Positions 1-64,000 of a stretch of 64,000 bases of DNA are shown one piece after another. The DNA is taken from positions 1,559,154 through 1,623,153 of the forward strand of contig NZ_MQWD01000001.1 of NCBI RefSeq assembly GCF_002283365.1. Reading direction: 5' to 3'. This DNA comes from Rubrivirga marina (GTDB taxonomy: Bacteria > Bacteroidota > Rhodothermia > Rhodothermales > Rubricoccaceae). The notes beneath the pieces were generated by a model. The model saw nothing but the letters and a program-made list of their open reading frames with translations. It had not been told where the DNA came from and did no database searches. Numbering within the stretch: position 1 is the stretch's first letter; every line of letters begins with the position of its first letter. Position numbers and translations under genes: made by a program.

Positions 1-1
1 C

Positions 2-1231
2 TTCACGACGCTGCTCCGCACCAACCGCGACGTCCGCTGGCTGTGGGGGGGGACCGTCGTGTCGCTCTTCGGCGACTGGTTCAACACGCTCGCGCTGTAC
101 CGGCTCGTCCTCGACCTCACGGGCTCGGAGTCCGCGCTCGGCGGCGTCTTCCTGACCAAGCTGCTGCCGCTCGCGCTCGCCTCGCCGATCGCGGGCGTGC
201 TGGCCGACCGGCTCGACCGTCGGAAGCTGATGATCGGGGCCGACGTCGTCCGGGCCGCGCTCGTGCTCGGCTTCCTGTTCGTCCGCGACGCCGAGGACCT
301 GTGGCTGCTCTACGTCCTCGCCGCCGCGCAGATCGCCGTGAGCGCGGCGTTCACGCCGGCCCGCGACGCCGTCCTGCCGCTCATCACCAAGCGGGGCGAG
401 TTGCTCACGGCCAACGCGCTCCTCGCCGCGACGTGGTCGATCATGCTCGCCGTCGGGGCCGCGGCCGGCGGACCGGTCGTCGACGCGTTCGGGACCGACG
501 TCGTGTTTTGGCTCGACGCCGGGACGTACCTCGTCAGCGCCGTGTTCATCGCCGGCATCCGGCTGCCGGCCCGTGAGGTGGAGCTCGACGTGGGCGGCGT
601 GGTCCGGGCCGGGCTTCGGCGGATCGCCGAGGGCTGGCGCTACGTCCGGACGCGCCCGCCGGTCCGGCGGATCGCCGGCGCGAAGGCGGCCTGGGGCATC
701 GGCGGCGGCGGCCTCGTGTTCGCCCTCGCGCTCCTCGGCGACCAGCTTTTCCCGTCGGCGGGGACGACCGGGATCGGCGTCCTCTTCGCCGCGCGCGGGC
801 TCGGGACCGGCATCGGGCCGATCCTCGCGCGGACGGTCTTTCGAGACGCGCGGCGGTGGCCCGCCGTCCTCGCCGGCTGCATCGTCGTGAGCGGCCTCGG
901 CTACCTCGGCGTCGCCGCCGTGGCCGACTGGCGGTGGCTTGTGGTCGGTTTCGTGGTGTTCGCGCACGCCGCCAGCGGCGCCAACTGGGTCCTGTCGACG
1001 ACCCTGCTCCAGGAGCGTTCGGAGGACGCGTACCGCGGGCGCGTCGTCGCGACGGACTGGCTGCTCGTGACGCTCGTCGATAGCGTCACGATCGTCATCG
1101 CCAGCCAGTTGCTGGAGGCCGGCGTCGGGCTCGTGGTGCTGATCGCGGCCCTCGGCGCGGTTCAGGTCGGGACCGGGCTCGCGTACGGCGCGCTCGTCGT
1201 CCCGGCTGAGCGGAAGGCGCGGGCCGGGTAG
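2..1231 (+). CDS. MFS transporter, 5' end outside window
   Basis: Partial gene: the frame is open from base 2 with no convincing start, so the N-terminus lies to the left; the stop is at 1229-1231 and 409 residues are visible. The protein is a chain of hydrophobic helices typical of the 12-helix major facilitator fold. The loop after helix 2 carries the MFS signature as GVLADRLDRRKLMI, and the text around FTPARDAVLPLI is typical of the MFS_3 / EntS-like exporter branch. Likely an inner-membrane proton-driven exporter of a small molecule; the substrate cannot be read from sequence. The GTG at 59 is internal to the first visible helix and is unlikely to be the true start. The next gene, a histidine kinase, starts 81 bases downstream in the same direction, but nothing shows they share a function. 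Confidence 0.88.
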   Translation, partial: FTTLLRTNRDVRWLWGGTVVSLFGDWFNTLALYRLVLDLTGSESALGGVFLTKLLPLALASPIAGVLADRLDRRKLMIGADVVRAALVLGFLFVRDAEDLWLLYVLAAAQIAVSAAFTPARDAVLPLITKRGELLTANALLAATWSIMLAVGAAAGGPVVDAFGTDVVFWLDAGTYLVSAVFIAGIRLPAREVELDVGGVVRAGLRRIAEGWRYVRTRPPVRRIAGAKAAWGIGGGGLVFALALLGDQLFPSAGTTGIGVLFAARGLGTGIGPILARTVFRDARRWPAVLAGCIVVSGLGYLGVAAVADWRWLVVGFVVFAHAASGANWVLSTTLLQERSEDAYRGRVVATDWLLVTLVDSVTIVIASQLLEAGVGLVVLIAALGAVQVGTGLAYGALVVPAERKARAG

Positions 1232-1312
1232 GCCCGCATCGGGGCCGAGGTGGGGGAGGTCGGCTCTCGAGCCGCGCCTTACGCCCGCGGCCTCGCCGCC
1301 GATACCCGGGGC

Positions 1313-2878
1313 ATGGCCCCTGCCGCTCCTCCCGCGCCCGCCCTCGCCGACCGCGTCGACACGGCCGAGGCCGCGCTCCGCAACGCGGCGCTCTCGCACC
1401 CCAACGCGCTCGAGCTGATGGAGGTCGGCGTCGCCCGCCTCGGCGAGGCGCTCGACGCCGACGTCGCCGTCGCGCTCGTCGGCGAGGCCCAGTCGGCGGC
1501 GTTCGTCCGCTGCGCCGTGTGGCCGCCCGGCGCCACGCCCGACCTCGTCGAGGTCGAGGGGGCCGACGCCGCCACGTTCTGCCAGGGCGACCTCGTCGTC
1601 GTCACCGGCGGTCCCCTCGCCGACGACCTCGGCCAGCCCCACGTGCTCGCCGTGCCCGTCGCCGGCTCGGCCCCCGGCGCGTTCGTGTTCGCGGCCGCCG
1701 CGCCGTGGACGCCCGCCGATGAGGCCGCCGCCGCCCGCCTCGGCCTCCTCTTCGGCACGCTCTGGGCGTGGGTCGAGGCCGAGGCCCGCTTCCAGCGGAC
1801 CGTCGCCGACCTCGACGACGCACTCTTCACCTTCGGCCACGACCCCGACGGCCGCCGGGCCTACGTCTTCGTCACGCCCCAGGCCGAGGCCCTCACCGGC
1901 CTGGACCCCGACGCGCTGCTGGCCGGCGACGCCGACTGGGCCGACCTCGTGGTCGAGGAGGACCGCGCCGCCTTCGCCGCCCACGACGCGCGGCTCCGCA
2001 TGGGCGACGCGTCGCACGTCGAGGTCCGCCTCCGGCTCGACGGCGGCGACGTCGTCTGGATCGCCGAGCGGGCCACGCCGAGCCTCGACGCGGCCGGCCG
2101 GCCCGTCGCGGGCGGCCTCCTCGCCGACGTCACCGCGCGGAAGGAGGCCGAGGCCCAGCTCGACCGCGCCCGGCGGATCGCCGAGCGCGCGGCCCAGACG
2201 CGAATGTCGTTCCTCCGCATGATGAGCCACGAGCTCCGCACGCCCCTCGGCGCCATCCGCGGCTTCTCCGACCTCCTCGTCGAGGAGACCCGCGACCTGA
2301 ACGCGCCGCCCGAGGTGGCCGAGTTCGCCGGCACCATCCGCGACGCCTCCGACCGCGCGCTCCGCCTCGTCTCCGACCTCCTCGACCTCTCGCGGCTCGA
2401 GACCGGCGCGCTCGACCTGGCCCGCCAACCCGTCGACCTCGGCGCCGTCGCCCGGACCATCGCGGCCCGCCACGCGCCGGCCGCCGAGGCCAAGAGCGTC
2501 ACGCTCGGCGTCCTGACCCCGGCCGACCCCGTCCTCGTCGAGGCCGACCCGTCCCGCCTCGATCAGATCGTCGACCAGCTCCTCTCCAACGCCGCCCGTT
2601 TCACGAACGACGGTCGCATCGACGTCCGGCTGGCGGTCGTCGGTGGCGAGGCCCGCCTCAGCGTCGCCGACACGGGCGTGGGCATCACCGACGACGTGCT
2701 GGAAGCCGTCTTCGAGCCGTTCGTGCAAGAGGACGCCCGCGTCAACCGCGAGTACGGCGGGACCGGCCTCGGCCTCGCCATCGCCAGCCGTCTCGCGCGC
2801 CAGATGGGCGGCTCGCTCACGGCACAGAGCGCCAAGGATACGGGCTCCACGTTTACGCTCGCGCTTCCCTGCGGGTAG
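1313..2878 (+). CDS. GAF/PAS sensor histidine kinase
   Basis: Predicted 521-residue sensor kinase, probably cytosolic because no membrane segment is visible. Order: GAF-like region (about 20-160), PAS domain with PAC end (about 165-275, ending near GGLLADVTARKEAEAQ), a short coiled linker, HisKA dimerisation helix with H-box MMSHELRTPLGA (phosphorylated His about 306), then HATPase_c with N-box (DQLLSNAARF, Asn about 426), G1-box (VADTGVGI, Asp about 453) and G2-box (GGTGLGLAIASRLA). All catalytic boxes look intact. The ATG at 1313 is preferred over the GTG at 1250 because it directly precedes a normal Ala/Pro-rich N-terminus and follows a TA-containing promoter-like element. No response regulator is adjacent, so it is an orphan kinase here. 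Its stop lies three bases from the stop of convergent queG. Confidence 0.88.
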   Translation: MAPAAPPAPALADRVDTAEAALRNAALSHPNALELMEVGVARLGEALDADVAVALVGEAQSAAFVRCAVWPPGATPDLVEVEGADAATFCQGDLVVVTGGPLADDLGQPHVLAVPVAGSAPGAFVFAAAAPWTPADEAAAARLGLLFGTLWAWVEAEARFQRTVADLDDALFTFGHDPDGRRAYVFVTPQAEALTGLDPDALLAGDADWADLVVEEDRAAFAAHDARLRMGDASHVEVRLRLDGGDVVWIAERATPSLDAAGRPVAGGLLADVTARKEAEAQLDRARRIAERAAQTRMSFLRMMSHELRTPLGAIRGFSDLLVEETRDLNAPPEVAEFAGTIRDASDRALRLVSDLLDLSRLETGALDLARQPVDLGAVARTIAARHAPAAEAKSVTLGVLTPADPVLVEADPSRLDQIVDQLLSNAARFTNDGRIDVRLAVVGGEARLSVADTGVGITDDVLEAVFEPFVQEDARVNREYGGTGLGLAIASRLARQMGGSLTAQSAKDTGSTFTLALPCG

Positions 2879-2881
2879 CCG

Positions 2882-3856
2882 CTACGCCCGATCCGCATTG
2901 AGGGCGGCGTTCTCCATGTTGCGGAGGAACCCCTCGACTTTCGTCCGCTTGACGGGGCTCCGGCGGAACCGTCCGCGCCACGCCTCGACGTCGATCTCGG
3001 CCCACTCGCGGGCCGGCGTGTTGGTGACGCCGGGTCGAGGCAGGAACCGCGCGTCCCGGGTCGGCTGGGAGAACTTGGTCCACGGGCACACGTCCTGGCA
3101 GATGTCGCACCCGAAGGCCCACGTGCCGAACTCGGCCGCGAGGTCCTCGGGGAGGTCGGGCCCGCGGTGCTCGATGGTCCAGTACGAGATGCAGCGGCTC
3201 CCGTCGATCTGGTAGGGAGCGTCGAGGGCGCCCGTCGGGCAGGCGTCGAGGCAGCGCGTGCAACTCCCACAGTGGTCGGCCCGGAACGGCTCGTCGGGCT
3301 CGAGCGGGACGTCTACGATCAGTTCGCCGAGGAACACGAACGAGCCGTGCGTGCGGGTGAGGAGGTTCGTGTTCTTCCCCTGCCAGCCGAGGCCGGCCCG
3401 CTGGGCCCACGCCTTGTCGAGAACCGGCGCCGAGTCGACGAAGGCGCGGCCTCCGGCGCCGCCCGTCCGCCGGTCGAGCCAGTCGAACAGCTCGGCCAAC
3501 TTCTCCTTGAGCACGTCGTGGTAGTCGTCGCCCCACGCATAGCGGCTGATCTTGGCCGCCTCGGCGTTTCCGCCGCCCGGCCGGCGCCCGGGCTGGAAGT
3601 AGCTCACGAACACGGAGACGACCGACTCGGCGCCCGGTACCAGCTCGCGCGGGTCGACGCGCTTGTCGAAGTTCCGCTCCATCCACGTCATGGCGCCGTC
3701 GGAGCCGCCGTGGCGGCCGGCCTCGAGCCACGCCTCCAGCCGACGGGCCTCGGTGTCGAGCTTCTCGGCCCGCGCGATGCCGACGCCGTCGAACCCGATG
3801 CGGCGCGCCTCGGCCTTGAGGTCGCGGGCGAGTCGGGCGGGGTCGTAGCCGGGCAC
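2882..3856 (-). CDS. queG: Epoxyqueuosine reductase QueG
   Basis: Catalyses the last step of queuosine synthesis, reducing epoxyqueuosine to queuosine in tRNA wobble position 34; a cytosolic cobalamin and double [4Fe-4S] enzyme. Seen: catalytic-type Asp in VDSAPVLDKAWAQRAG (about residue 141), the QGKNTNLL loop, a ferredoxin cluster CGSCTRCLDACP (Cys 196, 199, 202, 206) and a second CDICQDVCPW group (about 250-258). Predicted length is 324 residues, close to short QueG versions without the C-terminal HEAT region. The GTG at 3856 is chosen because sequence upstream in this frame is Arg/Pro-rich nonsense and runs into the dinB-type gene ending at 3904. Other queuosine genes are not nearby. It converges with the histidine kinase with only three bases between stops. 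Confidence 0.93.
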   Translation of the reverse strand: MPGYDPARLARDLKAEARRIGFDGVGIARAEKLDTEARRLEAWLEAGRHGGSDGAMTWMERNFDKRVDPRELVPGAESVVSVFVSYFQPGRRPGGGNAEAAKISRYAWGDDYHDVLKEKLAELFDWLDRRTGGAGGRAFVDSAPVLDKAWAQRAGLGWQGKNTNLLTRTHGSFVFLGELIVDVPLEPDEPFRADHCGSCTRCLDACPTGALDAPYQIDGSRCISYWTIEHRGPDLPEDLAAEFGTWAFGCDICQDVCPWTKFSQPTRDARFLPRPGVTNTPAREWAEIDVEAWRGRFRRSPVKRTKVEGFLRNMENAALNADRA

Positions 3857-3903
3857 GAGGAGAGGGTACGGAGGAGACGAGACGCGGACGGGTCCAACGA
3901 ACG

Positions 3904-4464
3904 CTACGCCGCGGTCACCTGCGTCCCCCTCGTCTTCTTCGCTTCCGAGCGGAGCGCGGGGCCTCCTCCGAGTGCGGCGAGCGTCCGCTCGACCTGGGCG
4001 TCGTGGTGGCGGTGGTGGGCGAGGAGAAACGCGAGGGCGTCGTCGAACAGGAACGGACCCGCGAGCGGGTGCCGGTAGGCGACCGCGCCCTCGGCCGGCG
4101 TCGACCGCCACTCGGCCCGAACGTCGTCCCACCGGTCGCGGACCTCAGGCCAGCGCGGATCCGCCGACGGCATCACGCCGGCCGCCGACGGCGGCGCGGG
4201 GATCCGGAGGGGGAGGGACAGGACGCCGGCCAGCGCCCGGCGCCGCGCGCCCGAGGTGGCCCGGACGATCGCCGAGGCGGGCGGGCCCGTGAGTGTGAGC
4301 CCCGCGTCGATCCGCACGAAGTGCTCGGCGAGCTGGGCCAGTGACCACGCGCCGGGCGCGGGAGCGGCGTGGACGACGGCCGAGGGGAGCGCGTCGAGAC
4401 GGGCGGCGAACGCGGCGCGGTGAGCGTCGAGCACGTCCAGCAGACGGGCAGCGCGTGGCGTCAT
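3904..4464 (-). CDS. DinB-family protein
   Basis: 186-residue DinB/YfiT-like four-helix protein. The family binds a divalent metal through three His residues; here candidates are His in LAEHFVRID (helix 2) and the His-rich C-terminal helix LLAHHRHHDAQVERTL, the usual DinB arrangement. Members act as thiol transferases or metal-dependent hydrolases, and the exact role is often unknown. The ATG at 4464 overlaps the stop of the upstream DoxX-like gene by four bases (ATGA type), so the two are translationally coupled. The C-terminal tail is basic and Thr-rich. Confident on family, not on substrate. Confidence 0.82.
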   Translation of the reverse strand: MTPRAARLLDVLDAHRAAFAARLDALPSAVVHAAPAPGAWSLAQLAEHFVRIDAGLTLTGPPASAIVRATSGARRRALAGVLSLPLRIPAPPSAAGVMPSADPRWPEVRDRWDDVRAEWRSTPAEGAVAYRHPLAGPFLFDDALAFLLAHHRHHDAQVERTLAALGGGPALRSEAKKTRGTQVTAA

Positions 4465-4865
4465 CGGAGGGCGGGGACCGGAGCGCGCTGGGCAGCGGGC
4501 GCCAGCGACCACACGACGGCGCCGCACACGGCGACGGCGCTGTTCTTGAGCACGCCGGTGAGCGGGTCGAGGAGCGTCGACGGGTCGGTCCAGACCACGC
4601 CGAGCGTGATCGCCGCCATGGCCACCGTGGTCACGGCGACGGCCAGCCGCTCGCGGTACCCGACGAGAAGGACAACGCCGGCGATCGTCTCCAGCACGCC
4701 GATGGCGACGAGCGTCGCCTCGGGCGAGCCGACCCACAGGCCCGAGGCGGCCACGATCGCGAGCTCACCCGCGTCGCGGAGCCAGAGCTTGAGGCCGAGC
4801 CCCTCGCCGAGCCACACGAGCGCGAGCGAGAAGCGGGCAGCGCGGCGGAGGGCGAGGGGTGTCAT
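4461..4865 (-). CDS. DoxX-like integral membrane protein
   Basis: 134 residues with four predicted membrane helices (about 8-25, 45-68, 75-95, 108-125). The sequence LVWLGEGLGLKLW followed by IGVLETIAGVVLLVGY matches the DoxX/SURF4-like group, especially the version often found next to or fused with NAD-dependent epimerases. Here the SDR oxidoreductase at 4988 is divergently transcribed from the same intergenic space, so the pairing is preserved at the neighbourhood level. Function in the family is poorly defined (redox or quinone-linked roles are proposed for DoxX). It overlaps the downstream DinB-type gene by four bases. Confidence 0.78.
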   Translation of the reverse strand: MTPLALRRAARFSLALVWLGEGLGLKLWLRDAGELAIVAASGLWVGSPEATLVAIGVLETIAGVVLLVGYRERLAVAVTTVAMAAITLGVVWTDPSTLLDPLTGVLKNSAVAVCGAVVWSLAPAAQRAPVPALR

Positions 4866-4987
4866 GGCTCCGTGTTTTCAGTGATGATTGAAAATTACGA
4901 ATGCGTCCCCGGTGGGTTTCACCGGCGCCAAGCCGGAACCGATGCCCTGCCGAACCCGCTCAACCCCGCCGAACTCACGGTCCCGCG
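4866..4987. promoter_or_regulatory. Divergent intergenic promoter region
   Basis: This 122-base gap separates the DoxX-like gene (leftward) from the SDR gene (rightward). It contains the most AT-rich stretch of the first 10 kb (4872-4902, around gatgattgaaaattacgaa), as expected of a promoter. On the minus strand TAATTTTC lies about 25 bases before the DoxX start and resembles the Bacteroidota -7 element TAnnTTTG. No clear operator repeat is visible. Confidence 0.4.
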
Positions 4988-5902
4988 ATGCACGTCCTCC
5001 TCACTGGCGCCACCGGCTACGTCGGCGGCTACGTCCTCGACGCGCTCCTCCGCCACGGCCATACCGTCCGCGCGCTCGTCCGCGACGGAGGTGAGGGGCT
5101 GGCGGCGCACGAGAACGTCGAGGTCCACCAGGGCGACGTCACCGATCCCGATTCGTTTGGCCACGCGTTCGCGAGTGTCGACGCCGTCGTCCACCTCGTC
5201 GGGATCATCGACGAGAGCCCGTCGAACGGCGTCACGTTCGAGCGGATCCATGTCGACGGGACCCGCAACGTGGTCGAGGCGGCGCGCGCGGCCGGCGTCG
5301 GCCGGTTCGTCCACATGAGCGCGAACGGCGCGCGGCCGGACGGGGTGAGCGCGTACCAGACGACGAAGTGGGCGGCCGAGGAGGTCGTCCGTGGCGCCGG
5401 CTTCGACCACTGGGTGATCTTTCGGCCGTCGACCCTGTTCGGCGACCCGGGCGAGGACAACCCGGAGTTCGCGAAGCGGCTGTGGGAGACGCTCGTCGAG
5501 CCGTTCCCCGTCCTGCCCGTGTTCGGCGACGGGGCGTACGAGCTCCAGCCGGTCCACGTCGAGGCCTGCGCCGAGGCGTTCGCCCAGGCGGTCGCGCGTG
5601 ACGCGTCGAACGGCGTGGCGTACTGCGTGGCGGGGAAGGAGCGGATCCCCTACCGCGAGGCGCTCCGGCGGATCGCTCGCGGTGGCGGCGTCCGCCCCAA
5701 GCCGACGGCGCCGGTCCCGATCGCGCTCGCGCGGCTCGGCGTGAACACGCTCGGGAAAGCCGGGCTCCTGCCGATCTCGCCCGCCCAGTTCGAGATGCTC
5801 GTCGAGGGCAACACGTGCGACCCGTCGGCCTTCTTCGCCGACTTCGACGTGGAGTCGCCGCCGTTCGACGTGCCCGCGCTGAGCTACCTGCGTCAGTACT
5901 GA
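4988..5902 (+). CDS. NDUFA9-like NAD(P)-dependent SDR oxidoreductase
   Basis: 304-residue atypical short-chain dehydrogenase of the complex-I NDUFA9 / NmrA-like group. The Rossmann nucleotide-binding loop is at the extreme N-terminus, LLTGATGYVGGYV (glycines about 7-13), and a YxxxK pair is present in SAYQTTKWAAEE (Tyr about 123, Lys about 127), so it may be catalytically active rather than only structural. The C-terminal part (EMLVEGNTCDP...) resembles NDUFA9-type proteins that bind quinone-chain complexes. The ATG at 4988 is chosen because the Rossmann strand begins immediately after it; longer upstream starts add non-homologous sequence. Followed at once by a palindromic terminator. Confidence 0.85.
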   Translation: MHVLLTGATGYVGGYVLDALLRHGHTVRALVRDGGEGLAAHENVEVHQGDVTDPDSFGHAFASVDAVVHLVGIIDESPSNGVTFERIHVDGTRNVVEAARAAGVGRFVHMSANGARPDGVSAYQTTKWAAEEVVRGAGFDHWVIFRPSTLFGDPGEDNPEFAKRLWETLVEPFPVLPVFGDGAYELQPVHVEACAEAFAQAVARDASNGVAYCVAGKERIPYREALRRIARGGGVRPKPTAPVPIALARLGVNTLGKAGLLPISPAQFEMLVEGNTCDPSAFFADFDVESPPFDVPALSYLRQY

Positions 5903-5934
5903 CCCCGCCGGCCTCGGCGCCGAGGCGGCCGGGG
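5903..5934. terminator. Palindromic terminator, CCTCGG family
   Basis: Starts right after the SDR stop codon. The core CCTCGGCGCCGAGG is a perfect inverted repeat extended outward by GC-rich arms with small bulges. There is no downstream T-tract. It belongs to the palindrome family seen throughout the window. Confidence 0.6.
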
Positions 5935-6038
5935 TGAGGGGCCCACCGGACGCGGGCCCCTCGGGAACACGCCGGGCTGGAGGCCTCCGCCCAAGATCGA
6001 GGCGGAGGGGATGGGTGGCCCCCACCCGGAGGTCGGCG

Positions 6039-7619
6039 TCAGCGGATCCGGAGCGCGTCGGCGATGACGACGGAGCCGGAGCCGGTCCAGCGCGAGAGGA
6101 CCACCTTGTTCCAGCCAGACGTGAAGCTGTACGTCCCCAGCGTGTTCCACTTGCCGCCGTTGGCCTGCTGGTTCACGTACGTCGTCGCGAGCTGCGAGCC
6201 GGACGCGTTGTACACGATGAACGGCGCGCTCGGCGAGCGGTTGGAGCCGGCGACCCACCACGCGTCGATCGTCCTCGTGCCGCCGCTCGGGAGGTAGAAC
6301 CAGAACGTCGCGCCGTCGGAGACGGAGGCCGTCTGGGCCCACCAGTAGCCCGTCTGGTAGTCCGTCGAGTGGCTCGAGGCCGTCCAGTTCGACGACGTTT
6401 GGATGTAGCCGACGTTCGTGTCGTTGAGGCTGTTGTTGCTGTCGACGATGATGGTCGAGCCCGACGGCGGCGGTGTCGAGCCACAGGCCGAGTTGATCCG
6501 GTTGAGGTAGTCGGTCCAGGGCCAGTTCGGGCCCGGGTCGGTCCGGTTGTAGGGCTGGAGCTGGCCGTGGCCTACGAAGTGGTACACGTCGCGCGGGATG
6601 CCCCAGTCCTGGCTGATGTCGCAGCCGAGCTCGGCCGACGCCTGGACCTGCCCGGTCGGGAACGACGATTGCGAGGCGTAGCCGGCGTGCTCGATGCCGA
6701 TCGTGAAGTTGTTCGAGGACTGGCCGTTCTTGCCGCAGTCGGTGTTGCCGTTGAGCGAGCAGTCGTAGCTCGCCCCGATGTGCCACGCCTTCTGGGACTC
6801 GCGGACGAGCTGCGAGATCTGCGAGCCCGACTCGTTGACCACGTAGTGGGCGCTGACGCCCGCCTGCGAGTTCGTCAGCCAGCCCCAGCAGCCGGCGTAG
6901 CTCCCTTCGCAGGTGTGGACGATGACCATCGACGGGTCCGTCCCGGACGGGCGCGAGCTGTAGTTCGGGGAGGCCCGCCAGATGGCCGGGCCGTAGTCGG
7001 CGCTCATCGAGCGCGCCTCGGCGGCCTCGGGCACGCCGCGGAGCTCGGCGGCTGCGACCGGCGCCGCCTCGATCCGCCCGACGACGCGGCCCTCGACCGT
7101 GATCTCGGCGCCCGACTGGAGCACGGCGTAGACGCCGTCGCGGGCGTAGACCGCCTGGGCCGCTGGCGTCTCGACGCCGCTGTAGCGGACGACGAGGTCG
7201 CCCCAGTCTTCGAGCGACGCTCGAGGCTGGCCTTCGGCGTCGGCCCACGACCGCAGCAGCGCGGCGGCGGCGCGGACGTTGGCCGTCGGCTCGGTCCGGG
7301 CCTGCGGCTCCGTCACGCCCGCCAGCCGGGCGCCCTCGCGGAGCCGCTCGCCGCGGAGCGCCATCACGCCGAACGCGGGCGCGACGCCCTCGAACTCCTC
7401 GTGGCCCTCGACCATCTCCCACCGGGTTTCGGTGTAGGCGATGGCCTCGAGCAGCGGTGCCGGCACGTCGAACTCAGCAGCGGCGCGGGCGAAGACGGTG
7501 TCGAGCGGGACGAGGTCGGCGGGGTCGCCGCCCTGGGCGGAGAAGGGCTGGTCGGAGCAGCCAGTGACGGCGAGGAGCGCGGCCAGGACGACCGCCGATA
7601 GACGATAGCGATGGGGCAT
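6039..7619 (-). CDS. Lipoprotein N-acetylmuramoyl-L-alanine amidase with golvesin-like domain
   Basis: 526-residue predicted envelope lipoprotein for peptidoglycan cleavage. Order: lipoprotein signal ending VTGC (Cys 21); an N-terminal region with FDVPAPLLEAIAYTETRW that looks like a lytic-transglycosylase-type helical domain (about 40-150); an amidase_2/PGRP domain with candidate zinc ligands in MVIVHTCEGS, GIEHAG and VGHGQLQPYNRTDPG; a PPPSGS linker; and a C-terminal golvesin/Xly-type domain rich in Trp and Gly, ending SVVIADALRIR. Extra Cys pairs in the amidase domain (TCEGSYAGCW, DCSLNGNTDCGK) suggest disulfides and an extracytoplasmic site. The ATG at 7619 is fixed by the signal peptide. 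It follows the WD40-like lipoprotein gene by 26 bases, so they probably form an operon. Confidence 0.87.
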   Translation of the reverse strand: MPHRYRLSAVVLAALLAVTGCSDQPFSAQGGDPADLVPLDTVFARAAAEFDVPAPLLEAIAYTETRWEMVEGHEEFEGVAPAFGVMALRGERLREGARLAGVTEPQARTEPTANVRAAAALLRSWADAEGQPRASLEDWGDLVVRYSGVETPAAQAVYARDGVYAVLQSGAEITVEGRVVGRIEAAPVAAAELRGVPEAAEARSMSADYGPAIWRASPNYSSRPSGTDPSMVIVHTCEGSYAGCWGWLTNSQAGVSAHYVVNESGSQISQLVRESQKAWHIGASYDCSLNGNTDCGKNGQSSNNFTIGIEHAGYASQSSFPTGQVQASAELGCDISQDWGIPRDVYHFVGHGQLQPYNRTDPGPNWPWTDYLNRINSACGSTPPPSGSTIIVDSNNSLNDTNVGYIQTSSNWTASSHSTDYQTGYWWAQTASVSDGATFWFYLPSGGTRTIDAWWVAGSNRSPSAPFIVYNASGSQLATTYVNQQANGGKWNTLGTYSFTSGWNKVVLSRWTGSGSVVIADALRIR

Positions 7620-7645
7620 GGGGAAGGGGTGTGGGATGGGCGGGC

Positions 7646-8707
7646 TCAAGGAGCCCAGAGGAGGCCCGAGTCCGGGCCGGGGGCGCGCGTGAGGCGCGTT
7701 TGTCGGGAGCCGTCGGCGCGCATGACGTAGAGCTCGGGGTCCCCATGTCGCTCCGAGACGAAGGCGATCCACCGGCCGTCGGGGCTCCACACGGGGCCAT
7801 GGCTGAGGGCGTCGGGCGCCGTGAGCGCGCGGTGCGTGCCCGTGGCGAGGTCGACGGTCCAGATCCGAGTACCGCCGTCGCGGGTGCGGGTCGTGTAGGC
7901 GAGGGCGGAGGCGTCGGGCGCCCAGGCGGGTTCGCCTTCGAGGGCTTCGAGGGCGCCGCCGTCGGCGCGAGACGCGTTGAGGCGTTGGCGGGCCGACCCG
8001 TCGGGCCGCATGACGACGAGCTCGTCCCGCCCGCGCTCGTTCGAGAGCACGGCGACGGCGCTCCCGTCGGGCGCCCAGCGCGGGCGCCACTCGTCGCGCG
8101 GGGAGGCCGGCACGCGGACCGGGTCGGCGCCGTCGGCCGCCATCCGGTAGACCTCGGCCTGGTGGTCGCGGCTGGAGGCGAACACGATCTCGGCGCCGCT
8201 CGGCGAGACGGCCGGCTCGAAGTTGCCCGCGGGGTCGGCGGTGAGCCGCACGAGGTCACCGCCGTCGCGAGCGGCGCGGTAGACGTCGCTGAACCCGTCA
8301 AGGTCGGACTCGAAGGCGAGCCATCGGCCGTCAGGGCTCCACGAGGGGTTCCGGGCTCGGCCCCGAGGCGGGGTGAGCAGGCGGAGCTCTCCGGCCTCGC
8401 GGATCGCCAGCTGCTCGCGGAGGCCCGCCGGCGTCTCGACCGTCCGCCCCACCACGACGGCGCGGCCGTCGGGCGAAACGGCCAGGGCGACCTCGTCGTG
8501 ATCGTCGCTGATTCGCTCGGGCGCCGCGCCGAAGGCCAGCCGGTAGGCCCCCCGCGGCCCGTCGCGCTCGGACGTGAAGAGGAGCTCGCCCGGGAGTCCG
8601 GCCACCTCCGCGTCGGAGAGGGGCCGGCTGGTGGGCTCCAGGCTGCACGCGGCGAGCGCGAGCAGCACGACGAGCGCGAAGGGGCCGGGGGGTGGTGGGA
8701 TGCCCAT
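7646..8707 (-). CDS. TolB-like beta-propeller lipoprotein
   Basis: 353 residues. A signal peptide ends in LALAAC (lipidated Cys 21). The rest is a chain of PD40/WD40-like TolB repeats, each with the hallmark SPDGRWLAF, SPSGAEIVF, APDGSAVAV or SPDGRWIAF; at least five copies are visible. Such proteins form six-bladed propellers in the periplasm or at the cell surface and mediate protein contacts. Here it precedes the amidase lipoprotein by 26 bases, so the two may work together on the envelope. The ATG at 8707 is set by the signal peptide. On its strand ACCTTGG lies just upstream, similar to the promoter element of the divergent kinase. Confidence 0.83.
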   Translation of the reverse strand: MGIPPPPGPFALVVLLALAACSLEPTSRPLSDAEVAGLPGELLFTSERDGPRGAYRLAFGAAPERISDDHDEVALAVSPDGRAVVVGRTVETPAGLREQLAIREAGELRLLTPPRGRARNPSWSPDGRWLAFESDLDGFSDVYRAARDGGDLVRLTADPAGNFEPAVSPSGAEIVFASSRDHQAEVYRMAADGADPVRVPASPRDEWRPRWAPDGSAVAVLSNERGRDELVVMRPDGSARQRLNASRADGGALEALEGEPAWAPDASALAYTTRTRDGGTRIWTVDLATGTHRALTAPDALSHGPVWSPDGRWIAFVSERHGDPELYVMRADGSRQTRLTRAPGPDSGLLWAP

Positions 8708-8948
8708 GCGGTCCAAGGTTGGGGGACGGGCCCCCGCCGCGTTGGCCGCCACGGCACGCTCGGCCTGGCCTTGCTGGATCAGAGGCGTGCTCCTCGTGTT
8801 GCACGGCGATAGTGCGTTAGAGCCAGAAAGCGCTTGCACGGCAAGGCCGTGGCCTCCCCGTGGGGCGGTCCGCCTCGGCGGGCCGACGCGGGTGCTCGAA
8901 GACACTGGGGAGCCCCCGAGGTGGAGGCCCCTGGCCGGAGAGCGTCGG

Positions 8949-8956
8949 TACCTTGG
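8949..8956 (+). promoter_or_regulatory. Putative -7 promoter element TACCTTGG
   Basis: TACCTTGG lies 17 bases before the ATG of the deoxynucleoside kinase gene and resembles the Bacteroidota primary-sigma -7 element TAnnTTTG. No clear -33 TTG is seen. The same motif type recurs upstream of many starts in this window. Confidence 0.45.
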
Positions 8957-8973
8957 CCGGCCCCCCCGACGCC

Positions 8974-9666
8974 ATGCCGACCGACCGACCGACCGACGCC
9001 GGGCAGCTCGCCCTCGCCACCGACGACGCCCCCGCCCGCAAGCTCTACGTGGCCGTGGCCGGCAACATCGGCGCGGGCAAGAGCACGCTCACCCAGATCC
9101 TCGCCGACACGTTCGGGTGGGCCCCGTTCTTCGAGTCCGTCGACGACAACCCGTACCTCGCCGACTTCTACGACGACATGCGGCGCTGGAGCTTCAACCT
9201 CCAGGTGTTCTTCCTCTCCAGTCGGTTCAAGCACCAGAAGGAGATCGAGGCCGCGCCGATGTCGGTGGTGCAGGACCGGTCGATCTACGAGGACGTCGAG
9301 ATCTTCGCGCGCAACCTCGCCGACATGGACCTCATGGATGGGCGGGACCACGCCAACTACGTCGAGCTGTTCTCGATCATGGCCGGCTACCTCCAGCCGC
9401 CGGACCTCCTGGTGTACCTCCGCGCCGGGGTGCCGACGCTCGTCCGCCACATCCAGGCGCGCGGCCGCGAGTTCGAGTCGTCGATCCGGCTCGACTACCT
9501 CGAGCGGCTCAACGAGCTCTACGAGAGCTGGATCGACCGGTACCCGTACCCGAAGATGGTCGTCGAGACGGACGCCCTCGACTTCGTCAACGAGCCCGAG
9601 GACCGGTACGAGATCCTGAGCCGGATCGAGAGCCGGCTGTTCGGCCTGTTCCCGGTCGAGGGCTAA
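8974..9666 (+). CDS. Deoxynucleoside kinase
   Basis: 230-residue cytosolic kinase of the deoxyadenosine/deoxyguanosine kinase family, which phosphorylates deoxynucleosides to 5'-monophosphates with ATP for nucleotide salvage. Seen: P-loop GNIGAGKSTL (about 30-39), the substrate-site FESVDDNPYL (Glu about 54), the DRS motif in VVQDRSIYED (about 101-103), and the Arg-rich lid in RHIQARGREFESS. Length fits the family. The ATG at 8974 follows a TACCTTGG promoter-like element; the N-terminus before the P-loop is a flexible Thr/Asp-rich stretch. The outer-membrane protein gene starts three bases after the stop, a very tight coupling. Confidence 0.92.
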   Translation: MPTDRPTDAGQLALATDDAPARKLYVAVAGNIGAGKSTLTQILADTFGWAPFFESVDDNPYLADFYDDMRRWSFNLQVFFLSSRFKHQKEIEAAPMSVVQDRSIYEDVEIFARNLADMDLMDGRDHANYVELFSIMAGYLQPPDLLVYLRAGVPTLVRHIQARGREFESSIRLDYLERLNELYESWIDRYPYPKMVVETDALDFVNEPEDRYEILSRIESRLFGLFPVEG

Positions 9667-9669
9667 GGG

Positions 9670-11682
9670 ATGCGTCCGGCGCTGGCGCTCGCCGTCGCCG
9701 CGCTGGCGGCCGCCGCCAGCGCCCAGGTGCCGGACTCGACGGCCGCGCCCGACCCGCCGGGCGACGTCCGCGCCCTCCCGGCCGACTCGCTGGCGCCGCG
9801 GGTCGCCGCGGACTCCGCCCGCCTCGGGCCCGAGGCGGAGCCCGTCCCGCCGTTCGCCCTCGCGCCCGGCCGGCCCGTGACGCCGGTGCCGGCGACGACC
9901 GCCGCGCTCGACGTCGCCGCGCTCCTCGCCGACGTGCCGGGGGCCTTCGTCTACCGGCTCGGCGCGCCCGGGAGCACGGCCGGCGCCGCACTCGACGGCC
10001 TCGGCCCCGACCTCCCGGCGCTGATGCTCGACGGCCGGCCGGTGGTCGACCTCATTACGGGAGCGCCGCGGTACGATCTCTTGCCGCTCGCGGCGATCGG
10101 CCCGCTCCGCACCGAGGCGGCCGCGCTCGGCCGCCCGGGCGTGCAGGCGTCGCTCCGCGATCTCCGCCTCGGCGTGCCGGTCACGGAGCTCCGCTACCTC
10201 GGCGGGCAGGACGCGATCCAGCACGCCTCCGGCACCCATGCGCAGACGCGACGTCCGCCAGCCTTCCTGCGCGGCGGCAGCGACGCGAGTCGCCTGACGC
10301 TCACGGGCCATGCCGCCAGCCGATCGGCCGACAGCCCGTTCGCGGGCGGCGACGTGGCCCACACCGATGCGTTCGGCCGGCTCCTGCTCACGCAGCCGCT
10401 CGTCGCGGCGGAGGTCGGCGTGATGTACACGGACCGGACGGAGGGCGCGCGGGCGGGCGTCGTGCCGTCGGCGGGGCTGCCGGTCGAAGGCATCTTCAGC
10501 GCGTCGACGGCCACCGTGCGCGGCAGTGGCGCCACGCGGCGGACGCTCCGCACGGAGCCGTGGCTGAGGCTCCGGCTCCCCTTCGCACGCTCGGCGCCGA
10601 CGGATGTGGGGGCGTCGATCGCGCTCCAGCGCTCGGTGTTCGTCCGGGCCGACGGGACCGGCGACACGCTCCGCGTCCACGGCCGGCGCCTCGCGGCGTT
10701 CGCCGAGCAGCCGCTCCGGGTCGGGCCGAACCGGCTCGTGCTCCGGCTCGACGTGATGGCCGAGCCCGCGCCGGGTCCCGAGGCGGGCGTCCTCACGGGG
10801 GCTGAGTCCCGCCTCGGGCTCCACGCCGCCATCACCGACTCGCTCCGCCTCGGGCAGGCTTCGGTGGTGCTCGGCGCGGGGTTCCATCAGGTCGAGGACG
10901 CCCGGTGGCCCTCGGCGTCGGCGCGCGTGACGGCGGGGCCGGCGTCGGCCGGCGTCATGCTGGGCGGTCGCGCGCCGTCGTGGCTCGATGCGGTCGGGCT
11001 GAGCGGGTCCGTCATTCCGGCGACCTCGACAGAGGCCGAGCAAACGCTCTCGGCCGACGCCGCGCTCCGCCTCCGCCGTGGTGACTGGCGCCTCGACCTC
11101 CGCGCCTTCGGGAGCGCCACCCTCAACGGCCTCCACCTCGTCTCGCTCGGCGACACGCTGGCCGCGGTGACGGTGGCCGGCGAGCCGATCCGCCAAGGCG
11201 GCATTTCGATGGGGGGCGGGTGGCGGGAGCGGGTCCGGCGCGGGTTCTACGCGAACGTCCGCGGGACGGCGCGGGCGGTGCTGAGCTCCGGCTCCGACCT
11301 CCACGACCGGATCGACGCGTCGCTCCCGCGCGTCTGGGCCACTGGCCGCCTCGGCGTCCGCGCCGAGGACATCGGCGACGGCGTCGTGGACGTCGACCTG
11401 GCCGTCGCGTCGACGGCGTGGACGGCGTTCCGGAGCGTCCGCGTGGAGCCGGCGACGGGCGCGCTCGTGCTGCCGGAGCCCGGCGGGTCGCTCGGCTTCG
11501 AGCTCCCGGCGCGCGCGCTCGTCGGGCTGGAGGCGACGGCCACGTTCAGCGCGCAAGCGTCCCTCTTCGTCCGCTACGACCACGCGCTCGGGGAGCGGGC
11601 CTACGGCGCCGTCGTCACGCAGGGCGAGCCGCTGCCGCCCCACGTCCTCCGCTTCGGCGTCTTCTGGGCGTTGCTGAATTGA
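9670..11682 (+). CDS. Outer-membrane beta-barrel protein with plug-like N-terminus
   Basis: 670 residues. A signal peptide is clear (LAVAALAAAASAQ, cleavage about residue 20). Residues about 75-190 resemble a TonB-receptor plug (a short name-like LMLDGRPVVD hairpin and QASLRDLRLG), and the remainder alternates short polar and aromatic/Gly segments typical of outer-membrane beta strands, ending in a hydrophobic strand FGVFWALLN. Closest idea: a putative porin or receptor-like barrel of Bacteroidota type, lacking the carboxypeptidase-regulatory domain. Substrate unknown. It begins three bases after the deoxynucleoside kinase stop, so a link to nucleoside uptake is possible but is only inference. 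Confidence 0.62.
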   Translation: MRPALALAVAALAAAASAQVPDSTAAPDPPGDVRALPADSLAPRVAADSARLGPEAEPVPPFALAPGRPVTPVPATTAALDVAALLADVPGAFVYRLGAPGSTAGAALDGLGPDLPALMLDGRPVVDLITGAPRYDLLPLAAIGPLRTEAAALGRPGVQASLRDLRLGVPVTELRYLGGQDAIQHASGTHAQTRRPPAFLRGGSDASRLTLTGHAASRSADSPFAGGDVAHTDAFGRLLLTQPLVAAEVGVMYTDRTEGARAGVVPSAGLPVEGIFSASTATVRGSGATRRTLRTEPWLRLRLPFARSAPTDVGASIALQRSVFVRADGTGDTLRVHGRRLAAFAEQPLRVGPNRLVLRLDVMAEPAPGPEAGVLTGAESRLGLHAAITDSLRLGQASVVLGAGFHQVEDARWPSASARVTAGPASAGVMLGGRAPSWLDAVGLSGSVIPATSTEAEQTLSADAALRLRRGDWRLDLRAFGSATLNGLHLVSLGDTLAAVTVAGEPIRQGGISMGGGWRERVRRGFYANVRGTARAVLSSGSDLHDRIDASLPRVWATGRLGVRAEDIGDGVVDVDLAVASTAWTAFRSVRVEPATGALVLPEPGGSLGFELPARALVGLEATATFSAQASLFVRYDHALGERAYGAVVTQGEPLPPHVLRFGVFWALLN

Positions 11683-11724
11683 GGCGTGGGAGGTGAGGCG
11701 ATCCAGACACCGACCGATCCAGCG

Positions 11725-12255
11725 ATGAGCGAGCCCACCATCCGTCCTGAGCGGCCATCTGACCGCGATGCCGTTTATCGCGTCAACGAAGCCGCGTTCG
11801 GACAGCCCGACGAAGCCGACCTGGTCGATCGTCTCCGCGAGCGGTCCTCCAGCTACCTCGGCCTCGTCGCCGAGGTGGACGGGATCGTCGTCGGGCACAT
11901 CCTGTTCACGCCCGTGACGCTCGACCCTTCGGCAGGCTCAGGGCAGGCTGTCGGGGCGGCCGACGTGCGGGGGCTGGCGCCGATGGCGGTCCTCCCCGAG
12001 CACCAGCGGTCGGGCGTCGGCTCGGCGCTCGTGCGCGCCGGGCTGGCGGCGTGCGCCGCCGACGGGGCCGAGGCGGTCGTCGTCCTCGGCCACCCGGCGT
12101 ACTACCCGCGCTTCGGGTTCAAGCCGGCGTCCGCGTTCGGGATCGCCTGCGCGTACGACGTGCCCTCCGAGGCGTTCATGGCGCTCGAACGGGTCGAAGG
12201 CGCGCTCACCGACGCTGCGGGCGTGGTCCGCTACCACCCCGCGTTCGGCGGCTGA
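11725..12255 (+). CDS. GNAT-family N-acetyltransferase, YhbS-like
   Basis: 176 residues. The GNAT core is visible: substrate-side N-terminus (IRPERPSDRDAVYRVNEAAF), the beta-4 strand VVGHILFTPVTL, and the acetyl-CoA loop VLPEHQRSGVGSALV, followed by VVVLGHPAYYPRFGF, the hallmark of YhbS-type members. Likely transfers acetyl from acetyl-CoA to a small amine; target unknown. Between the beta-4 strand and GLAPMAV there is an odd in-frame stretch DPSAGSGQA that corresponds to a copy of a dispersed short repeat (see separate entry), lengthening a surface loop by about eight residues. The ATG at 11725 is preferred to the upstream start at 11686. Confidence 0.85.
   Translation: MSEPTIRPERPSDRDAVYRVNEAAFGQPDEADLVDRLRERSSSYLGLVAEVDGIVVGHILFTPVTLDPSAGSGQAVGAADVRGLAPMAVLPEHQRSGVGSALVRAGLAACAADGAEAVVVLGHPAYYPRFGFKPASAFGIACAYDVPSEAFMALERVEGALTDAAGVVRYHPAFGG
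11925..11948 (+). repeat. Dispersed short repeat inside GNAT gene
   Basis: A 24-base copy of the CCTTCGGCAGGCTCAGG-type repeat common as an intergenic element in several GC-rich phyla. Its length is a multiple of three, so it encodes PSAGSGQA and keeps the acetyltransferase frame open. Related relics lie at 13792-13834 and 41386-41410. Confidence 0.6.
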
Positions 12256-12273
12256 CCGGAGGGCCCGAAACGA

Positions 12274-12302
12274 CGACGGGACGCCGCGGTGGCGTCCCGT
12301 CG
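12274..12302. terminator. Bidirectional hairpin terminator
   Basis: A perfect 12-bp stem (CGACGGGACGCC with its complement) and a five-base loop, placed between the convergent GNAT and DUF2461 genes. GC-rich with no T-tract. Its sequence is not of the CCTCGG family. Confidence 0.7.
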
Positions 12303-12324
12303 AGATCAACGCAGGGGCCGACCG

Positions 12325-13047
12325 TCAGCCGTTGGCCTTGTCGGCGATGCGCCAGCCGTACTCGAGGAGCGGGCGGACGGCCTCGGCCGTCTCGATCACG
12401 AGGTCGGCGAAGTCGGGCGTGAGGACGTCCTCGTCGGGGATGTCCTCACGGACCGCGGCGAAGCCGCCCTTCCAGCGGAAGTACTCGGTGGCCGGGTTGT
12501 CGCGCTGGTCGTCGTAGCCGCGCGGCATCCGGGTGAGCGCGCTGCCGGCCGTCTCGAGCGTGAGCCCGGCCTCCTCAGCGGCCTCGACCACGTCGAGGAA
12601 CGCCTGCGGGTTTTCCGACATGTCGGCCCGCCACTGGCGGATAAAGTCCTTGTCGGCCCGCCAGAAGCCGCCGCCGACGCGGTTCGAGCCCGGCTCGACG
12701 TGGATGTAGATCGCGCCCGGCGCCCGCTTGTCGCCGTCGCGCGAGAGGACGGCCGCGACGTGTGTCTTGTACGGGGCCTTGTTCTTTGAGAACCGGGTGT
12801 CGCGGTAGATCCGGAAGACCGCGCGCTTGGGGTCACCGGAGAGCGGGAGGCCGCGCTCCGGGAGCCGGCGGCTGAGGTCCGAGATCAGCATCCGCATGGG
12901 GTCGCGGAGCTCCTCGACGTAGGTCTCTTTGCGGGGCCGGAACCACTCGCGGTCGTTGTTCCGCTTGAGCTGGCGGAGGAACGTGAAGGCGTCCTCGGTG
13001 AGGCCGGGGAAGGGGGCGAGGAGATCCGGGGGGGCGGCGACGGGCAT
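12325..13047 (-). CDS. DUF2461 family protein
   Basis: 240 residues of the conserved DUF2461 (TIGR02453) family of unknown function. Diagnostic text: FLRQLKRNNDREWF near the start, RIYRDTRFSKNKAPYKTH in the middle, and YIHVEPGSNRVGGGFW. Probably cytosolic, as no signal or membrane helix is present. The ATG at 13047 is chosen because the family N-terminus (LTEDAFTFLRQL) begins about 17 residues later; upstream codons in frame are low-complexity. Convergent with GNAT across a hairpin terminator. Confidence 0.88.
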   Translation of the reverse strand: MPVAAPPDLLAPFPGLTEDAFTFLRQLKRNNDREWFRPRKETYVEELRDPMRMLISDLSRRLPERGLPLSGDPKRAVFRIYRDTRFSKNKAPYKTHVAAVLSRDGDKRAPGAIYIHVEPGSNRVGGGFWRADKDFIRQWRADMSENPQAFLDVVEAAEEAGLTLETAGSALTRMPRGYDDQRDNPATEYFRWKGGFAAVREDIPDEDVLTPDFADLVIETAEAVRPLLEYGWRIADKANG

Positions 13048-13148
13048 GCGGTACGGTGGGGTTCTCTCTATACGTACGGGCTCCGGGCGGTCCTCCGTGT
13101 GGAACCCGTGCGGAAAATGGGGGGAGGCGCGGGTGGGGGCGAGTCGGA

Positions 13149-13165
13149 GGCGCAAAAAAAGCGCC
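13149..13165. other. Short hairpin with seven-A loop
   Basis: GGCGC, seven A residues, then GCGCC, inside the 239-base gap between the divergent DUF2461 and lipoprotein genes. The A-tract stands out against the roughly 70% GC background. It could bend DNA near a promoter or act as a weak terminator; neither is shown. Confidence 0.35.
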
Positions 13166-13286
13166 GTCTCGTGAGCCCGTCGGACAGCCTATTCCGCTTG
13201 TGAGGGTGCGACGCCGGAACGGGCTCGATTTCCCGTCGGCCCGCCGTCGTCTTCCTCCGACTGTGATCCTCCACCCCCTCACTCCC

Positions 13287-13706
13287 ATGCCCCGCGCTCT
13301 CCGCGTCCTCGCCCTCCTCGCATTCGTCCTCCCGATCGCCGCGTGCGACTCGTCTGAGCCCGAGCCCGAACCGGTGGGTGAGACCCCGCCGGCGTTTCAG
13401 ATCGCCTCCGTCGTCGTGCCGTTCGGCGACGGGACGCAGGGCCTCCAGTTTGCCGCGACCCCGAACGCCGACGTCCGAATTGTCCGCGTTGATGTCCGCA
13501 ACCCGCTCGGCAATACGACCGTGTTTAGCCCCCAGGAGTCGATCATTCTTTCGGGGGAGTCCGTCCCCCTCCAGGCCTCCAATGAGGCCTACGTCCGCGT
13601 GAGCGGGAACTGGTCGTTCCGGTTCGTCGGGACGCGGGCGGCTGGGTCCCTCGCGTCGTTCGACGTCACGACCCCGCTGTCGGTCTCCGCCCGCGTTCGG
13701 AACTGA
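13287..13706 (+). CDS. Small hypothetical lipoprotein
   Basis: 139 residues. The N-terminus is a lipoprotein signal with LPIAAC (Cys 20) followed by an acidic linker (DSSEPEPEP), the usual tether of outer-membrane lipoproteins in this group. The mature part is beta-rich (VRIVRVDVRNPLGN, YVRVSGNWSFRFVG) and looks like a single immunoglobulin- or galactose-binding-like sandwich. I recognise no family. The ATG at 13287 is set by the signal peptide. Followed by a repeat relic and a palindromic terminator. Confidence 0.7.
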   Translation: MPRALRVLALLAFVLPIAACDSSEPEPEPVGETPPAFQIASVVVPFGDGTQGLQFAATPNADVRIVRVDVRNPLGNTTVFSPQESIILSGESVPLQASNEAYVRVSGNWSFRFVGTRAAGSLASFDVTTPLSVSARVRN

Positions 13707-13791
13707 CGCCGCCTCGGGGACGGCACGCCCGCGAGCGACTGACGGGCCGGTCCCATGGTGCGCGTCGACGGCCCCGTCCCCTCGGCGGCTC

Positions 13792-13834
13792 CCCTGGGCG
13801 AAGCCGCCTGCCCCGAGCGAAGCCGAGGGAGAGG
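13792..13834. repeat. Relic of dispersed short repeat
   Basis: On the minus strand the stretch reads CTCGGCTTCGCTCGGGGCAG, the same family as the repeat inside the GNAT gene. It sits directly beside the palindromic terminator at 13836-13868. Confidence 0.5.
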
Positions 13835-13835
13835 A

Positions 13836-13868
13836 CCGAGGCGGGCCAACCGAGTGGGCCCGCCTCGG
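13836..13868. terminator. Palindromic terminator, CCTCGG family
   Basis: A perfect 12-bp inverted repeat (CCGAGGCGGGCC and its complement) with a nine-base loop, between the convergent lipoprotein and quinone oxidoreductase genes; it can serve both strands. Confidence 0.7.
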
Positions 13869-13888
13869 CCCCGGGCGCGGCCTCACGG

Positions 13889-14833
13889 TCAGGCACCGGT
13901 CGAGAGCACGAGCTTGCCGTGGACCCCGCCCGCCTCGATCCGCCGGTGGGCCTCCGCGGCGTCCTCGAGCGGGAGGACGTCGGCGACGAGCGGGCGGAGG
14001 AGGCCGCGGTCGACGAGCGTGGCGATCTGGTCGAGCATCCCGCCGTCGCGCTGCATCATCACGAGGTGGACCGTCCCGTTCTTCCGGTACGCCTGCCCGA
14101 GCCCGCCACCCGCGTCGCCCACGATCGTCGCCATCCGCCCGAACTCGGCGAGGGCCGGGACGCTCTGGACGAGCGTGTCGCCGCCGACCGTGTCGAACAC
14201 GACGTTCGCGCCGAGGCCGCACGAGAGGTCGTCCACCTCGGCCACGAAGTCGCCAGACTCGTAGTCGACGAACCGGTCGGCGCCGAGGTCGAGCAGCGTG
14301 TCCTCCATCTCCGCGTTGCCCACGACGACGACCTCGGCCCCGGCCGCGTGCGCGATCTGGACGGCGACGTGGCCCACGCCGCCGCCGCCGTGGATCAGCA
14401 CGAGCTCGCCGACCTCCAGCCGGCAGCGCGTGACGAGCGCCTGCCACGCCGTGCACGCCGCGAGCGGGACCGCGGCGGCCTCCTCCATCGACAGCGTGTC
14501 GGGCTTGACGACGACGTGCCCGGCGTCGGCCGCGTGGTACTCGGCGTAGGTCCCGTTCGCGGTGAGGTCGGGCGTATAGAACACCTCGTCGCCGACCCGG
14601 AGGTCGTCCACGCCGTCGCCGACGGCTTCGACGACACCGGCCGCGTCGTACCCGAGGATGATCGGCGGCTCGATCCCGTAGTCGTTGCCTTGCCGGATCT
14701 TGGTGTCGACGGGGTTGACGGACGCGGCGTGGACGCGGACGAGGACCTGCCCCGGCCGGGCCTCGGGATCGTCGACCTCGCGAAGCTGGAGGACGTCGGG
14801 GCCGCCGAACTGGTCGAACTGGATGGCTTTCAT
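13889..14833 (-). CDS. NADPH:quinone oxidoreductase, zinc-independent MDR family
   Basis: 314 residues of the medium-chain dehydrogenase/reductase superfamily, quinone oxidoreductase branch. N-terminal GroES-like domain begins MKAIQFDQFGGPDVLQL; the proton-relay/substrate region VHAASVNPVDTKIRQGND is typical of QOR; the Rossmann loop is HGGGGVGHVAVQIAHAAG (about 145-165). Structural zinc Cys residues are absent, as in QOR rather than alcohol dehydrogenase. Likely reduces quinones or enones with NADPH in the cytosol, for detoxification. The ATG at 14833 directly precedes the conserved MKAI start. It is divergent from the MATE exporter at 15064. Confidence 0.9.
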   Translation of the reverse strand: MKAIQFDQFGGPDVLQLREVDDPEARPGQVLVRVHAASVNPVDTKIRQGNDYGIEPPIILGYDAAGVVEAVGDGVDDLRVGDEVFYTPDLTANGTYAEYHAADAGHVVVKPDTLSMEEAAAVPLAACTAWQALVTRCRLEVGELVLIHGGGGVGHVAVQIAHAAGAEVVVVGNAEMEDTLLDLGADRFVDYESGDFVAEVDDLSCGLGANVVFDTVGGDTLVQSVPALAEFGRMATIVGDAGGGLGQAYRKNGTVHLVMMQRDGGMLDQIATLVDRGLLRPLVADVLPLEDAAEAHRRIEAGGVHGKLVLSTGA

Positions 14834-15063
14834 TGCGGGGCGGTGAGAGGGAAGACGGCAACGCGACCCGCCCGCCGCCGTTCGTCGGCGATCCCGGACT
14901 CGGGGATCGCCTGGCCCGCCTCGGTGGCGTCGCGGACGGACCGAGGCGGAGGGGGCGGGCCCGCGGGAAGGGCGGAGACAGGCGAGGTGAAGGTCCCGGC
15001 GAGAAAGCCCTTTCGGCCTCGCAGGCTCCGAACAGCCCACGGCGTCTGGGATACGAGGCGTTC

Positions 15064-16488
15064 ATGCTCGACTGGTTCCTCTCCCCGATCCGCCTCGCCG
15101 TCGACCGTATCGGGCTCGCCCTGGCAGCGTTCGGCCTCGTGAGCACGCGACGCGCGCGGCGGGTCTCCGACCTCGCGTGGCCGCGGATCGTGACCGGCCT
15201 CGCCCGGATGTCGCAGTCGACGGCCGACGTGGCGATGGTCGGCACGGCGCTCGGGACGGCGGCGATCGCGGGCGTCGGGTACGCCACGCCGTTCTGGCTG
15301 CTGGCGTTCATGGTCGGCGGCGGGATCGCGGGCGGGACGCTCAGCCTCGTGTCGCAGCGCTACGGCGCCGGCCGCCGTGACGCCATCGGCGGGGCCGTGA
15401 CGACGAGCGCGGCGCTGGCCCTCGCCGTGACGCTCCCGCTCGTCGTCGCGATCTGGCTGCTGGCTGAGCCGCTCGTCGGCCTGATCGGGTCGGGCGCCGA
15501 GGCGGTCGCCTTCGGGGCCGAGTACCTCCGCGTGGCCGCGTTCGGCATGCCCTTCGCGGCTCTCAACTTGGTCGCCAGTCGGGCGCTCGTGGGCGCCGGC
15601 GACGCCCGGACGCCGATGGTGATTCGGGCCGGCGGGGCCGTGCTCAACATCGGGCTCAACGCGTGGCTCATCTTCGGCGCCGGCCTCGGGGTGGTCGGCG
15701 CGGCGCTCGGGACGGTCCTCGCGAGTGCGGCGGCAACGGCGGCGTTCGCGTGGGGGCTGAGCCGCGGCCGGCTTCCCGGCGTCGGCTCGCTGCCGGTGCG
15801 GCTCGGGCGGGACGCGCTCTGCTGGGACCCGACGACGGCGCGGCACCTCGTCGAGATCGCGGCGCCGCTCGCGCTCACCAACCTCGTCCAGAACGGCGGC
15901 CAGTTCCCGCTCCTCGCCATCGTCAGCCTGTTCGGGCCCGACGTCGCCGCCGCGTTCGTCGTCGCGCTCCGGATCCGCGACCTCATGAACACGCCGGGCT
16001 GGGGCTTCGGGCTCGCGTCGAGCAGCCTCGTCGGGCAGTCGCTCGGAACGGGCCGCGAGGGCGAGGCCGGCGCCTACGCCCGCGACGCGCTCCGCATCGC
16101 CGTGGCCGTCTACGTGCTCGCCGCGACGGCCGTGTTCGCGTTCGCCGGACCGTTCAGCCGCCTGTTCGTGAGCGACCCGGCCGTGCTGCCGACGACCGTC
16201 GCCCTCGTGCGCGTGACGTGCGTGAGCGTCGTGCTGTGGGGCGTCGTGACCGGCGCGAAGGGCCCGCTCCGGGCGAGCGGCGACACGCGGTGGCCGCTCG
16301 TGGGGCACGTCGTCGCCCTCGTCGGCTTCGTGCTGCCGGCGGCGTACCTCGGCGCCGTGACGCCGCTCGGCGTGGCCGGCCTCGGGCTGGCGCTCCTCCT
16401 CGAGACCGGCGTCCCGGCGGCCGTGACGTACGCCCGCTTCCGGAGCGACCGCTGGAAGCTCGTCAGCCGGGCCTACCGCCCCGCGTGA
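15064..16488 (+). CDS. MATE-family efflux transporter
   Basis: 474 residues with about 12 membrane helices in two MatE repeats. Seen: early helix QSTADVAMVGTALG, the middle motif RALVGAGDARTPMV, and the C-terminal-half counterpart LRASGDTRWPLVGH, both typical of MATE exporters of the NorM/DinF type. Likely a Na+ or H+ antiporter for cationic drugs or metabolites in the inner membrane. The ATG at 15064 gives a basic cytosolic lead (RLAVDRIG... STRRARR) before helix 1. It shares a 230-base divergent promoter region with the quinone oxidoreductase. A palindromic terminator follows. Confidence 0.9.
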   Translation: MLDWFLSPIRLAVDRIGLALAAFGLVSTRRARRVSDLAWPRIVTGLARMSQSTADVAMVGTALGTAAIAGVGYATPFWLLAFMVGGGIAGGTLSLVSQRYGAGRRDAIGGAVTTSAALALAVTLPLVVAIWLLAEPLVGLIGSGAEAVAFGAEYLRVAAFGMPFAALNLVASRALVGAGDARTPMVIRAGGAVLNIGLNAWLIFGAGLGVVGAALGTVLASAAATAAFAWGLSRGRLPGVGSLPVRLGRDALCWDPTTARHLVEIAAPLALTNLVQNGGQFPLLAIVSLFGPDVAAAFVVALRIRDLMNTPGWGFGLASSSLVGQSLGTGREGEAGAYARDALRIAVAVYVLAATAVFAFAGPFSRLFVSDPAVLPTTVALVRVTCVSVVLWGVVTGAKGPLRASGDTRWPLVGHVVALVGFVLPAAYLGAVTPLGVAGLGLALLLETGVPAAVTYARFRSDRWKLVSRAYRPA

Positions 16489-16515
16489 CCGCGCCGCGGC
16501 CGCGCCGCCACTTCG

Positions 16516-16537
16516 CCCACCTCGGCGCCGAGGCGGG
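16516..16537. terminator. Palindromic terminator, CCTCGG family
   Basis: CCCACCTCGG, two bases, CCGAGGCGGG: a ten-bp stem with one A-C mismatch, between the convergent MATE and M20 genes. Confidence 0.6.
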
Positions 16538-16538
16538 G

Positions 16539-17732
16539 CTACCCGGCCAGCTGGCGGACGGCGAGCGCGGCGAGGAAGCCGGTGCCCGTCCGCAGCGCCT
16601 CCTCGTCGACCGTCATCTTCGGCGTGTGGAGCCCGTGCGTACTCCCCGCGGCCTCGTTGCCGACGCCGAGCACGGAGAAGGCCCCCGGCACCCGCTCCGT
16701 GTAGAAGGCGAAGTCCTCCGAGGCGTACCACATCGGGAGGTCGACCACGCGCTCCTCGCCCACGTAGTCGACGGCCGTCTGGCGGACGAGCGCGGCGGCG
16801 GCCTCGTCGTTCCGCAGGACGGGGTAGCCGACGACGACCCGCACCTCGCACGTGACGCCAAGCGCCTCGGCCGTCTTCTCGGCCGTTCGCCGGATGAGGT
16901 CGTGGGCCTGGAACCGCCAGTCCTCGTCCATCGACCGGAACGTGCCGTCGAGGCGGACCTCATCGGGGATCACGTTCGTCGCGCCCTCGGCCGCCACGCG
17001 TCCGAACGAGAGGAGGGAGGGGACGCCCGGCGGCCGGTTCCGCGAGATCACCGACTGGAGCGCCGTCAGGATGTGGGCCTGCGCGAGGACCGTGTCGGTC
17101 AGGAGGTGCGGTGCCGCAGCGTGTCCGCCGGTCCCGCGGACCGTCAGGTAGATCTCGTCGGCCGACGCCATGAACGTGCCGGGGCGGACGCCGATCGTGC
17201 CGGTTGGAAGGTCCGGAAAGACGTGCTGGCCGAAGATCCGCTCGACCGGACCGTGGGCGCCCATCTCGCCGAGCACGCCCTCCTCGATCATCACTGACGC
17301 GCCGCCGGGCGCCTTCTCCTCGCTCGGCTGGAACACGAGGCGGACCGTCCCGGCGAGGTCGTCCCGGAGCCCGTGCAGGATCTGTGCGGCCCCTAGGAGC
17401 ATGGCCGTGTGGGCGTCGTGGCCGCACGCGTGCATCCGGCCGTCCGTCTCGGAGGCGAAGTCGAGCCCGGTCGCCTCGCGGATCGGGAGCGCGTCGATGT
17501 CGGCCCGGAGCGCGACCACGGGGCCGGGCCGCCCGCCCTCGACGTGCGCGACGACGCCGGTCTTGGCGACGCCCTCGGCCGGGTCGAGGCCGATCTCGCG
17601 GAGCGTGCTCGCGATCAGCGCCGCCGTCTCGTGCTCCTCGAACGCCAGCTCGGGCCGGCGGTGGATGGCGCGGCGGAGGCGGACCACCTCGGGGAACACG
17701 TCGTCGGCGAGCTGGTGGACGCGGTCGAGCAC
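16539..17732 (-). CDS. M20 family amidohydrolase
   Basis: 397-residue zinc hydrolase of the peptidase M20 / IAA-amino-acid hydrolase type, which cleaves N-acyl amino acids or similar amides. Seen: the early helix LRRAIHRRPELAFEEHETA, ALRADIDALPIRE, the metal-site HACGHDAHTAMLLG (Cys and His about 103-109), the catalytic FQPSEEKAPGGASVMIEEG, and GTGGHAAAPHL in the dimerisation domain. No signal peptide, hence cytosolic. The GTG at 17732 is taken as start because the family N-terminus LADDVFPEVVRLRRAIH follows at once. It lies 90 bases downstream of the M28 peptidase gene, with a hairpin between. Confidence 0.92.
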   Translation of the reverse strand: MLDRVHQLADDVFPEVVRLRRAIHRRPELAFEEHETAALIASTLREIGLDPAEGVAKTGVVAHVEGGRPGPVVALRADIDALPIREATGLDFASETDGRMHACGHDAHTAMLLGAAQILHGLRDDLAGTVRLVFQPSEEKAPGGASVMIEEGVLGEMGAHGPVERIFGQHVFPDLPTGTIGVRPGTFMASADEIYLTVRGTGGHAAAPHLLTDTVLAQAHILTALQSVISRNRPPGVPSLLSFGRVAAEGATNVIPDEVRLDGTFRSMDEDWRFQAHDLIRRTAEKTAEALGVTCEVRVVVGYPVLRNDEAAAALVRQTAVDYVGEERVVDLPMWYASEDFAFYTERVPGAFSVLGVGNEAAGSTHGLHTPKMTVDEEALRTGTGFLAALAVRQLAG

Positions 17733-17799
17733 GGACGGGGGGAGTGGGGTGCGGGTTGCTACGATACACGACGGCCCCGCCCGGATGACGCCGAGCGGG

Positions 17800-17818
17800 A
17801 CCGCCTCGATCAGGCGGT
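17800..17818. terminator. Small hairpin between M28 and M20 genes
   Basis: A perfect seven-bp stem (ACCGCCT/AGGCGGT) with a five-base loop, five bases after the M28 stop codon on the minus strand. It could end or attenuate transcription before the M20 gene. Confidence 0.45.
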
Positions 17819-17822
17819 GGGC

Positions 17823-19394
17823 CTAGTTGAAGCCGACACCGGAGACCGCCGGCCGCTCGTCGCGGTTGGCGACCTCCCAGGCCGTCCCGAAGATGAGCCG
17901 CCCGATCTGGGCCATCCGGTCGTAGTCGATCTTCTCCGGCTCGTCGCCGACGCCGTGGTAGTCCTCGTGCGTGCCCGTGAAGTAGAAGATGAACGGCACG
18001 TCGTACTTGCCGAAGTTCCAGTGGTCACTCCGGCGGAAGAACTGGTTCGGGTCGTCGGGCGAGTTGAACCGGTCCGAGAGGAAGAGGCCCGTGCCCGTCG
18101 CGTCGTTGACGGCCGCGTTCCAGTCCGAGAGGTCCTGGCTGATGAGGTCGCCGCCGATGATGTAGACGTAGTCCGTCGTATCGAATCCGCGCTCGGGGTC
18201 GTACCGGCCGATCATGTCGATGTTGAGGTTCGTCACCGTGTTCTCGATGGGCACGAGCGGCTCGCGGTCGGCGTAGTACTCGGACCCGAGGAGGCCCTTC
18301 TCCTCGCCCGAGACGTGGAGGAAGAGGATCGACCGGCGTGGCCCGACGCCGTCCTCCTTGGCCTTCTGGAACGCCTCGGCGATCTCGAGGACCGTGACCG
18401 TCCCCGAGCCGTCGTCGTCGGCGCCGTTGTAGATGGTGTCCTCGCCTTCGCCGTCGTCGCCGACGTGGTCGAGGTGGGCGGAGACGACGACGAACTCGTC
18501 CTTGAGGTCGGGGTCGGACCCCTCGACGTACGCCACGACGTTTTCGCTCATGACGGTCACGGTCTCGTACTCGGCATCGACGGCCAGCGTCAGGCCGGTG
18601 TCGCCGGTCGGATAGGCATCTCCCTCGGCCTCGACGCCGGCGGCGGCCATGAGCACGTCCAGCGTCGCGCGGCTCGTGAGGAGGATCGTCGGGAGGCCGC
18701 CGGTCTCCTCGGCGCCCTCGACGGCAGGGAGGGCCAGCCCGCCCGCCTCGAACGCGCCGGCCGCGGGCCTTTGGAGCGCATCGGCAGTCGGGGCCGAGGC
18801 GAGGAGGACGGCCTTGACGCCGGCCGCGCTCAGCGCGCCGAGGGCCGCGCGCGTCGCGCCCTGGTTGGCGCCCGGCGTCAGCACAGCATAGGCGCCGTCG
18901 AGGCCGAGGCCGTCGAGCGCGGTGCCGTCGCCGGCGTAGACGACCGGGCCGGGCACGGCGTCCTCGACCTGGCCGTACGCCGGGACGAGCAGGAGGTCGT
19001 CGAGTGCGTCGGGGGCGAGGACGCTCGTGAGGACCGTCTCGCCGCCGCGCATCACCGTCGCCGTGAGGCGCTGGAGCGACGACTGTTCGAGGGCGAACGG
19101 CTGGAGGTAGGCGTCGAGGGCGTAGGGGCCGGACGGCTCGCCGGTCCCCTTCGGAGCGATGCCCATCGTGGCGTACTCGCCAGCGAGGTAGCGGGCGGCG
19201 AACCGCTGGCCCGGCTGGCCGGTCTCCCGGCCGGCGAGGTAGTCGTCGGCATAGACGTAGAGGTGGCCGGCTAACTCGGTGGGCGTGATGGTGGCCTGGT
19301 AGCGCCCGACGAGGTCGGGGGCGTCGATCGCAGGTGCCGTCTGGGCAACGGCCGACCCGCACATCAGTACGGCTAAGAGTGGAAGTTTCTTCAT
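17823..19394 (-). CDS. Secreted M28 family zinc aminopeptidase
   Basis: 523 residues. A signal peptide is clear (MKKLPLLAVLMCGSAVAQ), so the enzyme is exported. After an N-terminal region and a PA-type insert (about 115-280), the M28 catalytic domain holds the five co-catalytic zinc ligands: His 307 in SAHLDHVG, Asp in NGADDDGSGT (about 326-328), the Glu pair in SGEEKGLLGSEYY (364-365), Asp in LNIDMIGR (about 393), and His in HEDYHGVGD. All appear intact. Likely releases N-terminal amino acids from peptides in the periplasm or outside. The ATG at 19394 is set by the signal peptide. Confidence 0.93.
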   Translation of the reverse strand: MKKLPLLAVLMCGSAVAQTAPAIDAPDLVGRYQATITPTELAGHLYVYADDYLAGRETGQPGQRFAARYLAGEYATMGIAPKGTGEPSGPYALDAYLQPFALEQSSLQRLTATVMRGGETVLTSVLAPDALDDLLLVPAYGQVEDAVPGPVVYAGDGTALDGLGLDGAYAVLTPGANQGATRAALGALSAAGVKAVLLASAPTADALQRPAAGAFEAGGLALPAVEGAEETGGLPTILLTSRATLDVLMAAAGVEAEGDAYPTGDTGLTLAVDAEYETVTVMSENVVAYVEGSDPDLKDEFVVVSAHLDHVGDDGEGEDTIYNGADDDGSGTVTVLEIAEAFQKAKEDGVGPRRSILFLHVSGEEKGLLGSEYYADREPLVPIENTVTNLNIDMIGRYDPERGFDTTDYVYIIGGDLISQDLSDWNAAVNDATGTGLFLSDRFNSPDDPNQFFRRSDHWNFGKYDVPFIFYFTGTHEDYHGVGDEPEKIDYDRMAQIGRLIFGTAWEVANRDERPAVSGVGFN

Positions 19395-19700
19395 AAGGGG
19401 CGGCGTCCCGACGTTGTGGATGGTGAGATGGAGGCCAGACAACGGATCGTGGGGGGGCGTGGTGTCAAGTCGCGGAGAAGTCGTGGATGGCGAACGCGAA
19501 TGGCGTTCACAGGGTGCGCAAGGAGTGCGCAGGGGCGCTTTGCCCTCCGTCGATTCCAGACGATTTGGAGGGGTTGGGGGCCTGAGGCGATTGGCACGAT
19601 ATGCGCAGGGTGGCGGGACGTCCGATCCGCTCGGCTCGCGCGCCCCCCAGGGTGGCGGATCCAAGCGGATCGTCCCTAGTTTAGCGGCTGAGTATGACCC

Positions 19701-19715
19701 GACTCGTCCCGAGTC
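19701..19715. promoter_or_regulatory. GACTCG dyad, possible operator
   Basis: GACTCG, three bases, CGAGTC: a perfect six-bp dyad about 70 bases before the surface-protein start and just after the proposed -7 element. GACTC recurs twice more in the direct repeat that follows, which favours a protein-binding site over chance. Confidence 0.4.
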
Positions 19716-19731
19716 AGGCCGCCGCTCCCCC

Positions 19732-19757
19732 AGGTGCGACTCACTAGGTGCGACTCA
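19732..19757. repeat. Direct repeat AGGTGCGACTCA, two copies
   Basis: AGGTGCGACTCA occurs at 19732-19743 and 19746-19757, a 14-base period, ending 29 bases before the start codon. It may be a binding site or a small tandem duplication in the leader. Confidence 0.55.
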
Positions 19758-19786
19758 ACAACCTCCCCCCACCTCCTCCTCACTCC

Positions 19787-22700
19787 ATGATGAGTACCTC
19801 TACTCTCGGAACCGGCCTCCGTCGGCTCCTTAATCCCGCGGCCGCGCTGGCCCTTCTGCTCTTGGTAGCGGGGGGGGCGTCTGCGCAGTCGACGATCTTC
19901 GTCGACGCGAACGGCGGCGACGACGGCAACACCGGCCAGCAGCCGACGATTGGCGCCGGCGTCAACGGCCCCGTCGAAACGATCCAGCGCGCGCTTCAGC
20001 TCGCGGGCCAGGACGGCGCCGGCAACACGATCTCGATCGAGGCCGGTCAGTACGACGCCGACCTGACGATCCAGAACACGTCGTCGACGGCGACGAACTA
20101 CAACAACCTCACCTTCCTGGCGCGTCCTGACCAGCAGGGCAACACCGAGGTCGACCTCGACGTCGACGGCGGTGAGTTCCTGACGGCCGTGACGGGCTTC
20201 ACGTTCGCTTCCCAGGGCGGCGGCACGTTCTCGTTCGTCGGCGGTGGGGATCTGGACTTCCAGAGCGGCTCGGTCGCCTTCGGCTCGGGCATCGTCTCGA
20301 TCGACGACATCGACGTCGTCGAGCAGACGAACGCCGCAGTCACGGGCTCGGTCGGGTACGGCGCGGTCCCGAACATCATCCGATTCAACGGCGACAACTC
20401 GGTGGCGCAGAGCACGCTGCTCCCGCCGTCGCTCGACATCGCCAGCGGCACGCTCGTCATTGACGTCGCGCTCGGCTCGGTCGCCTCGACGATCAACGAC
20501 AACACGCGGACGCTCACGCTCAACGGCGGCCTCACCCTCGCCGACGACGGCGGTGGGATCACGCTCCGGCTCCGTGACGGCAACGTCGTGGCCGGCACGA
20601 TCACGGTCGTGGACGGCAGCGGCGCCGACCTCACCGGCAACGTCCAGATCGAGGGCGAGGGCCAGGTTGGCGACCTCGTCGTCAGCGGCGGCCGGCTCGT
20701 CTTCGACCTCCCCGAGGCCGACGTCTCCGACTCTGAGACCGACAACTTCGCGGCCTCGGTCACGATCAACTCCGGCGAGTTCGTTCTCCCGAACGAGGAC
20801 CCGGACGCCGACGACCTCGACCGCTTCCGCGTCACGGGCGACTTCGTCCAGAACGGCGGCTCCGTCGCCGCGGGCAACCCGAACGACACGATCCTCGTGG
20901 TCGAGGGCGACTTCCGCCGTGCCACGAACGTGGCCGGCAACTTCTCCCCGCTCAACCTCTACCTCGAGGGGACGGCTGACGTCGAGTTCGCGCCGGGCAC
21001 GAACCTGATCATCAACTCGCTCCACATCAACGCGACGGGGAACACGGCCACGCAGGTCAAGATGGTGACGTTCCTCCAGGACATCACCGTCAACTCGGCG
21101 GCCACCGGGACGAACGGCGTCAACAACGTCATCCCGTTCATCGTCACGGCTGACGCCGAGGTCGACCTCAACGGCAACCTCGTCAACGTCAACCAGGGCG
21201 GTGAGTCCATCGTCGACGGCACCGTGTCGGACTCCGACAACAGCGGCGCCGTCCGGTTCACCAACGGCGGTGTCGCCAGCGGCACGGGCGTCTACAGCTC
21301 GATCCTCGTCTCCGGCCCGTCCATCACGGCCGAGGGCGAGTTCGACTTCTCGGGCGCGCTGATCCTCCTCCAGGGTGGCATCAACGTCGCTGCGGACTCG
21401 GACGTCTCGCCGGTCGGCCCCAGCGCCGGCGTCATCGTCAACATCGCCGCGGCGAACCCGCCCCAGATCATGGGCGCGGGCACGTTCAACGACGACGAGC
21501 GCGAGTACGACCTGACCTACCAGGACTCGAACTCGGCGAACGGCTTCCAGATGTTCATGGCCGACGTCGAGTTCGACACGGACTTCATCCGGAACCTCAC
21601 GGTCAACGTCACCAACGCGACGGTCTCGCTGCCCGACGGCGTGGTCGGCGACGGCTCGATCTCGGGCGACGTCCTCGTCACCAACGGGGAGACCACGTCG
21701 ATCGCGGGTACGCAGTTCGCGACGCTCGCGCTCAACAGCCAGACCATCACGGTGCTGGGCTCGACGACGGTCGAGGACAACGCGATCATCGACCTCCTCG
21801 GTGACGCGATCTACCGGATCTCGACTGCCGACAACGTGCTCGATGGCCGGATCGCCTCGTCGGACATGGGTGGCCTCGGCCGCCTCGTGCTCCTCGACGG
21901 CTCGGTCATCTCCGGCACGCAGACCTCGACGACCGGCACCTCCGGCGCCACGTCGGAGTCGGCGATCGACGCCCGCATCCTCCTCAACGAGGGGGCCACG
22001 GCCGAGCTCTCGATGCTCCGCGTCATCAACGGCGACATCGAGGAAGGCGACTTCTCGAGCGCGGCCCAGGGTGGCACGCTCACCCTCGGCCTCGTCGGCG
22101 ACAACGACGACGACGACGACGACCTGTTCAACCAGGAGCTCAACGGCAACGTCAACGGTGACGTCGAGCTCATGAACAGCACGCTCGTGCTCTCGACCCC
22201 GGTCGAGCTCACGGCGGACGACGAGGACATCGCGATCGGCACGCTCGACACCCAGGGGAACGTGTTCTTCCTGGAGGGCCCCGATCAGCTCGACCTCTAC
22301 AGCGACGTGCTCGGCACGGGCGCCGTGTGGCCGTCCTCGGACTTCCTCGTGATCAACGCGGACAACGCCTCCTCCAACGGCGCTCCGAACCAGATCACGA
22401 TCCCGGTCTTCCACCCGGGTGACGAGAACAGCGACGTGACCCAGGTCGACGCCAACGTCCTCGTGACGACGACGCTCCGCCTCACCGGCGTCCTCGACGC
22501 CGAGGGCACCGACGTCGGCGGCAGCAGCCCGGTCGACTATGCCGTGACGCTCCAGGGCCAGGACGGCAACGTGCCGAACCTGATCCTCGACGACGGCTAC
22601 GACATCACGTCCGACGAGGACGGGACGATCGGCAACGCCGACGACGAGCCCGAGAACGGCGTCGACGACGAGATCATCATCGACGGCCCGCTGAACCTCA

Positions 22701-24250
22701 CCACCAACGAGGTCGGCACGGTCAACGTCTACACGGACCTCGTCGTGCTCGCCACGGAGAACGTCCAGACGTTCACGGTTACGAACAACGCCCGCCTCAA
22801 CGCGGTCGACGACCCGTACACCGTGATGACCTTCGTCGTCAACGGCTCGCTCGACCTCAACACGAACGAGCTCGCCGTGATGGGCGACGTGACCATCAAC
22901 GAGGACGACGCGGTCTTCAACAGCGCCGGCGGTGGCAACCGCATCGTTGGCGAGTCGACGATCAACCCGAGCTACTCCTCGCTCTCGTTCGTCGGTGAGA
23001 TGGACGCCACCCTCACGGTGACGCCGAACTCCGACTCGGGCGTGGCCACGTTCGGCGACGGCGTCGACCTCCGGATCGCGAAGGCGACCTCGACGACGAC
23101 GGTGACCCTCGCGGGCTCCCCGCTCGTCTTCGACGACGACTTCAGCTCCGGCGGCGTGTTCGACGCGACCCGCGGTGGCGGCGCGTTCGACGACGAGACC
23201 CTCGTCCTCGAGATGGGCGTCTTCGTCGTCGGCGACCCGTCGGCTCCGAACGACCTCTACGTCCGGCTCGACCACACGAACCGCCTCACGGGCAGCGCCA
23301 CCTCGGACGCTGGCCAGGGCTTCGTGTTCGTGCCGCGCACGACGCAGTTCCCGATGGCCGTCGTCGAGGGGAACGTCCGCAAGCGGATCTTCTCCGACCC
23401 GAGCCTCTTCGCCGGTGACGTGACCCCGGGCCGCGTCGTCTACCCGGTCGGCGTCGCCGACGAGGACGACGAGGGCTACGCGGAGTTCGTGCTCGACTTC
23501 GAGAGCATCGCACAGGACCAGTCCTTCGGCCTCCGCAACGTGACCGTCTCCTTCGTGGACGAGTTCGCCGGTGGCACGCTGGGCCTCCCGATCGCCGGCT
23601 CCACGGCGGTCGACGAGCCGGCCAACTTCTACTGGCTCGTCCGGTCCAACCCGAGCCTCGGCTCGGGGACGTTCTTCAACGTCGAGGCCCGGTACGACGG
23701 CTACACGCTGGCGACGGCGACCAACGACGGTGGTGCTGCCACCATCGACGAGCTCACGCTCATCCGCCGCCAGTTCGGCGACGAGACCACGAACCCGTGG
23801 ACGCTCGTCTCGGAGACCTACGACAACTTCCTCCTGCTCGACGGGCCGGAGGACAGCGACCCGGTCGTGATCGCTCAGGGCGCCGAGGCCTTCCTCGGTC
23901 CCCAGGGCACGCTCTTCACCTTCGGCCTCACGGGCGGTAACCGCCCGGTCGCCAACGAGGGTGAGGTGCCGTCCGAGTTCGCGCTCAACGGCAACCAGCC
24001 GAACCCGTTCAGCGCCCGCACGGCCATCAGCTTCGACCTCCCCGAGGCGGCTGACGTCACCCTCGAGGTGTACGACGTGATGGGCCGCCGCGTGGTCAGC
24101 ATCAACCAGGGTGCGATGACCGCCGGCGCCGACCAGCGTGTCGAGCTCGACGGTTCGGGCCTCGCCTCGGGCGTCTACGTCTTCCGCCTCAACGCGGTCG
24201 GCGCGTCCGAGACGTGGAGCCGTAGCGGCCAGATCACGCTCGCTCGCTAA
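19787..24250 (+). CDS. Giant T9SS-exported surface protein
   Basis: 1,487 residues. Starts with a twin ATG (19787, 19790) and a long signal peptide (PAAALALLLLVAGGASAQ). The body is Asp/Asn/Gly/Thr-rich with many short beta strands and no long helix, as in repetitive beta-helix adhesins; the first mature segment (FVDANGGDDGNTG) is the DUF1565/right-handed beta-helix type. A run of six Asp sits near residue 780 and similar acidic loops recur, suggesting Ca2+ binding. The last ~85 residues form a type A T9SS sorting domain: FALNGNQPNPFSARTAISFD, LEVYDVMGRRV, LASGVYVFRL. So it crosses the outer membrane through the Por system and is probably surface-attached. No catalytic motif is seen; adhesion or S-layer-like structure is inference. 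Followed by a strong terminator. Confidence 0.85.
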   Translation: MMSTSTLGTGLRRLLNPAAALALLLLVAGGASAQSTIFVDANGGDDGNTGQQPTIGAGVNGPVETIQRALQLAGQDGAGNTISIEAGQYDADLTIQNTSSTATNYNNLTFLARPDQQGNTEVDLDVDGGEFLTAVTGFTFASQGGGTFSFVGGGDLDFQSGSVAFGSGIVSIDDIDVVEQTNAAVTGSVGYGAVPNIIRFNGDNSVAQSTLLPPSLDIASGTLVIDVALGSVASTINDNTRTLTLNGGLTLADDGGGITLRLRDGNVVAGTITVVDGSGADLTGNVQIEGEGQVGDLVVSGGRLVFDLPEADVSDSETDNFAASVTINSGEFVLPNEDPDADDLDRFRVTGDFVQNGGSVAAGNPNDTILVVEGDFRRATNVAGNFSPLNLYLEGTADVEFAPGTNLIINSLHINATGNTATQVKMVTFLQDITVNSAATGTNGVNNVIPFIVTADAEVDLNGNLVNVNQGGESIVDGTVSDSDNSGAVRFTNGGVASGTGVYSSILVSGPSITAEGEFDFSGALILLQGGINVAADSDVSPVGPSAGVIVNIAAANPPQIMGAGTFNDDEREYDLTYQDSNSANGFQMFMADVEFDTDFIRNLTVNVTNATVSLPDGVVGDGSISGDVLVTNGETTSIAGTQFATLALNSQTITVLGSTTVEDNAIIDLLGDAIYRISTADNVLDGRIASSDMGGLGRLVLLDGSVISGTQTSTTGTSGATSESAIDARILLNEGATAELSMLRVINGDIEEGDFSSAAQGGTLTLGLVGDNDDDDDDLFNQELNGNVNGDVELMNSTLVLSTPVELTADDEDIAIGTLDTQGNVFFLEGPDQLDLYSDVLGTGAVWPSSDFLVINADNASSNGAPNQITIPVFHPGDENSDVTQVDANVLVTTTLRLTGVLDAEGTDVGGSSPVDYAVTLQGQDGNVPNLILDDGYDITSDEDGTIGNADDEPENGVDDEIIIDGPLNLTTNEVGTVNVYTDLVVLATENVQTFTVTNNARLNAVDDPYTVMTFVVNGSLDLNTNELAVMGDVTINEDDAVFNSAGGGNRIVGESTINPSYSSLSFVGEMDATLTVTPNSDSGVATFGDGVDLRIAKATSTTTVTLAGSPLVFDDDFSSGGVFDATRGGGAFDDETLVLEMGVFVVGDPSAPNDLYVRLDHTNRLTGSATSDAGQGFVFVPRTTQFPMAVVEGNVRKRIFSDPSLFAGDVTPGRVVYPVGVADEDDEGYAEFVLDFESIAQDQSFGLRNVTVSFVDEFAGGTLGLPIAGSTAVDEPANFYWLVRSNPSLGSGTFFNVEARYDGYTLATATNDGGAATIDELTLIRRQFGDETTNPWTLVSETYDNFLLLDGPEDSDPVVIAQGAEAFLGPQGTLFTFGLTGGNRPVANEGEVPSEFALNGNQPNPFSARTAISFDLPEAADVTLEVYDVMGRRVVSINQGAMTAGADQRVELDGSGLASGVYVFRLNAVGASETWSRSGQITLAR

Positions 24251-24278
24251 GGGCTCGCCCTTATCGACAGCTAGGTCC

Positions 24279-24314
24279 CGTGGGGCCCCGGTGCGAACGC
24301 GCCGGGGCCCCACG
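24279..24314 (+). terminator. Strong hairpin terminator after surface protein
   Basis: A perfect 13-bp stem (CGTGGGGCCCCGG and complement) with a ten-base loop, 28 bases after the stop, followed by actgttatag. It is the strongest non-CCTCGG hairpin in the window, consistent with a highly expressed gene. Confidence 0.75.
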
Positions 24315-24372
24315 ACTGTTATAGAGACGGGCCGACCAGTTAGGCCGAACGCCGGCCGGGCGCAGGGCGCCG

Positions 24373-24416
24373 CCGAGGCGGACGCAGAGGGGGACGACCG
24401 GGCGCCACCGCCTCGG
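24373..24416 (-). terminator. Palindromic terminator, inverted CCTCGG family
   Basis: CCGAGGCGG and CCGCCTCGG arms separated by 26 bases, just beyond the DUF58 gene's stop on the minus strand. Confidence 0.45.
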
Positions 24417-24433
24417 TCGATTGCTCGGAGGAG

Positions 24434-25354
24434 CTAGTAGAGCCGGCGCCGCTTGTCGAGGTACGCCCGGAGCGCGTCGGCGTACGGGCGGGCCGTGTCG
24501 AGCACCTCGTAGTCGACGCCGGCCTCGCGGCAGGCGCGGCGGACCGATTCGACGAACGCCTCGGCGGCCTCGCGGTAGCCCTCGCGGACCTGCGCCGGCT
24601 GGAGCGTCCGCTCCTCGCCGGTCTCGAGGTCGCGCACGCGGACGGGCCGGTCCTCGAAGTCGAACCGCCGCTCGGTCGCGGCGTCGAGCACGTGGAACAC
24701 GACCACCTCGTGGCCGCGGTGCCGCAGGTGGCGCAGGGCACGGACCGTCTGGTCGGCGTCGGACGACGTCTCGAACAGGTCGCTGATGACGACGACGAGG
24801 GACCGCCGCGGAATCCGTTCGGCGATCGACTGGAGCGCCGCCGCGGCGTGCGTCTCTGTGTCGCCGTCGTGCCCGTGGGCGATCCGCGACAGCTGGGCGA
24901 GGAGCGTCCGGACGTGGGACCGCTTCGACTGCGGCCGCACGACGGTGTGGACGTCGCGGTCGAAGGCGATGAGGCCGGTGGCGTCGCGCTGGCGCGCCAT
25001 GAGCACGTGGAGCGCGCCGGCGAGCGTCGCGCCGTATTCGAGCTTGGTGATGCCGGCGTGCCCGGCGTACCGCATCGAGGCGGAGGTGTCGAGCGCGACG
25101 TAGTGCCGGAGGTTCGTTTCCTCCTCGTAGCGCTTGACGACGAGCCGGTCGCTCCGCCCGTACACCTTCCAATCGACGTGCCGGAGCGGGTCGCCGGGGT
25201 TGTAGGCGCGGTGTTCGGCGAACTCGACGGAGAAGCCGTGATACGGGCTCTTGTGGAGGCCCGTGATGAAGCCCTCGACGACGCTCCGCGCGCGGAGCTC
25301 GAACGAGTCGATCTGCGCGAGCTCGGAGGGGGAGAGGAGGGAGGCGTCGGCCAT
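24434..25354 (-). CDS. DUF58 domain protein
   Basis: 306 residues. The DUF58 hallmark is clear: EFAEHRAYNPGDPLRHVDWK followed by a VWA-like fold with a MIDAS start VALDTSASM (about residue 110) and VVVISDLFETSSDA. No membrane helices are present, so this is the short cytosolic type. DUF58 proteins usually accompany MoxR AAA+ ATPases and VWA proteins in chaperone-like assembly systems, but no MoxR gene lies in this window. The ATG at 25354 is chosen because upstream in-frame sequence overlaps the divergent gene's promoter. Confidence 0.88.
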   Translation of the reverse strand: MADASLLSPSELAQIDSFELRARSVVEGFITGLHKSPYHGFSVEFAEHRAYNPGDPLRHVDWKVYGRSDRLVVKRYEEETNLRHYVALDTSASMRYAGHAGITKLEYGATLAGALHVLMARQRDATGLIAFDRDVHTVVRPQSKRSHVRTLLAQLSRIAHGHDGDTETHAAAALQSIAERIPRRSLVVVISDLFETSSDADQTVRALRHLRHRGHEVVVFHVLDAATERRFDFEDRPVRVRDLETGEERTLQPAQVREGYREAAEAFVESVRRACREAGVDYEVLDTARPYADALRAYLDKRRRLY

Positions 25355-25430
25355 CAGGGCAGGGTAACGACGCCGCAGCGTCGGCGGTGTGCCCACTAAT
25401 CTGCGTGGCTCGCCCGCCGATATCTCCGGC

Positions 25431-25949
25431 ATGGCCGCGCTCAGCCTGCCTCGGAAGGAGCACGTGACGCCGTACCTACTCGGGGTCGGGCTGCTGCCGC
25501 TGTGCGCGCTGTTCGCGTTCGGCGAGCACACCGATGACCCGAGCCCTCTGTGGGTGCTGTTTCACGCCTGGGACCTGATCGTCCACGAGGCGGGCCACGT
25601 CGTCTTGCGCTGGTTCGGGACGACGGTCCACGCGGCCGGCGGATCGATGCTCCAGTTGATGCTGCCGGCGCTGTTCGTCTACCAGGGCGTGTACTGGAGC
25701 CACCGCGTCGGGACGCAACTGGCCCTGCTCCTGCTCGGGCAGAACTTCGTCGACGTGTCGATCTACGCGGCCGACGCGCAGGCGCGGGCGCTCCCGCTCC
25801 TCGGCGGCGACCGGGTGTTCCACGACTGGCACGTGATCCTATCGAACCTCGGACTGCTGGAGGCGGCGCCCCTGATCGCGGGCGGGCTGTACGCGCTCGC
25901 GTTCGTGACGTGGGGCGTGATGCTGCTCGTCCCGCGCTGGATCCTCTAG
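25431..25949 (+). CDS. Integral membrane protein with HEAGH motif
   Basis: 172 residues with about four membrane helices. A zinc-protease-like HEAGH occurs in [16 protein letters not shown] (His 52, Glu 53, His 56), at the edge of a helix, as in M50 site-2 proteases and related membrane metalloproteins. A possible third ligand region is [15 protein letters not shown]. No PDZ or NPxPxLDG motif is seen, and the protein is shorter than true M50 enzymes, so it could be a protease, another metal-binding membrane protein, or a non-catalytic relative. The ATG at 25431 comes straight after a TATCTCCGG promoter-like element, suggesting a very short leader. Followed by a palindromic terminator. Confidence 0.65.
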
Positions 25950-25955
25950 CCCGCT

Positions 25956-25975
25956 CCGCCTCGGCGCCGAGGCGG
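25956..25975. terminator. Palindromic terminator, perfect CCTCGG copy
   Basis: CCGCCTCGGCGCCGAGGCGG, a perfect 20-base palindrome seven bases after the membrane-protein stop. It is identical to the copy at 30179-30198, and the best form of the family's core. Confidence 0.65.
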
Positions 25976-25998
25976 CCGCACTCGTGGGGCAGCGGCGG

Positions 25999-26006
25999 TA
26001 GCTTGG
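25999..26006 (+). promoter_or_regulatory. Putative -7 element TAGCTTGG before pyrR
   Basis: TAGCTTGG ends four bases before the pyrR ATG. If used as a -7 element, transcription would begin at or near the ATG, giving a leaderless mRNA. Confidence 0.4.
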
Positions 26007-26010
26007 CGCC

Positions 26011-26580
26011 ATGCCGCCGCCCGACCCGGTCAAGGCCCACCTCATGGACGCCGCCGACATGGCCCGGACGCTCGACCGTCTGGCCCGGCAGGTCGTCGAG
26101 GAACTCGACGACGAGGCCGCGCCTGCCGACCGGCTCGCACTCGTGGGGATGCAGACCCGGGGCGTCCACCTCGCGCGGCGGCTCCGGGACCGGATCGAGG
26201 CCATCGAGGGCGTCCGCCTCCCGTTCGGCGTGCTCGACGCGACGTTCTACCGCGACGACGTCGGCCTCGGGACGGGGCGCCCGACCCCCATCGTCCAGCC
26301 GACAGACATCCCCTTCCGCCTCGATGGCCGTCGCCTCGTGCTCGTCGACGACGTCGTGTACACGGGCCGGACGACGCGGGCCGCGCTCGACGCGCTCGTG
26401 GACATGGGGCGGCCCGCCTCGGTGCGCCTGCTGGCGTTCGTGGACCGCGGCCTCCGCGAACTGCCCGTCGCGCCCGATTACGTGGGGCGGCACGTCCCGA
26501 CGGCGCCCGGCGAGCTCGTCCGCGTCCGGCTCGACGAAGAGGACGGCGAGGACGGCGTCTGGCTGGTCGAGAAATCCTGA
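26011..26580 (+). CDS. pyrR: PyrR bifunctional regulator / uracil phosphoribosyltransferase
   Basis: 189-residue type I phosphoribosyltransferase. The PRPP-binding motif [19 protein letters not shown] (about 108-125) and the [18 protein letters not shown] segment are classic PyrR. The enzyme can convert uracil and PRPP to UMP, and in other bacteria it binds pyr mRNA to attenuate transcription. No pyr attenuator hairpin is visible because the promoter-like element is directly before the start. The stop lies four bases before pyrB, so the two form an operon. An acidic C-terminal region (DEEDGEDG) is slightly longer than usual. Confidence 0.93.
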
Positions 26581-26584
26581 GCCC

Positions 26585-27595
26585 GTGAGCGAGATCGCCC
26601 CCGCCGAGTCCCTCCGCCACCGCCACCTCCTCGGGCTGGCGGACTACGACGCCGACGAGATCCGCCTGCTCCTGTCGACGGCGCGCGCCTTCCGCGACGT
26701 GCTCGACCGGCCCATCAAACGGGTCCCGTCCTTGCGCGGGGTCACGTGCTGCAACCTGTTCTTCGAGAACTCGACGCGCACGCGGCTCTCGTTCGAGCTG
26801 GCCGAGAAACGGCTCTCGGCCGACGTCATGAACTTCTCCGCCTCCGGGTCGAGCGTGTCGAAGGGCGAGACGCTCAAGGACACGGCTCGCAACATCGAGG
26901 CGATGAAGGTGGACCTCGCCGTGATCCGCCACCGCTCGGCCGGCGCGGCCCACTTCCTCACGCGGTGCATCGACGGGATCGTGGTGAACGCGGGCGACGG
27001 GCAGCACGAGCACCCGACGCAGGCGCTCCTCGACGCGCTCACGATCTCGACGCTCGCCGTGCCCGGCCGCGACGGCCTCGGCGTCTTCGACTTCTCCGGC
27101 CTCCGCGTGACGATCCTCGGCGACATCGCGCACAGCCGCGTCGCCCGCTCCAACGTCTATGGCCTGACGGCGCTCGGCGCGCACGTCACGCTCTGCGGCC
27201 CGCGCACGATGATGCCGATGGAGGTGGTGGCCGCCCTCGACGGCCGCGCCGTGACCGTCACGGACCGCCTCGACGAGGCCCTCGACGGGTGCGACGTGGC
27301 GATGGCCCTCCGCATCCAGCTCGAGCGCCAGGGCACGGACGTCGGCCTGACGCCGTCGCTGCGGGAGTACCACACGATGTACGGCATCCGCCCCGAGCAC
27401 CTCGAGCAGAATCCCGACCTCTGGGTGATGCACCCCGGCCCCGTCAACCGCGGCGTTGAGCTGGCCGGCGAGGTCGTCGACTCGGACCGGTCGGTGATCC
27501 TGAGCCAGGTGACGAACGGCGTGGCCGTGCGGATGGCGGTCCTCTACCTCCTCGCCGGCGCGGACTCGTTCACCGACGCGGAGGCCGGGGCGTGA
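26585..27595 (+). CDS. pyrB: Aspartate carbamoyltransferase catalytic subunit
   Basis: 336 residues; joins carbamoyl phosphate and L-aspartate in the second step of pyrimidine synthesis. Seen: carbamoyl-phosphate loop [18 protein letters not shown] (STRTR about 63-67), [17 protein letters not shown], the [12 protein letters not shown] signature, [12 protein letters not shown], and the aspartate-site region [13 protein letters not shown]. Start is GTG at 26585, four bases after pyrR; longer upstream extensions read through pyrR in another frame. No pyrI or pyrC is present; the operon appears to end here, and 12 bases after the stop a short inverted-repeat element begins. Confidence 0.95.
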
Positions 27596-27607
27596 CCTTT
27601 CTGAACT

Positions 27608-27716
27608 GTCATCCTGAACGCAGTGAAGGATCTCTGCGCCATCGCCTCGCCCCTCGTGTCCAGGAGCGACGCCCGCCGGCGTCTCCGTCGAGATCCTTCG
27701 CTGCGCTCAGGATGAC
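27608..27716. repeat. Inverted-repeat element (HPERSEGS/FAALRMT type), 109 bp
   Basis: The ends are 27-base inverted repeats with two mismatches: the left arm begins GTCATCCTGAACGCAG and the right arm ends CTGCGCTCAGGATGAC. The core of about 55 bases has no gene. This is a MITE-like dispersed element; its translation gives the familiar CHPERSEGS and SFAALRMTR peptides. A second, 143-bp copy is at 35354-35496. The right end contains AGGATGAC, whose ATG is the probable start codon of the next gene. Confidence 0.8.
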
Positions 27717-28695
27717 AAGGTGGTGCGGTTTCGTCCATGCCCTCGCCGTCGGGCTGGCGGTCGCCGCCAGCGCCGCGTGCGCGCAGCCGACGCCGCCCGC
27801 CTCGGGAGACCCATCGGAGGGGCCGAACCCAGAGCGGACGATCGCGCTGACGGTCGACGACCTTCCGGTCGGGCGGGGTCACCCGCTGGCGTGGCAGCAG
27901 CGCGTCACGCGCGACCTCGTCCGCCAGATCACCGAGGCGGGCGTGCCGGCGACGGGGTTCGTCAACGAGGGGAAGCTCGACGTGGAGGGAGAACGCGACG
28001 ACCGGACGGCGCTCCTCCAGGCGTGGGTCGACGCCGGGCTCGACCTCGGCAACCACACCTACGGCCACCCGTCCCTCTTCGACACGCCGCTCGACGCGTT
28101 CCAGGACCACGTCCGGCGCGGCGACGCCGTCACGAACCGGCTGCTGGCCGCGCGCGGTGACTCGGCGCGCTACTTCCGCCACCCGTACCTCAACGTGGGG
28201 CCGGACCGGGAGACGAAAGACGCCTTCGAGGCGTGGCTCGCGGACGAGGGCTACACGATCGCGCCCGTCACCCACGACAACGCCGAGTACGTCTACGCGC
28301 TCGCCTACGACCACGCGCTCGACGCCGGTGACTCCGCGCTCCAGAATCGCATCGCCGACGCCTACGTCGCCTACATGGAGTCGACGGCGGCCTATTTCGA
28401 GGGGCTGGCCGACGACCTGTTCGGGCGCGAGATGGCCCACGTCCTCCTGGTCCACGCCAACGCCCTCAACGCCGACCACCTCGACCGACTGGTCGGGATG
28501 TTCCGCGGGCGCGGCTACCGGTTCGTGTCGCTCGACGAGGCGCTGGAAGACCCGGCCTACGCTTCTGAGGACACGTACACCGGCCGGGCGGGGATGTCGT
28601 GGCTCCAGCGGTGGGCCATCACGCGCGGCGTCCGGTTCGAATCCGAGCCGCACCCGGATCCCTGGGTGGAGGACGTGGCGTATCCGGGCCAATGA
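27712..28695 (+). CDS. Polysaccharide deacetylase lipoprotein
   Basis: 327 residues from the ATG at 27712. A lipoprotein-like signal (LAVGLAVAASAAC, Cys 23) precedes a NodB homology domain: motif 1 ALTVDDLPVG (Asp 49/50), motif 2 DLGNHTYGHPS (His 115 and 119), motif 3 RHPYLNVG. Likely a metal-dependent carbohydrate de-N-acetylase at the envelope. The start is unusual: the ATG belongs to the right terminal repeat of the element at 27608-27716. A GTG at 27592, overlapping the pyrB stop, is also in frame and would place the element's translation (CHPERSEGS...) before the signal peptide; the ATG is preferred because the signal peptide then begins normally. The stop overlaps the start of the RimB-like gene. 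Confidence 0.85.
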   Translation: MTRWCGFVHALAVGLAVAASAACAQPTPPASGDPSEGPNPERTIALTVDDLPVGRGHPLAWQQRVTRDLVRQITEAGVPATGFVNEGKLDVEGERDDRTALLQAWVDAGLDLGNHTYGHPSLFDTPLDAFQDHVRRGDAVTNRLLAARGDSARYFRHPYLNVGPDRETKDAFEAWLADEGYTIAPVTHDNAEYVYALAYDHALDAGDSALQNRIADAYVAYMESTAAYFEGLADDLFGREMAHVLLVHANALNADHLDRLVGMFRGRGYRFVSLDEALEDPAYASEDTYTGRAGMSWLQRWAITRGVRFESEPHPDPWVEDVAYPGQ

Positions 28696-29162
28696 GCAAC
28701 GACCTCGTGACCGTCGGCTGGCAGGAGTGGCTGGCCTTTCCAGAGATGGGCCTGCCGGCCGTCCGTGCCAAGATCGACACCGGCGCGCGGACGTCGGCGC
28801 TCCACGCCCACGACGTCGAGCACGTCGAGCGCGACGGCGAGACGGTCGTCCGCTTCCTCGTCAACCCGCTCTTCAAGGGGCGGAAGCTGGCGGTCCCCTG
28901 CGAGGCGCCCATCGTCGACGAGCGCGAGGTGACGTCGTCGAACGGGCACACCGAGCTGCGGATCGTGGTCGAGGCCATGCTCCGCCTCGGTCTCGCTGCC
29001 GACGCCCCCGAGTGGCCCGTCGAACTCACGCTGACGGATCGGCGTGGGATGCGCTTCCCGATGCTCCTCGGCCGCGAGGCCATGTCCGGCCGCGTCCTCG
29101 TCGACTCCGGCGCGTCGTTCCGCCTCGGCCGCCCCGACCACCCCGGCGCGTTTTACGAATAG
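28692..29162 (+). CDS. RimB-like retropepsin-type protease
   Basis: 156 residues of the family annotated as ATP-dependent zinc protease (DUF785), now understood as retropepsin-like aspartic proteases related to RimB. The active-site triad is IDTGARTSALHA (Asp-Thr-Gly about 29-31), and LLGREAMSGRVLVDSGASF is the second conserved part. RimB trims the poly-glutamate tail that RimK adds to ribosomal protein S6. The neighbouring rimK homologue at 29256 supports this role. The start overlaps the deacetylase stop (ATGA), so translation is probably coupled. Confidence 0.85.
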   Translation: MSNDLVTVGWQEWLAFPEMGLPAVRAKIDTGARTSALHAHDVEHVERDGETVVRFLVNPLFKGRKLAVPCEAPIVDEREVTSSNGHTELRIVVEAMLRLGLAADAPEWPVELTLTDRRGMRFPMLLGREAMSGRVLVDSGASFRLGRPDHPGAFYE

Positions 29163-29255
29163 CGACCGCCTCCCGGTTTTCGGAGCGGGTGCACGCGGCG
29201 CGGGATCGGGCCGCCGTACGCTCCGGGACCGCTCCCAATCCATCGGCTCCCCTCC

Positions 29256-30155
29256 ATGCGTCTCGCCATTCTCTCCCGGAACCCCGAGCTCTACTCGACC
29301 CGCCGGCTCGTCGAGGCCGCCGAGGCGCGGGGGCACGAGGTCCAGATCCTCGACACGCTCCGCTGCACGGCCCACCTCACCGACAAGGGGCCCGAAGTCC
29401 ACTACCACGGCGAGCCTCTGAGCCCGCCCGACGCGATCATCCCGCGGATCGGGTCGTCGATCACGTTCTACGGGCTCTCCATCGTCCGCCAGTTCGAGGC
29501 CATGGGCGTCTGGACGCTCAACGGGGCCGTCGCGATCACGCGGAGCCGCGACAAGCTCCGGGCCCACCAGTTCCTCGCCAAGAAGGGGATCGCGCTGCCG
29601 CGCACGGCCTTCGCCCACAAGGCCGACGACGCGGCCGACCTCATCACGTCGGTCGGCGGGCCGCCATGCATCGTCAAGCTCCTCGAGGGGACGCAGGGCG
29701 TCGGCGTGGTCCTCTGCGAGACGAAGAAGGCGGCCGAGAGCGTGATCCAGGCGTTCCGCGGAATGAAAGCCTACCTCCTGGTGCAGGAGTTCATCAAGGA
29801 AGCCGGCGGCGCCGACGTCCGGCTGTTCGTCGTGGGCGACCGCGTGATCGCGGGGATGAAGCGGCAGGGCGCGGAGGGCGAGTTCCGCTCGAACCTCCAC
29901 CGCGGCGGGAGCGCGACGTCCATCAAGATCAGCCCGGCCGAGCGGAAGACGGCCGTCACCGCGTGCAAGGCGTTGGGGCTGAAGGTGGCCGGCGTCGACG
30001 TGCTCCAGTCGGAGCGCGGGCCTCTCGTGCTCGAGGTCAACTCGTCGCCGGGGCTGGAGGGGATCGAGACCTCGACGGGCAAGGACGTGGCGGGGTCCGT
30101 GATCCAGTTCGTCGAGAAGAGCCTCGCGGCCAAGGCGAAGCCCGAGGCGGCCTGA
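29256..30155 (+). CDS. rimK: RimK-family alpha-L-glutamate ligase
   Basis: 299-residue ATP-grasp enzyme. Seen: N-terminal [20 protein letters not shown], the RimK signature [23 protein letters not shown]-grasp Lys segments ([18 protein letters not shown]), [19 protein letters not shown], and the Mg-binding [15 protein letters not shown]. In E. coli RimK adds glutamates to the C-terminus of ribosomal protein S6. It follows the RimB-like gene by 93 bases, with TACGCTCC before it as a possible own promoter. A perfect CCTCGG palindrome closes the unit. Confidence 0.93.
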
Positions 30156-30178
30156 CCGCGACGGCGACGCCACCCCGC

Positions 30179-30198
30179 CCGCCTCGGCGCCGAGGCGG
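30179..30198. terminator. Palindromic terminator, perfect CCTCGG copy
   Basis: CCGCCTCGGCGCCGAGGCGG, identical to the copy at 25956-25975, 24 bases after rimK. It separates rimK from the DUF4178 cluster. Confidence 0.65.
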
Positions 30199-30284
30199 AG
30201 GGAGAGGCGGACGGTGCAACTCTGAGCGACAGTTCTACGGAGGGGGAGGGGCGGACCGGTCCGCGGCGGTCCCGACAGTCGCCG

Positions 30285-30292
30285 TATCCTGG
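30285..30292 (+). promoter_or_regulatory. Putative -7 element TATCCTGG before DUF4178 cluster
   Basis: TATCCTGG lies 15 bases before the first ATG of the cluster and fits the recurrent promoter-like motif of this window. Confidence 0.4.
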
Positions 30293-30307
30293 CCGCGCCT
30301 CGCTCCC

Positions 30308-30925
30308 ATGGCCGACCCGATCCACTGCCCCACCTGCGGCGCGCCGCTCGTCGTCCGCAACCGGTTCGTCACCGTCGTGACGTGCGAGTTCTGCGGCGGC
30401 GTCTCGCTCTACGACGGCGGCCGGCTCGACCCGACCGGCCGGTCCGTCGAGGTCGTCCAGGTCCCGAGCCCGCTCTACCTCGACGCCACGGGCCAGATCG
30501 GCGGGCGCGACTTCCGCGTGCTCGGCCGGCTCGTCTACGAGTACGACGGCGGCTACTGGACCGAGTGGTTCGTCGAGGTCGAGGGCGCCGGCCGCGCGTG
30601 GCTGGTCGAAGATGAGGGCGCGTTCTCGATCGTCCAGGAGCAGTCCGACGTTACGGCGCCGCCGTTCGAGGAGGCGCGGCCTGCCGGGAGCCTCCGCATC
30701 GGCGGCCTCGACGTGTTCGTGGACGAGGTCGGCGAGGCGACGGTCGTCGGCGCGGAGGGCCAGCTCGGCGGCGTGATCCTGCCGGGCGAAGTGATCCAGT
30801 ACGTCGACGGCGTGGCCGGCGAGCGCGAGGTGTCGGTCGAGTACGGGGAGCGCGGAGTCGAGGTGTACGTCGGGCGTCCGGTCCCCCGGGACGCCCTCGT
30901 CGTGGACGAAGAGACCTACGGATGA
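30308..30925 (+). CDS. DUF4178 protein with N-terminal zinc ribbon
   Basis: 205 residues. An N-terminal zinc ribbon (HCPTCGAPL...TCEFCGGVS, two CxxC pairs) leads into a DUF4178 domain, recognisable from GQIGGRDFRVLGRLVYEYDG, YWTEWFVEVEG and the hydrophobic beta strands after. DUF4178 has no proven biochemical role and is common in clusters with DUF350, polyamine enzymes and SPFH proteins. The gene is the first of a tight run and is probably cytosolic or peripheral, since no signal or helix is present. The second DUF4178 protein (31297) also has a zinc ribbon just before the domain. Confidence 0.78.
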   Translation: MADPIHCPTCGAPLVVRNRFVTVVTCEFCGGVSLYDGGRLDPTGRSVEVVQVPSPLYLDATGQIGGRDFRVLGRLVYEYDGGYWTEWFVEVEGAGRAWLVEDEGAFSIVQEQSDVTAPPFEEARPAGSLRIGGLDVFVDEVGEATVVGAEGQLGGVILPGEVIQYVDGVAGEREVSVEYGERGVEVYVGRPVPRDALVVDEETYG

Positions 30926-30944
30926 TGCCCCCCTCGAACCGCGT

Positions 30945-31295
30945 ATGATCGGCCGTCTCATCGCCCTCGCCGTGCTCGGCTTCGTCGGGATCACGGCTCT
31001 GAGCGCCTCCTCCGGCGGGAGCACCGCCTCCCAGGCCACGCCGTACCGGACGCCCGCCGACGTCCGGGCGTCGCTCGACCGCGCGCTCGTCGCCGAGCAC
31101 GACGCGGCCGTCGAGGCCGAGCGCCGCCGCCGGTACGAGGCCGGCGAGATGGGGGCGGCCGAGCGAATGGCCTACGAGGCGGAGTTGGAGGAGGCGCGCC
31201 GGCGCCGGGAAGCGGTCGCCGCCGCGGCCGCGGCCGCCCGGCTCCGCAACCTCCAGCGCCAGCGCTCCGGCGGCGGCTACTCCGGGGGCAAGTAG
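30945..31295 (+). CDS. Small membrane-anchored coiled-coil protein
   Basis: 116 residues. One N-terminal membrane helix (LIALAVLGFVGITAL) is followed by a Ser/Thr linker and a long, highly charged helix (about 45-105) rich in Glu, Arg and Ala, ending in a Gly-rich tail. It looks like a small anchored coiled-coil spacer. No family recognised. It lies 19 bases after the first DUF4178 gene and one base before the second, so it is part of the operon. Confidence 0.65.
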   Translation: MIGRLIALAVLGFVGITALSASSGGSTASQATPYRTPADVRASLDRALVAEHDAAVEAERRRRYEAGEMGAAERMAYEAELEEARRRREAVAAAAAAARLRNLQRQRSGGGYSGGK

Positions 31296-31296
31296 A

Positions 31297-32940
31297 ATGG
31301 TCGACCTCACCCCCCTCGACCGCGCCGTCCGCGCCGCCCGCCGTGGCCACGACGAGGCCGCCCGCCGGCTCCTCGACGCCGTCCTCATGGACGATCGCGA
31401 CAACGAGCTCGCCCTCGCCTGGCGGGCCCGCGTCGAGGGCGACCCCGACACGAAGGCCGGCTTCCTCCAGCGCGTCCTCGCCCTCAACCCGAACGCGACG
31501 TGGGCCACCGACGCCCTCGCCCGCCTCGGCGACGTCACCGAGGCGGCCACCCCCGGGTCGACCGGATCGCTCGATACCGTCGGCCGCCGCGCGGCGCGGA
31601 TCGACCACCTCCAGTGCCCCAACTGCGGCGGGCAGGTCGAGATCCACCCCGAGCGCGGCTCGAAGTCCGTGGCGTGCCAGCACTGCGGGAGCGTCCTCGA
31701 CCTGACCTCAAAGCAACTCGACGTCATCGGCCGGTTCAAGCGGCGCTTCGAGCCGGCGCAGGACATTCTCCCTGGCGCCGAGGCCACGATCGACGGCGAG
31801 CGCCACGTCGTGATGGGCTGGCTCCGGTACAAGGGCTGGGACAGCGAGGAGTCATGGACGTGGGACGAGTGGCAGCTCCTCGGCGACTCGGGCGCCGTCC
31901 GCTACCTCTCGTGGTCGCGCGACGAGGGCTTCCTGCTCCAGACGCCGGTCCGTCCGACGCCGACGACGACGCGGGCGGGCATCGAACTGCCGAACGGCCG
32001 CGTCAGCTTCTACGAGACGAGCCCGGCCTCCATCACGGGCATGGCCGGCGAACTGACGTGGCGTCCCCGCCTCGACGCGACGCTCCAGGTGGGCGAGGCC
32101 AAGAAGGGCGGCGTCCAGTACAGCGCGGAGCTGACGGCCGACGAGGTCGAGGTCGTCGCCGGCTCGCGGATGGGCGACCTCGAGGTATGGGAGGCGTTCG
32201 GGCGGACCGACAAGGTCGAGGCGATCCGCGAGCGGCAGGAACGCGGGCGGCGGCGGCGGCGGTCGGCGGCGGGCATCGCGCGGTTGTTCGGGCTGGGCGG
32301 CATCGCGTTTCTCGCCCTCGGCATCTGGATCGTCCCGCGGCTCGGCAGCGACGTCGGGCAGGCGGCGCACACGGTGGAATCGGGCCCGGTCTCGCTCGAC
32401 GCCGAGGTCGCGGCGCTCCTCCCGCCCGTCGAGGGTGGGCCGCCGGGGTTCGAGCGTGCGACCGACGTGCTCCGCAACGCCCGCGACCTCGTCCGCTACG
32501 ACACGATCGAGGCCGGGACGGTCCGGCTCTCCGAGGGCCGCGCCTACGTCGTCCAGGTCGGCGCGACGCCGCCCGTGGCGCCACCGCGCGGCGTCGACGT
32601 CGAGGTCGCCTTCATCGACCCCGGCGACGGCGACGTCTTTCAGCCGAGCGTGTCGCCTCTCGTGTCTGCGAACTCGGCGCCGACGACCGAGGACTCCCGG
32701 CCCTTCCGCGTCGACGTGAGCGACGGCGACGAGGCCGCGTTCCGCGTGGTCCTGCTCGTCGGGCGCGAGTGGTCGGGGCGCGAGAGCGACGGGCCGCTGG
32801 CGTGGACCGAGCCCGTGTCGTTCCCGATCTCCGCGACGGTCCGCCACGCGTGGCTGCCCGGCCCGTTCTACGTCGCCGCGGCGTTCTCGCTGTTCGTGGC
32901 GTTCGCGTTCTTCGTCTTCAGCCGCACCGGCCCCCGCTAG
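31297..32940 (+). CDS. Large DUF4178 membrane protein with TPR-like N-terminus
   Basis: 547 residues. Order: TPR-like N-terminus (about 1-75; ARRLLDAVLMDDRDNELAL, FLQRVLALNPNATW), a zinc ribbon (CPNCGGQVEI...CQHCGS, about 106-130), a DUF4178 domain (about 145-300; GEATIDGERHVVMGWLRYKG reads similarly to the smaller paralogue), an Arg-rich stretch, a membrane helix (IARLFGLGGIAFLALGIWI, about 325), an extracytoplasmic beta-rich domain, and a final membrane helix (FYVAAAFSLFVAFAFFVF). So it spans the membrane twice, with DUF4178 on the inside. Its start is one base after the preceding stop. Confidence 0.8.
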   Translation: MVDLTPLDRAVRAARRGHDEAARRLLDAVLMDDRDNELALAWRARVEGDPDTKAGFLQRVLALNPNATWATDALARLGDVTEAATPGSTGSLDTVGRRAARIDHLQCPNCGGQVEIHPERGSKSVACQHCGSVLDLTSKQLDVIGRFKRRFEPAQDILPGAEATIDGERHVVMGWLRYKGWDSEESWTWDEWQLLGDSGAVRYLSWSRDEGFLLQTPVRPTPTTTRAGIELPNGRVSFYETSPASITGMAGELTWRPRLDATLQVGEAKKGGVQYSAELTADEVEVVAGSRMGDLEVWEAFGRTDKVEAIRERQERGRRRRRSAAGIARLFGLGGIAFLALGIWIVPRLGSDVGQAAHTVESGPVSLDAEVAALLPPVEGGPPGFERATDVLRNARDLVRYDTIEAGTVRLSEGRAYVVQVGATPPVAPPRGVDVEVAFIDPGDGDVFQPSVSPLVSANSAPTTEDSRPFRVDVSDGDEAAFRVVLLVGREWSGRESDGPLAWTEPVSFPISATVRHAWLPGPFYVAAAFSLFVAFAFFVFSRTGPR

Positions 32941-32951
32941 CCCCCGACCCC

Positions 32952-33260
32952 ATGCGCCCTCGCCTCGCCCCCCTCGTCGCCCTCCTCCTCGCGGTGCCGG
33001 CCGCCGCCCAGGACGTTATCGAGACGGTGCCTGTGCCGCCGGAGGCCGCTGATCTCTCGTTGACGGTCGTCCTCTCGACGCTTGTCTACGGCGCCATCGG
33101 GATCCTGATGTGCGTGCTCGGCTATGTCGTGTTCGACAAGGTCGCCGGGCTGAACCTCAAGCACGAACTCGTGGAGGATCAGAACGTGGCCGTCGGCATC
33201 ATGCTGGCCGGGGCGTTCATCGGGATCGCCATTGTGGTCGCCTCCGTGATGCTCTCCTAG
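32952..33260 (+). CDS. DUF350 membrane protein
   Basis: 102 residues. A cleavable-looking signal (LAPLVALLLAVPAAAQ) is followed by two membrane helices: STLVYGAIGILMCVLGYVVFD and GIMLAGAFIGIAIVVASVML. The text LNLKHELVEDQNVAVGIMLAGA is the DUF350 hallmark (YjfL family). Function unknown; DUF350 genes are commonly beside membrane spermidine synthases and SPFH proteins. Its stop overlaps the GTG of the spermidine synthase gene by one base. Confidence 0.85.
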   Translation: MRPRLAPLVALLLAVPAAAQDVIETVPVPPEAADLSLTVVLSTLVYGAIGILMCVLGYVVFDKVAGLNLKHELVEDQNVAVGIMLAGAFIGIAIVVASVMLS

Positions 33261-34891
33261 TGGACGCCGCGCCCCCCGTCTCCGACCTCGTCCGCCTCGG
33301 TGCCGAGGCGGGCGGGGACGGGCGTGGGGGGGCGCCGCCGGATCTCACCGCCGCCGGCCTCACGCGCCGCCAGACGCGCGTGCTCCTCGCGGCCGTCCTC
33401 GTCGTCGCGACGTGCGGGATCCTCTACGAGCTCGTCGTCGGGACGCTCGCGTCGTACCTCCTCGGCAACTCGGCCCTCCATTTCTCGCTGACGATCGGCG
33501 GGTTCATGACGGCGATGGGGCTGGGGTCGTGGGCCGCGCGGGCCGTCCGCGGCGACGCGCTCGTGTGGTTCGTGGGCGTCGAGCTGGCGGTCGGGCTCCT
33601 CGGCGGGATGTCGGCGGCCGTGCTGTACGCGGCGTTCACGTACACGCCGTTCGTCCACCTCGCGATGGGGGCCGTGATCCTCGGCATCGGCGCGCTCGTG
33701 GGCCTCGAGATCCCGCTCGTGACGCGGTTGCTGGGCGGGCCAGGGCGGATCTCGGCGTCGGAGCTGAAGGACACCGTCGCGGGCGTCCTCGCCGTCGACT
33801 ACCTCGGCGCGCTCGTGGCGTCGCTCGCGTTCCCGTTCGTGCTCCTGCCGGTGCTGGGCGTGGTGCGGACGGCGTTCGTGACGGGCTTCGTCAACCTCGT
33901 CGTCGTCGTTTTCTGTTTGCGGGCGTTCCGGCGGGAGCTAGGCCAGCGGCGGCGCGCGCTGTGGGCGGCGACGGCGCTCGTGGCGCTCCCCCTCGCAGCC
34001 GGCGCCGTCGGCGCCGACAAGCTGGCGTCGGTGTTCGAGGCCAAGCTGTACCGCGACCCCGTCGTTTACGCCGAGCAGTCGACGTACCAGCGGATCGTGC
34101 TGACGGCGAGCGGCGGCGACCTCCGGCTCTACCTCGACGGCGGCCTTCAGTTCTCGACCAAGGACGAGCACCGCTACCACGAGGCGCTCGTCCATCCGCC
34201 GATGGCGCTGGCGCAGCGGCGCGAGCGGGTCCTCGTGCTGGGCGGCGGCGACGGGCTCGCGGTCCGGGAGATCCTTGGGTGGCCGGAGGTCCGGTCGGTC
34301 ACACTCGTCGACCTCGACCCAGCCGTGACGCGTCTCGCCCGGGCGCACGCCGCGCTCCGGGAGGCCAACGAAGGGGCGCTGGAGGACCCGCGCGTCGAGA
34401 TCATCCACGACGACGCCGGCGCCTTCCTCGCCCGGCCCGGTGACCCGTATGACGTCGTCATCGTGGACCTGCCGGACCCGAACCACGAGAGCCTCGCCAA
34501 GCTCTACAGCCGCCCGTTCTACGAGCGCCTCCGCGGGCGCCTCGGTGTTGGGGGCACCGTCGCCGTCCAGTCGACCTCGCCGACGTTCGCGCGGGAGGCC
34601 TACTGGAGCATCGTCGCGACGGCCGAGGCCGCCGGGCTCCACCCGGAGCCGTACCACCTCTACGTCCCCAGCTTCGGCGACTGGGGCTTCTTTGTGGGCT
34701 CGACGCACGCCGTCCGCCCCGGCCGCTACCGGCTGCCTCCTGCCGTCGCGCCCCGGGTGATGACGCCCGCCGCCTTCCGCACGGCCCGCTTCTTCGACGG
34801 CGACGCGTCGCGCATCCCGGTCGAGGTCAGCACGCTCGACGACCCGGCGGTCCTCCGGTACTACCAGCAGGGGTGGGCGCGATGGGAGTGA
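33260..34891 (+). CDS. Membrane spermidine synthase (SpeE-like) fusion
   Basis: 543 residues if started at GTG 33260. The N-terminal half has about seven membrane helices (from VLLAAVLVVATCGILYELVV to LWAATALVALPLAAGAVGA). The C-terminal half is a spermidine-synthase domain: the EQSTYQRIVLT entry strand, LYLDGGLQFSTKDEHRYHEA, the SAM-site VLVLGGGDGLAVREIL (about 326-341), and the catalytic-loop IVDLPDPNHESLAKLYS (about 402). It probably moves an aminopropyl group from decarboxylated S-adenosylmethionine to an amine at the membrane; the acceptor is unknown. A CCTCGG palindrome lies within the first 17 codons, so GTG 33380 (just before helix 1) is a serious alternative start. SpeD, which makes the donor, follows. 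Confidence 0.87.
   Translation: MDAAPPVSDLVRLGAEAGGDGRGGAPPDLTAAGLTRRQTRVLLAAVLVVATCGILYELVVGTLASYLLGNSALHFSLTIGGFMTAMGLGSWAARAVRGDALVWFVGVELAVGLLGGMSAAVLYAAFTYTPFVHLAMGAVILGIGALVGLEIPLVTRLLGGPGRISASELKDTVAGVLAVDYLGALVASLAFPFVLLPVLGVVRTAFVTGFVNLVVVVFCLRAFRRELGQRRRALWAATALVALPLAAGAVGADKLASVFEAKLYRDPVVYAEQSTYQRIVLTASGGDLRLYLDGGLQFSTKDEHRYHEALVHPPMALAQRRERVLVLGGGDGLAVREILGWPEVRSVTLVDLDPAVTRLARAHAALREANEGALEDPRVEIIHDDAGAFLARPGDPYDVVIVDLPDPNHESLAKLYSRPFYERLRGRLGVGGTVAVQSTSPTFAREAYWSIVATAEAAGLHPEPYHLYVPSFGDWGFFVGSTHAVRPGRYRLPPAVAPRVMTPAAFRTARFFDGDASRIPVEVSTLDDPAVLRYYQQGWARWE
33292..33311. other. CCTCGG-family palindrome within the 5' end of the spermidine synthase gene
   Basis: CCGCCTCGG, two bases, CCGAGGCGG. 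Every other strong copy is intergenic; this one lies 32 bases after the DUF350 stop, which suggests either an internal terminator/attenuator or that the following gene truly starts further downstream. Confidence 0.5.
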
Positions 34892-34959
34892 GAATGACTG
34901 TAAGGAACGGGGAACGGGTGCGGAGCGACGCTCAGATCGAGCCCCATGCGCCACCCCCC

Positions 34960-35505
34960 ATGTCCCGTCCCCCCGCCGGTGGCCACCACCTGCTCGTCGA
35001 CTTCTGGGTGGACGATGCCGCGCCGCTCCGCGAGGTGGAGACGTGGGAGGTGCTGCTCCCCGAGGCGTGCCGCGCTGCGGGCGCCACCGTCCTCGGCGCG
35101 CGGTTCCACCAGTTCCAGCCCGAGGGCGTGACCGGGATCGTGCTCCTCGCCGAGAGCCACGCGAGCGTCCACACGTGGCCCGAGGCGGGGCTGGTCACCC
35201 TCGACGTGTTCACGTGCGGTGCGCTCGACGCGGCGGCCATCGTCGAGACCGTCCGCCAGCGGCTGTCGCCGGTCCGCGAGCGCGTCACGGCCGTCGCCCG
35301 CGGCGACGTGGTGCAACCCGAGACGGTCGCTCCCCGAAGAGACACCTCCTCGTGTCATCCTGAGCGAGCGGAGCGAGTCGAAGGATCTCTGGTGCGACGA
35401 GGTTCTCAAGCTGGCACCGAGAGCTCTGGACGGAGCGCGGTGCTCGCCGGAGATCCTTCGACTGCGCTCGCTGACGCTCGCTTCGCTCAGGATGACACGG
35501 GTTGA
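34960..35505 (+). CDS. speD: S-adenosylmethionine decarboxylase proenzyme with repeat-derived tail
   Basis: 181 residues from ATG 34960. Core features of the small bacterial SpeD: GGHHLLVDFWV near the N-terminus, and LLAESHASVHTWPE, where cleavage before Ser 66 generates the pyruvoyl group; His 71 and Cys 86 (DVFTCGALD) complete the active site. It decarboxylates S-adenosylmethionine to supply the aminopropyl donor for the adjacent spermidine synthase, 68 bases upstream. The conserved part ends by about residue 130. The last ~50 residues (from SSCHPERAERVEGS to FAQDDTG) are the translation of the inverted-repeat element at 35354-35496, which also precedes the stop codon. So the C-terminus was replaced or extended by element insertion. 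Confidence 0.88.
   Translation: MSRPPAGGHHLLVDFWVDDAAPLREVETWEVLLPEACRAAGATVLGARFHQFQPEGVTGIVLLAESHASVHTWPEAGLVTLDVFTCGALDAAAIVETVRQRLSPVRERVTAVARGDVVQPETVAPRRDTSSCHPERAERVEGSLVRRGSQAGTESSGRSAVLAGDPSTALADARFAQDDTG
35354..35496. repeat. Inverted-repeat element (HPERSEGS/FAALRMT type), 143 bp
   Basis: The left arm begins GTCATCCTGAGCGAGCGG and the right arm ends GCTTCGCTCAGGATGAC; the outer 10-14 bases pair perfectly and the inner parts differ by small insertions of GAGCG-type repeats. It is related to the element at 27608-27716. It lies wholly inside the speD reading frame and encodes that protein's tail. Confidence 0.8.
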
Positions 35506-35537
35506 CCCTGTGCCGATCCAGATTCGCTGACTCCCCC

Positions 35538-35553
35538 GCCTCGACGCCGAGGC
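35538..35553. terminator. Degenerate CCTCGG palindrome after speD
   Basis: GCCTCG, four bases, CGAGGC: a six-bp stem with degenerate flanks, between speD and the SPFH gene. A weak member of the family. Confidence 0.35.
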
Positions 35554-35617
35554 CGGCCTGCCTAGTGGGACCGACCCGGCGTCGACTCCGTAGACACATC
35601 CCCAACCCCGCACTGAC

Positions 35618-36745
35618 ATGGGCCTCATGGACCGCCTCCGCGGCGAACTCATCGACATCGTCGAGTGGACCGACACGTCGCGCGACACGCTCGCGTGGAA
35701 GTTTCCGCGCCACCAGAACGAGATCAAGTCCGGCGCGAAGCTGGTCGTCCGCGAAGGGCAGGCCGCCGTGTTCGTCGACCAGGGCCAGCTGGCGGACGTG
35801 TTCGACCCCGGCACGTACACGCTCGACACGGCCAACCTCCCGATCCTGAGCACGATCGAGGGCTGGAAGTACGGCTTCGAGAGCCCGTTCAAGGCCGAGG
35901 TCTTCTTCGTCAACACGCGGCGCTTCCCGGACCAGAAGTGGGGGACCAAGAACCCGATCATGCTCCGCGACCCCGAGTTCGGGCCGACGCGGCTGCGGGC
36001 CTTCGGGACGTACGCGTTCCGCGTGAGCGACCCCGCCACGTTCCTCGAGACGATCGTCGGGACGTCCGGCGACGTCGACACGGGTGCGATCACGGACCAG
36101 ATCCGCAATATCCTCGTCGCCCGGTTTACCGACGTGCTCGGCGAGTCGAAGCTGGCGGCGCTCGACATGGCGGCCAACGTCGACGAGCTGGGCGGCTTCG
36201 TGGCCGAGAAGATGGCCGACGACATGGACGAGTACGGGATCGAGGTCCTGAACCTCCTCGTCGAAAACGTGTCGCTGCCGCCGGCCGTCGAGCAGGCCCT
36301 CGACCAGCGGACGTCTATGGGCGTCATCGGCGACCTCGGGGCCTACACGCAGTACCAGACGGCGCAGGCCATCGGGAAGGCGGCTGAGAACCCGGGCGGC
36401 GCCGCCGCCGCGGCCGGCGTCGGCCTCGGCGCGGGCCTCGCGATGGCGAACCAGATGGGCGCGGCGATGACGGGCGGGCAGGCCCAGCCGCAGCAGGCGT
36501 CGGCCCCGTCGAGCGGGGCCCCGCCGCCGCCGCCCGACGCCGCGAGCTTCCACGTCTCGAAGGACGGCCAGTCGACCGGCCCGTTCGGCCTCGACGCGCT
36601 CCGGCAGCAGGCCCGATCGGGCGACCTCACCCGCGAGTCGTTCGTCTGGAGCCAGTCGCTTGGCGAGTGGAAGAAGGCCGGCGACGTCGACGCGCTCCGG
36701 CCCGTCTTCGACGCGACGCCCCCGCCGCCGCCCGACGCCGCATGA
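35618..36745 (+). CDS. SPFH-domain protein with C-terminal GYF_2 domain
   Basis: 375 residues. Residues about 1-220 form an SPFH/band-7 domain of the YdjI (virion-core-like) type: FPRHQNEIKSGAKLVVREGQ, AVFVDQGQLADVFDPGTYTL, WGTKNPIMLRDPEFG, and the ISVxVENVSLP-like LVENVSLPPAVEQAL. Then an Ala/Gly-rich stretch (about 245-290), a Gln/Pro linker, and a GYF_2 domain (FHVSKDGQSTGPFGLDALRQ...WSQSLGEWKKAGDV, about 306-358), followed by a Pro tail. No N-terminal membrane helix. SPFH proteins build ring-like scaffolds on membranes; GYF_2 binds Pro-rich peptides. Its presence after DUF350, DUF4178 and polyamine genes suggests one membrane-associated complex. The stop overlaps the next start by four bases. 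Confidence 0.88.
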   Translation: MGLMDRLRGELIDIVEWTDTSRDTLAWKFPRHQNEIKSGAKLVVREGQAAVFVDQGQLADVFDPGTYTLDTANLPILSTIEGWKYGFESPFKAEVFFVNTRRFPDQKWGTKNPIMLRDPEFGPTRLRAFGTYAFRVSDPATFLETIVGTSGDVDTGAITDQIRNILVARFTDVLGESKLAALDMAANVDELGGFVAEKMADDMDEYGIEVLNLLVENVSLPPAVEQALDQRTSMGVIGDLGAYTQYQTAQAIGKAAENPGGAAAAAGVGLGAGLAMANQMGAAMTGGQAQPQQASAPSSGAPPPPPDAASFHVSKDGQSTGPFGLDALRQQARSGDLTRESFVWSQSLGEWKKAGDVDALRPVFDATPPPPPDAA

Positions 36746-36975
36746 GGATCGCCTGCCCCCAATGCGAGTGGGAGCCGACCGCATCGGCGCGCTGGACGTG
36801 CCGGTGCGGGCACGCGTGGAACACCTTCGACACGGGCGGGAAGTGCCCGAAGTGCCAGACCGTCTGGCGCGACACCCAGTGCCTCGCGTGCACGCGGTGG
36901 TCGAAGCACCACGACTGGTACCGCGACCTCCCACCCGTTGACGCGCTCCTGGAGGAGACCGAGGCCGCGGCCTAG
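36742..36975 (+). CDS. Small double zinc-ribbon protein
   Basis: 77 residues. Four Cys pairs or Cys/His sets: CPQCEW, CRCGHAW, CPKCQ, CLACTRWSKHHDWY, enough for two zinc sites in rubredoxin- or ribbon-like knuckles. Short acidic C-terminus. It overlaps the SPFH gene (ATGA) and ends the cluster; a hairpin terminator follows. Probably a cytosolic adaptor; no family name is certain. Confidence 0.72.
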   Translation: MRIACPQCEWEPTASARWTCRCGHAWNTFDTGGKCPKCQTVWRDTQCLACTRWSKHHDWYRDLPPVDALLEETEAAA

Positions 36976-36976
36976 C

Positions 36977-37014
36977 CCGCCTCGGCGACTCGACCGACGG
37001 AGTCACCGAGGCGG
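36977..37014. terminator. Extended palindromic terminator, CCTCGG family
   Basis: CCGCCTCGG/CCGAGGCGG arms extended inward by GACTC/GAGTC with one mismatch, two bases after the zinc-ribbon stop. It closes the DUF4178-SPFH cluster. Confidence 0.65.
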
Positions 37015-37115
37015 ACGGGACCGGGCGTGCGCCGTGGTGCGCCCGCGAGACGGCTCGGCGGGCCTGCCGGACGAACGAAACGCCGGCGCGCGCGGGGCCG
37101 AGAGCACAGGGCGAG

Positions 37116-38741
37116 TTACGCTTCGGCGAGCGCCGGCCTGTACAGCTCCTCGACGTACTCCGTCACCATCCGCCGCGCGCTGAACCGGTCCCGCGTCGAC
37201 TCGATGCTCGCCCGCATCATCGACGTCCACCGCTCGCGGTCGTCGTAGTACGTCGGGAGGACGTCGTCGAACAGCGTGGACACGAGGCTCCCGAGGTCGT
37301 GGGCGTCGTGGGCGGTCGGGTCGACGCTCTCGAACCCGTCGCCGATCTGCCACCCGTTCACGCCCGGGTCGAACGCCTCCGGCCACCACCCGTCGAGCAC
37401 GCTGAGGTTGAGGACCCCGTTCATGGCGGCCTTCATCCCGCTCGTCCCGCTCGCCTCCTTCGGCCGGCGCGGGGTGTTGAGCCAGACGTCGGCTCCCCGG
37501 GTCATCGCTCGGCCGATGGGCATCGAGTAGTCCTCGAGGAAGACGACGGATTGGGGGTAGGCCCGGGCCATCTCGACGAGCCGGGCGACGATGGCCTTGC
37601 CGGGCTCGTCGCGGGGGTGGGCCTTCCCCGAGAACACGAGCTGGAGCCGGCCCTCCTCCAGCGCCGGCCGCACGTGGGCCTCGTCCTCGAAGATGAGCGC
37701 GGCCCGCTTGTACGTCGCCGCGCGGCGGGCGAACCCGACGAGGAGCCGGTCCTCGCGGAGCCGCTGGCCGGTCCGCTCGGCGATGAAGTCGAGGAGCGCC
37801 CGCTTGTTGGCCTGGTGCGGGGCCCAGAGGTCGCCGCCGGTAGCGGCCGCCTCCAGCATGGCCGGGTCGACCCACGTCGGGCGGTGGACCCCGTTCGTGA
37901 TGGCGACGATCTCGGCGCGGCCGTCGACGGACGACCACATCTCGTTGGCCGTGGCCCCGTGGAGCTCGGCGACGGCGTTCGCCTTCCGGGCCACCCGCAG
38001 GGCGGCGACGGTCATGTTGAATGGGCTCCCGCCGAGCGCGTCGAACTGGGCGTCCGAGACGTGGTCGAGCCCCGCGATCCGACGGAGCCGCTCGATCGGG
38101 TGCTCCTCGTTGCCCGCGAGGACCGGCGTGTGCGTCGTGAACACGACCTCGTCGCGCGTCGCTGCCAGCGCGTCGTCGTAGTCCATCCCGCCGCCCATCT
38201 TCTCCCGAACGAGTTCGAAGGCGGCCAGCAGCGCGTGCCCCTCGTTGAAGTGGTAGAGGTCGACGTCGAGGCCGAGCGCCCGGAGCGCGCGGACGCCGCC
38301 GACGCCGAGGACCACCTCCTGCGCCACGCGGGCCTCGTCACCGCCGCCGTACAGCATGCGCGTCGTGTCGGCGTGCGGGTTGCCCGGGAGGGCGGTGTCG
38401 AGGAGGAGGAGCGGGACGTTCCCGAAGGCCTCCGTTCGCCACACCTTGCACCGGACGTCGTCCCCGCGGATTTGGACCGTGACCTCGACGCCGGTGTCCT
38501 CGAGGAGCCCGTCGGCCTCCGAGTCCTGCGGCCCGTCGACCTGCTGGCCATCGGGGCCGATCGATTGCTCCGTGTACCCGTCGGCCCAGCGGATGCCGAT
38601 GCCGACCATGGGGACGCCGAGGTCCTTCGAGGCCTTCAGGATGTCGCCGGCCAGGATGCCGAGGCCGCCGGCGTAGGTCTTGAGCCGGTGGTCGAGGCCA
38701 TACTCCATGCAGAAGTAGGCGACGCGGGGCGAGTCAGTCAT
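37116..38741 (-). CDS. glgP: Alpha-glucan phosphorylase
   Basis: 541 residues of the divergent, short GT35 type (TIGR02094). Uses phosphate to release glucose 1-phosphate from glycogen or maltodextrin. Seen: N-terminal YFCMEYGLDHRLKTYAGGLG, the HFNEGHALLAAFEL and FTTHTPVLAGNEEH segments, ITNGVHRPTWVDP, and the PLP region KEASGTSGMKAAMNGVLNLS with the cofactor Lys about 437. All look intact. Cytosolic. The ATG at 38741 lies 25 bases from a TACCTTAG promoter-like element. No other glycogen genes are adjacent. Confidence 0.92.
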   Translation of the reverse strand: MTDSPRVAYFCMEYGLDHRLKTYAGGLGILAGDILKASKDLGVPMVGIGIRWADGYTEQSIGPDGQQVDGPQDSEADGLLEDTGVEVTVQIRGDDVRCKVWRTEAFGNVPLLLLDTALPGNPHADTTRMLYGGGDEARVAQEVVLGVGGVRALRALGLDVDLYHFNEGHALLAAFELVREKMGGGMDYDDALAATRDEVVFTTHTPVLAGNEEHPIERLRRIAGLDHVSDAQFDALGGSPFNMTVAALRVARKANAVAELHGATANEMWSSVDGRAEIVAITNGVHRPTWVDPAMLEAAATGGDLWAPHQANKRALLDFIAERTGQRLREDRLLVGFARRAATYKRAALIFEDEAHVRPALEEGRLQLVFSGKAHPRDEPGKAIVARLVEMARAYPQSVVFLEDYSMPIGRAMTRGADVWLNTPRRPKEASGTSGMKAAMNGVLNLSVLDGWWPEAFDPGVNGWQIGDGFESVDPTAHDAHDLGSLVSTLFDDVLPTYYDDRERWTSMMRASIESTRDRFSARRMVTEYVEELYRPALAEA

Positions 38742-38765
38742 AGGGGGGTGTCGGACGAGGAGCGC

Positions 38766-38773
38766 CTAAGGTA
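38766..38773 (-). promoter_or_regulatory. Putative -7 element TACCTTAG before glucan phosphorylase
   Basis: On the minus strand TACCTTAG lies 24 bases before the glgP ATG, matching TAnnTT-type promoter elements found before several other genes here. Confidence 0.45.
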
Positions 38774-39089
38774 TTCCCTCTCCAGGGGCGGTCGGCCTCG
38801 CTCGTGGTCATCAATCACGGACTCTCCTCGGCGGCGTCTCGGTCCGCCACAGGGCCCGGAGCATGACCGCCGATCCGATCGAGCGGTACCACAGGCACTA
38901 CGGCCCGAACCGGGCGACCCAGTCCGGCGGCTGTTCGGCGGCGTCGAGGCGATGGGCTAGCCGCCCAACTGGTCCACCGTGTCACGGAGAGCGGCCACCC
39001 TCGTGAAGTCCGGGCCGTCGTCGACCTGGCGGCGATCCGCTGGCGTGTCCGGGCGGGGGCGTCGAGGCCGCCGTCTCCGCCCGGTTGAT
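38774..39089. other. Gene-poor gap, possible decayed sequence
   Basis: No convincing intact gene in this ~315-base stretch. On the minus strand the short end FTRVAALRDTVDQLGG followed by a stop (38957) looks protein-like, and on the plus strand MTADPIERYHRHYGPNR (38863) reads like a start, but neither continues. I suspect remnants of degraded genes but cannot name them. Confidence 0.25.
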
Positions 39090-39129
39090 CCCGCCTCGGT
39101 CCCTCTCCCGACGGAGCCGCCGAGGCGGG
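39090..39129. terminator. Palindromic terminator, CCTCGG family
   Basis: CCCGCCTCGG and CCGAGGCGGG arms separated by 20 bases, six bases from the epimerase stop (minus strand). Confidence 0.5.
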
Positions 39130-39134
39130 TGGGG

Positions 39135-40106
39135 CTAGAGGAACGGACCGATGAGCCGGTCGACCTTCTGATCGTAGTCCTCGTCGACCACACGGGCCTC
39201 CGGGTGGGCCTCGAACCACGCCACCATCTCGCGGGCACCCTCGGCCCACGGGATCGTCGCCTCGAAGTTTGGGACGAGCGACCGGACGAGCGCGTTGTCG
39301 AACACGCGCGCGTGCGCCTTGTCGCCGAGGAGGCCGTCGCCCCAGTCGGCGTCGACGGCCGCGACCCGGTCCGACGGGACGTGGACGATGTGCGGCTCGA
39401 CGCCGAGCGCGTCCGCCAGCGAGCCGACGATGGCGTCCCACGCCAGGATCTCATCCGTGGTGATGTGGACGGCTCGGCCGAGCGCGCCCTCGTTTCCGAG
39501 CAGGCCGACGAACCCCTTGGCGAAGTCGCGGTGGTGCGTGAGCGTCCACAGCGAGAGGCCGTCGCCGTGGACGAGGACGGGCGCCCCGCGCTGGAGCCGG
39601 TCGAGGACGGTGTAGCCCCCCTGGAAGGGCGGCGTCCACGGCGCGTAGGTGTGCGACGGGCGGACGACGGTGACGCCCATCCCGGCGTCGCGCGCGGCCC
39701 AGACGCGGTCCTCGCACGCGATCTTGGCCTGCGAGTAGCCCCAGACCGGGTTGTCGAGTGGGGTCGACTCCGTCACCGGCAGCGACTGCGGCGGCGTCTG
39801 GTACGCCGAGGCCGACGAGATGAAGACGTACTGGCCCGTCCGCTCGCGGAACAGGCGGAGGTCGTCGTCGACGTGCTCGGGCGTGAACGCGAACCAGTCC
39901 ACGACGACGTCGAACGTGCGGTCGCCGAGCGCAGCCGCCAGCGCGTCGGGGTCGCGGACGTCGGCGTGGAGGATCTCGACGCCGTCGGGGGCGCGGTCGT
40001 CGTTCCCGCCGCGGGTGACGAGCGTGAGGTCGAGGCCGCGCTCGACGGCGAGGGCGGAGCAGGCGGTCGAGATCGTGCCGGTGCCGCCGAGGAAAAGGAC
40101 GGTCAT
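39135..40106 (-). CDS. NAD-dependent epimerase/dehydratase family protein
   Basis: 323-residue extended SDR. Rossmann loop VLFLGGTGTISTACSAL (Gly about 7-11), acidic NAD-site region LTLVTRGGNDD, FISSASAYQ (active-site Ser), YSQAKIACED (Tyr/Lys pair), and the RPSHTYAP segment, as in reductase or mRNA-stability-type relatives such as CSP41. Probably cytosolic; the sugar or other substrate is unknown. The ATG at 40106 immediately precedes the Rossmann strand. Upstream on its strand GGTAGCCTCCGG resembles the window's promoter motif. Confidence 0.87.
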   Translation of the reverse strand: MTVLFLGGTGTISTACSALAVERGLDLTLVTRGGNDDRAPDGVEILHADVRDPDALAAALGDRTFDVVVDWFAFTPEHVDDDLRLFRERTGQYVFISSASAYQTPPQSLPVTESTPLDNPVWGYSQAKIACEDRVWAARDAGMGVTVVRPSHTYAPWTPPFQGGYTVLDRLQRGAPVLVHGDGLSLWTLTHHRDFAKGFVGLLGNEGALGRAVHITTDEILAWDAIVGSLADALGVEPHIVHVPSDRVAAVDADWGDGLLGDKAHARVFDNALVRSLVPNFEATIPWAEGAREMVAWFEAHPEARVVDEDYDQKVDRLIGPFL

Positions 40107-40165
40107 GGAGCGGAGCGGGTGACGCCGGAGGCTACCGCCATTCGGCGCCCTCGGCGTCGGAGTCT

Positions 40166-40198
40166 GCCCGCCTCGGCGACGGACTCGCCGAGGCGGGC
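40166..40198. terminator. Palindromic hairpin, perfect 14-bp CCTCGG copy
   Basis: GCCCGCCTCGGCGA, five bases, then the exact complement. It lies 60 bases upstream of the epimerase start and before the pseudogene remnant, so it likely marks the end of a lost neighbouring gene. Confidence 0.6.
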
Positions 40199-40305
40199 GG
40201 GGCCGCACGGGGGGAGGACCTGGGGCGAGGGCCCGGAGCGAGGGGACATCCTGCCCCGGCAGACGGGACGTCCCCGGATCGTCCGGGAGAACGGCCTACG
40301 TCCCG

Positions 40306-40635
40306 CTCGTCGAGAGGCACGGAGGGGCGATCGCGGTCGAGAGCGCCGTCGGGTTCGGGACGCGGTTCACGGTCGCCTCCCGCGCGGCGAGCCCGGTCCG
40401 CTCGACCCCCCGACGTCGAGGCTTACGTGCTCGACACGTCGCCCGGCGCGTCCATCCGCGAGCTTCGGTTGGCGCGGGCGGCGCAGCGCCTCGAACGAGA
40501 CCGTGACCGTCGCAGAGATCGCGGACTGTCGCAGAGATCGCGTACGCCACCGGATACCGCGACCCGGAACATGTCTCGAAGCAGCTCCGGAAGGCCTACG
40601 GCGCGACGCTCCCCGCCTACCCGTCGTCGGAGTAG
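40306..40635 (+). pseudogene. Remnant of hybrid two-component regulator (histidine kinase / AraC HTH)
   Basis: Two joined fragments in different frames. Frame 1 from 40306 reads LVERHGGAIAVESAVGFGTR then FTV, the C-terminal end of a HATPase_c domain. Frame 2 from about 40418 reads ASIRELRLARAAQRLE, the first helices of an AraC HTH; after shifts the protein continues TVAEIA and then AYATGYRDPEHVSKQLRKAY with GATLPAY to a stop at 40633-40635, the second AraC helix-turn-helix. The receiver domain between is deleted. A 19-base tandem duplication (40509-40542) causes one frameshift; removing it restores a continuous TVTVAEIAYATGYRD. This is the order seen in hybrid two-component systems of Bacteroidota. 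Clearly non-functional. Confidence 0.8.
40509..40542 (+). repeat. Tandem duplication breaking the AraC remnant
   Basis: GTCGCAGAGATCGCG at 40509-40523 and again at 40528-40542 (19-base period). The event is not a multiple of three and shifts the reading frame of the AraC domain. Confidence 0.8.
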
Positions 40636-40636
40636 A

Positions 40637-40667
40637 CCCGCCTCGGTGGACCAGCCAGCGAGGCGGG
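40637..40667. terminator. Palindromic terminator, CCTCGG family
   Basis: CCCGCCTCG and CGAGGCGGG arms with a 13-base spacer, one base after the pseudogene stop and six before the convergent gene's stop. It remains in place although the upstream gene is dead. Confidence 0.55.
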
Positions 40668-40673
40668 CGGGGG

Positions 40674-41288
40674 CTACTCGTAGAGCCCGTTCTCGGCCAC
40701 GAACCCGACCACGTGGGCAAAGACCGGGGCGAACGGGAGGACGTTGTGGGCCGTCCCGTTGAACACGACCTGGACCTGGCCCTCGTCGCCCTGCGCGGTG
40801 GACGCCTCGGCGTCGATCTCGCCCTGGAGCAGCTCCAGCCCGCGGACCTCCGTAATCACCGGGTCCGACGTGGTGAACTCGTAGCCGGCCGGGACGAACT
40901 GGCCGCCCTCGGCGGTCGGGACGAGGAGCCAGAACGAGTCGTCGGCCGGGTCCTGCCACAGCGAGAGGACCGTCTTCGGCTCGTCGTCGGCGACGACGAG
41001 GAAGGCGTACGACGGGATGGCGCGGGCGAACCGCTCGTAGTCGTCGAGAGCCGGGCTCTCGCTCATGAACAGCGCCGAGGCCGGGTCGTCGATGTTGCCT
41101 TCCAGCGTGTAGTAGTTGGCGACGACCGAGAAGTCGCCGACGGTCGTGTCCGCGACGGCCGTGGCCCGCATCAGCGGCTGGCCAGTCTGGTCGGTCTTGG
41201 ACGCGTCGAACCAATCGGGCATCCCGCTCGGCTGGGCGGCGGCGGCGACGGTGACGAAGGCGAGGAGCAGCGGGAGGAGCGAGCGCAC
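40674..41288 (-). CDS. Secreted hypothetical protein
   Basis: 204 residues from GTG 41288. A signal peptide is clear (LLPLLLAFVTVAAAAQ). The mature protein is acidic and soluble-looking, with SFWLLVPTAEGGQFVPAGYE and a C-terminal HNVLPFAPVFAHVVGFVAEN. No known domain recognised. Longer starts would put about 24 basic, Gly/Pro-rich residues before the signal and are unlikely. Periplasmic or exported; function unknown. Confidence 0.65.
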   Translation of the reverse strand: MRSLLPLLLAFVTVAAAAQPSGMPDWFDASKTDQTGQPLMRATAVADTTVGDFSVVANYYTLEGNIDDPASALFMSESPALDDYERFARAIPSYAFLVVADDEPKTVLSLWQDPADDSFWLLVPTAEGGQFVPAGYEFTTSDPVITEVRGLELLQGEIDAEASTAQGDEGQVQVVFNGTAHNVLPFAPVFAHVVGFVAENGLYE

Positions 41289-41385
41289 GGGGCGGAGGCG
41301 GGAGGGAGGGGGACGCAGACGGTCCGAACCCGAGCCCGGTCCGATCTGTTGCCCCTTCACCCGGAGCGCACCCCGCCTGCCTCGG

Positions 41386-41410
41386 CCCTTCGGCTTCGCT
41401 CAGGGGAGCC
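41386..41410. repeat. Relic of dispersed short repeat inside a palindrome
   Basis: CCCTTCGGCTTCGCTCAGGG and the next five bases belong to the same repeat family as 11925-11948. It sits between the arms of a degenerate CCTCGG palindrome (about 41373-41384 and 41413-41420) beyond the msrB stop. Confidence 0.5.
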
Positions 41411-41426
41411 GTCGAGGCGGAGGGGG

Positions 41427-41909
41427 CTAGGCCCCCGTCGGGCTGTCGGCCGTGCGCTGGACCGGCGTCTCGCCCTCCGGGAAGAACTCGAGCGCGGCCG
41501 AGTTCATGCAGAACCGGAGGCCCGTCGGCGGCGGGCCGTCGGGGAAGACGTGGCCGAGGTGGCCGTCGCACCGTGCGCACCGCGTCTCGATGCGGACCAT
41601 CCCGAGCGACCGATCCTCGATGTTCGTGACGTGCTCGGGGTCGACGGGCTGGAAGAACGACGGCCAGCCCGTGCCGGACTCGAACTTGGACCCGCTCTCG
41701 AAGAGGGGGAGGCCGCAGAGGTTGCAGGCGTAGATCCCGACCTCCTTGGTGTGGAGGAGGAGCCCGCAGCCGGGCCGCTCCGTCCCATGCTCGATGAGGA
41801 TGCGGCGCTCCTCGGCGCTGAGGCCGGCCGCCTCGACGGCCTGTTCGCGGGCCTCGCCGCGGAGGGGCGTCAGGTCGTAGCCGGCAGCGGATGTAGTCGG
41901 AGTCTCCAT
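41427..41909 (-). CDS. msrB: Peptide-methionine (R)-S-oxide reductase MsrB
   Basis: 160 residues. Reduces methionine-R-sulfoxide in proteins. Structural zinc Cys pairs CNLC (62, 65) and CARC (111, 114), the substrate-site ESGTGWPSFFQPV, and catalytic Cys 134 in LRFCMNSAALEF are all present. No signal peptide, so cytosolic. The ATG at 41909 gives the usual short lead before RRILIEHGTERPG. It is divergent from the Tricorn homologue. Confidence 0.95.
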   Translation of the reverse strand: METPTTSAAGYDLTPLRGEAREQAVEAAGLSAEERRILIEHGTERPGCGLLLHTKEVGIYACNLCGLPLFESGSKFESGTGWPSFFQPVDPEHVTNIEDRSLGMVRIETRCARCDGHLGHVFPDGPPPTGLRFCMNSAALEFFPEGETPVQRTADSPTGA

Positions 41910-42009
41910 CGGATCGCAGGTGGGGGAGGGCGTCAACCGCCCCGAGCGTGTCGCGATCCGACCGGTGCGCGTCCCGCTACATTCCGACGCCTTGTTTCCC
42001 CATGCCGCC

Positions 42010-45000
42010 GTGCCTCCTCTCGACCGCCTCGCGCTCACCCTCGTTCTCGCCGCGCTCGCCGTCGTCCCGGCCGCGGCCCAGGAGACGCTCCTCCTCCGCC
42101 AGCCGACGCTGAGTGCGACGCACGTCGCGTTCGCCCACGGCGGCGACCTCTGGATCGCCGACCGCGCCGGCGGCGACGCGCGCCGCCTGACGAGCACGCC
42201 GGCCGTCGAGTCCGGCCCGCATTTCTCGCCGGATGGGGAGTGGGTCGCGTTCACGTCGGACCGGTCCGGCGTCCCGGCCGTCTACGTCGTCCCGGCCGCG
42301 GGCGGCGACCCGACGCGCCTGACGTGGTACCCGGAGCCATCCGAGGCCCGTGGATGGACGCCCGACGGCGCCCGCGTGCTCTACGCGTCGTCGCGGGAGA
42401 CGGCGCCGGTCGGGTTCAACCGGCTCTGGACCGTCTCGCCCGACGGCGGGCCGTCGGAGCTCCTGCCCGCGCCGTGGGGCAACGACGGCGCTTACAGCCC
42501 GGACGGCCAGCGGGTCATCGTCGACCGCGTGACGCGTTGGGACGAGGAGTGGCGCGCCTACCGCGGCGGCCAGAACACGCCGCTGACGATCCTCGACCTC
42601 GGGTCGCTCGCCGAGACGCGCCTGCCCAACGAGCGGACCACCGACGTCCACCCGGTCTGGCTCGGCGACACGGTCTACTTCCTCTCCGACCGCGACTGGA
42701 CGATGAACGTGTGGTCGTACGAGCCGGCCACCGGCGCCCTCCGCCAGCGGACCGAGTTCGAGGGCGCCGACGTGAAGTGGCTGGGTGCGGGGCCCGACGC
42801 CCTTGTGTTCGAACGGGAGGGCCGGCTCCACACGCTCGACCCCGCCTCGGGCGACGTGCGGACCCTCTCGGTCACGGTCCGCGGCGACTTCCCGTGGGCC
42901 GCGACGCGCTGGGAGGACGTGACGAGCAGCGTCGAGTCCGTCTCGCTCTCGCCGACGGGCCAGCGGGCCGTCATGGAGGCGCGCGGCGAGGTGTTCACCG
43001 TCCCCGTCGAGCACGGGGACGCCCGCAACCTCACGCGGTCGTCCGGCGCCGCCGACCGCGCGCCGCTGTGGTCGCCGAAGGGGGACCAGGTCGCGTGGTT
43101 CTCCGACGCCGGCGGTGACGGCTACGGGCTGATGCTCGCCGACCAGGACGGCCTCGGCGAGCCCCGGTGGATCGACATCGGCGAGTCGAAGATGGCGTGG
43201 GAGCCAGCGTGGTCGCCCGACGGCGCGCGCCTCGCGTTCGTCGACGACGACGTCCGGGTCCGCGTGGTGGACCTGGCCTCCGGCCGCGTGCGGACGGTCG
43301 ACGTGGGCGGGACGAACATCGAGCGCGGCCGCCTCGGGCTGACGTGGTCGCCGGACTCGGAGTGGCTGGCCTACGCGAAGACGGCGCCCAACAACTTCCG
43401 CCGGGTCACGGTGTGGTCGGCCGCGACGGGAGAGACGCACGCCCTCACCGACCCCCTCGCGGACGCGTTCGCGCCGGCCTGGGACCGCGACGGCCGCCAC
43501 CTCTACCTCCTCGCGAGCACCGACGTCGCCCTGGGCTCCGGCTGGGCCAACACGAGCTCGATGCGCGCCGACCCCGAGTACGCGGCCTACGTCATGGTCC
43601 TCCGCGCCGGCGACCCGACGCCGTTCGTCCTCCGCAGCGACGAGGAGCCGGTCGAGGAGGCCGTCGGCGAGGACACCGAGGCCGAGGAGACGACCGTCGA
43701 GGCGGGCCCGCCTGCGGAGGCGCCCGACGAGGCGGGGGGCGACGAAGCGGAGGACGAGGTCGAGGTCCAGATCGACCTCGACCGGCTCGACCGCCGGACG
43801 CTGGCGCTCCCGATGCCTGAGGCCGACTACGTGACGACGATGGCGGGGCCGGCCGGGACTGTGTTCCTCGCCGAGAACGCGCCCTCGTCGCCCGGCCTCA
43901 CGCTCCACAAGTTCTCGCTGGAGGAGCGCGAGGCGACCCCGTTCCTCACCGGCGTCCGCTTCGCGTCGGTCTCGGCCGATGGGTCCAAGATCCTCGCCCG
44001 GACCGGCCCCGGTTGGACCGTCGCCGACACGGGCGGGCCGTCGGGCGACGGCGGTACGGACGTCCGCGTCCAACTCCGGATGGAGCTCGACCGCCAGGCC
44101 GAGTGGCGTCAGATGTTCGACGAGGCGTGGGCCTACGAGCGCGACTTCTTCTACGACCCGGACCACCACGGCCGCGACTGGGACGCCGTCTACGACCGCT
44201 ACGCCCCGCTCCTCCCGCACGTACGCCACCGGGCCGACCTGACGTACCTCCTCGACCAGGTCAACGGCGAGCTCTCGGTCGGCCACAGCTTCGTGTTCGG
44301 CGGCGATTACCCGGCCGTCGATACGGTCCGCGTGGGCGTCCTCGGGGCGGACCTGGAGCGGGACCGCGGCGGCTGGCGGATCGCGCGGATCTACACGTCG
44401 GAGAGCTGGAACCCCGGCCTCCGCGCGCCGCTCGACCAGCCCGGCCTCGACGTCGAAGAGGGCGACTACCTCGTCGGCGTCGAGGGCGAGCCCCTCGCTG
44501 CGGCCGACGACCCGTACCGCCTGCTCGACGGGACGGCCGGCCGCCAGACGGTCCTCCACGTCAACGACCGGCCCGGGATGGAGGGCGCGCGCCAGGTCCT
44601 CGTGGAGCCGACCGAGAGCGAGACCGGCCTCCGCCAGCGGGCCTGGGTCGAGGACAACCGCCGCCGCGTCGACGAGCTCTCCGACGGCCGCCTCGCCTAC
44701 GTCTGGGTGCCCAATACGGGCGGCCCGGGCGTCGTCTCGTTCGACCGGTACTACTTCGCGCAGCAGGACAAGGAGGGCGCCGTGATCGACGAGCGGTTCA
44801 ACGGCGGCGGCCTCCTCGACGACTACATGGTGGACCTCATGACGCGCCGGCTCCGGGCGGCCGTGACCAACGAGGTGCCCGGCGGGGCCGCCTTCCGCCT
44901 GCCGGCCGGCATCCTCGGCCCGAAGGTCCTCCTCATCAACGAGCGCGCGGGCTCCGGCGGCGACTTCTTCCCGTGGGTGTTCCGTCAGCAGAACGCCGGC

Positions 45001-45309
45001 CCGCTCGTCGGCACGCGGACGTGGGGCGGCCTCGTCAAGTCGTCGGTCCACTACGGCCTCGTCGACGGCGGCGCGCTGACGGCGCCCGACAACGCCGTCT
45101 TCGACCCCATCCAGCGGCGCTGGATCGGCGAGAACGAGGGGATCTCACCGGACGTCGAGGTGCTCCTCGACGCGCGGTCCGTCGCCGCCGGGCGCGACCC
45201 CCAGCTCGAGCGGGCGGTCGACGTCGCGCTCGAGCTCCTGGAGGAGGAGCCCACGCCGACGGTCACGCCGCCCCCCTACTCGACGCCGGCCGTCCGCCCC
45301 CGCGACTGA
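42010..45309 (+). CDS. Tricorn-type S41 protease with beta-propeller
   Basis: 1,099 residues from GTG 42010, which begins a normal signal peptide (LALTLVLAALAVVPAAAQ). Residues about 30-540 contain PD40/WD40-like repeats (FSPDGEWVAFTSDRSG, YSPDGQRVIVDRV, WSPDGARLAFVDDD, WSPDSEWLAYAKT) forming propeller(s). A Glu/Asp-rich linker follows (about 552-590). Then the C1 helical domain (FDEAWAYERDFFYDPDHHGRD), a PDZ (LDVEEGDYLVGVEGEPL) and the S41 catalytic core with nucleophile in NERAGSGGDFFPW and the VIDERFNGGG strand. Catalytic residues look intact. An exported, probably periplasmic oligomeric peptidase that breaks down peptides. An alternative start is TTG 41992. Ends in a Pro/Thr-rich tail, then a palindromic terminator. 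Confidence 0.9.
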   Translation: MPPLDRLALTLVLAALAVVPAAAQETLLLRQPTLSATHVAFAHGGDLWIADRAGGDARRLTSTPAVESGPHFSPDGEWVAFTSDRSGVPAVYVVPAAGGDPTRLTWYPEPSEARGWTPDGARVLYASSRETAPVGFNRLWTVSPDGGPSELLPAPWGNDGAYSPDGQRVIVDRVTRWDEEWRAYRGGQNTPLTILDLGSLAETRLPNERTTDVHPVWLGDTVYFLSDRDWTMNVWSYEPATGALRQRTEFEGADVKWLGAGPDALVFEREGRLHTLDPASGDVRTLSVTVRGDFPWAATRWEDVTSSVESVSLSPTGQRAVMEARGEVFTVPVEHGDARNLTRSSGAADRAPLWSPKGDQVAWFSDAGGDGYGLMLADQDGLGEPRWIDIGESKMAWEPAWSPDGARLAFVDDDVRVRVVDLASGRVRTVDVGGTNIERGRLGLTWSPDSEWLAYAKTAPNNFRRVTVWSAATGETHALTDPLADAFAPAWDRDGRHLYLLASTDVALGSGWANTSSMRADPEYAAYVMVLRAGDPTPFVLRSDEEPVEEAVGEDTEAEETTVEAGPPAEAPDEAGGDEAEDEVEVQIDLDRLDRRTLALPMPEADYVTTMAGPAGTVFLAENAPSSPGLTLHKFSLEEREATPFLTGVRFASVSADGSKILARTGPGWTVADTGGPSGDGGTDVRVQLRMELDRQAEWRQMFDEAWAYERDFFYDPDHHGRDWDAVYDRYAPLLPHVRHRADLTYLLDQVNGELSVGHSFVFGGDYPAVDTVRVGVLGADLERDRGGWRIARIYTSESWNPGLRAPLDQPGLDVEEGDYLVGVEGEPLAAADDPYRLLDGTAGRQTVLHVNDRPGMEGARQVLVEPTESETGLRQRAWVEDNRRRVDELSDGRLAYVWVPNTGGPGVVSFDRYYFAQQDKEGAVIDERFNGGGLLDDYMVDLMTRRLRAAVTNEVPGGAAFRLPAGILGPKVLLINERAGSGGDFFPWVFRQQNAGPLVGTRTWGGLVKSSVHYGLVDGGALTAPDNAVFDPIQRRWIGENEGISPDVEVLLDARSVAAGRDPQLERAVDVALELLEEEPTPTVTPPPYSTPAVRPRD

Positions 45310-45319
45310 GCGTGACTCC

Positions 45320-45348
45320 GCCCGCCTCGGGGCGTCACCGAGGCGGGC
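45320..45348. terminator. Palindromic terminator, CCTCGG family
   Basis: GCCCGCCTCGG, seven bases, CCGAGGCGGGC: perfect 11-bp stem. It sits between the convergent Tricorn and sulfite oxidase genes and overlaps the end of the latter. Confidence 0.65.
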
Positions 45349-46420
45349 CCGCCGGGATCCGGAGGAGCCGCCGGTGCCACGCGTTGTGGAGGTAGCCCTT
45401 GAAATTCCAGGTCGCCGTGACCGACGCCGGCTGCTCCCGCTCGCCGTCGTGCGCCCGGACGACGACCTCGTAGGCCCCCGGCGCGAGGTCCGCCGCGAAC
45501 GTCCACACGCGCCACGTCCAGCGCGAGCCCTCGCCGAGGTCGGCCTCAGACCACGAGGCGCCGCCGTCGAGCGAGACCTCGACGTGCTCGATCTCCCGGT
45601 CGCCGCCGGTGTAGGCGTAGCCGCGGAAGGCCACGAGGCCCGGCGCCGGCTGGACCTCGGGCGCGGGCTCGGTGATGACGCTGTTGAGCGGAAGGCTCTC
45701 GATGGACGGCGCGGCGTCCCAGTCTGCGTCCTCCTTCTCCACCTTGGGCGGGAAGACCTTGTAGGCGTGCCTCTGGAAGTAGTTGTCGGACTCCTCGGCC
45801 TGGACGGTGATGCGCGTCAGCCACTTCACGCTCCGCGCGCCGATGAACCCGGGCACGAGGGCCCGGAGCGGCGCCCCGTGGTTCGGCGCCAGCGGCTGGC
45901 CCTCGTAGCGATCGGCCAGAAGTGTCTCCTGCGCGAGGGCCTTGGCGAGGGGCACTGACGATCCGTAGGCGAACGCCTCGCCGTTTTTCGAGCACGTGTC
46001 GAGGCTCTCGAAGGCGACGTGCGCCGCGCCGTCGGCCACGCCCGCCTCGGCGAGCACGTCGGCCAGGCGGACGCCCGACCAACGGCCGTTGCCGAGCGCG
46101 CCGGCGCCCCAGGGCTCCTCGCCCGGCGTCGGCGCGAGCGCGTGCATCTCGGTCCGTCGGTTGCCCGCGCAGCAGAGGACGGCGTCGACCTCGGCCTGCT
46201 CGAACCGGCCCAGGTCCGCCAGGCTCAGCGACAGCTCCCGCTCGACGAGGCCGTCGACGACGAGCCGGAAAGTCGCGGGGTCGGGCTCCGGCGTCGTCCC
46301 GTGCGTACGGACGTACAGGAGGTCGGGCGGCGTCCGGAACGACCGCGTGAGCGCCTCGGGGAGCGGCTCGGCGTTGGGCGGGTCCCCGGAAAGGACGACG
46401 AGGTCGGGCGGGAGCGGCAT
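45335..46420 (-). CDS. Sulfite oxidase-type molybdopterin enzyme
   Basis: 361 residues. The oxidoreductase molybdopterin-binding domain is clear: molybdenum Cys in VLCCAGNRRTEM (Cys 84), WSGVRLADVLAEAG, SVPLAKAL, LAPNHGAPLRALVPGFIGAR and SVKWLTRI; residues about 250-355 form the Ig-like Mo-co dimerisation domain (HVEVSLDGGASW, WNFKGYLHNAWHR). It probably oxidises sulfite to sulfate or a similar substrate. It has no Tat or Sec signal, unlike many bacterial relatives, so it may be cytosolic, or the real start may lie elsewhere; the N-terminus LSGDPPNAEPLPEAL matches the family, favouring cytosolic. No haem domain. Confidence 0.9.
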   Translation of the reverse strand: MPLPPDLVVLSGDPPNAEPLPEALTRSFRTPPDLLYVRTHGTTPEPDPATFRLVVDGLVERELSLSLADLGRFEQAEVDAVLCCAGNRRTEMHALAPTPGEEPWGAGALGNGRWSGVRLADVLAEAGVADGAAHVAFESLDTCSKNGEAFAYGSSVPLAKALAQETLLADRYEGQPLAPNHGAPLRALVPGFIGARSVKWLTRITVQAEESDNYFQRHAYKVFPPKVEKEDADWDAAPSIESLPLNSVITEPAPEVQPAPGLVAFRGYAYTGGDREIEHVEVSLDGGASWSEADLGEGSRWTWRVWTFAADLAPGAYEVVVRAHDGEREQPASVTATWNFKGYLHNAWHRRLLRIPAGPPR

Positions 46421-46472
46421 CGAAGTGAGGAGGGGGCGAGGGCAATCTCGCCTTCTCTCCCCAGCGGTGCCC

Positions 46473-46518
46473 CCGCCCGCCTCGGCGGATCCGCCGGCTG
46501 CGTCACCGAGGCGGGCGG
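46473..46518. terminator. Palindromic terminator, CCTCGG family
   Basis: A 13-bp stem (CCGCCCGCCTCGG and complement) with a 20-base loop that itself holds GGCGGATCCGCC. It lies just past the uvrB stop on the minus strand. Confidence 0.6.
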
Positions 46519-46520
46519 AC

Positions 46521-48605
46521 TCAGGCGGCGAGATCGGCCTCGATCTGGGCGATCGAGTCGCGGAGCTCGGCGGCCTTCTCGAACTCGAGGTTCTCCGCCG
46601 CCGCGTCCATCTCGCGCGTGAGCTGGGCCACGAGGTCCCGCTTCTGGTCGTCCGTGAGGTACTTCACGACGGGGTCCGCGACCTTCGGGAGCTGGTCGGG
46701 GCCGGCGTAGTAGCTCACCTTCTCCTTGGCCCGGCGCTCGTCCTGCTCCGCCTTGTGGTCGGCGATGGCCGTGCCGCGGCGGACGTCGTCGATCGACTTC
46801 GTAACCGTCATCGGCGTGATCCCGTGCTCCTCGTTGTAGGCCCGCTGGATGTCGCGGCGGCGGTCGGTCTCCTCCATCATGCGCGCCATCGAGTCCGTCA
46901 CGCGGTCGGCGTAGAGGACGACGAGGGAGTCGGCGTTGCGGGCGGCGCGGCCGGCGGTCTGGATCAAGGACCGCTCCGAGCGGAGGAACCCCTCCTTGTC
47001 GGCGTCGAGGATGGCCACGAGGTTGACCTCGGGCAGGTCGAGGCCCTCGCGGAGCAGGTTGATGCCGACGAGCACGTCGAACTCGCCGAGGCGGAGGTCC
47101 CGGAGGATGTCGACCCGCTCGAGCGCGTCGATGTCGGAGTGGAGGTACCGGACGCGGACGCCGAAGCTGTCGAGGTAGTCGGTGAGGTCCTCGGCCATCC
47201 GCTTCGTGAGCGTGGTGACCAGCACCCGTCCGCCGGCCTTGACGCGGTCGCGAATCTCCGCCAGCAGGTCGTCGATCTGGCCCTCGACGGGGCGGACCTC
47301 CACGTGCGGGTCGAGCACGCCGGTCGGCCGGATGATCTGCTCGACCACGACGCCGCCCGACGTCTCGAGCTCGTAGTCGGCCGGCGTGGCCGAGACGAAC
47401 GTGACGGCGTGGTGGAAGGTCTCGAACTCCTCGAACGTCAGCGGCCGGTTGTCCATGGCGCTCGGCAGCCGGAAGCCGTGCTCGACGAGGTTCAGCTTCC
47501 GCGCGCGGTCGCCGTTGTACATGCCGCGGACCTGCGGGACGGTCACGTGGCTCTCGTCGATCACGATCTGCCAGTCGTCGCCGTGGTTCTTCTGGAAGTA
47601 GTCGAGGAGGCAGTACGGGCGCGTGCCGGGCTCGCGACCGTCCATGTGGCGCGAGTAGTTCTCGATCCCGGAGCAGTACCCGATCTCCTTGATCATCTCG
47701 ATGTCGAAGAGCGTCCGCTGCTCCAGCCGCTCGGCGGCGACGAGGTTGCCGTCGTTGCGGAGGATGGCGAGCCGCCAGCGGAGCTCCTCCTGAATGCCGG
47801 CGATGGCGCGGTCGACTTGGTCCTGCGGCGTGACGAAGTGCTTGGCCGGGTAGATCGTGAGCGTGTCCTGCTCGAACGACAGCTCCTCGCCCGTGACCGG
47901 GTTGATCCGCGCGATCCGCTCGACCTCGTCGCCCCAGAACTGGATGCGGTAGGCCTGGTCCTCGAAGTAGGCCGGGAACACCTCGACCACGTCGCCGCGC
48001 ACGCGGAACGTGCCAGGCGTGAAGTCGACGTCGTTCCGGTTGTAGAACACGTGGACGAGCTCCATCAGCAGCTCGTCGCGGTCGCGCTCCTGGCCGGGCG
48101 AGACCTGGACGATCCGCTTTTTGTACTCGTCCGGGTTGCCGAGGCCGTAGATGCACGACACGGACGCCACGATGACCACGTCCTGCCGGCCCGAGACGAG
48201 CGCCGACGTGGCCCGGAGTCGGAGCCGGTCGATCTCCTCGTTGATCGCCATGTCCTTCTCGATGTACGTGTCGGACGAGACGATGTAGGCCTCGGGCTGG
48301 TAGTAGTCGTAGTAGGAGATGAAGAACTCGACGGCGTTCTCGGGGAAGAACTGCCGGAACTCGGCGTAGAGCTGGGCCGCGAGCGTCTTGTTGTGCGAGA
48401 TCACCAGCGTCGGCTTGCCGACGTTGCGGATGACGTTGGCCATCGTGAACGTCTTGCCGGTGCCCGTCGCGCCGAGGAGTGTCTGGTAGGGGTCGCCGCG
48501 GAAGAGGCCCTCGGTGAGCTCGCCGATGGCGCGGGGCTGGTCGCCCATCGGCTGGAACGCCGTCGAGAGCTTGAAGGGCGAGTCGATGCGGGTGATCGAG
48601 GCCAT
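46521..48605 (-). CDS. uvrB: Excinuclease ABC subunit B
   Basis: 694 residues. Damage-verifying helicase subunit of nucleotide excision repair, partner of UvrA and UvrC. Seen: start [19 protein letters not shown], Walker [17 protein letters not shown] (about 43-58), beta-hairpin [11 protein letters not shown] (about 95-105), helicase motifs IDESH and [20 protein letters not shown], and the C-terminal UVR motif [18 protein letters not shown]. Complete and conserved. The ATG at 48605 gives [11 protein letters not shown], close to standard. On its strand TAGACCGA is a possible promoter element about 70 bases upstream. Confidence 0.97.
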
Positions 48606-48709
48606 CGGGGTCCGTGGTGGGGCAGCCGGGAAGAATCGCACGCCGGGCTGACGACGGTGTGTCGCAGCCCTCGGTCTACCGGGCACCCCGCGTCGGGTTC
48701 GCCGTGGCC

Positions 48710-48737
48710 CCGCCCGCCTCGGCCCCGAGGTGGGCGG
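48710..48737. other. CCTCGG-family palindrome between divergent genes
   Basis: CCGCCCGCCTCGG, two bases, CCGAGGTGGGCGG (one mismatch). Unlike most copies it lies upstream of both neighbours (uvrB leftward, pseudo-receiver rightward), so it could block read-through between divergent promoters. Confidence 0.55.
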
Positions 48738-48906
48738 ACTGGTGCGACCGAGTGGCGCGCGAGCGTGTCATCACGGCTTGGTAAAGTGCGGCCGCGGATC
48801 CGTCGGGCGCCGCTGGCATGACGGAGGGTGGCCGCCCTGGCCCGTGGCCGGCCGACTTATCCGGACGGCCGCGGGGGCCGATACCGTCGCCCCCCCTCCC
48901 GCCACT

Positions 48907-49335
48907 GTGACGACTCCCTCCCCGCAGGCCGCTGAGCCGGCCTGGATCGCGCGCCGTTCGTGCGCCCCGCGTCGCCGCCGCGCGCTCCTCGCCGACACCG
49001 ACGAGCCGACGCTGACCATCGTGGGGCATCGGCTCTCGCGCGCCGGCTTCTCGGTGCGGACGGAGCGGACCGGCCCGGACGCGCTCGACGCCGTGCTGGA
49101 GGCAGCCCCCGACGTGGTCGTGGCGGCCTCGCGGCTCCCGGGGCTCGACGGGCTCCGGCTGTTCGAGCGGCTCCGCGACGAGATGGAGGCCCCACCGCCC
49201 GTCGTCCTCGTGTTCTGGCCGGGCAACGCCGCGGCCGTCGCGACGGCGCTCGACGCCGGCGTGGCCGACGTCATCGTCCGCCCACTGTCGCTCGTCGAGG
49301 CCGTCTCCCGGATCCGACGCTTCGTCCCGGTTTGA
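48907..49335 (+). CDS. Pseudo-receiver domain protein
   Basis: 142 residues from GTG 48907. The fold is a CheY-like receiver: strand 1 with acidic cluster RALLADTDEPT, then APDVVVAASRLPGLDGL, LVFWPGNAAA and DVIVRPLSLVEAV. But the phosphoacceptor Asp (normally in DLVLLD) is Ala 74, the conserved Thr is Trp, and the Lys of KP is Arg 125. So it cannot be phosphorylated in the normal way and is a pseudo-receiver; there is no output domain. It is the first gene of a four-gene overlapping operon and its stop overlaps the HEAT gene's ATG, suggesting a role as a regulatory or scaffold subunit for the glycosyltransferase. Confidence 0.78.
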   Translation: MTTPSPQAAEPAWIARRSCAPRRRRALLADTDEPTLTIVGHRLSRAGFSVRTERTGPDALDAVLEAAPDVVVAASRLPGLDGLRLFERLRDEMEAPPPVVLVFWPGNAAAVATALDAGVADVIVRPLSLVEAVSRIRRFVPV

Positions 49336-50372
49336 TGGGCGCCGGGATCCCCGACGTCTCGGAGCACGCGCTCGCGGCGGCCGCCGCGGCGTTGCTCGTC
49401 GTGTCGACGGTCCTCGTCGGGCTCGTGGCGCTGGCGGCGGTCGGGCTCAACCGATGGGCGTGGTGGAGCGAGCGGCGTCGCGTGGCCCGGGAGGCCCGGT
49501 GGACGCCGCGTCTCCTCGGGCTGCTCGATGGCGAGATCGCGCCCGAGTCGTTCGCGTCGGGGCTCCGGCGGGGCCAGCGGGCCGACATGCTCCGGTTCCT
49601 CATCACGTACGCCGTCCGCCTCCGGGCCGCGGACCGGCAGCGGCTGGCGAAGGCGGCCGCGCCGCTCCTCCCGTACGCGCGCCGCCGGCTGGCCTCGTGG
49701 TCGCCGGAGCGCCGCGCGTTCGCCGTCCGCGCCCTCGGGCTGCTCAGCGTGCGGACGCCGCTCGTCACGTTGGGAACGGCGCTCCGCGACCCGTCGCGGC
49801 GCGTGGCCCTCGCCGCGGCGCGCGCGCTCGCCCAGTCGCGGAGCCCACGCGCCGCCCCCATCATGCTGACCGGGCTCTCGCGGTTCGGCGGGGCGCACAC
49901 GGCCAACGTCGCGTCGCTCCTGGCGCAGTTCGGGCTCCGAGCGGGCGCCCCGATCACGGCCGCGCTCGTCCACCCGCGGACCGATGCCCGGGCCCGTGTC
50001 GCGGCCATCGAGGCGCTCCGGCAGCTGAGCTACGTGCCCGCCGCCGAGCCGGCCCGCGCTCTCCTCGAGTCCCCCCGCCTCGATGCCGAGGTGAAGGGGG
50101 CCGTGCTCCGGCTCCTCGCCGAGGTCGGCGGCGCCCGCGAGGCCGCGGCCGTCCGCCCGTTCGTCGACAGCTCGGAGGACATCCTGCGCATCCACGCCGT
50201 CGGCGCGCTGGGGCGGCTCCAGTGCGGGCCGGAGGACGCCGTCCGCCTCCGTCGCGCGCTCCGCGACCCGAACGTGTGGGTCGCTCGCCAGGCCTCCGAG
50301 GCGCTCGGCCAGCCCGTCCCCCGCCCGACGCCGCCGCGCGTCCAGCCCGTCCCGAGCGAGGCCTCCTCATGA
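49335..50372 (+). CDS. Membrane-anchored HEAT-repeat protein
   Basis: 345 residues. One membrane helix near the N-terminus (LLVVSTVLVGLVALAAVGL, about 20-38) and then an all-helical region of HEAT/PBS-lyase-type repeats: SPERRAFAVRALGLL, DPSRRVALAAARALAQS, TDARARVAAIEALRQL, LDAEVKGAVLRLLAEVG, SEDILRIHAVGALGRL, DPNVWVARQASEALG. HEAT solenoids bind proteins. The gene overlaps its neighbours on both sides (ATG inside the previous stop; own stop inside the GT2 start), so it is co-translated with the pseudo-receiver and the synthase. Confidence 0.82.
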   Translation: MGAGIPDVSEHALAAAAAALLVVSTVLVGLVALAAVGLNRWAWWSERRRVAREARWTPRLLGLLDGEIAPESFASGLRRGQRADMLRFLITYAVRLRAADRQRLAKAAAPLLPYARRRLASWSPERRAFAVRALGLLSVRTPLVTLGTALRDPSRRVALAAARALAQSRSPRAAPIMLTGLSRFGGAHTANVASLLAQFGLRAGAPITAALVHPRTDARARVAAIEALRQLSYVPAAEPARALLESPRLDAEVKGAVLRLLAEVGGAREAAAVRPFVDSSEDILRIHAVGALGRLQCGPEDAVRLRRALRDPNVWVARQASEALGQPVPRPTPPRVQPVPSEASS

Positions 50373-51772
50373 CCCCCTCCCTGTTCCACCTCGTCGACTG
50401 GCTCGTGCTCGGGTTCGTGACCCTCGTCGTGGGGCACTACCTCATCGGGGCCGGGCTGGCGCTCGTGGCCCTCGTCCAACTCCGCGGGCGGCTCGCGTCC
50501 TCGTCCGTCGAGGAGTTGGCGTCGGCCGCGACGCTGCCGCCGATCACGCTCCTCGTGCCGATGTACAACGAGGGGGTCGTCGCCGTCGAGGCCGTCCACG
50601 CGCTCCTCGGGGTGGAGTACCCGACGAAGGAGGTCCTCGTGATCGACGACGGGTCGACCGACGACACGGTCGCGCGGCTCCACGAGGCGTTCGACCTCGA
50701 GGAGGTCGTCCGCCCGCCGATGGCGGAGATCGAGCACGCGCCGGTCCGCACGGCGTACCACAGCCGGACGCGGCCCGAGCTGTGGGTCCTGTCGAAGGCG
50801 AACGGCGGGGGCAAGGCCGACGCCGTCAACGCGGGCCTGGCCTACGCCCGGACGCCGCTGTTCTGCATGCTCGACGGCGACAGCCTCCTCGCCCGCGACG
50901 CGCTCCTCCGCGCCGTCCGCCCGTTCCTGGACGACGCCCGGACGGTCGCCGTCGGCGGGACGGTCGGGATCGTCAACGGCAGCCGGGTGCGGCATGGCCG
51001 GGTCGAAGAGCTCCGGATGCCCCGGAGTTGGCTGGCCCGGTTTCAGGTGCTCGAGTACGTCCGCGCCTTTTCAGCCGCGCGGACGGCGTGGGACCACATC
51101 GGCGCGCTCCTGATCGTGTCGGGCGCGTTCGGGTTGTTCCGCCGCGACGCCGTCGTCGCCCTCGGCGGCCTCGACGACGAGACGGTCGGTGAGGACATGG
51201 AACTCGTCCTCCGGCTCCACCGGACGCTCCGCGAGGCCGGCACGCCGTACCGGATCGGCTACGCGCCCGACGCCGTCTCGTGGACCGAGTGCCCCGAGAC
51301 CGCGGCCGTGCTCGGGCGCCAGCGCGACCGGTGGCACCGCGGGCTCGCCCAGATCCTGTGGCGCCACAAGCGGATGCTGTTCAACCCGCGCTATGGCAAG
51401 GCCGGCCTGCTCGCCTTCCCCGCCTACGTGTTCGTCGAGTTCCTCGGCCCCGTCGTCGAGGCCATCGGCTACGTCGGCCTCGTGGTGCTGCTGGCGCTGG
51501 GAATGGTCGACGTCCCGCTCGCGCTCCTGCTGCTGGCGCTCGCCGTCATGCTCGGCGTGGCCCAGTCCGTCGCGGCCGTTGCGCTCGAACAGCTCGCGTT
51601 CCGTCGGTACACCCGGCTCCGCGACGTGGGGATGCTCCTCCTGCTGTCGGTGATCGAGAACGTCGGGTACCGCCAACTGACCGTCTGGTGGCGGCTGAAG
51701 GGGATCGTCAGCTACTTCCGCAAGCAGAACGCCTGGGGTGTGATGACGCGGACCGGCTTCCAGACCTCGTGA
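50369..51772 (+). CDS. Family 2 processive glycosyltransferase (PgaC/BcsA-like)
   Basis: 467 residues. One N-terminal membrane helix (LVLGFVTLVVGHYLIGAGLA), a GT-A domain with ITLLVPMYNEG, VLVIDDGSTDDTV, FCMLDGDSLLA, VGEDMELVLRLH and the processive QRDRWHRGL motif (Q/RxxRW), and two to three C-terminal helices. Typical of synthases making poly-N-acetylglucosamine-type or hyaluronan-type polymers at the inner membrane from UDP-sugars. Sugar specificity cannot be read. Overlaps the HEAT gene by four bases and the YaiO-like gene by one base. Confidence 0.9.
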   Translation: MTPSLFHLVDWLVLGFVTLVVGHYLIGAGLALVALVQLRGRLASSSVEELASAATLPPITLLVPMYNEGVVAVEAVHALLGVEYPTKEVLVIDDGSTDDTVARLHEAFDLEEVVRPPMAEIEHAPVRTAYHSRTRPELWVLSKANGGGKADAVNAGLAYARTPLFCMLDGDSLLARDALLRAVRPFLDDARTVAVGGTVGIVNGSRVRHGRVEELRMPRSWLARFQVLEYVRAFSAARTAWDHIGALLIVSGAFGLFRRDAVVALGGLDDETVGEDMELVLRLHRTLREAGTPYRIGYAPDAVSWTECPETAAVLGRQRDRWHRGLAQILWRHKRMLFNPRYGKAGLLAFPAYVFVEFLGPVVEAIGYVGLVVLLALGMVDVPLALLLLALAVMLGVAQSVAAVALEQLAFRRYTRLRDVGMLLLLSVIENVGYRQLTVWWRLKGIVSYFRKQNAWGVMTRTGFQTS

Positions 51773-52512
51773 TGCGCGCGCTCCTCCTGTTCCTGCTCGT
51801 GACCCTGCCCGCCTCGGCGCAGTCGTGGGGCGCCACGGCGTCGACGGCCGCCGAGGTCGTGGACGGGCTCGACCCGTGGCTCGAGTCGCGGGTGTCGGTC
51901 GGCGGCCGGGCCGGGGTGCTGGCCGGCGTCGCCGAGGCGGGCGTGGTCGAGCGCTACGACCAAGCCGCCCCGTTCGTGGGCGCCGACCTCTACCCGACGC
52001 TCGCCGACGGCGCCTACGGCAACGTCCGCGCGCGCTGGTCGCCGGGCTCCGACGTGACGGCCCGGCTCGACCTCGGCGCCGAGGCGTTCGTCGCCCTCGG
52101 AAGGGGCTGGGAGGCCTCGGCCGGCGGCCGGCGCCTCGCCTTCGCCGACCGCGACGTGTGGATCGCGACGGCAAGCGGCGCGCGCTACGTCGGCCCGTGG
52201 TACGTCCGCGGCCAGCTCGCGGCGGTCCCCGACGGCGACCGCGTGCCGGTCTCCACGCGCCTCCTCGTGCGCCACCTCGGCGATGGAGAGGGCGGCGCGT
52301 TCGGGTCGTTCTGGGAGCTCTCGCTGGCGCGCGGGGAAGAGGCCGTCGTCGAGTCGACGGGGCGGACGGCCGTCCGCGGGTCGTGGGCCGTGGCCGGACG
52401 GCTCCAACGGTCGCTGTCGGGGCCGGTCGGCGTCACGCTCGGCGCCGGCTACACGGCCGACGGCGACCTCTCCCGCGGCGCCGCCGAGGCGGGCGTGTTC
52501 GTGCGGTTCTAG
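51772..52512 (+). CDS. YaiO-like outer-membrane beta-barrel
   Basis: 246 residues. Signal peptide LLLFLLVTLPASAQ, then alternating amphipathic strands rich in Gly, Arg, Tyr and Trp, ending in AAEAGVFVRF with C-terminal Phe, as outer-membrane barrels do. Resembles the YaiO family associated with exopolysaccharide loci. It is the last gene of the operon and likely the exit port or an outer-membrane accessory for the polymer made by the GT2 enzyme. Its ATG overlaps the GT2 stop by one base. Confidence 0.72.
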   Translation: MRALLLFLLVTLPASAQSWGATASTAAEVVDGLDPWLESRVSVGGRAGVLAGVAEAGVVERYDQAAPFVGADLYPTLADGAYGNVRARWSPGSDVTARLDLGAEAFVALGRGWEASAGGRRLAFADRDVWIATASGARYVGPWYVRGQLAAVPDGDRVPVSTRLLVRHLGDGEGGAFGSFWELSLARGEEAVVESTGRTAVRGSWAVAGRLQRSLSGPVGVTLGAGYTADGDLSRGAAEAGVFVRF

Positions 52513-52523
52513 GCGGACCGGAC

Positions 52524-52555
52524 GCGCCCCGCTTCGGCGGACCAGAGCGGGGCGC
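52524..52555. terminator. Hairpin terminator after exopolysaccharide-type operon
   Basis: A ten-bp perfect stem (GCGCCCCGCT and complement) with a 12-base loop, 11 bases after the YaiO-like stop and before the convergent gene's stop. Similar in build to the CCTCGG palindromes but of different sequence. Confidence 0.6.
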
Positions 52556-52575
52556 GAGGGCCGGAGCCGAACGGG

Positions 52576-53661
52576 CTAGCGCGCCGCGACGAGGCGGGCG
52601 GTGCCCGGGTCCACGTCGGTCGGGGTCCCGGCGAGGAGGCCCGCGAGCCAGGCGTCGAACGAGACGCCCGCCGAGACTAGCGTGTACCGAGCACGGAGGA
52701 ACGTGTGCGCGTCGCCTTCGGCGAAGAACGTCCCCCACGACTCGGGAAGCTGGGCGCGGACGTCGCGGAGGCCGGCCGCGAACTCCTCATCGGTGATGGG
52801 GTCGCCCGGGGCCTGGCCGAAGCCGTAGAACTGCTGGAACACGTCGTCGCCGAGGTGGCTGGCGAGGCCGAACGTGGCGTCCGGGTAGCGCGTCGCGTAG
52901 TAGTCATAGACGCCCGGGAGCGCGTCGGGCTGGAAGAGCTGGGGGGCGGACGGGAGCGCGGCCGAGCCGTTGTAGAGCGTGACGACCTGCGTCACGAGCT
53001 GCGGGCTCAGGACGTTGTCGGCGAAGAACAGCGGGCCCGAGTCGTCGACGAGGAAGAGGTCGGCGTCGTCGAACGTCTGGGCCACGGCGTCGAAGTTGAA
53101 CAGCGTTCCGAGGCCGCCGGCCGACGAGCCGGCGAGGAGCACGCGGCTCTGCGTGCCGAGGCCGTCCTCGAGGAGGGCCAGCGCCCGCTTGACGTTCTGG
53201 TGGCCCACGAACTGCTGCGTGCCGTCGACGCCGGCCGCCTGGAGCAGCGTGTTGTTCGGGAAGCTCCCGGCGTGGACGTCGCCCGTGCAGTACGGCACGT
53301 AGACCACGTTCCAGTCGCCGACCGGGTTGGCGGCGGACGTGCTGAACACGCCGGCCTCGCCCGCCTGGGCCACGAGGCCGGCGAAGTCGGTGGCGCCGAA
53401 CGACGACGGGTTCGTCGAGCACGTCGCGCCGTTGAAGCAGGCGCCGCCTCCCTCGAGGTAAATCATCAGGTCGTCGGAGTCCTCTTGAAGGCGAACGCCG
53501 ATACCGGTCGGCGAGCCGTCGCGGCAGACGGAGCCCTCGACCTCGACGAACGTCCATTCGCCGGGGGCCACGTCGGCGAGCGGGCCCTCGGGCTCGGACG
53601 AGTCGCAGGACGTGAGGGCGAGCGCCGCGAGGGCGAGGGCGAAGAGCGAAAGGCGGGGCAT
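52576..53661 (-). CDS. Pectinacetylesterase-family lipoprotein
   Basis: 361 residues. Lipoprotein signal with LALTSC (Cys 19). The alpha/beta-hydrolase of pectin acetylesterase / NOTUM type is recognisable: LMIYLEGGGACFNGATC, VVYVPYCTGDVHAG, nucleophile elbow VLLAGSSAGGLGTLFNFD, the acid-region LVDDSGPLFF and the catalytic-type His in EGDAHTFLRARY. It probably deacetylates a polysaccharide or other ester at the cell surface. It is convergent with the exopolysaccharide-type operon, so a functional link (polymer deacetylation) is possible but unproven. The ATG at 53661 has TAGATTCG upstream. Confidence 0.85.
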   Translation of the reverse strand: MPRLSLFALALAALALTSCDSSEPEGPLADVAPGEWTFVEVEGSVCRDGSPTGIGVRLQEDSDDLMIYLEGGGACFNGATCSTNPSSFGATDFAGLVAQAGEAGVFSTSAANPVGDWNVVYVPYCTGDVHAGSFPNNTLLQAAGVDGTQQFVGHQNVKRALALLEDGLGTQSRVLLAGSSAGGLGTLFNFDAVAQTFDDADLFLVDDSGPLFFADNVLSPQLVTQVVTLYNGSAALPSAPQLFQPDALPGVYDYYATRYPDATFGLASHLGDDVFQQFYGFGQAPGDPITDEEFAAGLRDVRAQLPESWGTFFAEGDAHTFLRARYTLVSAGVSFDAWLAGLLAGTPTDVDPGTARLVAAR

Positions 53662-53684
53662 GGGGGGATCGGTGGACGCGGCCC

Positions 53685-53692
53685 CGAATCTA
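53685..53692 (-). promoter_or_regulatory. Putative -7 element TAGATTCG
   Basis: On the minus strand TAGATTCG is 23 bases before the pectinacetylesterase ATG; TTAACA lies 16 bases further upstream as a possible -35/-33 partner, the best spaced pair besides that at 60275. Confidence 0.45.
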
Positions 53693-53788
53693 CGTGTGGG
53701 GTGAACGGTGTTAAGGGGAATCCTCGGCCCCGCCGGGGCGGTTCGGGCCTCTCGAGGCCACGGCGGCCGGCCGACGCCGGGGCGCCGT

Positions 53789-53796
53789 TACCTTCT
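53789..53796 (+). promoter_or_regulatory. Putative -7 element TACCTTCT before McrB-like gene
   Basis: TACCTTCT, 20 bases upstream of the GTG start, same motif class as before the kinase, pyrR and rhodanese genes. Confidence 0.4.
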
Positions 53797-53816
53797 CTCG
53801 CCCCTCGCTCTGCGCC

Positions 53817-55550
53817 GTGACGTACTGGCTCTGGTCCGTGCCGCCCGACGTGTACCCGGCGGCCCTCCGCGCGGGGACGTTCGCGCTGTGGCGTCAGGGG
53901 CGCGCGCGGCTCGAGGAGGTCCGCCCCGGGGACCGGATCTTCGCGTACCTCCCGGGCCGGCAGGTCATCGCCGGGGAGTTTGAAGCGATCGGGCCACCGT
54001 TCGAGGACGCCACGGCGCTCGCCCCAGGTCGCCACCTTCCGCACCGGCTCCGCGTGCGTCCGGTCGCCGTGCTCCCAGAAGAGTTGTGGGTCCCGCGGGA
54101 CGGTGTCGCCGACGACCTCCGGGTCCTGGAGGAGTACTCGGAGCACGCACCGGAGACGCGGTTCCGGCGCGTCGTGCAACAGGTGCTGCACCCGCTCCCG
54201 CGCATCGACGGGACGGTCCTGTCGTTCGTCGTCCAGGCCCGCCTCGGCACCGATCCCGACGCGCTCATGGGGGCCGTCGAGGCGGTCCGCCAGGCGCGGG
54301 CCGAGGCGCTCGACGCGTCCCGTCGCCCCCCCGAGGCGGCGGAGCCTGCGCCCGCCTCGGTCGTGGCCGAAGCCTCGGTGGGCTACGTCGCTCCGGAGGA
54401 TTTCGACCGAGCAGCGGCGATGGAGCGGTTGCTGGGCGATCTCGCGTCGAGGGGCTACCGCTACGCCCCGTGGGCCGTGGCCGCTTACGTGACCGCCCTC
54501 CGCACCAAGCCGTTCGTCCTGTTGGCCGGCGTGACCGGAGTCGGGAAGAGCCGCCTGCCCGTCCTCGTCGCGGAGGCGACGGGCGGCACGTCGACAGTGC
54601 TCCCCGTCCGTCCCGACTGGACCGATCCGGCCGAGACAATGGGGTTCGTAGATCTCGGTGGACGGTTTCGTCCCGGTGCTGTGCTCCGTGCGGCGCACGG
54701 GGCCGCCGAGGACCCCGATCGGTTCCACACGCTCGTGTTCGATGAGATGAATCTTGGGCGTCCGGAGCACTATCTCGCCGAGGTGCTGAGCCGAATCGAA
54801 CAGCGTGCTCCGGCGCCCGGTGGCTACGAGAGCCCTCCGCTCTTGACCGAGACGCTTCAGGCCGGCGATGCCCTCTGGCAGGCCGTCCGCCTGCCGCCGA
54901 CGCTCGGTCTCGTCGGGACCGTCAACGTGGACGAGAGCGCGCACGCGTTCAGCCGGAAGGTGCTCGACCGCGCGTTCGTGATCGAGCTCGTCGCGAGGGA
55001 CCTCGGCGACTGGCAGAGCGCGTCCGTCGAGGAGTCCACCGACCGGTGGCCGGCCGAGGCATGGACGCCGCGGGCCGTCCGCCTCGGCGAGCTGACCGGT
55101 CTGACCGGCGACGAGCACGCGTCGGTCGCCCGCACGGTCGGTGCCGTCACCGAGGCGGGCCACGTTCTCGCCCCGTCCGGCCTCGGCGTGGGCTACCGGA
55201 CGCGCGACGAGGCGGCGCTGTTCGTGCTGCACGCGGCGGAGGCGCCGGGCGCGTTCCGGGACGAGGCGGAGGCGCCCGTCGACCCGCTCGACCTGGCGCT
55301 TCTGACGAAGCTGGTGCCTCGCCTGGATGGCGCCCGCTCGGCCGCTCGCTCGGCGGCCTACGGCCTGCTCGGCTGGACCCTCGATGGCTCCACCGCCGAC
55401 GCCCGGGACGCCGAACGGATCGTCGACGACTGGATCACCGACGGCCGACCGGAGGCCCTCCCGGACGCGCGCTTCCCTCGGACCGCCGCCCGCCTCGCCC
55501 GGATCGTCGAAGGCGCGCTCGACGACGGAGTCGCCTCGTTCTGGGGCTAG
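53817..55550 (+). CDS. EVE-domain McrB-like AAA+ ATPase
   Basis: 577 residues. Residues about 1-140 are EVE/PUA-like: MTYWLWSVPPDVYPAAL, LEEVRPGDRIFAYLPGRQVI and the HRLRVRPVAVLPEELWV strand, a fold that reads modified bases. After a Pro/Ala linker comes an AAA+ domain of the McrB group: Walker A LLAGVTGVGKSRLPVL (Lys about 244), Walker B TLVFDEMNLGRPEHYL (Asp/Glu 309-310), GTVNVDESAHAFSRKVLDRA (Asn about 370) and a likely Arg finger. Start is GTG 53817, because the EVE domain starts there. McrB-type rings translocate DNA and activate a nuclease subunit after sensing modified DNA. The nuclease-type partner is at 56225; a GNAT gene on the other strand lies between. Likely a type IV restriction defence ATPase. 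Confidence 0.87.
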   Translation: MTYWLWSVPPDVYPAALRAGTFALWRQGRARLEEVRPGDRIFAYLPGRQVIAGEFEAIGPPFEDATALAPGRHLPHRLRVRPVAVLPEELWVPRDGVADDLRVLEEYSEHAPETRFRRVVQQVLHPLPRIDGTVLSFVVQARLGTDPDALMGAVEAVRQARAEALDASRRPPEAAEPAPASVVAEASVGYVAPEDFDRAAAMERLLGDLASRGYRYAPWAVAAYVTALRTKPFVLLAGVTGVGKSRLPVLVAEATGGTSTVLPVRPDWTDPAETMGFVDLGGRFRPGAVLRAAHGAAEDPDRFHTLVFDEMNLGRPEHYLAEVLSRIEQRAPAPGGYESPPLLTETLQAGDALWQAVRLPPTLGLVGTVNVDESAHAFSRKVLDRAFVIELVARDLGDWQSASVEESTDRWPAEAWTPRAVRLGELTGLTGDEHASVARTVGAVTEAGHVLAPSGLGVGYRTRDEAALFVLHAAEAPGAFRDEAEAPVDPLDLALLTKLVPRLDGARSAARSAAYGLLGWTLDGSTADARDAERIVDDWITDGRPEALPDARFPRTAARLARIVEGALDDGVASFWG

Positions 55551-55559
55551 GCGTGAGCG

Positions 55560-56192
55560 TCAGGAACGGGCGGATCGGGAAGGCCGGCCCTCTGACGTCC
55601 CACCCCTTCGCATCGCTCGTCGGATCTGGTCGGCCGTCTCCACGAAATCGGCGGCCGACTCGCTGACCGCGGGGTCGACGGGGAGGTGGAGGTCCATCAC
55701 GAGATCCTGGTCGCTGCCCGAGGAGGTGGCCCCGAGGCGATGGAGCCAGTACGTCATCCGTTCGTTTTCGCGCCCGACGACGCCACGGAGCGTCTGCACG
55801 CCGACGCTCGGAGCGACGACGGCGAGGACCGCCAGCAGCAGTTGCCCCACCCCGTGGCCCTGCGCCGTGTCGAGCACCGTCAGGGAGAACTCCGCGATCG
55901 ACGGCGCTTCCTTGAGCCGGATGAACCGGCCGACGCCGAAGCCGGGCGCGTCGGGGGCCTGGAGGTCGAGGGCGCCCCACGCCACGTGATCGTGCCCGTC
56001 GACCTCGGTGAGGTAGCGGAGGTGGGCGTCGCTGAGGGTGGAGACCGACCCGAGAAAGCGGAGCCGGCGCGAGTCGGCCGAGAGCTCGTCGAAGCCGGCC
56101 GCGAGTCGGTCCTTGTCAGCCGCGACGACCGGGCGGAGGACGACGGGGCGCCCGTCTCGGAGCGTCAGCCGGAGGACGGGCGGAGTGGACAT
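55560..56192 (-). CDS. GNAT-family acetyltransferase between the two defence genes
   Basis: 210 residues. N-terminal RLTLRDGRPVVLRPVVAADK, DELSADSRRLRFLGSV, and the acetyl-CoA segment FSLTVLDTAQGHGVGQLLLA (Q/GxGxG/A type) are typical of GNATs, close to those fused to acyl-CoA synthetase (Pat-like). C-terminal residues 165-210 are a less conserved tail. It lies on the opposite strand between the McrB-like and DUF2357 genes, 9 bases from the former's stop and 32 bases from the latter's start. It may be a passenger gene, a regulator by protein acetylation, or a defence accessory; its conservation in other genomes would decide. Confidence 0.8.
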   Translation of the reverse strand: MSTPPVLRLTLRDGRPVVLRPVVAADKDRLAAGFDELSADSRRLRFLGSVSTLSDAHLRYLTEVDGHDHVAWGALDLQAPDAPGFGVGRFIRLKEAPSIAEFSLTVLDTAQGHGVGQLLLAVLAVVAPSVGVQTLRGVVGRENERMTYWLHRLGATSSGSDQDLVMDLHLPVDPAVSESAADFVETADQIRRAMRRGGTSEGRPSRSARS

Positions 56193-56224
56193 GGCACGGC
56201 GTCGTAGGGGCGGTAGCATACGGC

Positions 56225-57823
56225 GTGGAGACCCTGTTCACCGTCGACTCCGCCCGCGTCCGCCTGACGTGGAGCGGCCCCCGCCCGGCTCCCCCGGCCG
56301 TGGCCCCCATGGCCGTCACCGTCCTCGCCGCCGAGGACCTCCGAGTGACGACGGCCGGTGGCTCGCATGCCATCGCGTTGGAGGAAGAGACGACGTACCT
56401 CGTCCTTGTCGAGGGCCGAGACGACCAAGCCGTCGTGCTGGAGCACCGGGACCCCGTCGTCACCTCTGGACTGGCGTCGGCGAATGAGGGTCGCGTGCTC
56501 CACGGGCGCATCCGAGTCGGGTCGCAAGCGGGGAGAATCCGCTTCGATGTCCGATCCGGGAGCACAACTCTGTTTCGACTTGAGATGGACGTGCTCCCGA
56601 CAAAGTTGAACGGTGCGGAGGTGTCGGCGATGCGGTCCGAGGTGGAGGCGGCGGCCGCGGGTCTGGCGGTCGCTGCGCTCCGTCCGACGACCGTCGCGGT
56701 CGAGCGGGGGGGCGAGGTGCCGTCGGTGCCAGTCTGGCTCGCCGCCCTCGGCCAGTCCGTCGAGCGGCTGGCCGAGGCGGTGCGGGAGATCGACCGACGG
56801 CCGGTGCTCGACGCCGCGCGTTCGGTCTCTGGGCAGCGACCCGGGCGAATCCGGCGCCCCTCGGCGGAGACCTGGCGGGCGGCGCGGCGACGGGGGCTGG
56901 CGGGGCCGACGCTCCCGGCACGACCGGCCCACCTCTCGTCTGACACGCCCGCGCACCGCTGGCTGGCCGCCCGCCTCGGTGTGGTCGCACACCGTCTCCG
57001 GGTCCTGCTCCGGCACGAGGGAGCACGCCGGTCGAGTGCCCGGCGAGAGCGTGTGGCTCGCGACCTCAGAGCCTTGTTGGCCGAAGTCGATTCGCTCCGG
57101 AAAGGGACGCTGATGGAAACGGTCGGAGCACGGGCGCCCTCGGTCCCGCCCCTCGTGCTCCGGCGGCATCCGGTGTACGCCGCCGCCTACGACGCGCTCC
57201 GCCAGCTCGACCGCGGGATCGACCTCCGGTCCGGGAGCCTCGACGTGGCGACCCAAGACCTCGCGGTCCTCTTCGAGACCTGGGTCGCGCTCGCCGTCGT
57301 CCGCGTGTTCGCCGACGTGCTCGGAGCGGAGCCGCCTGCCCGTCCGTTCGGCGTCGACGCAGTGGGGACCGACGTGAGGCTGCGGCGGGGGCGGAGCCAC
57401 GGCGTCCGCCTCCAAGGCCGCGGGATGGACGTCGAGATCGTCAACAACCCACGCTTCCCGGCGCCACCCGCGCTGCTCACCCAGCGGCCGGACCTCCTCG
57501 TCACGATCCGCCACGGCGGTACGACCCGACGCGTCGTGCTCGACGCGAAGTACCGTCGCGACGACTCCGCCGCGTACCGCCGCCGGCACGGCGCGGCGGG
57601 GCCACCCGAGGACGCGCTCGGCACGCTCCACCGCTATCGCGACGCCATCGTCGAGGGGCCGCCCGTCGAGATCGCTGCCGCCCTGTTTCCAGGCACGGCC
57701 GACGACGCATTCTTCCGATCCCGCCTGTGGACGAGCCTCGGGAGCCTCGGCGTGGGCGCCATTCCCTTCCGCCCCGGCGACCTCGGCGCGCTCACCCGGT
57801 TCGTCGCCGACCTTACTGAATAA
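56225..57823 (+). CDS. DUF2357 / McrC-like PD-(D/E)xK nuclease
   Basis: 532 residues from GTG 56225. The N-terminal half is beta-rich (VLVEGRDDQAVVLEHRDP...) like DUF2357; the middle has the family helix LFETWVALAVVRVFADVL. The C-terminal part is a PD-(D/E)xK nuclease: PDLLVTI (Asp about 423), VVLDAKYRRDD (Asp about 440, Lys 442), and LGTLHRYRDAI (Tyr/Arg as in McrC). Likely the DNA-cleaving subunit activated by the EVE-McrB ATPase. The start is preceded by TAGCATAC, so it may have its own promoter, needed because an antisense gene separates it from the ATPase gene. Its 3' end overlaps the convergent GDPD gene by 11 bases. Confidence 0.82.
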   Translation: METLFTVDSARVRLTWSGPRPAPPAVAPMAVTVLAAEDLRVTTAGGSHAIALEEETTYLVLVEGRDDQAVVLEHRDPVVTSGLASANEGRVLHGRIRVGSQAGRIRFDVRSGSTTLFRLEMDVLPTKLNGAEVSAMRSEVEAAAAGLAVAALRPTTVAVERGGEVPSVPVWLAALGQSVERLAEAVREIDRRPVLDAARSVSGQRPGRIRRPSAETWRAARRRGLAGPTLPARPAHLSSDTPAHRWLAARLGVVAHRLRVLLRHEGARRSSARRERVARDLRALLAEVDSLRKGTLMETVGARAPSVPPLVLRRHPVYAAAYDALRQLDRGIDLRSGSLDVATQDLAVLFETWVALAVVRVFADVLGAEPPARPFGVDAVGTDVRLRRGRSHGVRLQGRGMDVEIVNNPRFPAPPALLTQRPDLLVTIRHGGTTRRVVLDAKYRRDDSAAYRRRHGAAGPPEDALGTLHRYRDAIVEGPPVEIAAALFPGTADDAFFRSRLWTSLGSLGVGAIPFRPGDLGALTRFVADLTE

Positions 57824-58748
57824 GGTTGGCTTCGCGCGCCGCCAGCGCGGCGAGCGGGACCTGGTCGGTCGAGAGCACGTCGGCGCCCGTCGCGAGGATC
57901 GCGTCGTACGGCTCGGGCGAGGACGCTGCGCGGGCCGCGGCGTCGATGGCGCCGAACGCCCCCGCCTGCGCCCGGATGCCCACCGCGTGGAGCCGGTCGA
58001 CGACGGTCGGGTTCGGGACGCCGACCCCGGTCCAGGCGATCACGCGTCCCAGGTCGACGGGGGAGGCGAGCAGGGCGTCCACCTCGGCCGGCGTCTCGGC
58101 GGTCGCGGAGACGACGAGGTCCGGGGCGATCGCGAACAGCCGCTCGTGGTCCTCCAGGGAGTACGTGATGACGGCCACGCGGTCGGCCGCGTCGTGCTGG
58201 CGGATGGACGCGACGAGCTCCTCGTAGGGCACGTCCGGCTTGACGTCGAGCAGGAGGACGGCCCGGCCGTCGGCCCAGGCGAGGGCTTCCAGCAGCGTCG
58301 GCACGCGGAACGTCGTGAGGAGGGAGTCCTCCGTGACGAGGCGGAGGCGGCGGATCTGCGCGAACGTCGTCTGGTCGACGCGGCCCGTGCCGGTCGTCGT
58401 CCGGTCGAGCGTCTCGTCGTGCATGAGGACCAGGACGCCGTCGGCCGTCCGTCGGACGTCGGTCTCGATGAGGGCCGGCGCGTGGTTGAGCGCGTACTCG
58501 AACGTCTCGACCGCGTTCTCGGGGAGCGCCCGCTGCGGCCCGCCGCGGTGCGCCGAGACGAGGACCGGCGCCGACGCCGTCCACCGGAGCGCCGAGGCGA
58601 GCTCCGCCGCCGAGTCGTAGTCGCGGTAGTGGACCGACGAGACCGGCGTGCGGACCCGGTCGGCCGGCCGCTCCTCCAGCCCGAGCGGGCGCGGCGAGCC
58701 GCACGCGCCGACGACGAGCGCCAGCAGGACGAGGGCGAGGCGCGTCAC
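57813..58748 (-). CDS. Glycerophosphodiester phosphodiesterase lipoprotein
   Basis: 311 residues from GTG 58748. Lipoprotein signal with LVVGAC (Cys 16). The GDPD TIM barrel is clear: SAHRGGPQRALPENAVETFE (catalytic His, metal Glu), IETDVRRTADGVLVLMHDET (Glu/Asp ligands, second catalytic His), LLLDVKPDVPYEEL. It hydrolyses glycerophosphodiesters to glycerol 3-phosphate and an alcohol at the envelope. The start overlaps the stop of sufE by four bases. The 3' end overlaps the convergent nuclease gene by 11 bases. Confidence 0.92.
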   Translation of the reverse strand: MTRLALVLLALVVGACGSPRPLGLEERPADRVRTPVSSVHYRDYDSAAELASALRWTASAPVLVSAHRGGPQRALPENAVETFEYALNHAPALIETDVRRTADGVLVLMHDETLDRTTTGTGRVDQTTFAQIRRLRLVTEDSLLTTFRVPTLLEALAWADGRAVLLLDVKPDVPYEELVASIRQHDAADRVAVITYSLEDHERLFAIAPDLVVSATAETPAEVDALLASPVDLGRVIAWTGVGVPNPTVVDRLHAVGIRAQAGAFGAIDAAARAASSPEPYDAILATGADVLSTDQVPLAALAAREANLIQ

Positions 58749-59182
58749 GAGCCCGCGGCCTCGGCGACGCCGTGCTTGAGGCGGGCGAGGACGCCCGCGA
58801 AGCCGCGTTGGCGCTGCGGCCCAAGGAGCTGGGACACGCCGAGTTGCCGGAGGAGGTCGTCGGGGATGGCCGCGACCTCGCCGGGCGTCGCCCCGTCGTA
58901 CGCGTCGATCAGGATGCCGACGAGCGCCCGCTGCGTCGGCGCGTGGCCCGGGATGTCGGCGTGGAGGCGGACGACCCGGGCCCCCTCGGCCTCGGTGACC
59001 TCGGGGAAGAAGTAGACCTCCGCCTGGCACTCGTGGACGCGCCCCAGGCCGGCGTCGCGGGCCGCCTGGTAGCGGTCGGGGAGGGGCGGGAACTGGCGGG
59101 CGTGCTCGAGGAGCAACTCCACCTGGAGGTCGCGCGGGACCGACGCCAACTCGTCGGCGATCTCTTGGAGGCGGGCGTTCAT
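58745..59182 (-). CDS. sufE: SufE-family sulfur acceptor
   Basis: 145 residues. Accepts persulfide sulfur from SufS and passes it to the SufBCD scaffold for Fe-S cluster assembly. Conserved parts: EIADELASVPRDLQVELLLE, the active-site loop with Cys 52 (VHECQAEVYFF, matching the family's GCQSxVW), and the final ALVGILIDAYDGATP region with LLGPQRQRGFAGVLARL. No sufS or sufBCD in the window. It overlaps the GDPD gene and follows the rhodanese gene by 22 bases, giving a rhodanese-SufE-GDPD order. Confidence 0.92.
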   Translation of the reverse strand: MNARLQEIADELASVPRDLQVELLLEHARQFPPLPDRYQAARDAGLGRVHECQAEVYFFPEVTEAEGARVVRLHADIPGHAPTQRALVGILIDAYDGATPGEVAAIPDDLLRQLGVSQLLGPQRQRGFAGVLARLKHGVAEAAGS

Positions 59183-59204
59183 TCCGAGTGGCGAGATCGT
59201 CGCG

Positions 59205-60086
59205 TTAGTCGTCGAGGTCGCCGTCGTCGTCGGGCTCGCCCTTCTCGACGGGCACGCCGACGAGGTTGCCCCACTCGGTCCACGAGCCGTCGTAGTTGCG
59301 GACGTCCTTGAAGCCGAGGAGGTACTTCAGCACGAACCACGTGTGGCTGGAGCGCTCGCCGATCCGGCAGTACGCGATCGTCTCGGCCTTCGGGTCGAGG
59401 TCCTGCTCCTCGAGGTAGATCGCCTCGAGGTCCTCGCGGCTCTTGAACGTCCCGTCGGCGTTGGCCGCGCGGCTCCAGGGCACGTTCGAGGCGCCCGGGA
59501 TGTGGCCGGCGCGGAGGGCCGCCTCGGAGGCCGGGTCGTGCGGGGCGTGCGAGATCTCGCCGATGTACTCCGCCGGGCTCCGGACGTCGACGAGGGCCCC
59601 GCCGTCCTGCATGTGGGCGAGGACGTCGTCGCGGAAGGCGCGGATCGAGGGGTCCGGCTTCTCGGCCGAGTAGTCGGTGGAGTCGTACTTCGGGACCTCG
59701 GTCGTGAGCGTCCGGCCCTCGGCCTCCCACTTGGCCCGGCCGCCGTCCATGACGCGGCAGTCCGCGTGGCCGAACATCTTGAACGTCCAGAAGGCGTAGG
59801 TGGCCCACCAGTTCGACTTGTCGCCGTAGAACACGAGCGTCGTGTCGGGGCGGATGCCGAGGCGGGAGCAGAGGGCCTCGAACGGCTTCTGGCCGATGTA
59901 GTCGCGGACGTCAGGGTCCTGGAGGTCCGTCTGCCAGTCGACGTGGACGGCGTTGTGGAGGTGGCCGGTGGCGTAGAGCAGGACGTCCTCGTTCGACTCG
60001 ATCACGCGGACGCGCTCGGTGTCGGCGAGGTGCTTGGCGACCCAGTCGGTGGAGACGAGGACCTCGGGGTGGGCGTACTCGGACAT
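59205..60086 (-). CDS. Two-domain sulfurtransferase (rhodanese)
   Basis: 293 residues. Two rhodanese domains; the C-terminal one has the active Cys 240 in [15 protein letters not shown], and the first is inactive ([16 protein letters not shown] has no Cys at the matching place), as is usual in thiosulfate or 3-mercaptopyruvate sulfurtransferases. The CRIGERS loop fits thiosulfate:cyanide sulfurtransferase. No signal peptide; the ATG at 60086 is preferred because [16 protein letters not shown] is the family N-terminus. The acidic tail ends [10 protein letters not shown]-like. Located upstream of sufE, so it may help deliver sulfur. Confidence 0.93.
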
Positions 60087-60106
60087 GGTGGGGGAGGGGC
60101 GGGGGT

Positions 60107-60114
60107 GGAAGGTA
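60107..60114 (-). promoter_or_regulatory. Putative -7 element TACCTTCC before rhodanese
   Basis: On the minus strand TACCTTCC is 20 bases before the rhodanese ATG, the same class as TACCTTGG before the kinase gene. Confidence 0.45.
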
Positions 60115-60274
60115 CGAGGCTCGTCGCCGGCGCCGGCGCCGGGGCGACCGCGCGGGCTCTTCATGTTGTCTCCCTCTTAGGTCGATCCCGAAATGGCCTT
60201 AACCTCGTGAGGAGCGAGCCTGACCCGCCGAGCGGGCCGCAGCCGGTCCACCGACTGGGGGACGCCCCGGTGCC

Positions 60275-60306
60275 TTGACAGGGTTTTCCGGGGCCAGGTA
60301 TATTCG
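60275..60306 (+). promoter_or_regulatory. Strong promoter: TTGACA, 18 bases, TATATTCG
   Basis: TTGACA at 60275-60280 and TATATTCG at 60299-60306, spacing 18 bases. It satisfies both the classic sigma-70 consensus (TTGACA/TATATT) and the Bacteroidota form (TAnnTTnG). It lies about 300 bases before the TonB receptor start, so the transcript has a long leader. The clearest promoter in the window. Confidence 0.7.
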
Positions 60307-60593
60307 CTCCCGTCGCCTTAACACGCCCTACACCGAACCGCCCACCCGCTCAGGTTGATACCGTCCTCCATTTGCCAGGACCAGCAGCCAAGCGTGCGTG
60401 GGTACGCCAGGGCGACACGCGACCGTGGGGTCGCACGGGCCGCTCGGTCGGCCCACGACCCAGACCCGGGGCTTAGGACTCGTCCCGGACGCCCCACAGC
60501 CCCGGCCCTCGGGTCACGGCATCATCCGACCGGCGTCTCTTGACGCACTTCCAATCCCGGGCCACCGGCGCCCGGGCTCACACACCACCCTTC
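60307..60593 (+). promoter_or_regulatory. Long 5' leader of the TonB receptor gene
   Basis: About 285 bases between the promoter and the ribosome site, with no convincing gene. It is GC-rich and full of short inverted repeats; one perfect 7-bp hairpin (CCCGGGC, seven-base loop, GCCCGGG) is at 60556-60576, shortly before the ribosome site. I recognise no known riboswitch core (no B12-box or TPP sequence). It may be a structured regulatory leader. Confidence 0.4.
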
Positions 60594-60600
60594 AGGAGGT
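60594..60600 (+). promoter_or_regulatory. Strong ribosome binding site AGGAGGT
   Basis: AGGAGGT four bases before the ATG at 60604 (AGGAGG then T and AGC). Most genes here lack such a site, so this start probably has high translation efficiency. Confidence 0.75.
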
Positions 60601-60603
60601 AGC

Positions 60604-63600
60604 AATGTTTCGTTCACTGAGCACCGCCGTGCTCTTGCTGCTGTTCGCGCTGCCCGGCGTGGCACTGGCGCAGAACACCGGCAAGCTGTCAGGCCGCGTG
60701 ACGGACGCCGATACCGGCGATCCCCTCATCGGCGCCAACGTGTATCTCGCCGACATCCAGCGTGGCGCGGCCACGGACATCGACGGCAACTACACCATCC
60801 TCGGCATCCCCGTCGGCCAGTACGACATCCAGTACTCGTACACGGGCTACCAGTCCGAGTTGATCACGGGCGTCGAGCTCTCGCAGGGCCGTACCCGCGT
60901 GGTCGACGTCGAGCTCTCGTCCGAGTCGCTCGGAGAGGTCGTCGTCGAGTATGAGCGGCCGCTCATCCAGGCGGACGCCATCGGCGTCCCGAAGGTCGTG
61001 ACCGGTGAGGACATTCAGAACCTCCCCGTCCGCGGCGTCGAGGGCGTGGCCTCGATCCAGGCCGGCGTCGTCTCCAACGACGGCTCCGGGACCCTCAACA
61101 TCCGCGGCGGTCGCGGCGAGGAGGTCACGTACTACATCGACGGCGTGAAGGTGATCGGTGGGGCCGCGGGCCGCGCCGTCCCGCAGCAGGCCATCGCCGA
61201 GCAGGAGATGCTCATCGGCACGATCCCGCCCCAGTACGGCGACGCGACGGCCGGCATCATCTCGATCTCGACGCGGTCCGGCGGCAACGACTTCTTCGGC
61301 TCGCTCGAGGCCATTACCTCGACCGGCCTCGACTCGTTCGGCTACAACCTCGGCGCGCTCACGCTCGGCGGCCCGATCGTGAAGGACTTCGCGAGCTTCT
61401 TCGTGTCCGTCCAGGGGACGTACTCCGAGGACGACTCGCCCTACGCGCTCGAGACGCTCCAGCTCAACGACGACGTCTACAACGCGATCCAGCAGTCGCC
61501 CCAGGTCGTCCGCGTCGACCGCGCCGGCTTCGGCGACGCCGCCCCGACCGGGACGCTGTTCACCGACGACGACTTCTACTACGTCGGGATCCCGGCCTCG
61601 GTCGACCCGTCGATCGACTTCGACCCGAACGACCCGGACGCGACGCTCGCCTTCACCGACGAGGAGCTCGCCGAGGCGCTCGGCATCGACGCCGGCCTCA
61701 TCGCCGGCAGCCCGTTCCTGGCCTACGACCTGTTCACGGCGGATGACGTCGACTCCCGGTTCTTCAGCCGTTCGGGCAAGGACGACCCGGCCACCCAGAT
61801 CGCGACCTCGGGCAACCTCGAGTTCCGGCCGGTCACCGGCGTGAACCTCCGCGTCGGCGGGGCCTACACGTACAACGAGGACCGCGGCTTCTCCTTCGAC
61901 CGCTCGCTCTTCAACCGCGACCGGTTCTCGACGACGGAGGACGAGGTGGCCCGCGGGTACGTCTCGCTCCGGCAGGTCCTGTCGAACACGGCGTTCTACC
62001 AGATCCAGGCGGAGTACTCCAACCGGTTCCAGCAGAACTACCCGGACGAGTTCGGCAGCGACATGAGCGACCTCCTGTTCTACGGCGACATCGACGCCGA
62101 GCAGAACGCGGTCGCCCGTCGGTACTACAACTACAACGCGGGCACGGGGACGTACACCCCGACCTACAGCGACGGGGCCATCAGCCCGGTCGGCGCGAAC
62201 CAGGGCATCGGCTTCAGCGCCCCGGGCACGCCGCTGACCGGCTACTCGAAGTTCAGCCAGGACCAGTTCCGCGTCTTCGGTTCCGCCCAGACGCAGGTCG
62301 GCGTCCACGAGCTCTCCTTCGGTGGCGAGTACGAGACGCAGACCCAGCGCTCCTGGTCGATCGGCGGTGCGTTCGCGCGCGATCTGGCCGAGTGCTACGA
62401 CGACGGCAGCGTCGAGCTCGCGTGCATCGACACGGACGGCGACGGAAACAACGACGCCGGCGTGACGAGCTACGAGCAACTCCCGTTTAGCATCGGGTTC
62501 GATAACCCGCGCGCTCGGGTCCGCTACTATGGCTACAACTACCTCGGCCTCGAAGAGGTCGACACGGACGACGTCGACGCCTACACGTCGAACCAGAGCC
62601 GGAACGTGGCCCCGTACAAGCCGCTCTACTACGGCGGCTACGTCCGGGACCGGATCGAGTACCGCGACCTCGTTCTCGACCTCGGGCTCCGGCTCGACGT
62701 GTTCGACAACAACACGCGCGTGCTCCGCGACCCGTTCGCGCTCGTCGACATCTACCGCGTCGACGACGTGCTCTCGGGCGTCCAGGGGATCAACCCGATC
62801 AACAACCTCCCGTCCAACATCGAGGGCGACTACGCCGTCTACGTGAGCGGGCAGAACGTCGTGGGCTACCGCGACCTCAACGGCAACTTTTACAACACGC
62901 AGGGTGGCGCGGTCACGGCCGACCGGATCCTCTCGACGGCCGGCGGCTCGCCGGCGATCGACGAGACGTCGGGCGGCCAGCTCACGGTCGACGCCTTCCG
63001 CGACTACGAGCCGCAGCTGACCGTCATGCCGCGCATCGGCGTGACGTTCCCGGTCACCAACCGGGCCCTGTTCTTCGCGTCCTACAACGTGACGAGCCAG
63101 CGCCCGAGCGAGAACGCGTTCGCCTCGATCCAGGACTTCGCCTACGCCTCGGAGAGCGGCGGCACCCTGAACAACGCGGACCTCAAGCCGGAGACGACGA
63201 CCCAGTACGAGCTCGGCTTCCGCCAGAGCGTCCTCGACCGGGCCGCCCTCACGGTCTCGGGGTTCTACCGGACCCAGCGTAACAAGATCACGCTCCGGAC
63301 CTTCAACCAGGCCTTCCCCTCCGGGTACACGGCCTACACGAACCAGGACTTCAGCACGACCAAGGGCGTCGAGTTCGCCTTCGACCTCCGTCGGACGCGC
63401 AACCTCCAGGTCAACGCGAACTACACCCTCCAGTTCGCGGAGGGGACCGGCTCCGACGCGCAGTCGGCCAACCTCCTCTCGTTCCGGACCACGACGTTCA
63501 TCTTCCCGGAGACGCTCTCGCCGCTGGCCTACGACCAGCGCCACAACGTGAACGTCTCGGTGGACTACCGGCTCGGTCAGGGCGAAGGCCCGATGATCGG

Positions 63601-64000
63601 CGGTGTCCGTCCGTTCGCCGGGTTCGGTCTCAACGTCCTCGGCGTGTTCAAGAGCGGCAACCGCTACACGCAGCTCGACGAGGGGGCGTTCACGTCGGAC
63701 TACGCCCAGAACATCGGTCTCCAGATCACGGGCGAGCCGAACGAGGTGGTCATCCCGGCGACGACGCGCCTCGACCTCAAGCTCGACCGCGGGTTCAACC
63801 TCGGCGGTGCCAACCTCCGCGGCTACCTCTGGATCCAGAACCTCCTCGACACGGACAACGTGGTCGGCGTCTACCGGACGACCGGCAACCCGGACACCGA
63901 CGGGTACCTCTCGACGGACCCCGACGTCATCGCCAACCTGGGCAGCCAGATCCAGCGTGACGCCTACCGGTTCCTCTACTCTGAGTACGTGGGTGGCCCC
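60604..64000 (+). CDS. TonB-dependent receptor, 3' end outside window
   Basis: At least 1,132 residues; the frame is open to the right edge. Signal peptide LLLLFALPGVALAQ, then a carboxypeptidase-regulatory-like domain (about 26-105; KLSGRVTDADTGDPLIGANV, ATDIDGNYTILGIPVG), a plug domain (about 125-225; LNIRGGRGEEVTYYIDGVKV), and a long beta-barrel with strands such as FFASYNVTSQRPSENAF and DLKPETTTQYELGFRQSV. This is the SusC/RagA-like or CarboxypepD_reg TonB receptor type. It imports a ligand across the outer membrane with TonB energy; ligand unknown. Strong promoter and ribosome site suggest high expression. Confidence 0.93.

Follow-up and report, generated by a model that had tools for sequence, protein, structure and literature searches.

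The window, a 64,000-nt stretch of the Rubrivirga marina genome, carries a motor gene and a nuclease gene with an antisense acetyltransferase (GNAT) gene between them. We favour, with a probability of about 0.55, the reading that the pair is a chromosomal, vertically inherited modification-dependent (type IV-like) nuclease of the NxD EVE-McrB/McrC kind and that the GNAT is a co-expressed and selected neighbour, which the pair does not require. All three open reading frames were recovered where the sequence-only reading had placed them, with the GNAT gene on the opposite strand.

Products of the three genes

The motor gene (53817–55550, plus strand) encodes an EVE-McrB-type AAA+ ATPase/GTPase of 577 aa, which was analysed using Pfam, a PDB profile search, AlphaFold and Foldseek, motif inspection, and PADLOC. 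It comprises an EVE reader (residues ~1–145), linker helices, an AAA+ domain (~198–400) and a C-terminal helical domain. Both Pfam matches, EVE (E-value 0.0044) and AAA_5 (5.7e-4), fell under the curated cut-offs. A profile built from 18 homologues matched the EVE structure PH1033 (7.6e-6) and E. coli McrB (5e-4) among PDB sequences, and the AlphaFold model (pLDDT 84) retrieved PH1033 with a TM-score of 0.81 of the target in Foldseek, as well as E. coli McrB. Given these profile and fold matches, the earlier proposal of an EVE domain fused to a McrB-type motor stands despite the low Pfam scores, with the EVE domain as the fused reader of modified bases. Walker A (GVTGVGKS) and Walker B (LVFDEMN) are present, and the Nx(x)D signature of McrB-type motors occurs as the NxD variant GTVNVDE. 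Against PADLOC, the protein matched PDC-M26A (1.1e-34), a candidate defence protein class.

The nuclease gene (56225–57823, plus strand) encodes 532 aa and is the sole PF04411 protein of the genome. Pfam identified the DUF2357 domain (residues 94–323; 3.5e-16) and the PD-(D/E)xK domain PDDEXK_7 (349–491; 7.5e-20), the combination that defines a McrC partner. The PD...DAKY motif of the latter is intact and invariant across homologues, so that the predicted McrC-type assignment was confirmed. A search of PDB sequences with the nuclease profile gave no match.

The GNAT gene (55560–56192, minus strand, extendable to 56219) encodes a stand-alone protein of 210 aa. The start is probably the ATG at 56192, since the start of the extended version does not keep the reading frame in genome G006. 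The product matched the NCBIfam Pat model (3.6e-27) and is closest to Pat lysine acetyltransferases, both in the PDB search (4ava/4orf) and by Foldseek of its AlphaFold model (4avb, 2.6e-16). In the alignment, the acetyl-CoA loop Q-G-H-G-V-G, which follows the [QR]xxGx[GA] pattern, and Glu101 are invariant in eight orthologues; we take this glutamate, the catalytic one, to align with the Glu235 region of Mycobacterium tuberculosis Pat. The GNAT is thus a predicted Pat-type protein lysine acetyltransferase with intact motifs. It shares the GNAT fold, acetyl-CoA loop and catalytic glutamate with M. tuberculosis Rv0998, Streptomyces lividans PatA and E. coli PatZ, but it lacks their cAMP-binding or acyl-CoA synthetase domain and lies antisense between two subunit genes. 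Its relatives in families f7, f57 and f10 (L111, L122–L125) have no motor or nuclease nearby. Those of f57 and f7 (L111, L123 and L124) share a different neighbourhood, with a peptidase C26 gene and a gene for a protein of ~600–650 aa.

Like the McrBC systems of E. coli and Thermococcus, the window pair consists of an AAA+ motor with a fused base reader and a partner with a DUF2357 stalk and a PD-(D/E)xK domain, and the AAA+ fold is the same as in E. coli McrB by Foldseek. It differs from McrBC in having an EVE reader rather than DUF3578 and an NxD rather than an NxxD motif, and in that its genes are split by the antisense GNAT and are unlinked in some relatives. EVE-McrB proteins, in which EVE is fused to a McrB motor as in the window, were reported from nearly 300 genera (Bell et al. 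2020, PMC7641849). The available part of that report does not mention a GNAT between motor and nuclease, and the (PIN)-GNAT-EVE proteins it describes are a different fusion family. Derivation of the window GNAT from such a PIN-GNAT-EVE fusion was rejected, as it is a separate gene of Pat type. The signature GTVN[VM]DE, either GTVNVDE or GTVNMDE, is present in all 23 motor homologues of the order and is common to the NxD branch of McrB and the CoCoNuTs (Bell et al. 2024, PMC11090510). As judged from sequence, the motor belongs to this NxD branch, which also includes CoCoNuTs. The window system shows the NxD motif of CoCoNuTs but not their long McrB-fused coiled-coil (the motor has 577 aa, with short linker helices in the model), and it has no cold-shock or HEPN parts. 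As the PD-(D/E)xK motif is also intact, we classify it as a non-CoCoNuT member of the branch. The 2024 census lists no characterised McrB of the NxD branch, and some systems of the branch are predicted to target RNA (PMC11090510). The target of the window's pair may be DNA or RNA.

Distribution, linkage and history

Gene order was surveyed across 114 genomes of the order, ignoring two extra weak motor matches. The motor was found in 23 genomes, all of which also carry the nuclease, and the nuclease without the motor occurred only in G418, a genome that is 77% complete. Some 80% of genomes in the order lack the pair. Within the window's family (f1), both genes are present in seven of nine genomes, and motor, GNAT and nuclease are all missing from the other two (G002 and G003). 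Six of these seven have the antisense GNAT inside the pair, namely four species of the same genus, G005 and G001. For G001, the triad spans a contig break that was bridged by a 17-bp overlap of contig ends, and the GNAT contig encodes the nuclease N-terminus. In the seventh (G004), the GNAT is missing and 2 bp separate motor from nuclease. In sister family f13, the triad is present in two (G421 and G422) of three pair-bearing genomes, the exception being G347. The sequence-only reading had suggested that the ATPase–GNAT–nuclease order might be conserved and had named absence of the GNAT from all homologous loci as the outcome that would speak against it. We looked for that outcome and found instead that the triad is kept in 8 of the 10 pair-bearing genomes of the two families.

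All seven genomes of family f2 (genus g5), which appears to be Salinibacter-like, carry the pair 2–4 bp apart without a GNAT, and 2–4 bp is also the motor–nuclease junction of the order's GNAT-less adjacent loci in general. Where the junction of a triad is resolved, the gap is 637–856 bp and holds the antisense GNAT, whose end lies −4 to 149 bp from that of the motor gene (convergent stops). A scan of public genomes yielded 80 kept loci from many phyla, in which the nuclease mostly lies next to the motor and a Rubrivirga MAG is alone in having a GNAT at the junction. A literature search for a GNAT with McrBC returned nothing describing this arrangement. Among the loci, three of Saccharibacillus (L204, L222 and L233) have a motor homologue that is not directly followed by a nuclease, L233 having a nuclease homologue upstream on the opposite strand, and Paenibacillus sp. 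J31TS4 (L188) has two motor–nuclease pairs in tandem.

Motor and nuclease are unlinked in six genomes of the order. They are 423 kb apart in G038 (L044/L119) and 11.5 kb apart in G187 (L043/L118), each a single contig, and they lie on different contigs in G227 (L045/L120), G104 (L051/L121), G410 (L117/L116) and G411 (L113/L112), where other genes occupy the place expected for the partner. The adjacency of mcrB and mcrC in one operon, which is found neither in the triads nor in these six genomes, is a customary rather than a mechanistic feature of McrBC. Retention of both genes after separation argues for joint action in trans, with neither needing the other's promoter. The nuclease is still beside the GDPD gene in G410, G411 and G418. 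The ancestral neighbourhood consists of one half with the motor near uvrB and another with the nuclease near GDPD.

In the window, the neighbours encode UvrB, a glycosyltransferase, a pectinacetylesterase, GDPD, SufE, a rhodanese and a TonB receptor, and those for UvrB, GDPD, SufE and rhodanese are also conserved. None gave a convincing match in PADLOC, the UvrB helicase matches being generic. With such ordinary neighbours, the locus is not a defence island. The uvrB gene (46848–48641, minus strand) is close to the motor in f1, f13, f2 and one f4 genome (L036, L039, L108, L046–L050 and L119). Two f13 loci (L109 and L042) have two or three tandem pectinacetylesterase-like genes beside the motor, and the window has one (52576–53661). 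There is no methyltransferase gene beside the pair, and no avoidance of m5C methyltransferases by pair-bearing genomes was seen (8 of 24 with the pair, 28 of 90 without).

In the rpoB tree, f13 is sister to f1 (100/100), and the rpoB, motor and nuclease trees concur on all well-supported clades compared. In both gene trees, G004 pairs with G005, and G347 with G421, at 100% support, though G004 and G347 lack the GNAT. Acquisition of the GNAT-less loci from another lineage was rejected, as a clade of GNAT-bearing nucleases had a p-AU of 1.2e-9 in the AU test. Since the gene trees track the rpoB tree, the data fit best a single insertion of the GNAT into a 2–4 bp junction in the common ancestor of f1 and f13, with two clean losses and, most simply, one loss of all three genes in genus g3. 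The GNAT tree is weakly resolved, with the eight triad GNATs on one side of a low-support branch (58/34), and f13 may have acquired its GNAT separately. A phage-borne or viral origin was rejected, as the GNAT had no viral match and the motor only remote ones (~30% identity). Purifying selection acts on all three genes, with within-genus Nei–Gojobori dN/dS values of 0.16–0.27 (motor), 0.24–0.35 (GNAT) and 0.30–0.35 (nuclease); the full range for the GNAT is 0.24–0.47, and larger distances are near saturation.

The element between the divergent genes

The sequence-only reading had also pointed to a promoter-like sequence, TAGCATAC, before the nuclease gene. This octamer (56214–56221) lies inside the pseudo-symmetric, −10-like 10-mer GTAGCATACG (56213–56222), between the divergent GNAT and nuclease starts. 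In G000, G007, G008, G006 and G005, which represent two genera, the 10-mer shows no variation and occupies positions −12 to −3 relative to the nuclease start. The alignment of the GNAT–nuclease gap from five triads has ten consecutive invariant columns, compared with 1 of 23 further upstream. The distance of the element from the nuclease start is constant, and that from the GNAT start varies, being 28 nt in G000 and about 15 nt in G005. Each of the four same-genus genomes holds one or two copies of the 10-mer, which is followed closely by a start codon at the nuclease gene and at one other site, in G008. Being invariant and at a fixed distance, the sequence is borne out as a conserved element, far from chance. 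G001 has GTAGTCTACG, located further upstream, and GTAGCATACG is missing from the f13 triads.

Reading towards the nuclease, the element contains TAGCAT (56214–56219), and towards the GNAT, TATGCT (56220–56215). The −11A and −7T positions of the two coincide and the predicted transcription start sites are 18 bp apart, which is the geometry described for the −10 elements of bidirectional promoters (PMC10268837). As GTAGCATACG is invariant, nearly unique genome-wide and symmetric, a single divergent promoter with an 18-bp bidirectional −10 element plausibly serves both GNAT and nuclease. In that case the nuclease mRNA would lack a leader. Another arrangement is commoner in this genome, where TANNNT motifs usually peak ~27–34 nt before starts. 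With a single copy in 464 kb and the TANNNT peak elsewhere, TAGCATAC was rejected as a general promoter word of the genome. A sigma-70 promoter scan found nothing at the GNAT–nuclease gap, and a terminator scan of 53600–58000 found no terminator-like site.

Function of the pair and role of the acetyltransferase

By analogy with McrBC of E. coli and Thermococcus, the EVE domain would read a modified base and the AAA+ domain would form an NTP-driven ring, onto which the DUF2357 stalk of the nuclease would dock and which it would stimulate, leaving the PD-(D/E)xK domain to cut. We infer modification-dependent restriction by the pair from this homology. A single insertion of the Pat-type GNAT at the junction, in the last ancestor shared by f1 and f13, would have broken the operon, and the promoter-like element left in front of the nuclease would probably serve the GNAT in the divergent direction as well. 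As the pair elsewhere is adjacent without a GNAT, or unlinked yet co-occurring (23/23), the pair does not generally need the GNAT, which would be an expressed and selected neighbour. Of the earlier proposal of a type IV system, the EVE-McrB/McrC architecture is upheld by domains, motifs and folds; the GNAT as a functional part of it is not, given its loss from G004 and G347 with the pair kept, its absence beside the pair in the other lineages examined, and the position of its relatives in other families away from motor and nuclease. An accessory role is possible in lineages that retain the GNAT, and a general one cannot be. Retention of the order in 8 of 10 genomes and the abutment of GNAT and motor ends exceed what a casual neighbour would lead one to expect, but the uvrB, GDPD, SufE and rhodanese genes have been retained nearby too. 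Further points against our preferred reading are a stable vertical descent next to uvrB that one would not usually expect of a defence system, the lack of an adjacent methyltransferase and of m5C methyltransferase avoidance, and the f13 triads without GTAGCATACG.

The inheritance pattern bears on a rather unlikely alternative, in which the pair is a resident nuclease for nucleic-acid quality control or repair, which attacks DNA or RNA carrying damage or modifications and is not mainly directed against phages. Such a function would suit the long persistence at one chromosomal place by uvrB in four families, the retention of the pair in 7/7 Salinibacter-like (g5) genomes and 4/4 same-genus species, and the keeping of both genes even if unlinked. 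Absence from about 80% of the order and joint loss in g3 mean that the pair is not essential, however, and relatives occur on plasmids, the nuclease evolves faster than the motor, and the motor falls into a candidate defence class of PADLOC. We consider it unlikely that the GNAT is a working accessory that acetylates lysines of the motor, the nuclease or host proteins so as to hold back or permit nuclease activity, with joint production ensured by the shared promoter. The order kept in two families, the invariant catalytic glutamate and acetyl-CoA loop under purifying selection, and the symmetric promoter-like element argue for it, and the intact pairs of G004 and G347, the absence of the GNAT wherever else the pair occurs and its unlinked homologues elsewhere argue against. 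A more specific version, in which EVE-McrBC in two families recruited the acetyltransferase via the symmetric bidirectional promoter so that acetylation, reporting acetyl-CoA status, would set nuclease activity, is distinctly doubtful. Least of all do we expect that motor and nuclease are co-transcribed through the GNAT, whose own transcription would lower motor expression by antisense overlap. The gene order is that of a noncontiguous operon, as already described elsewhere (PMC7154746), the scanned region is free of terminator-like sites, and transcripts with such close convergent stops should overlap, but a conserved promoter-like element precedes the nuclease itself, which in other families is kept unlinked from the motor gene.

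Under our preferred reading, the window pair is a compact member of the NxD branch with an EVE reader, an intact nuclease motif and deep vertical inheritance. Its natural versions with and without the GNAT, and linked and unlinked, would allow clean comparisons of the function of this branch and of subunit linkage, and the conserved, plausibly shared promoter would make a regulatory role of the GNAT directly testable.
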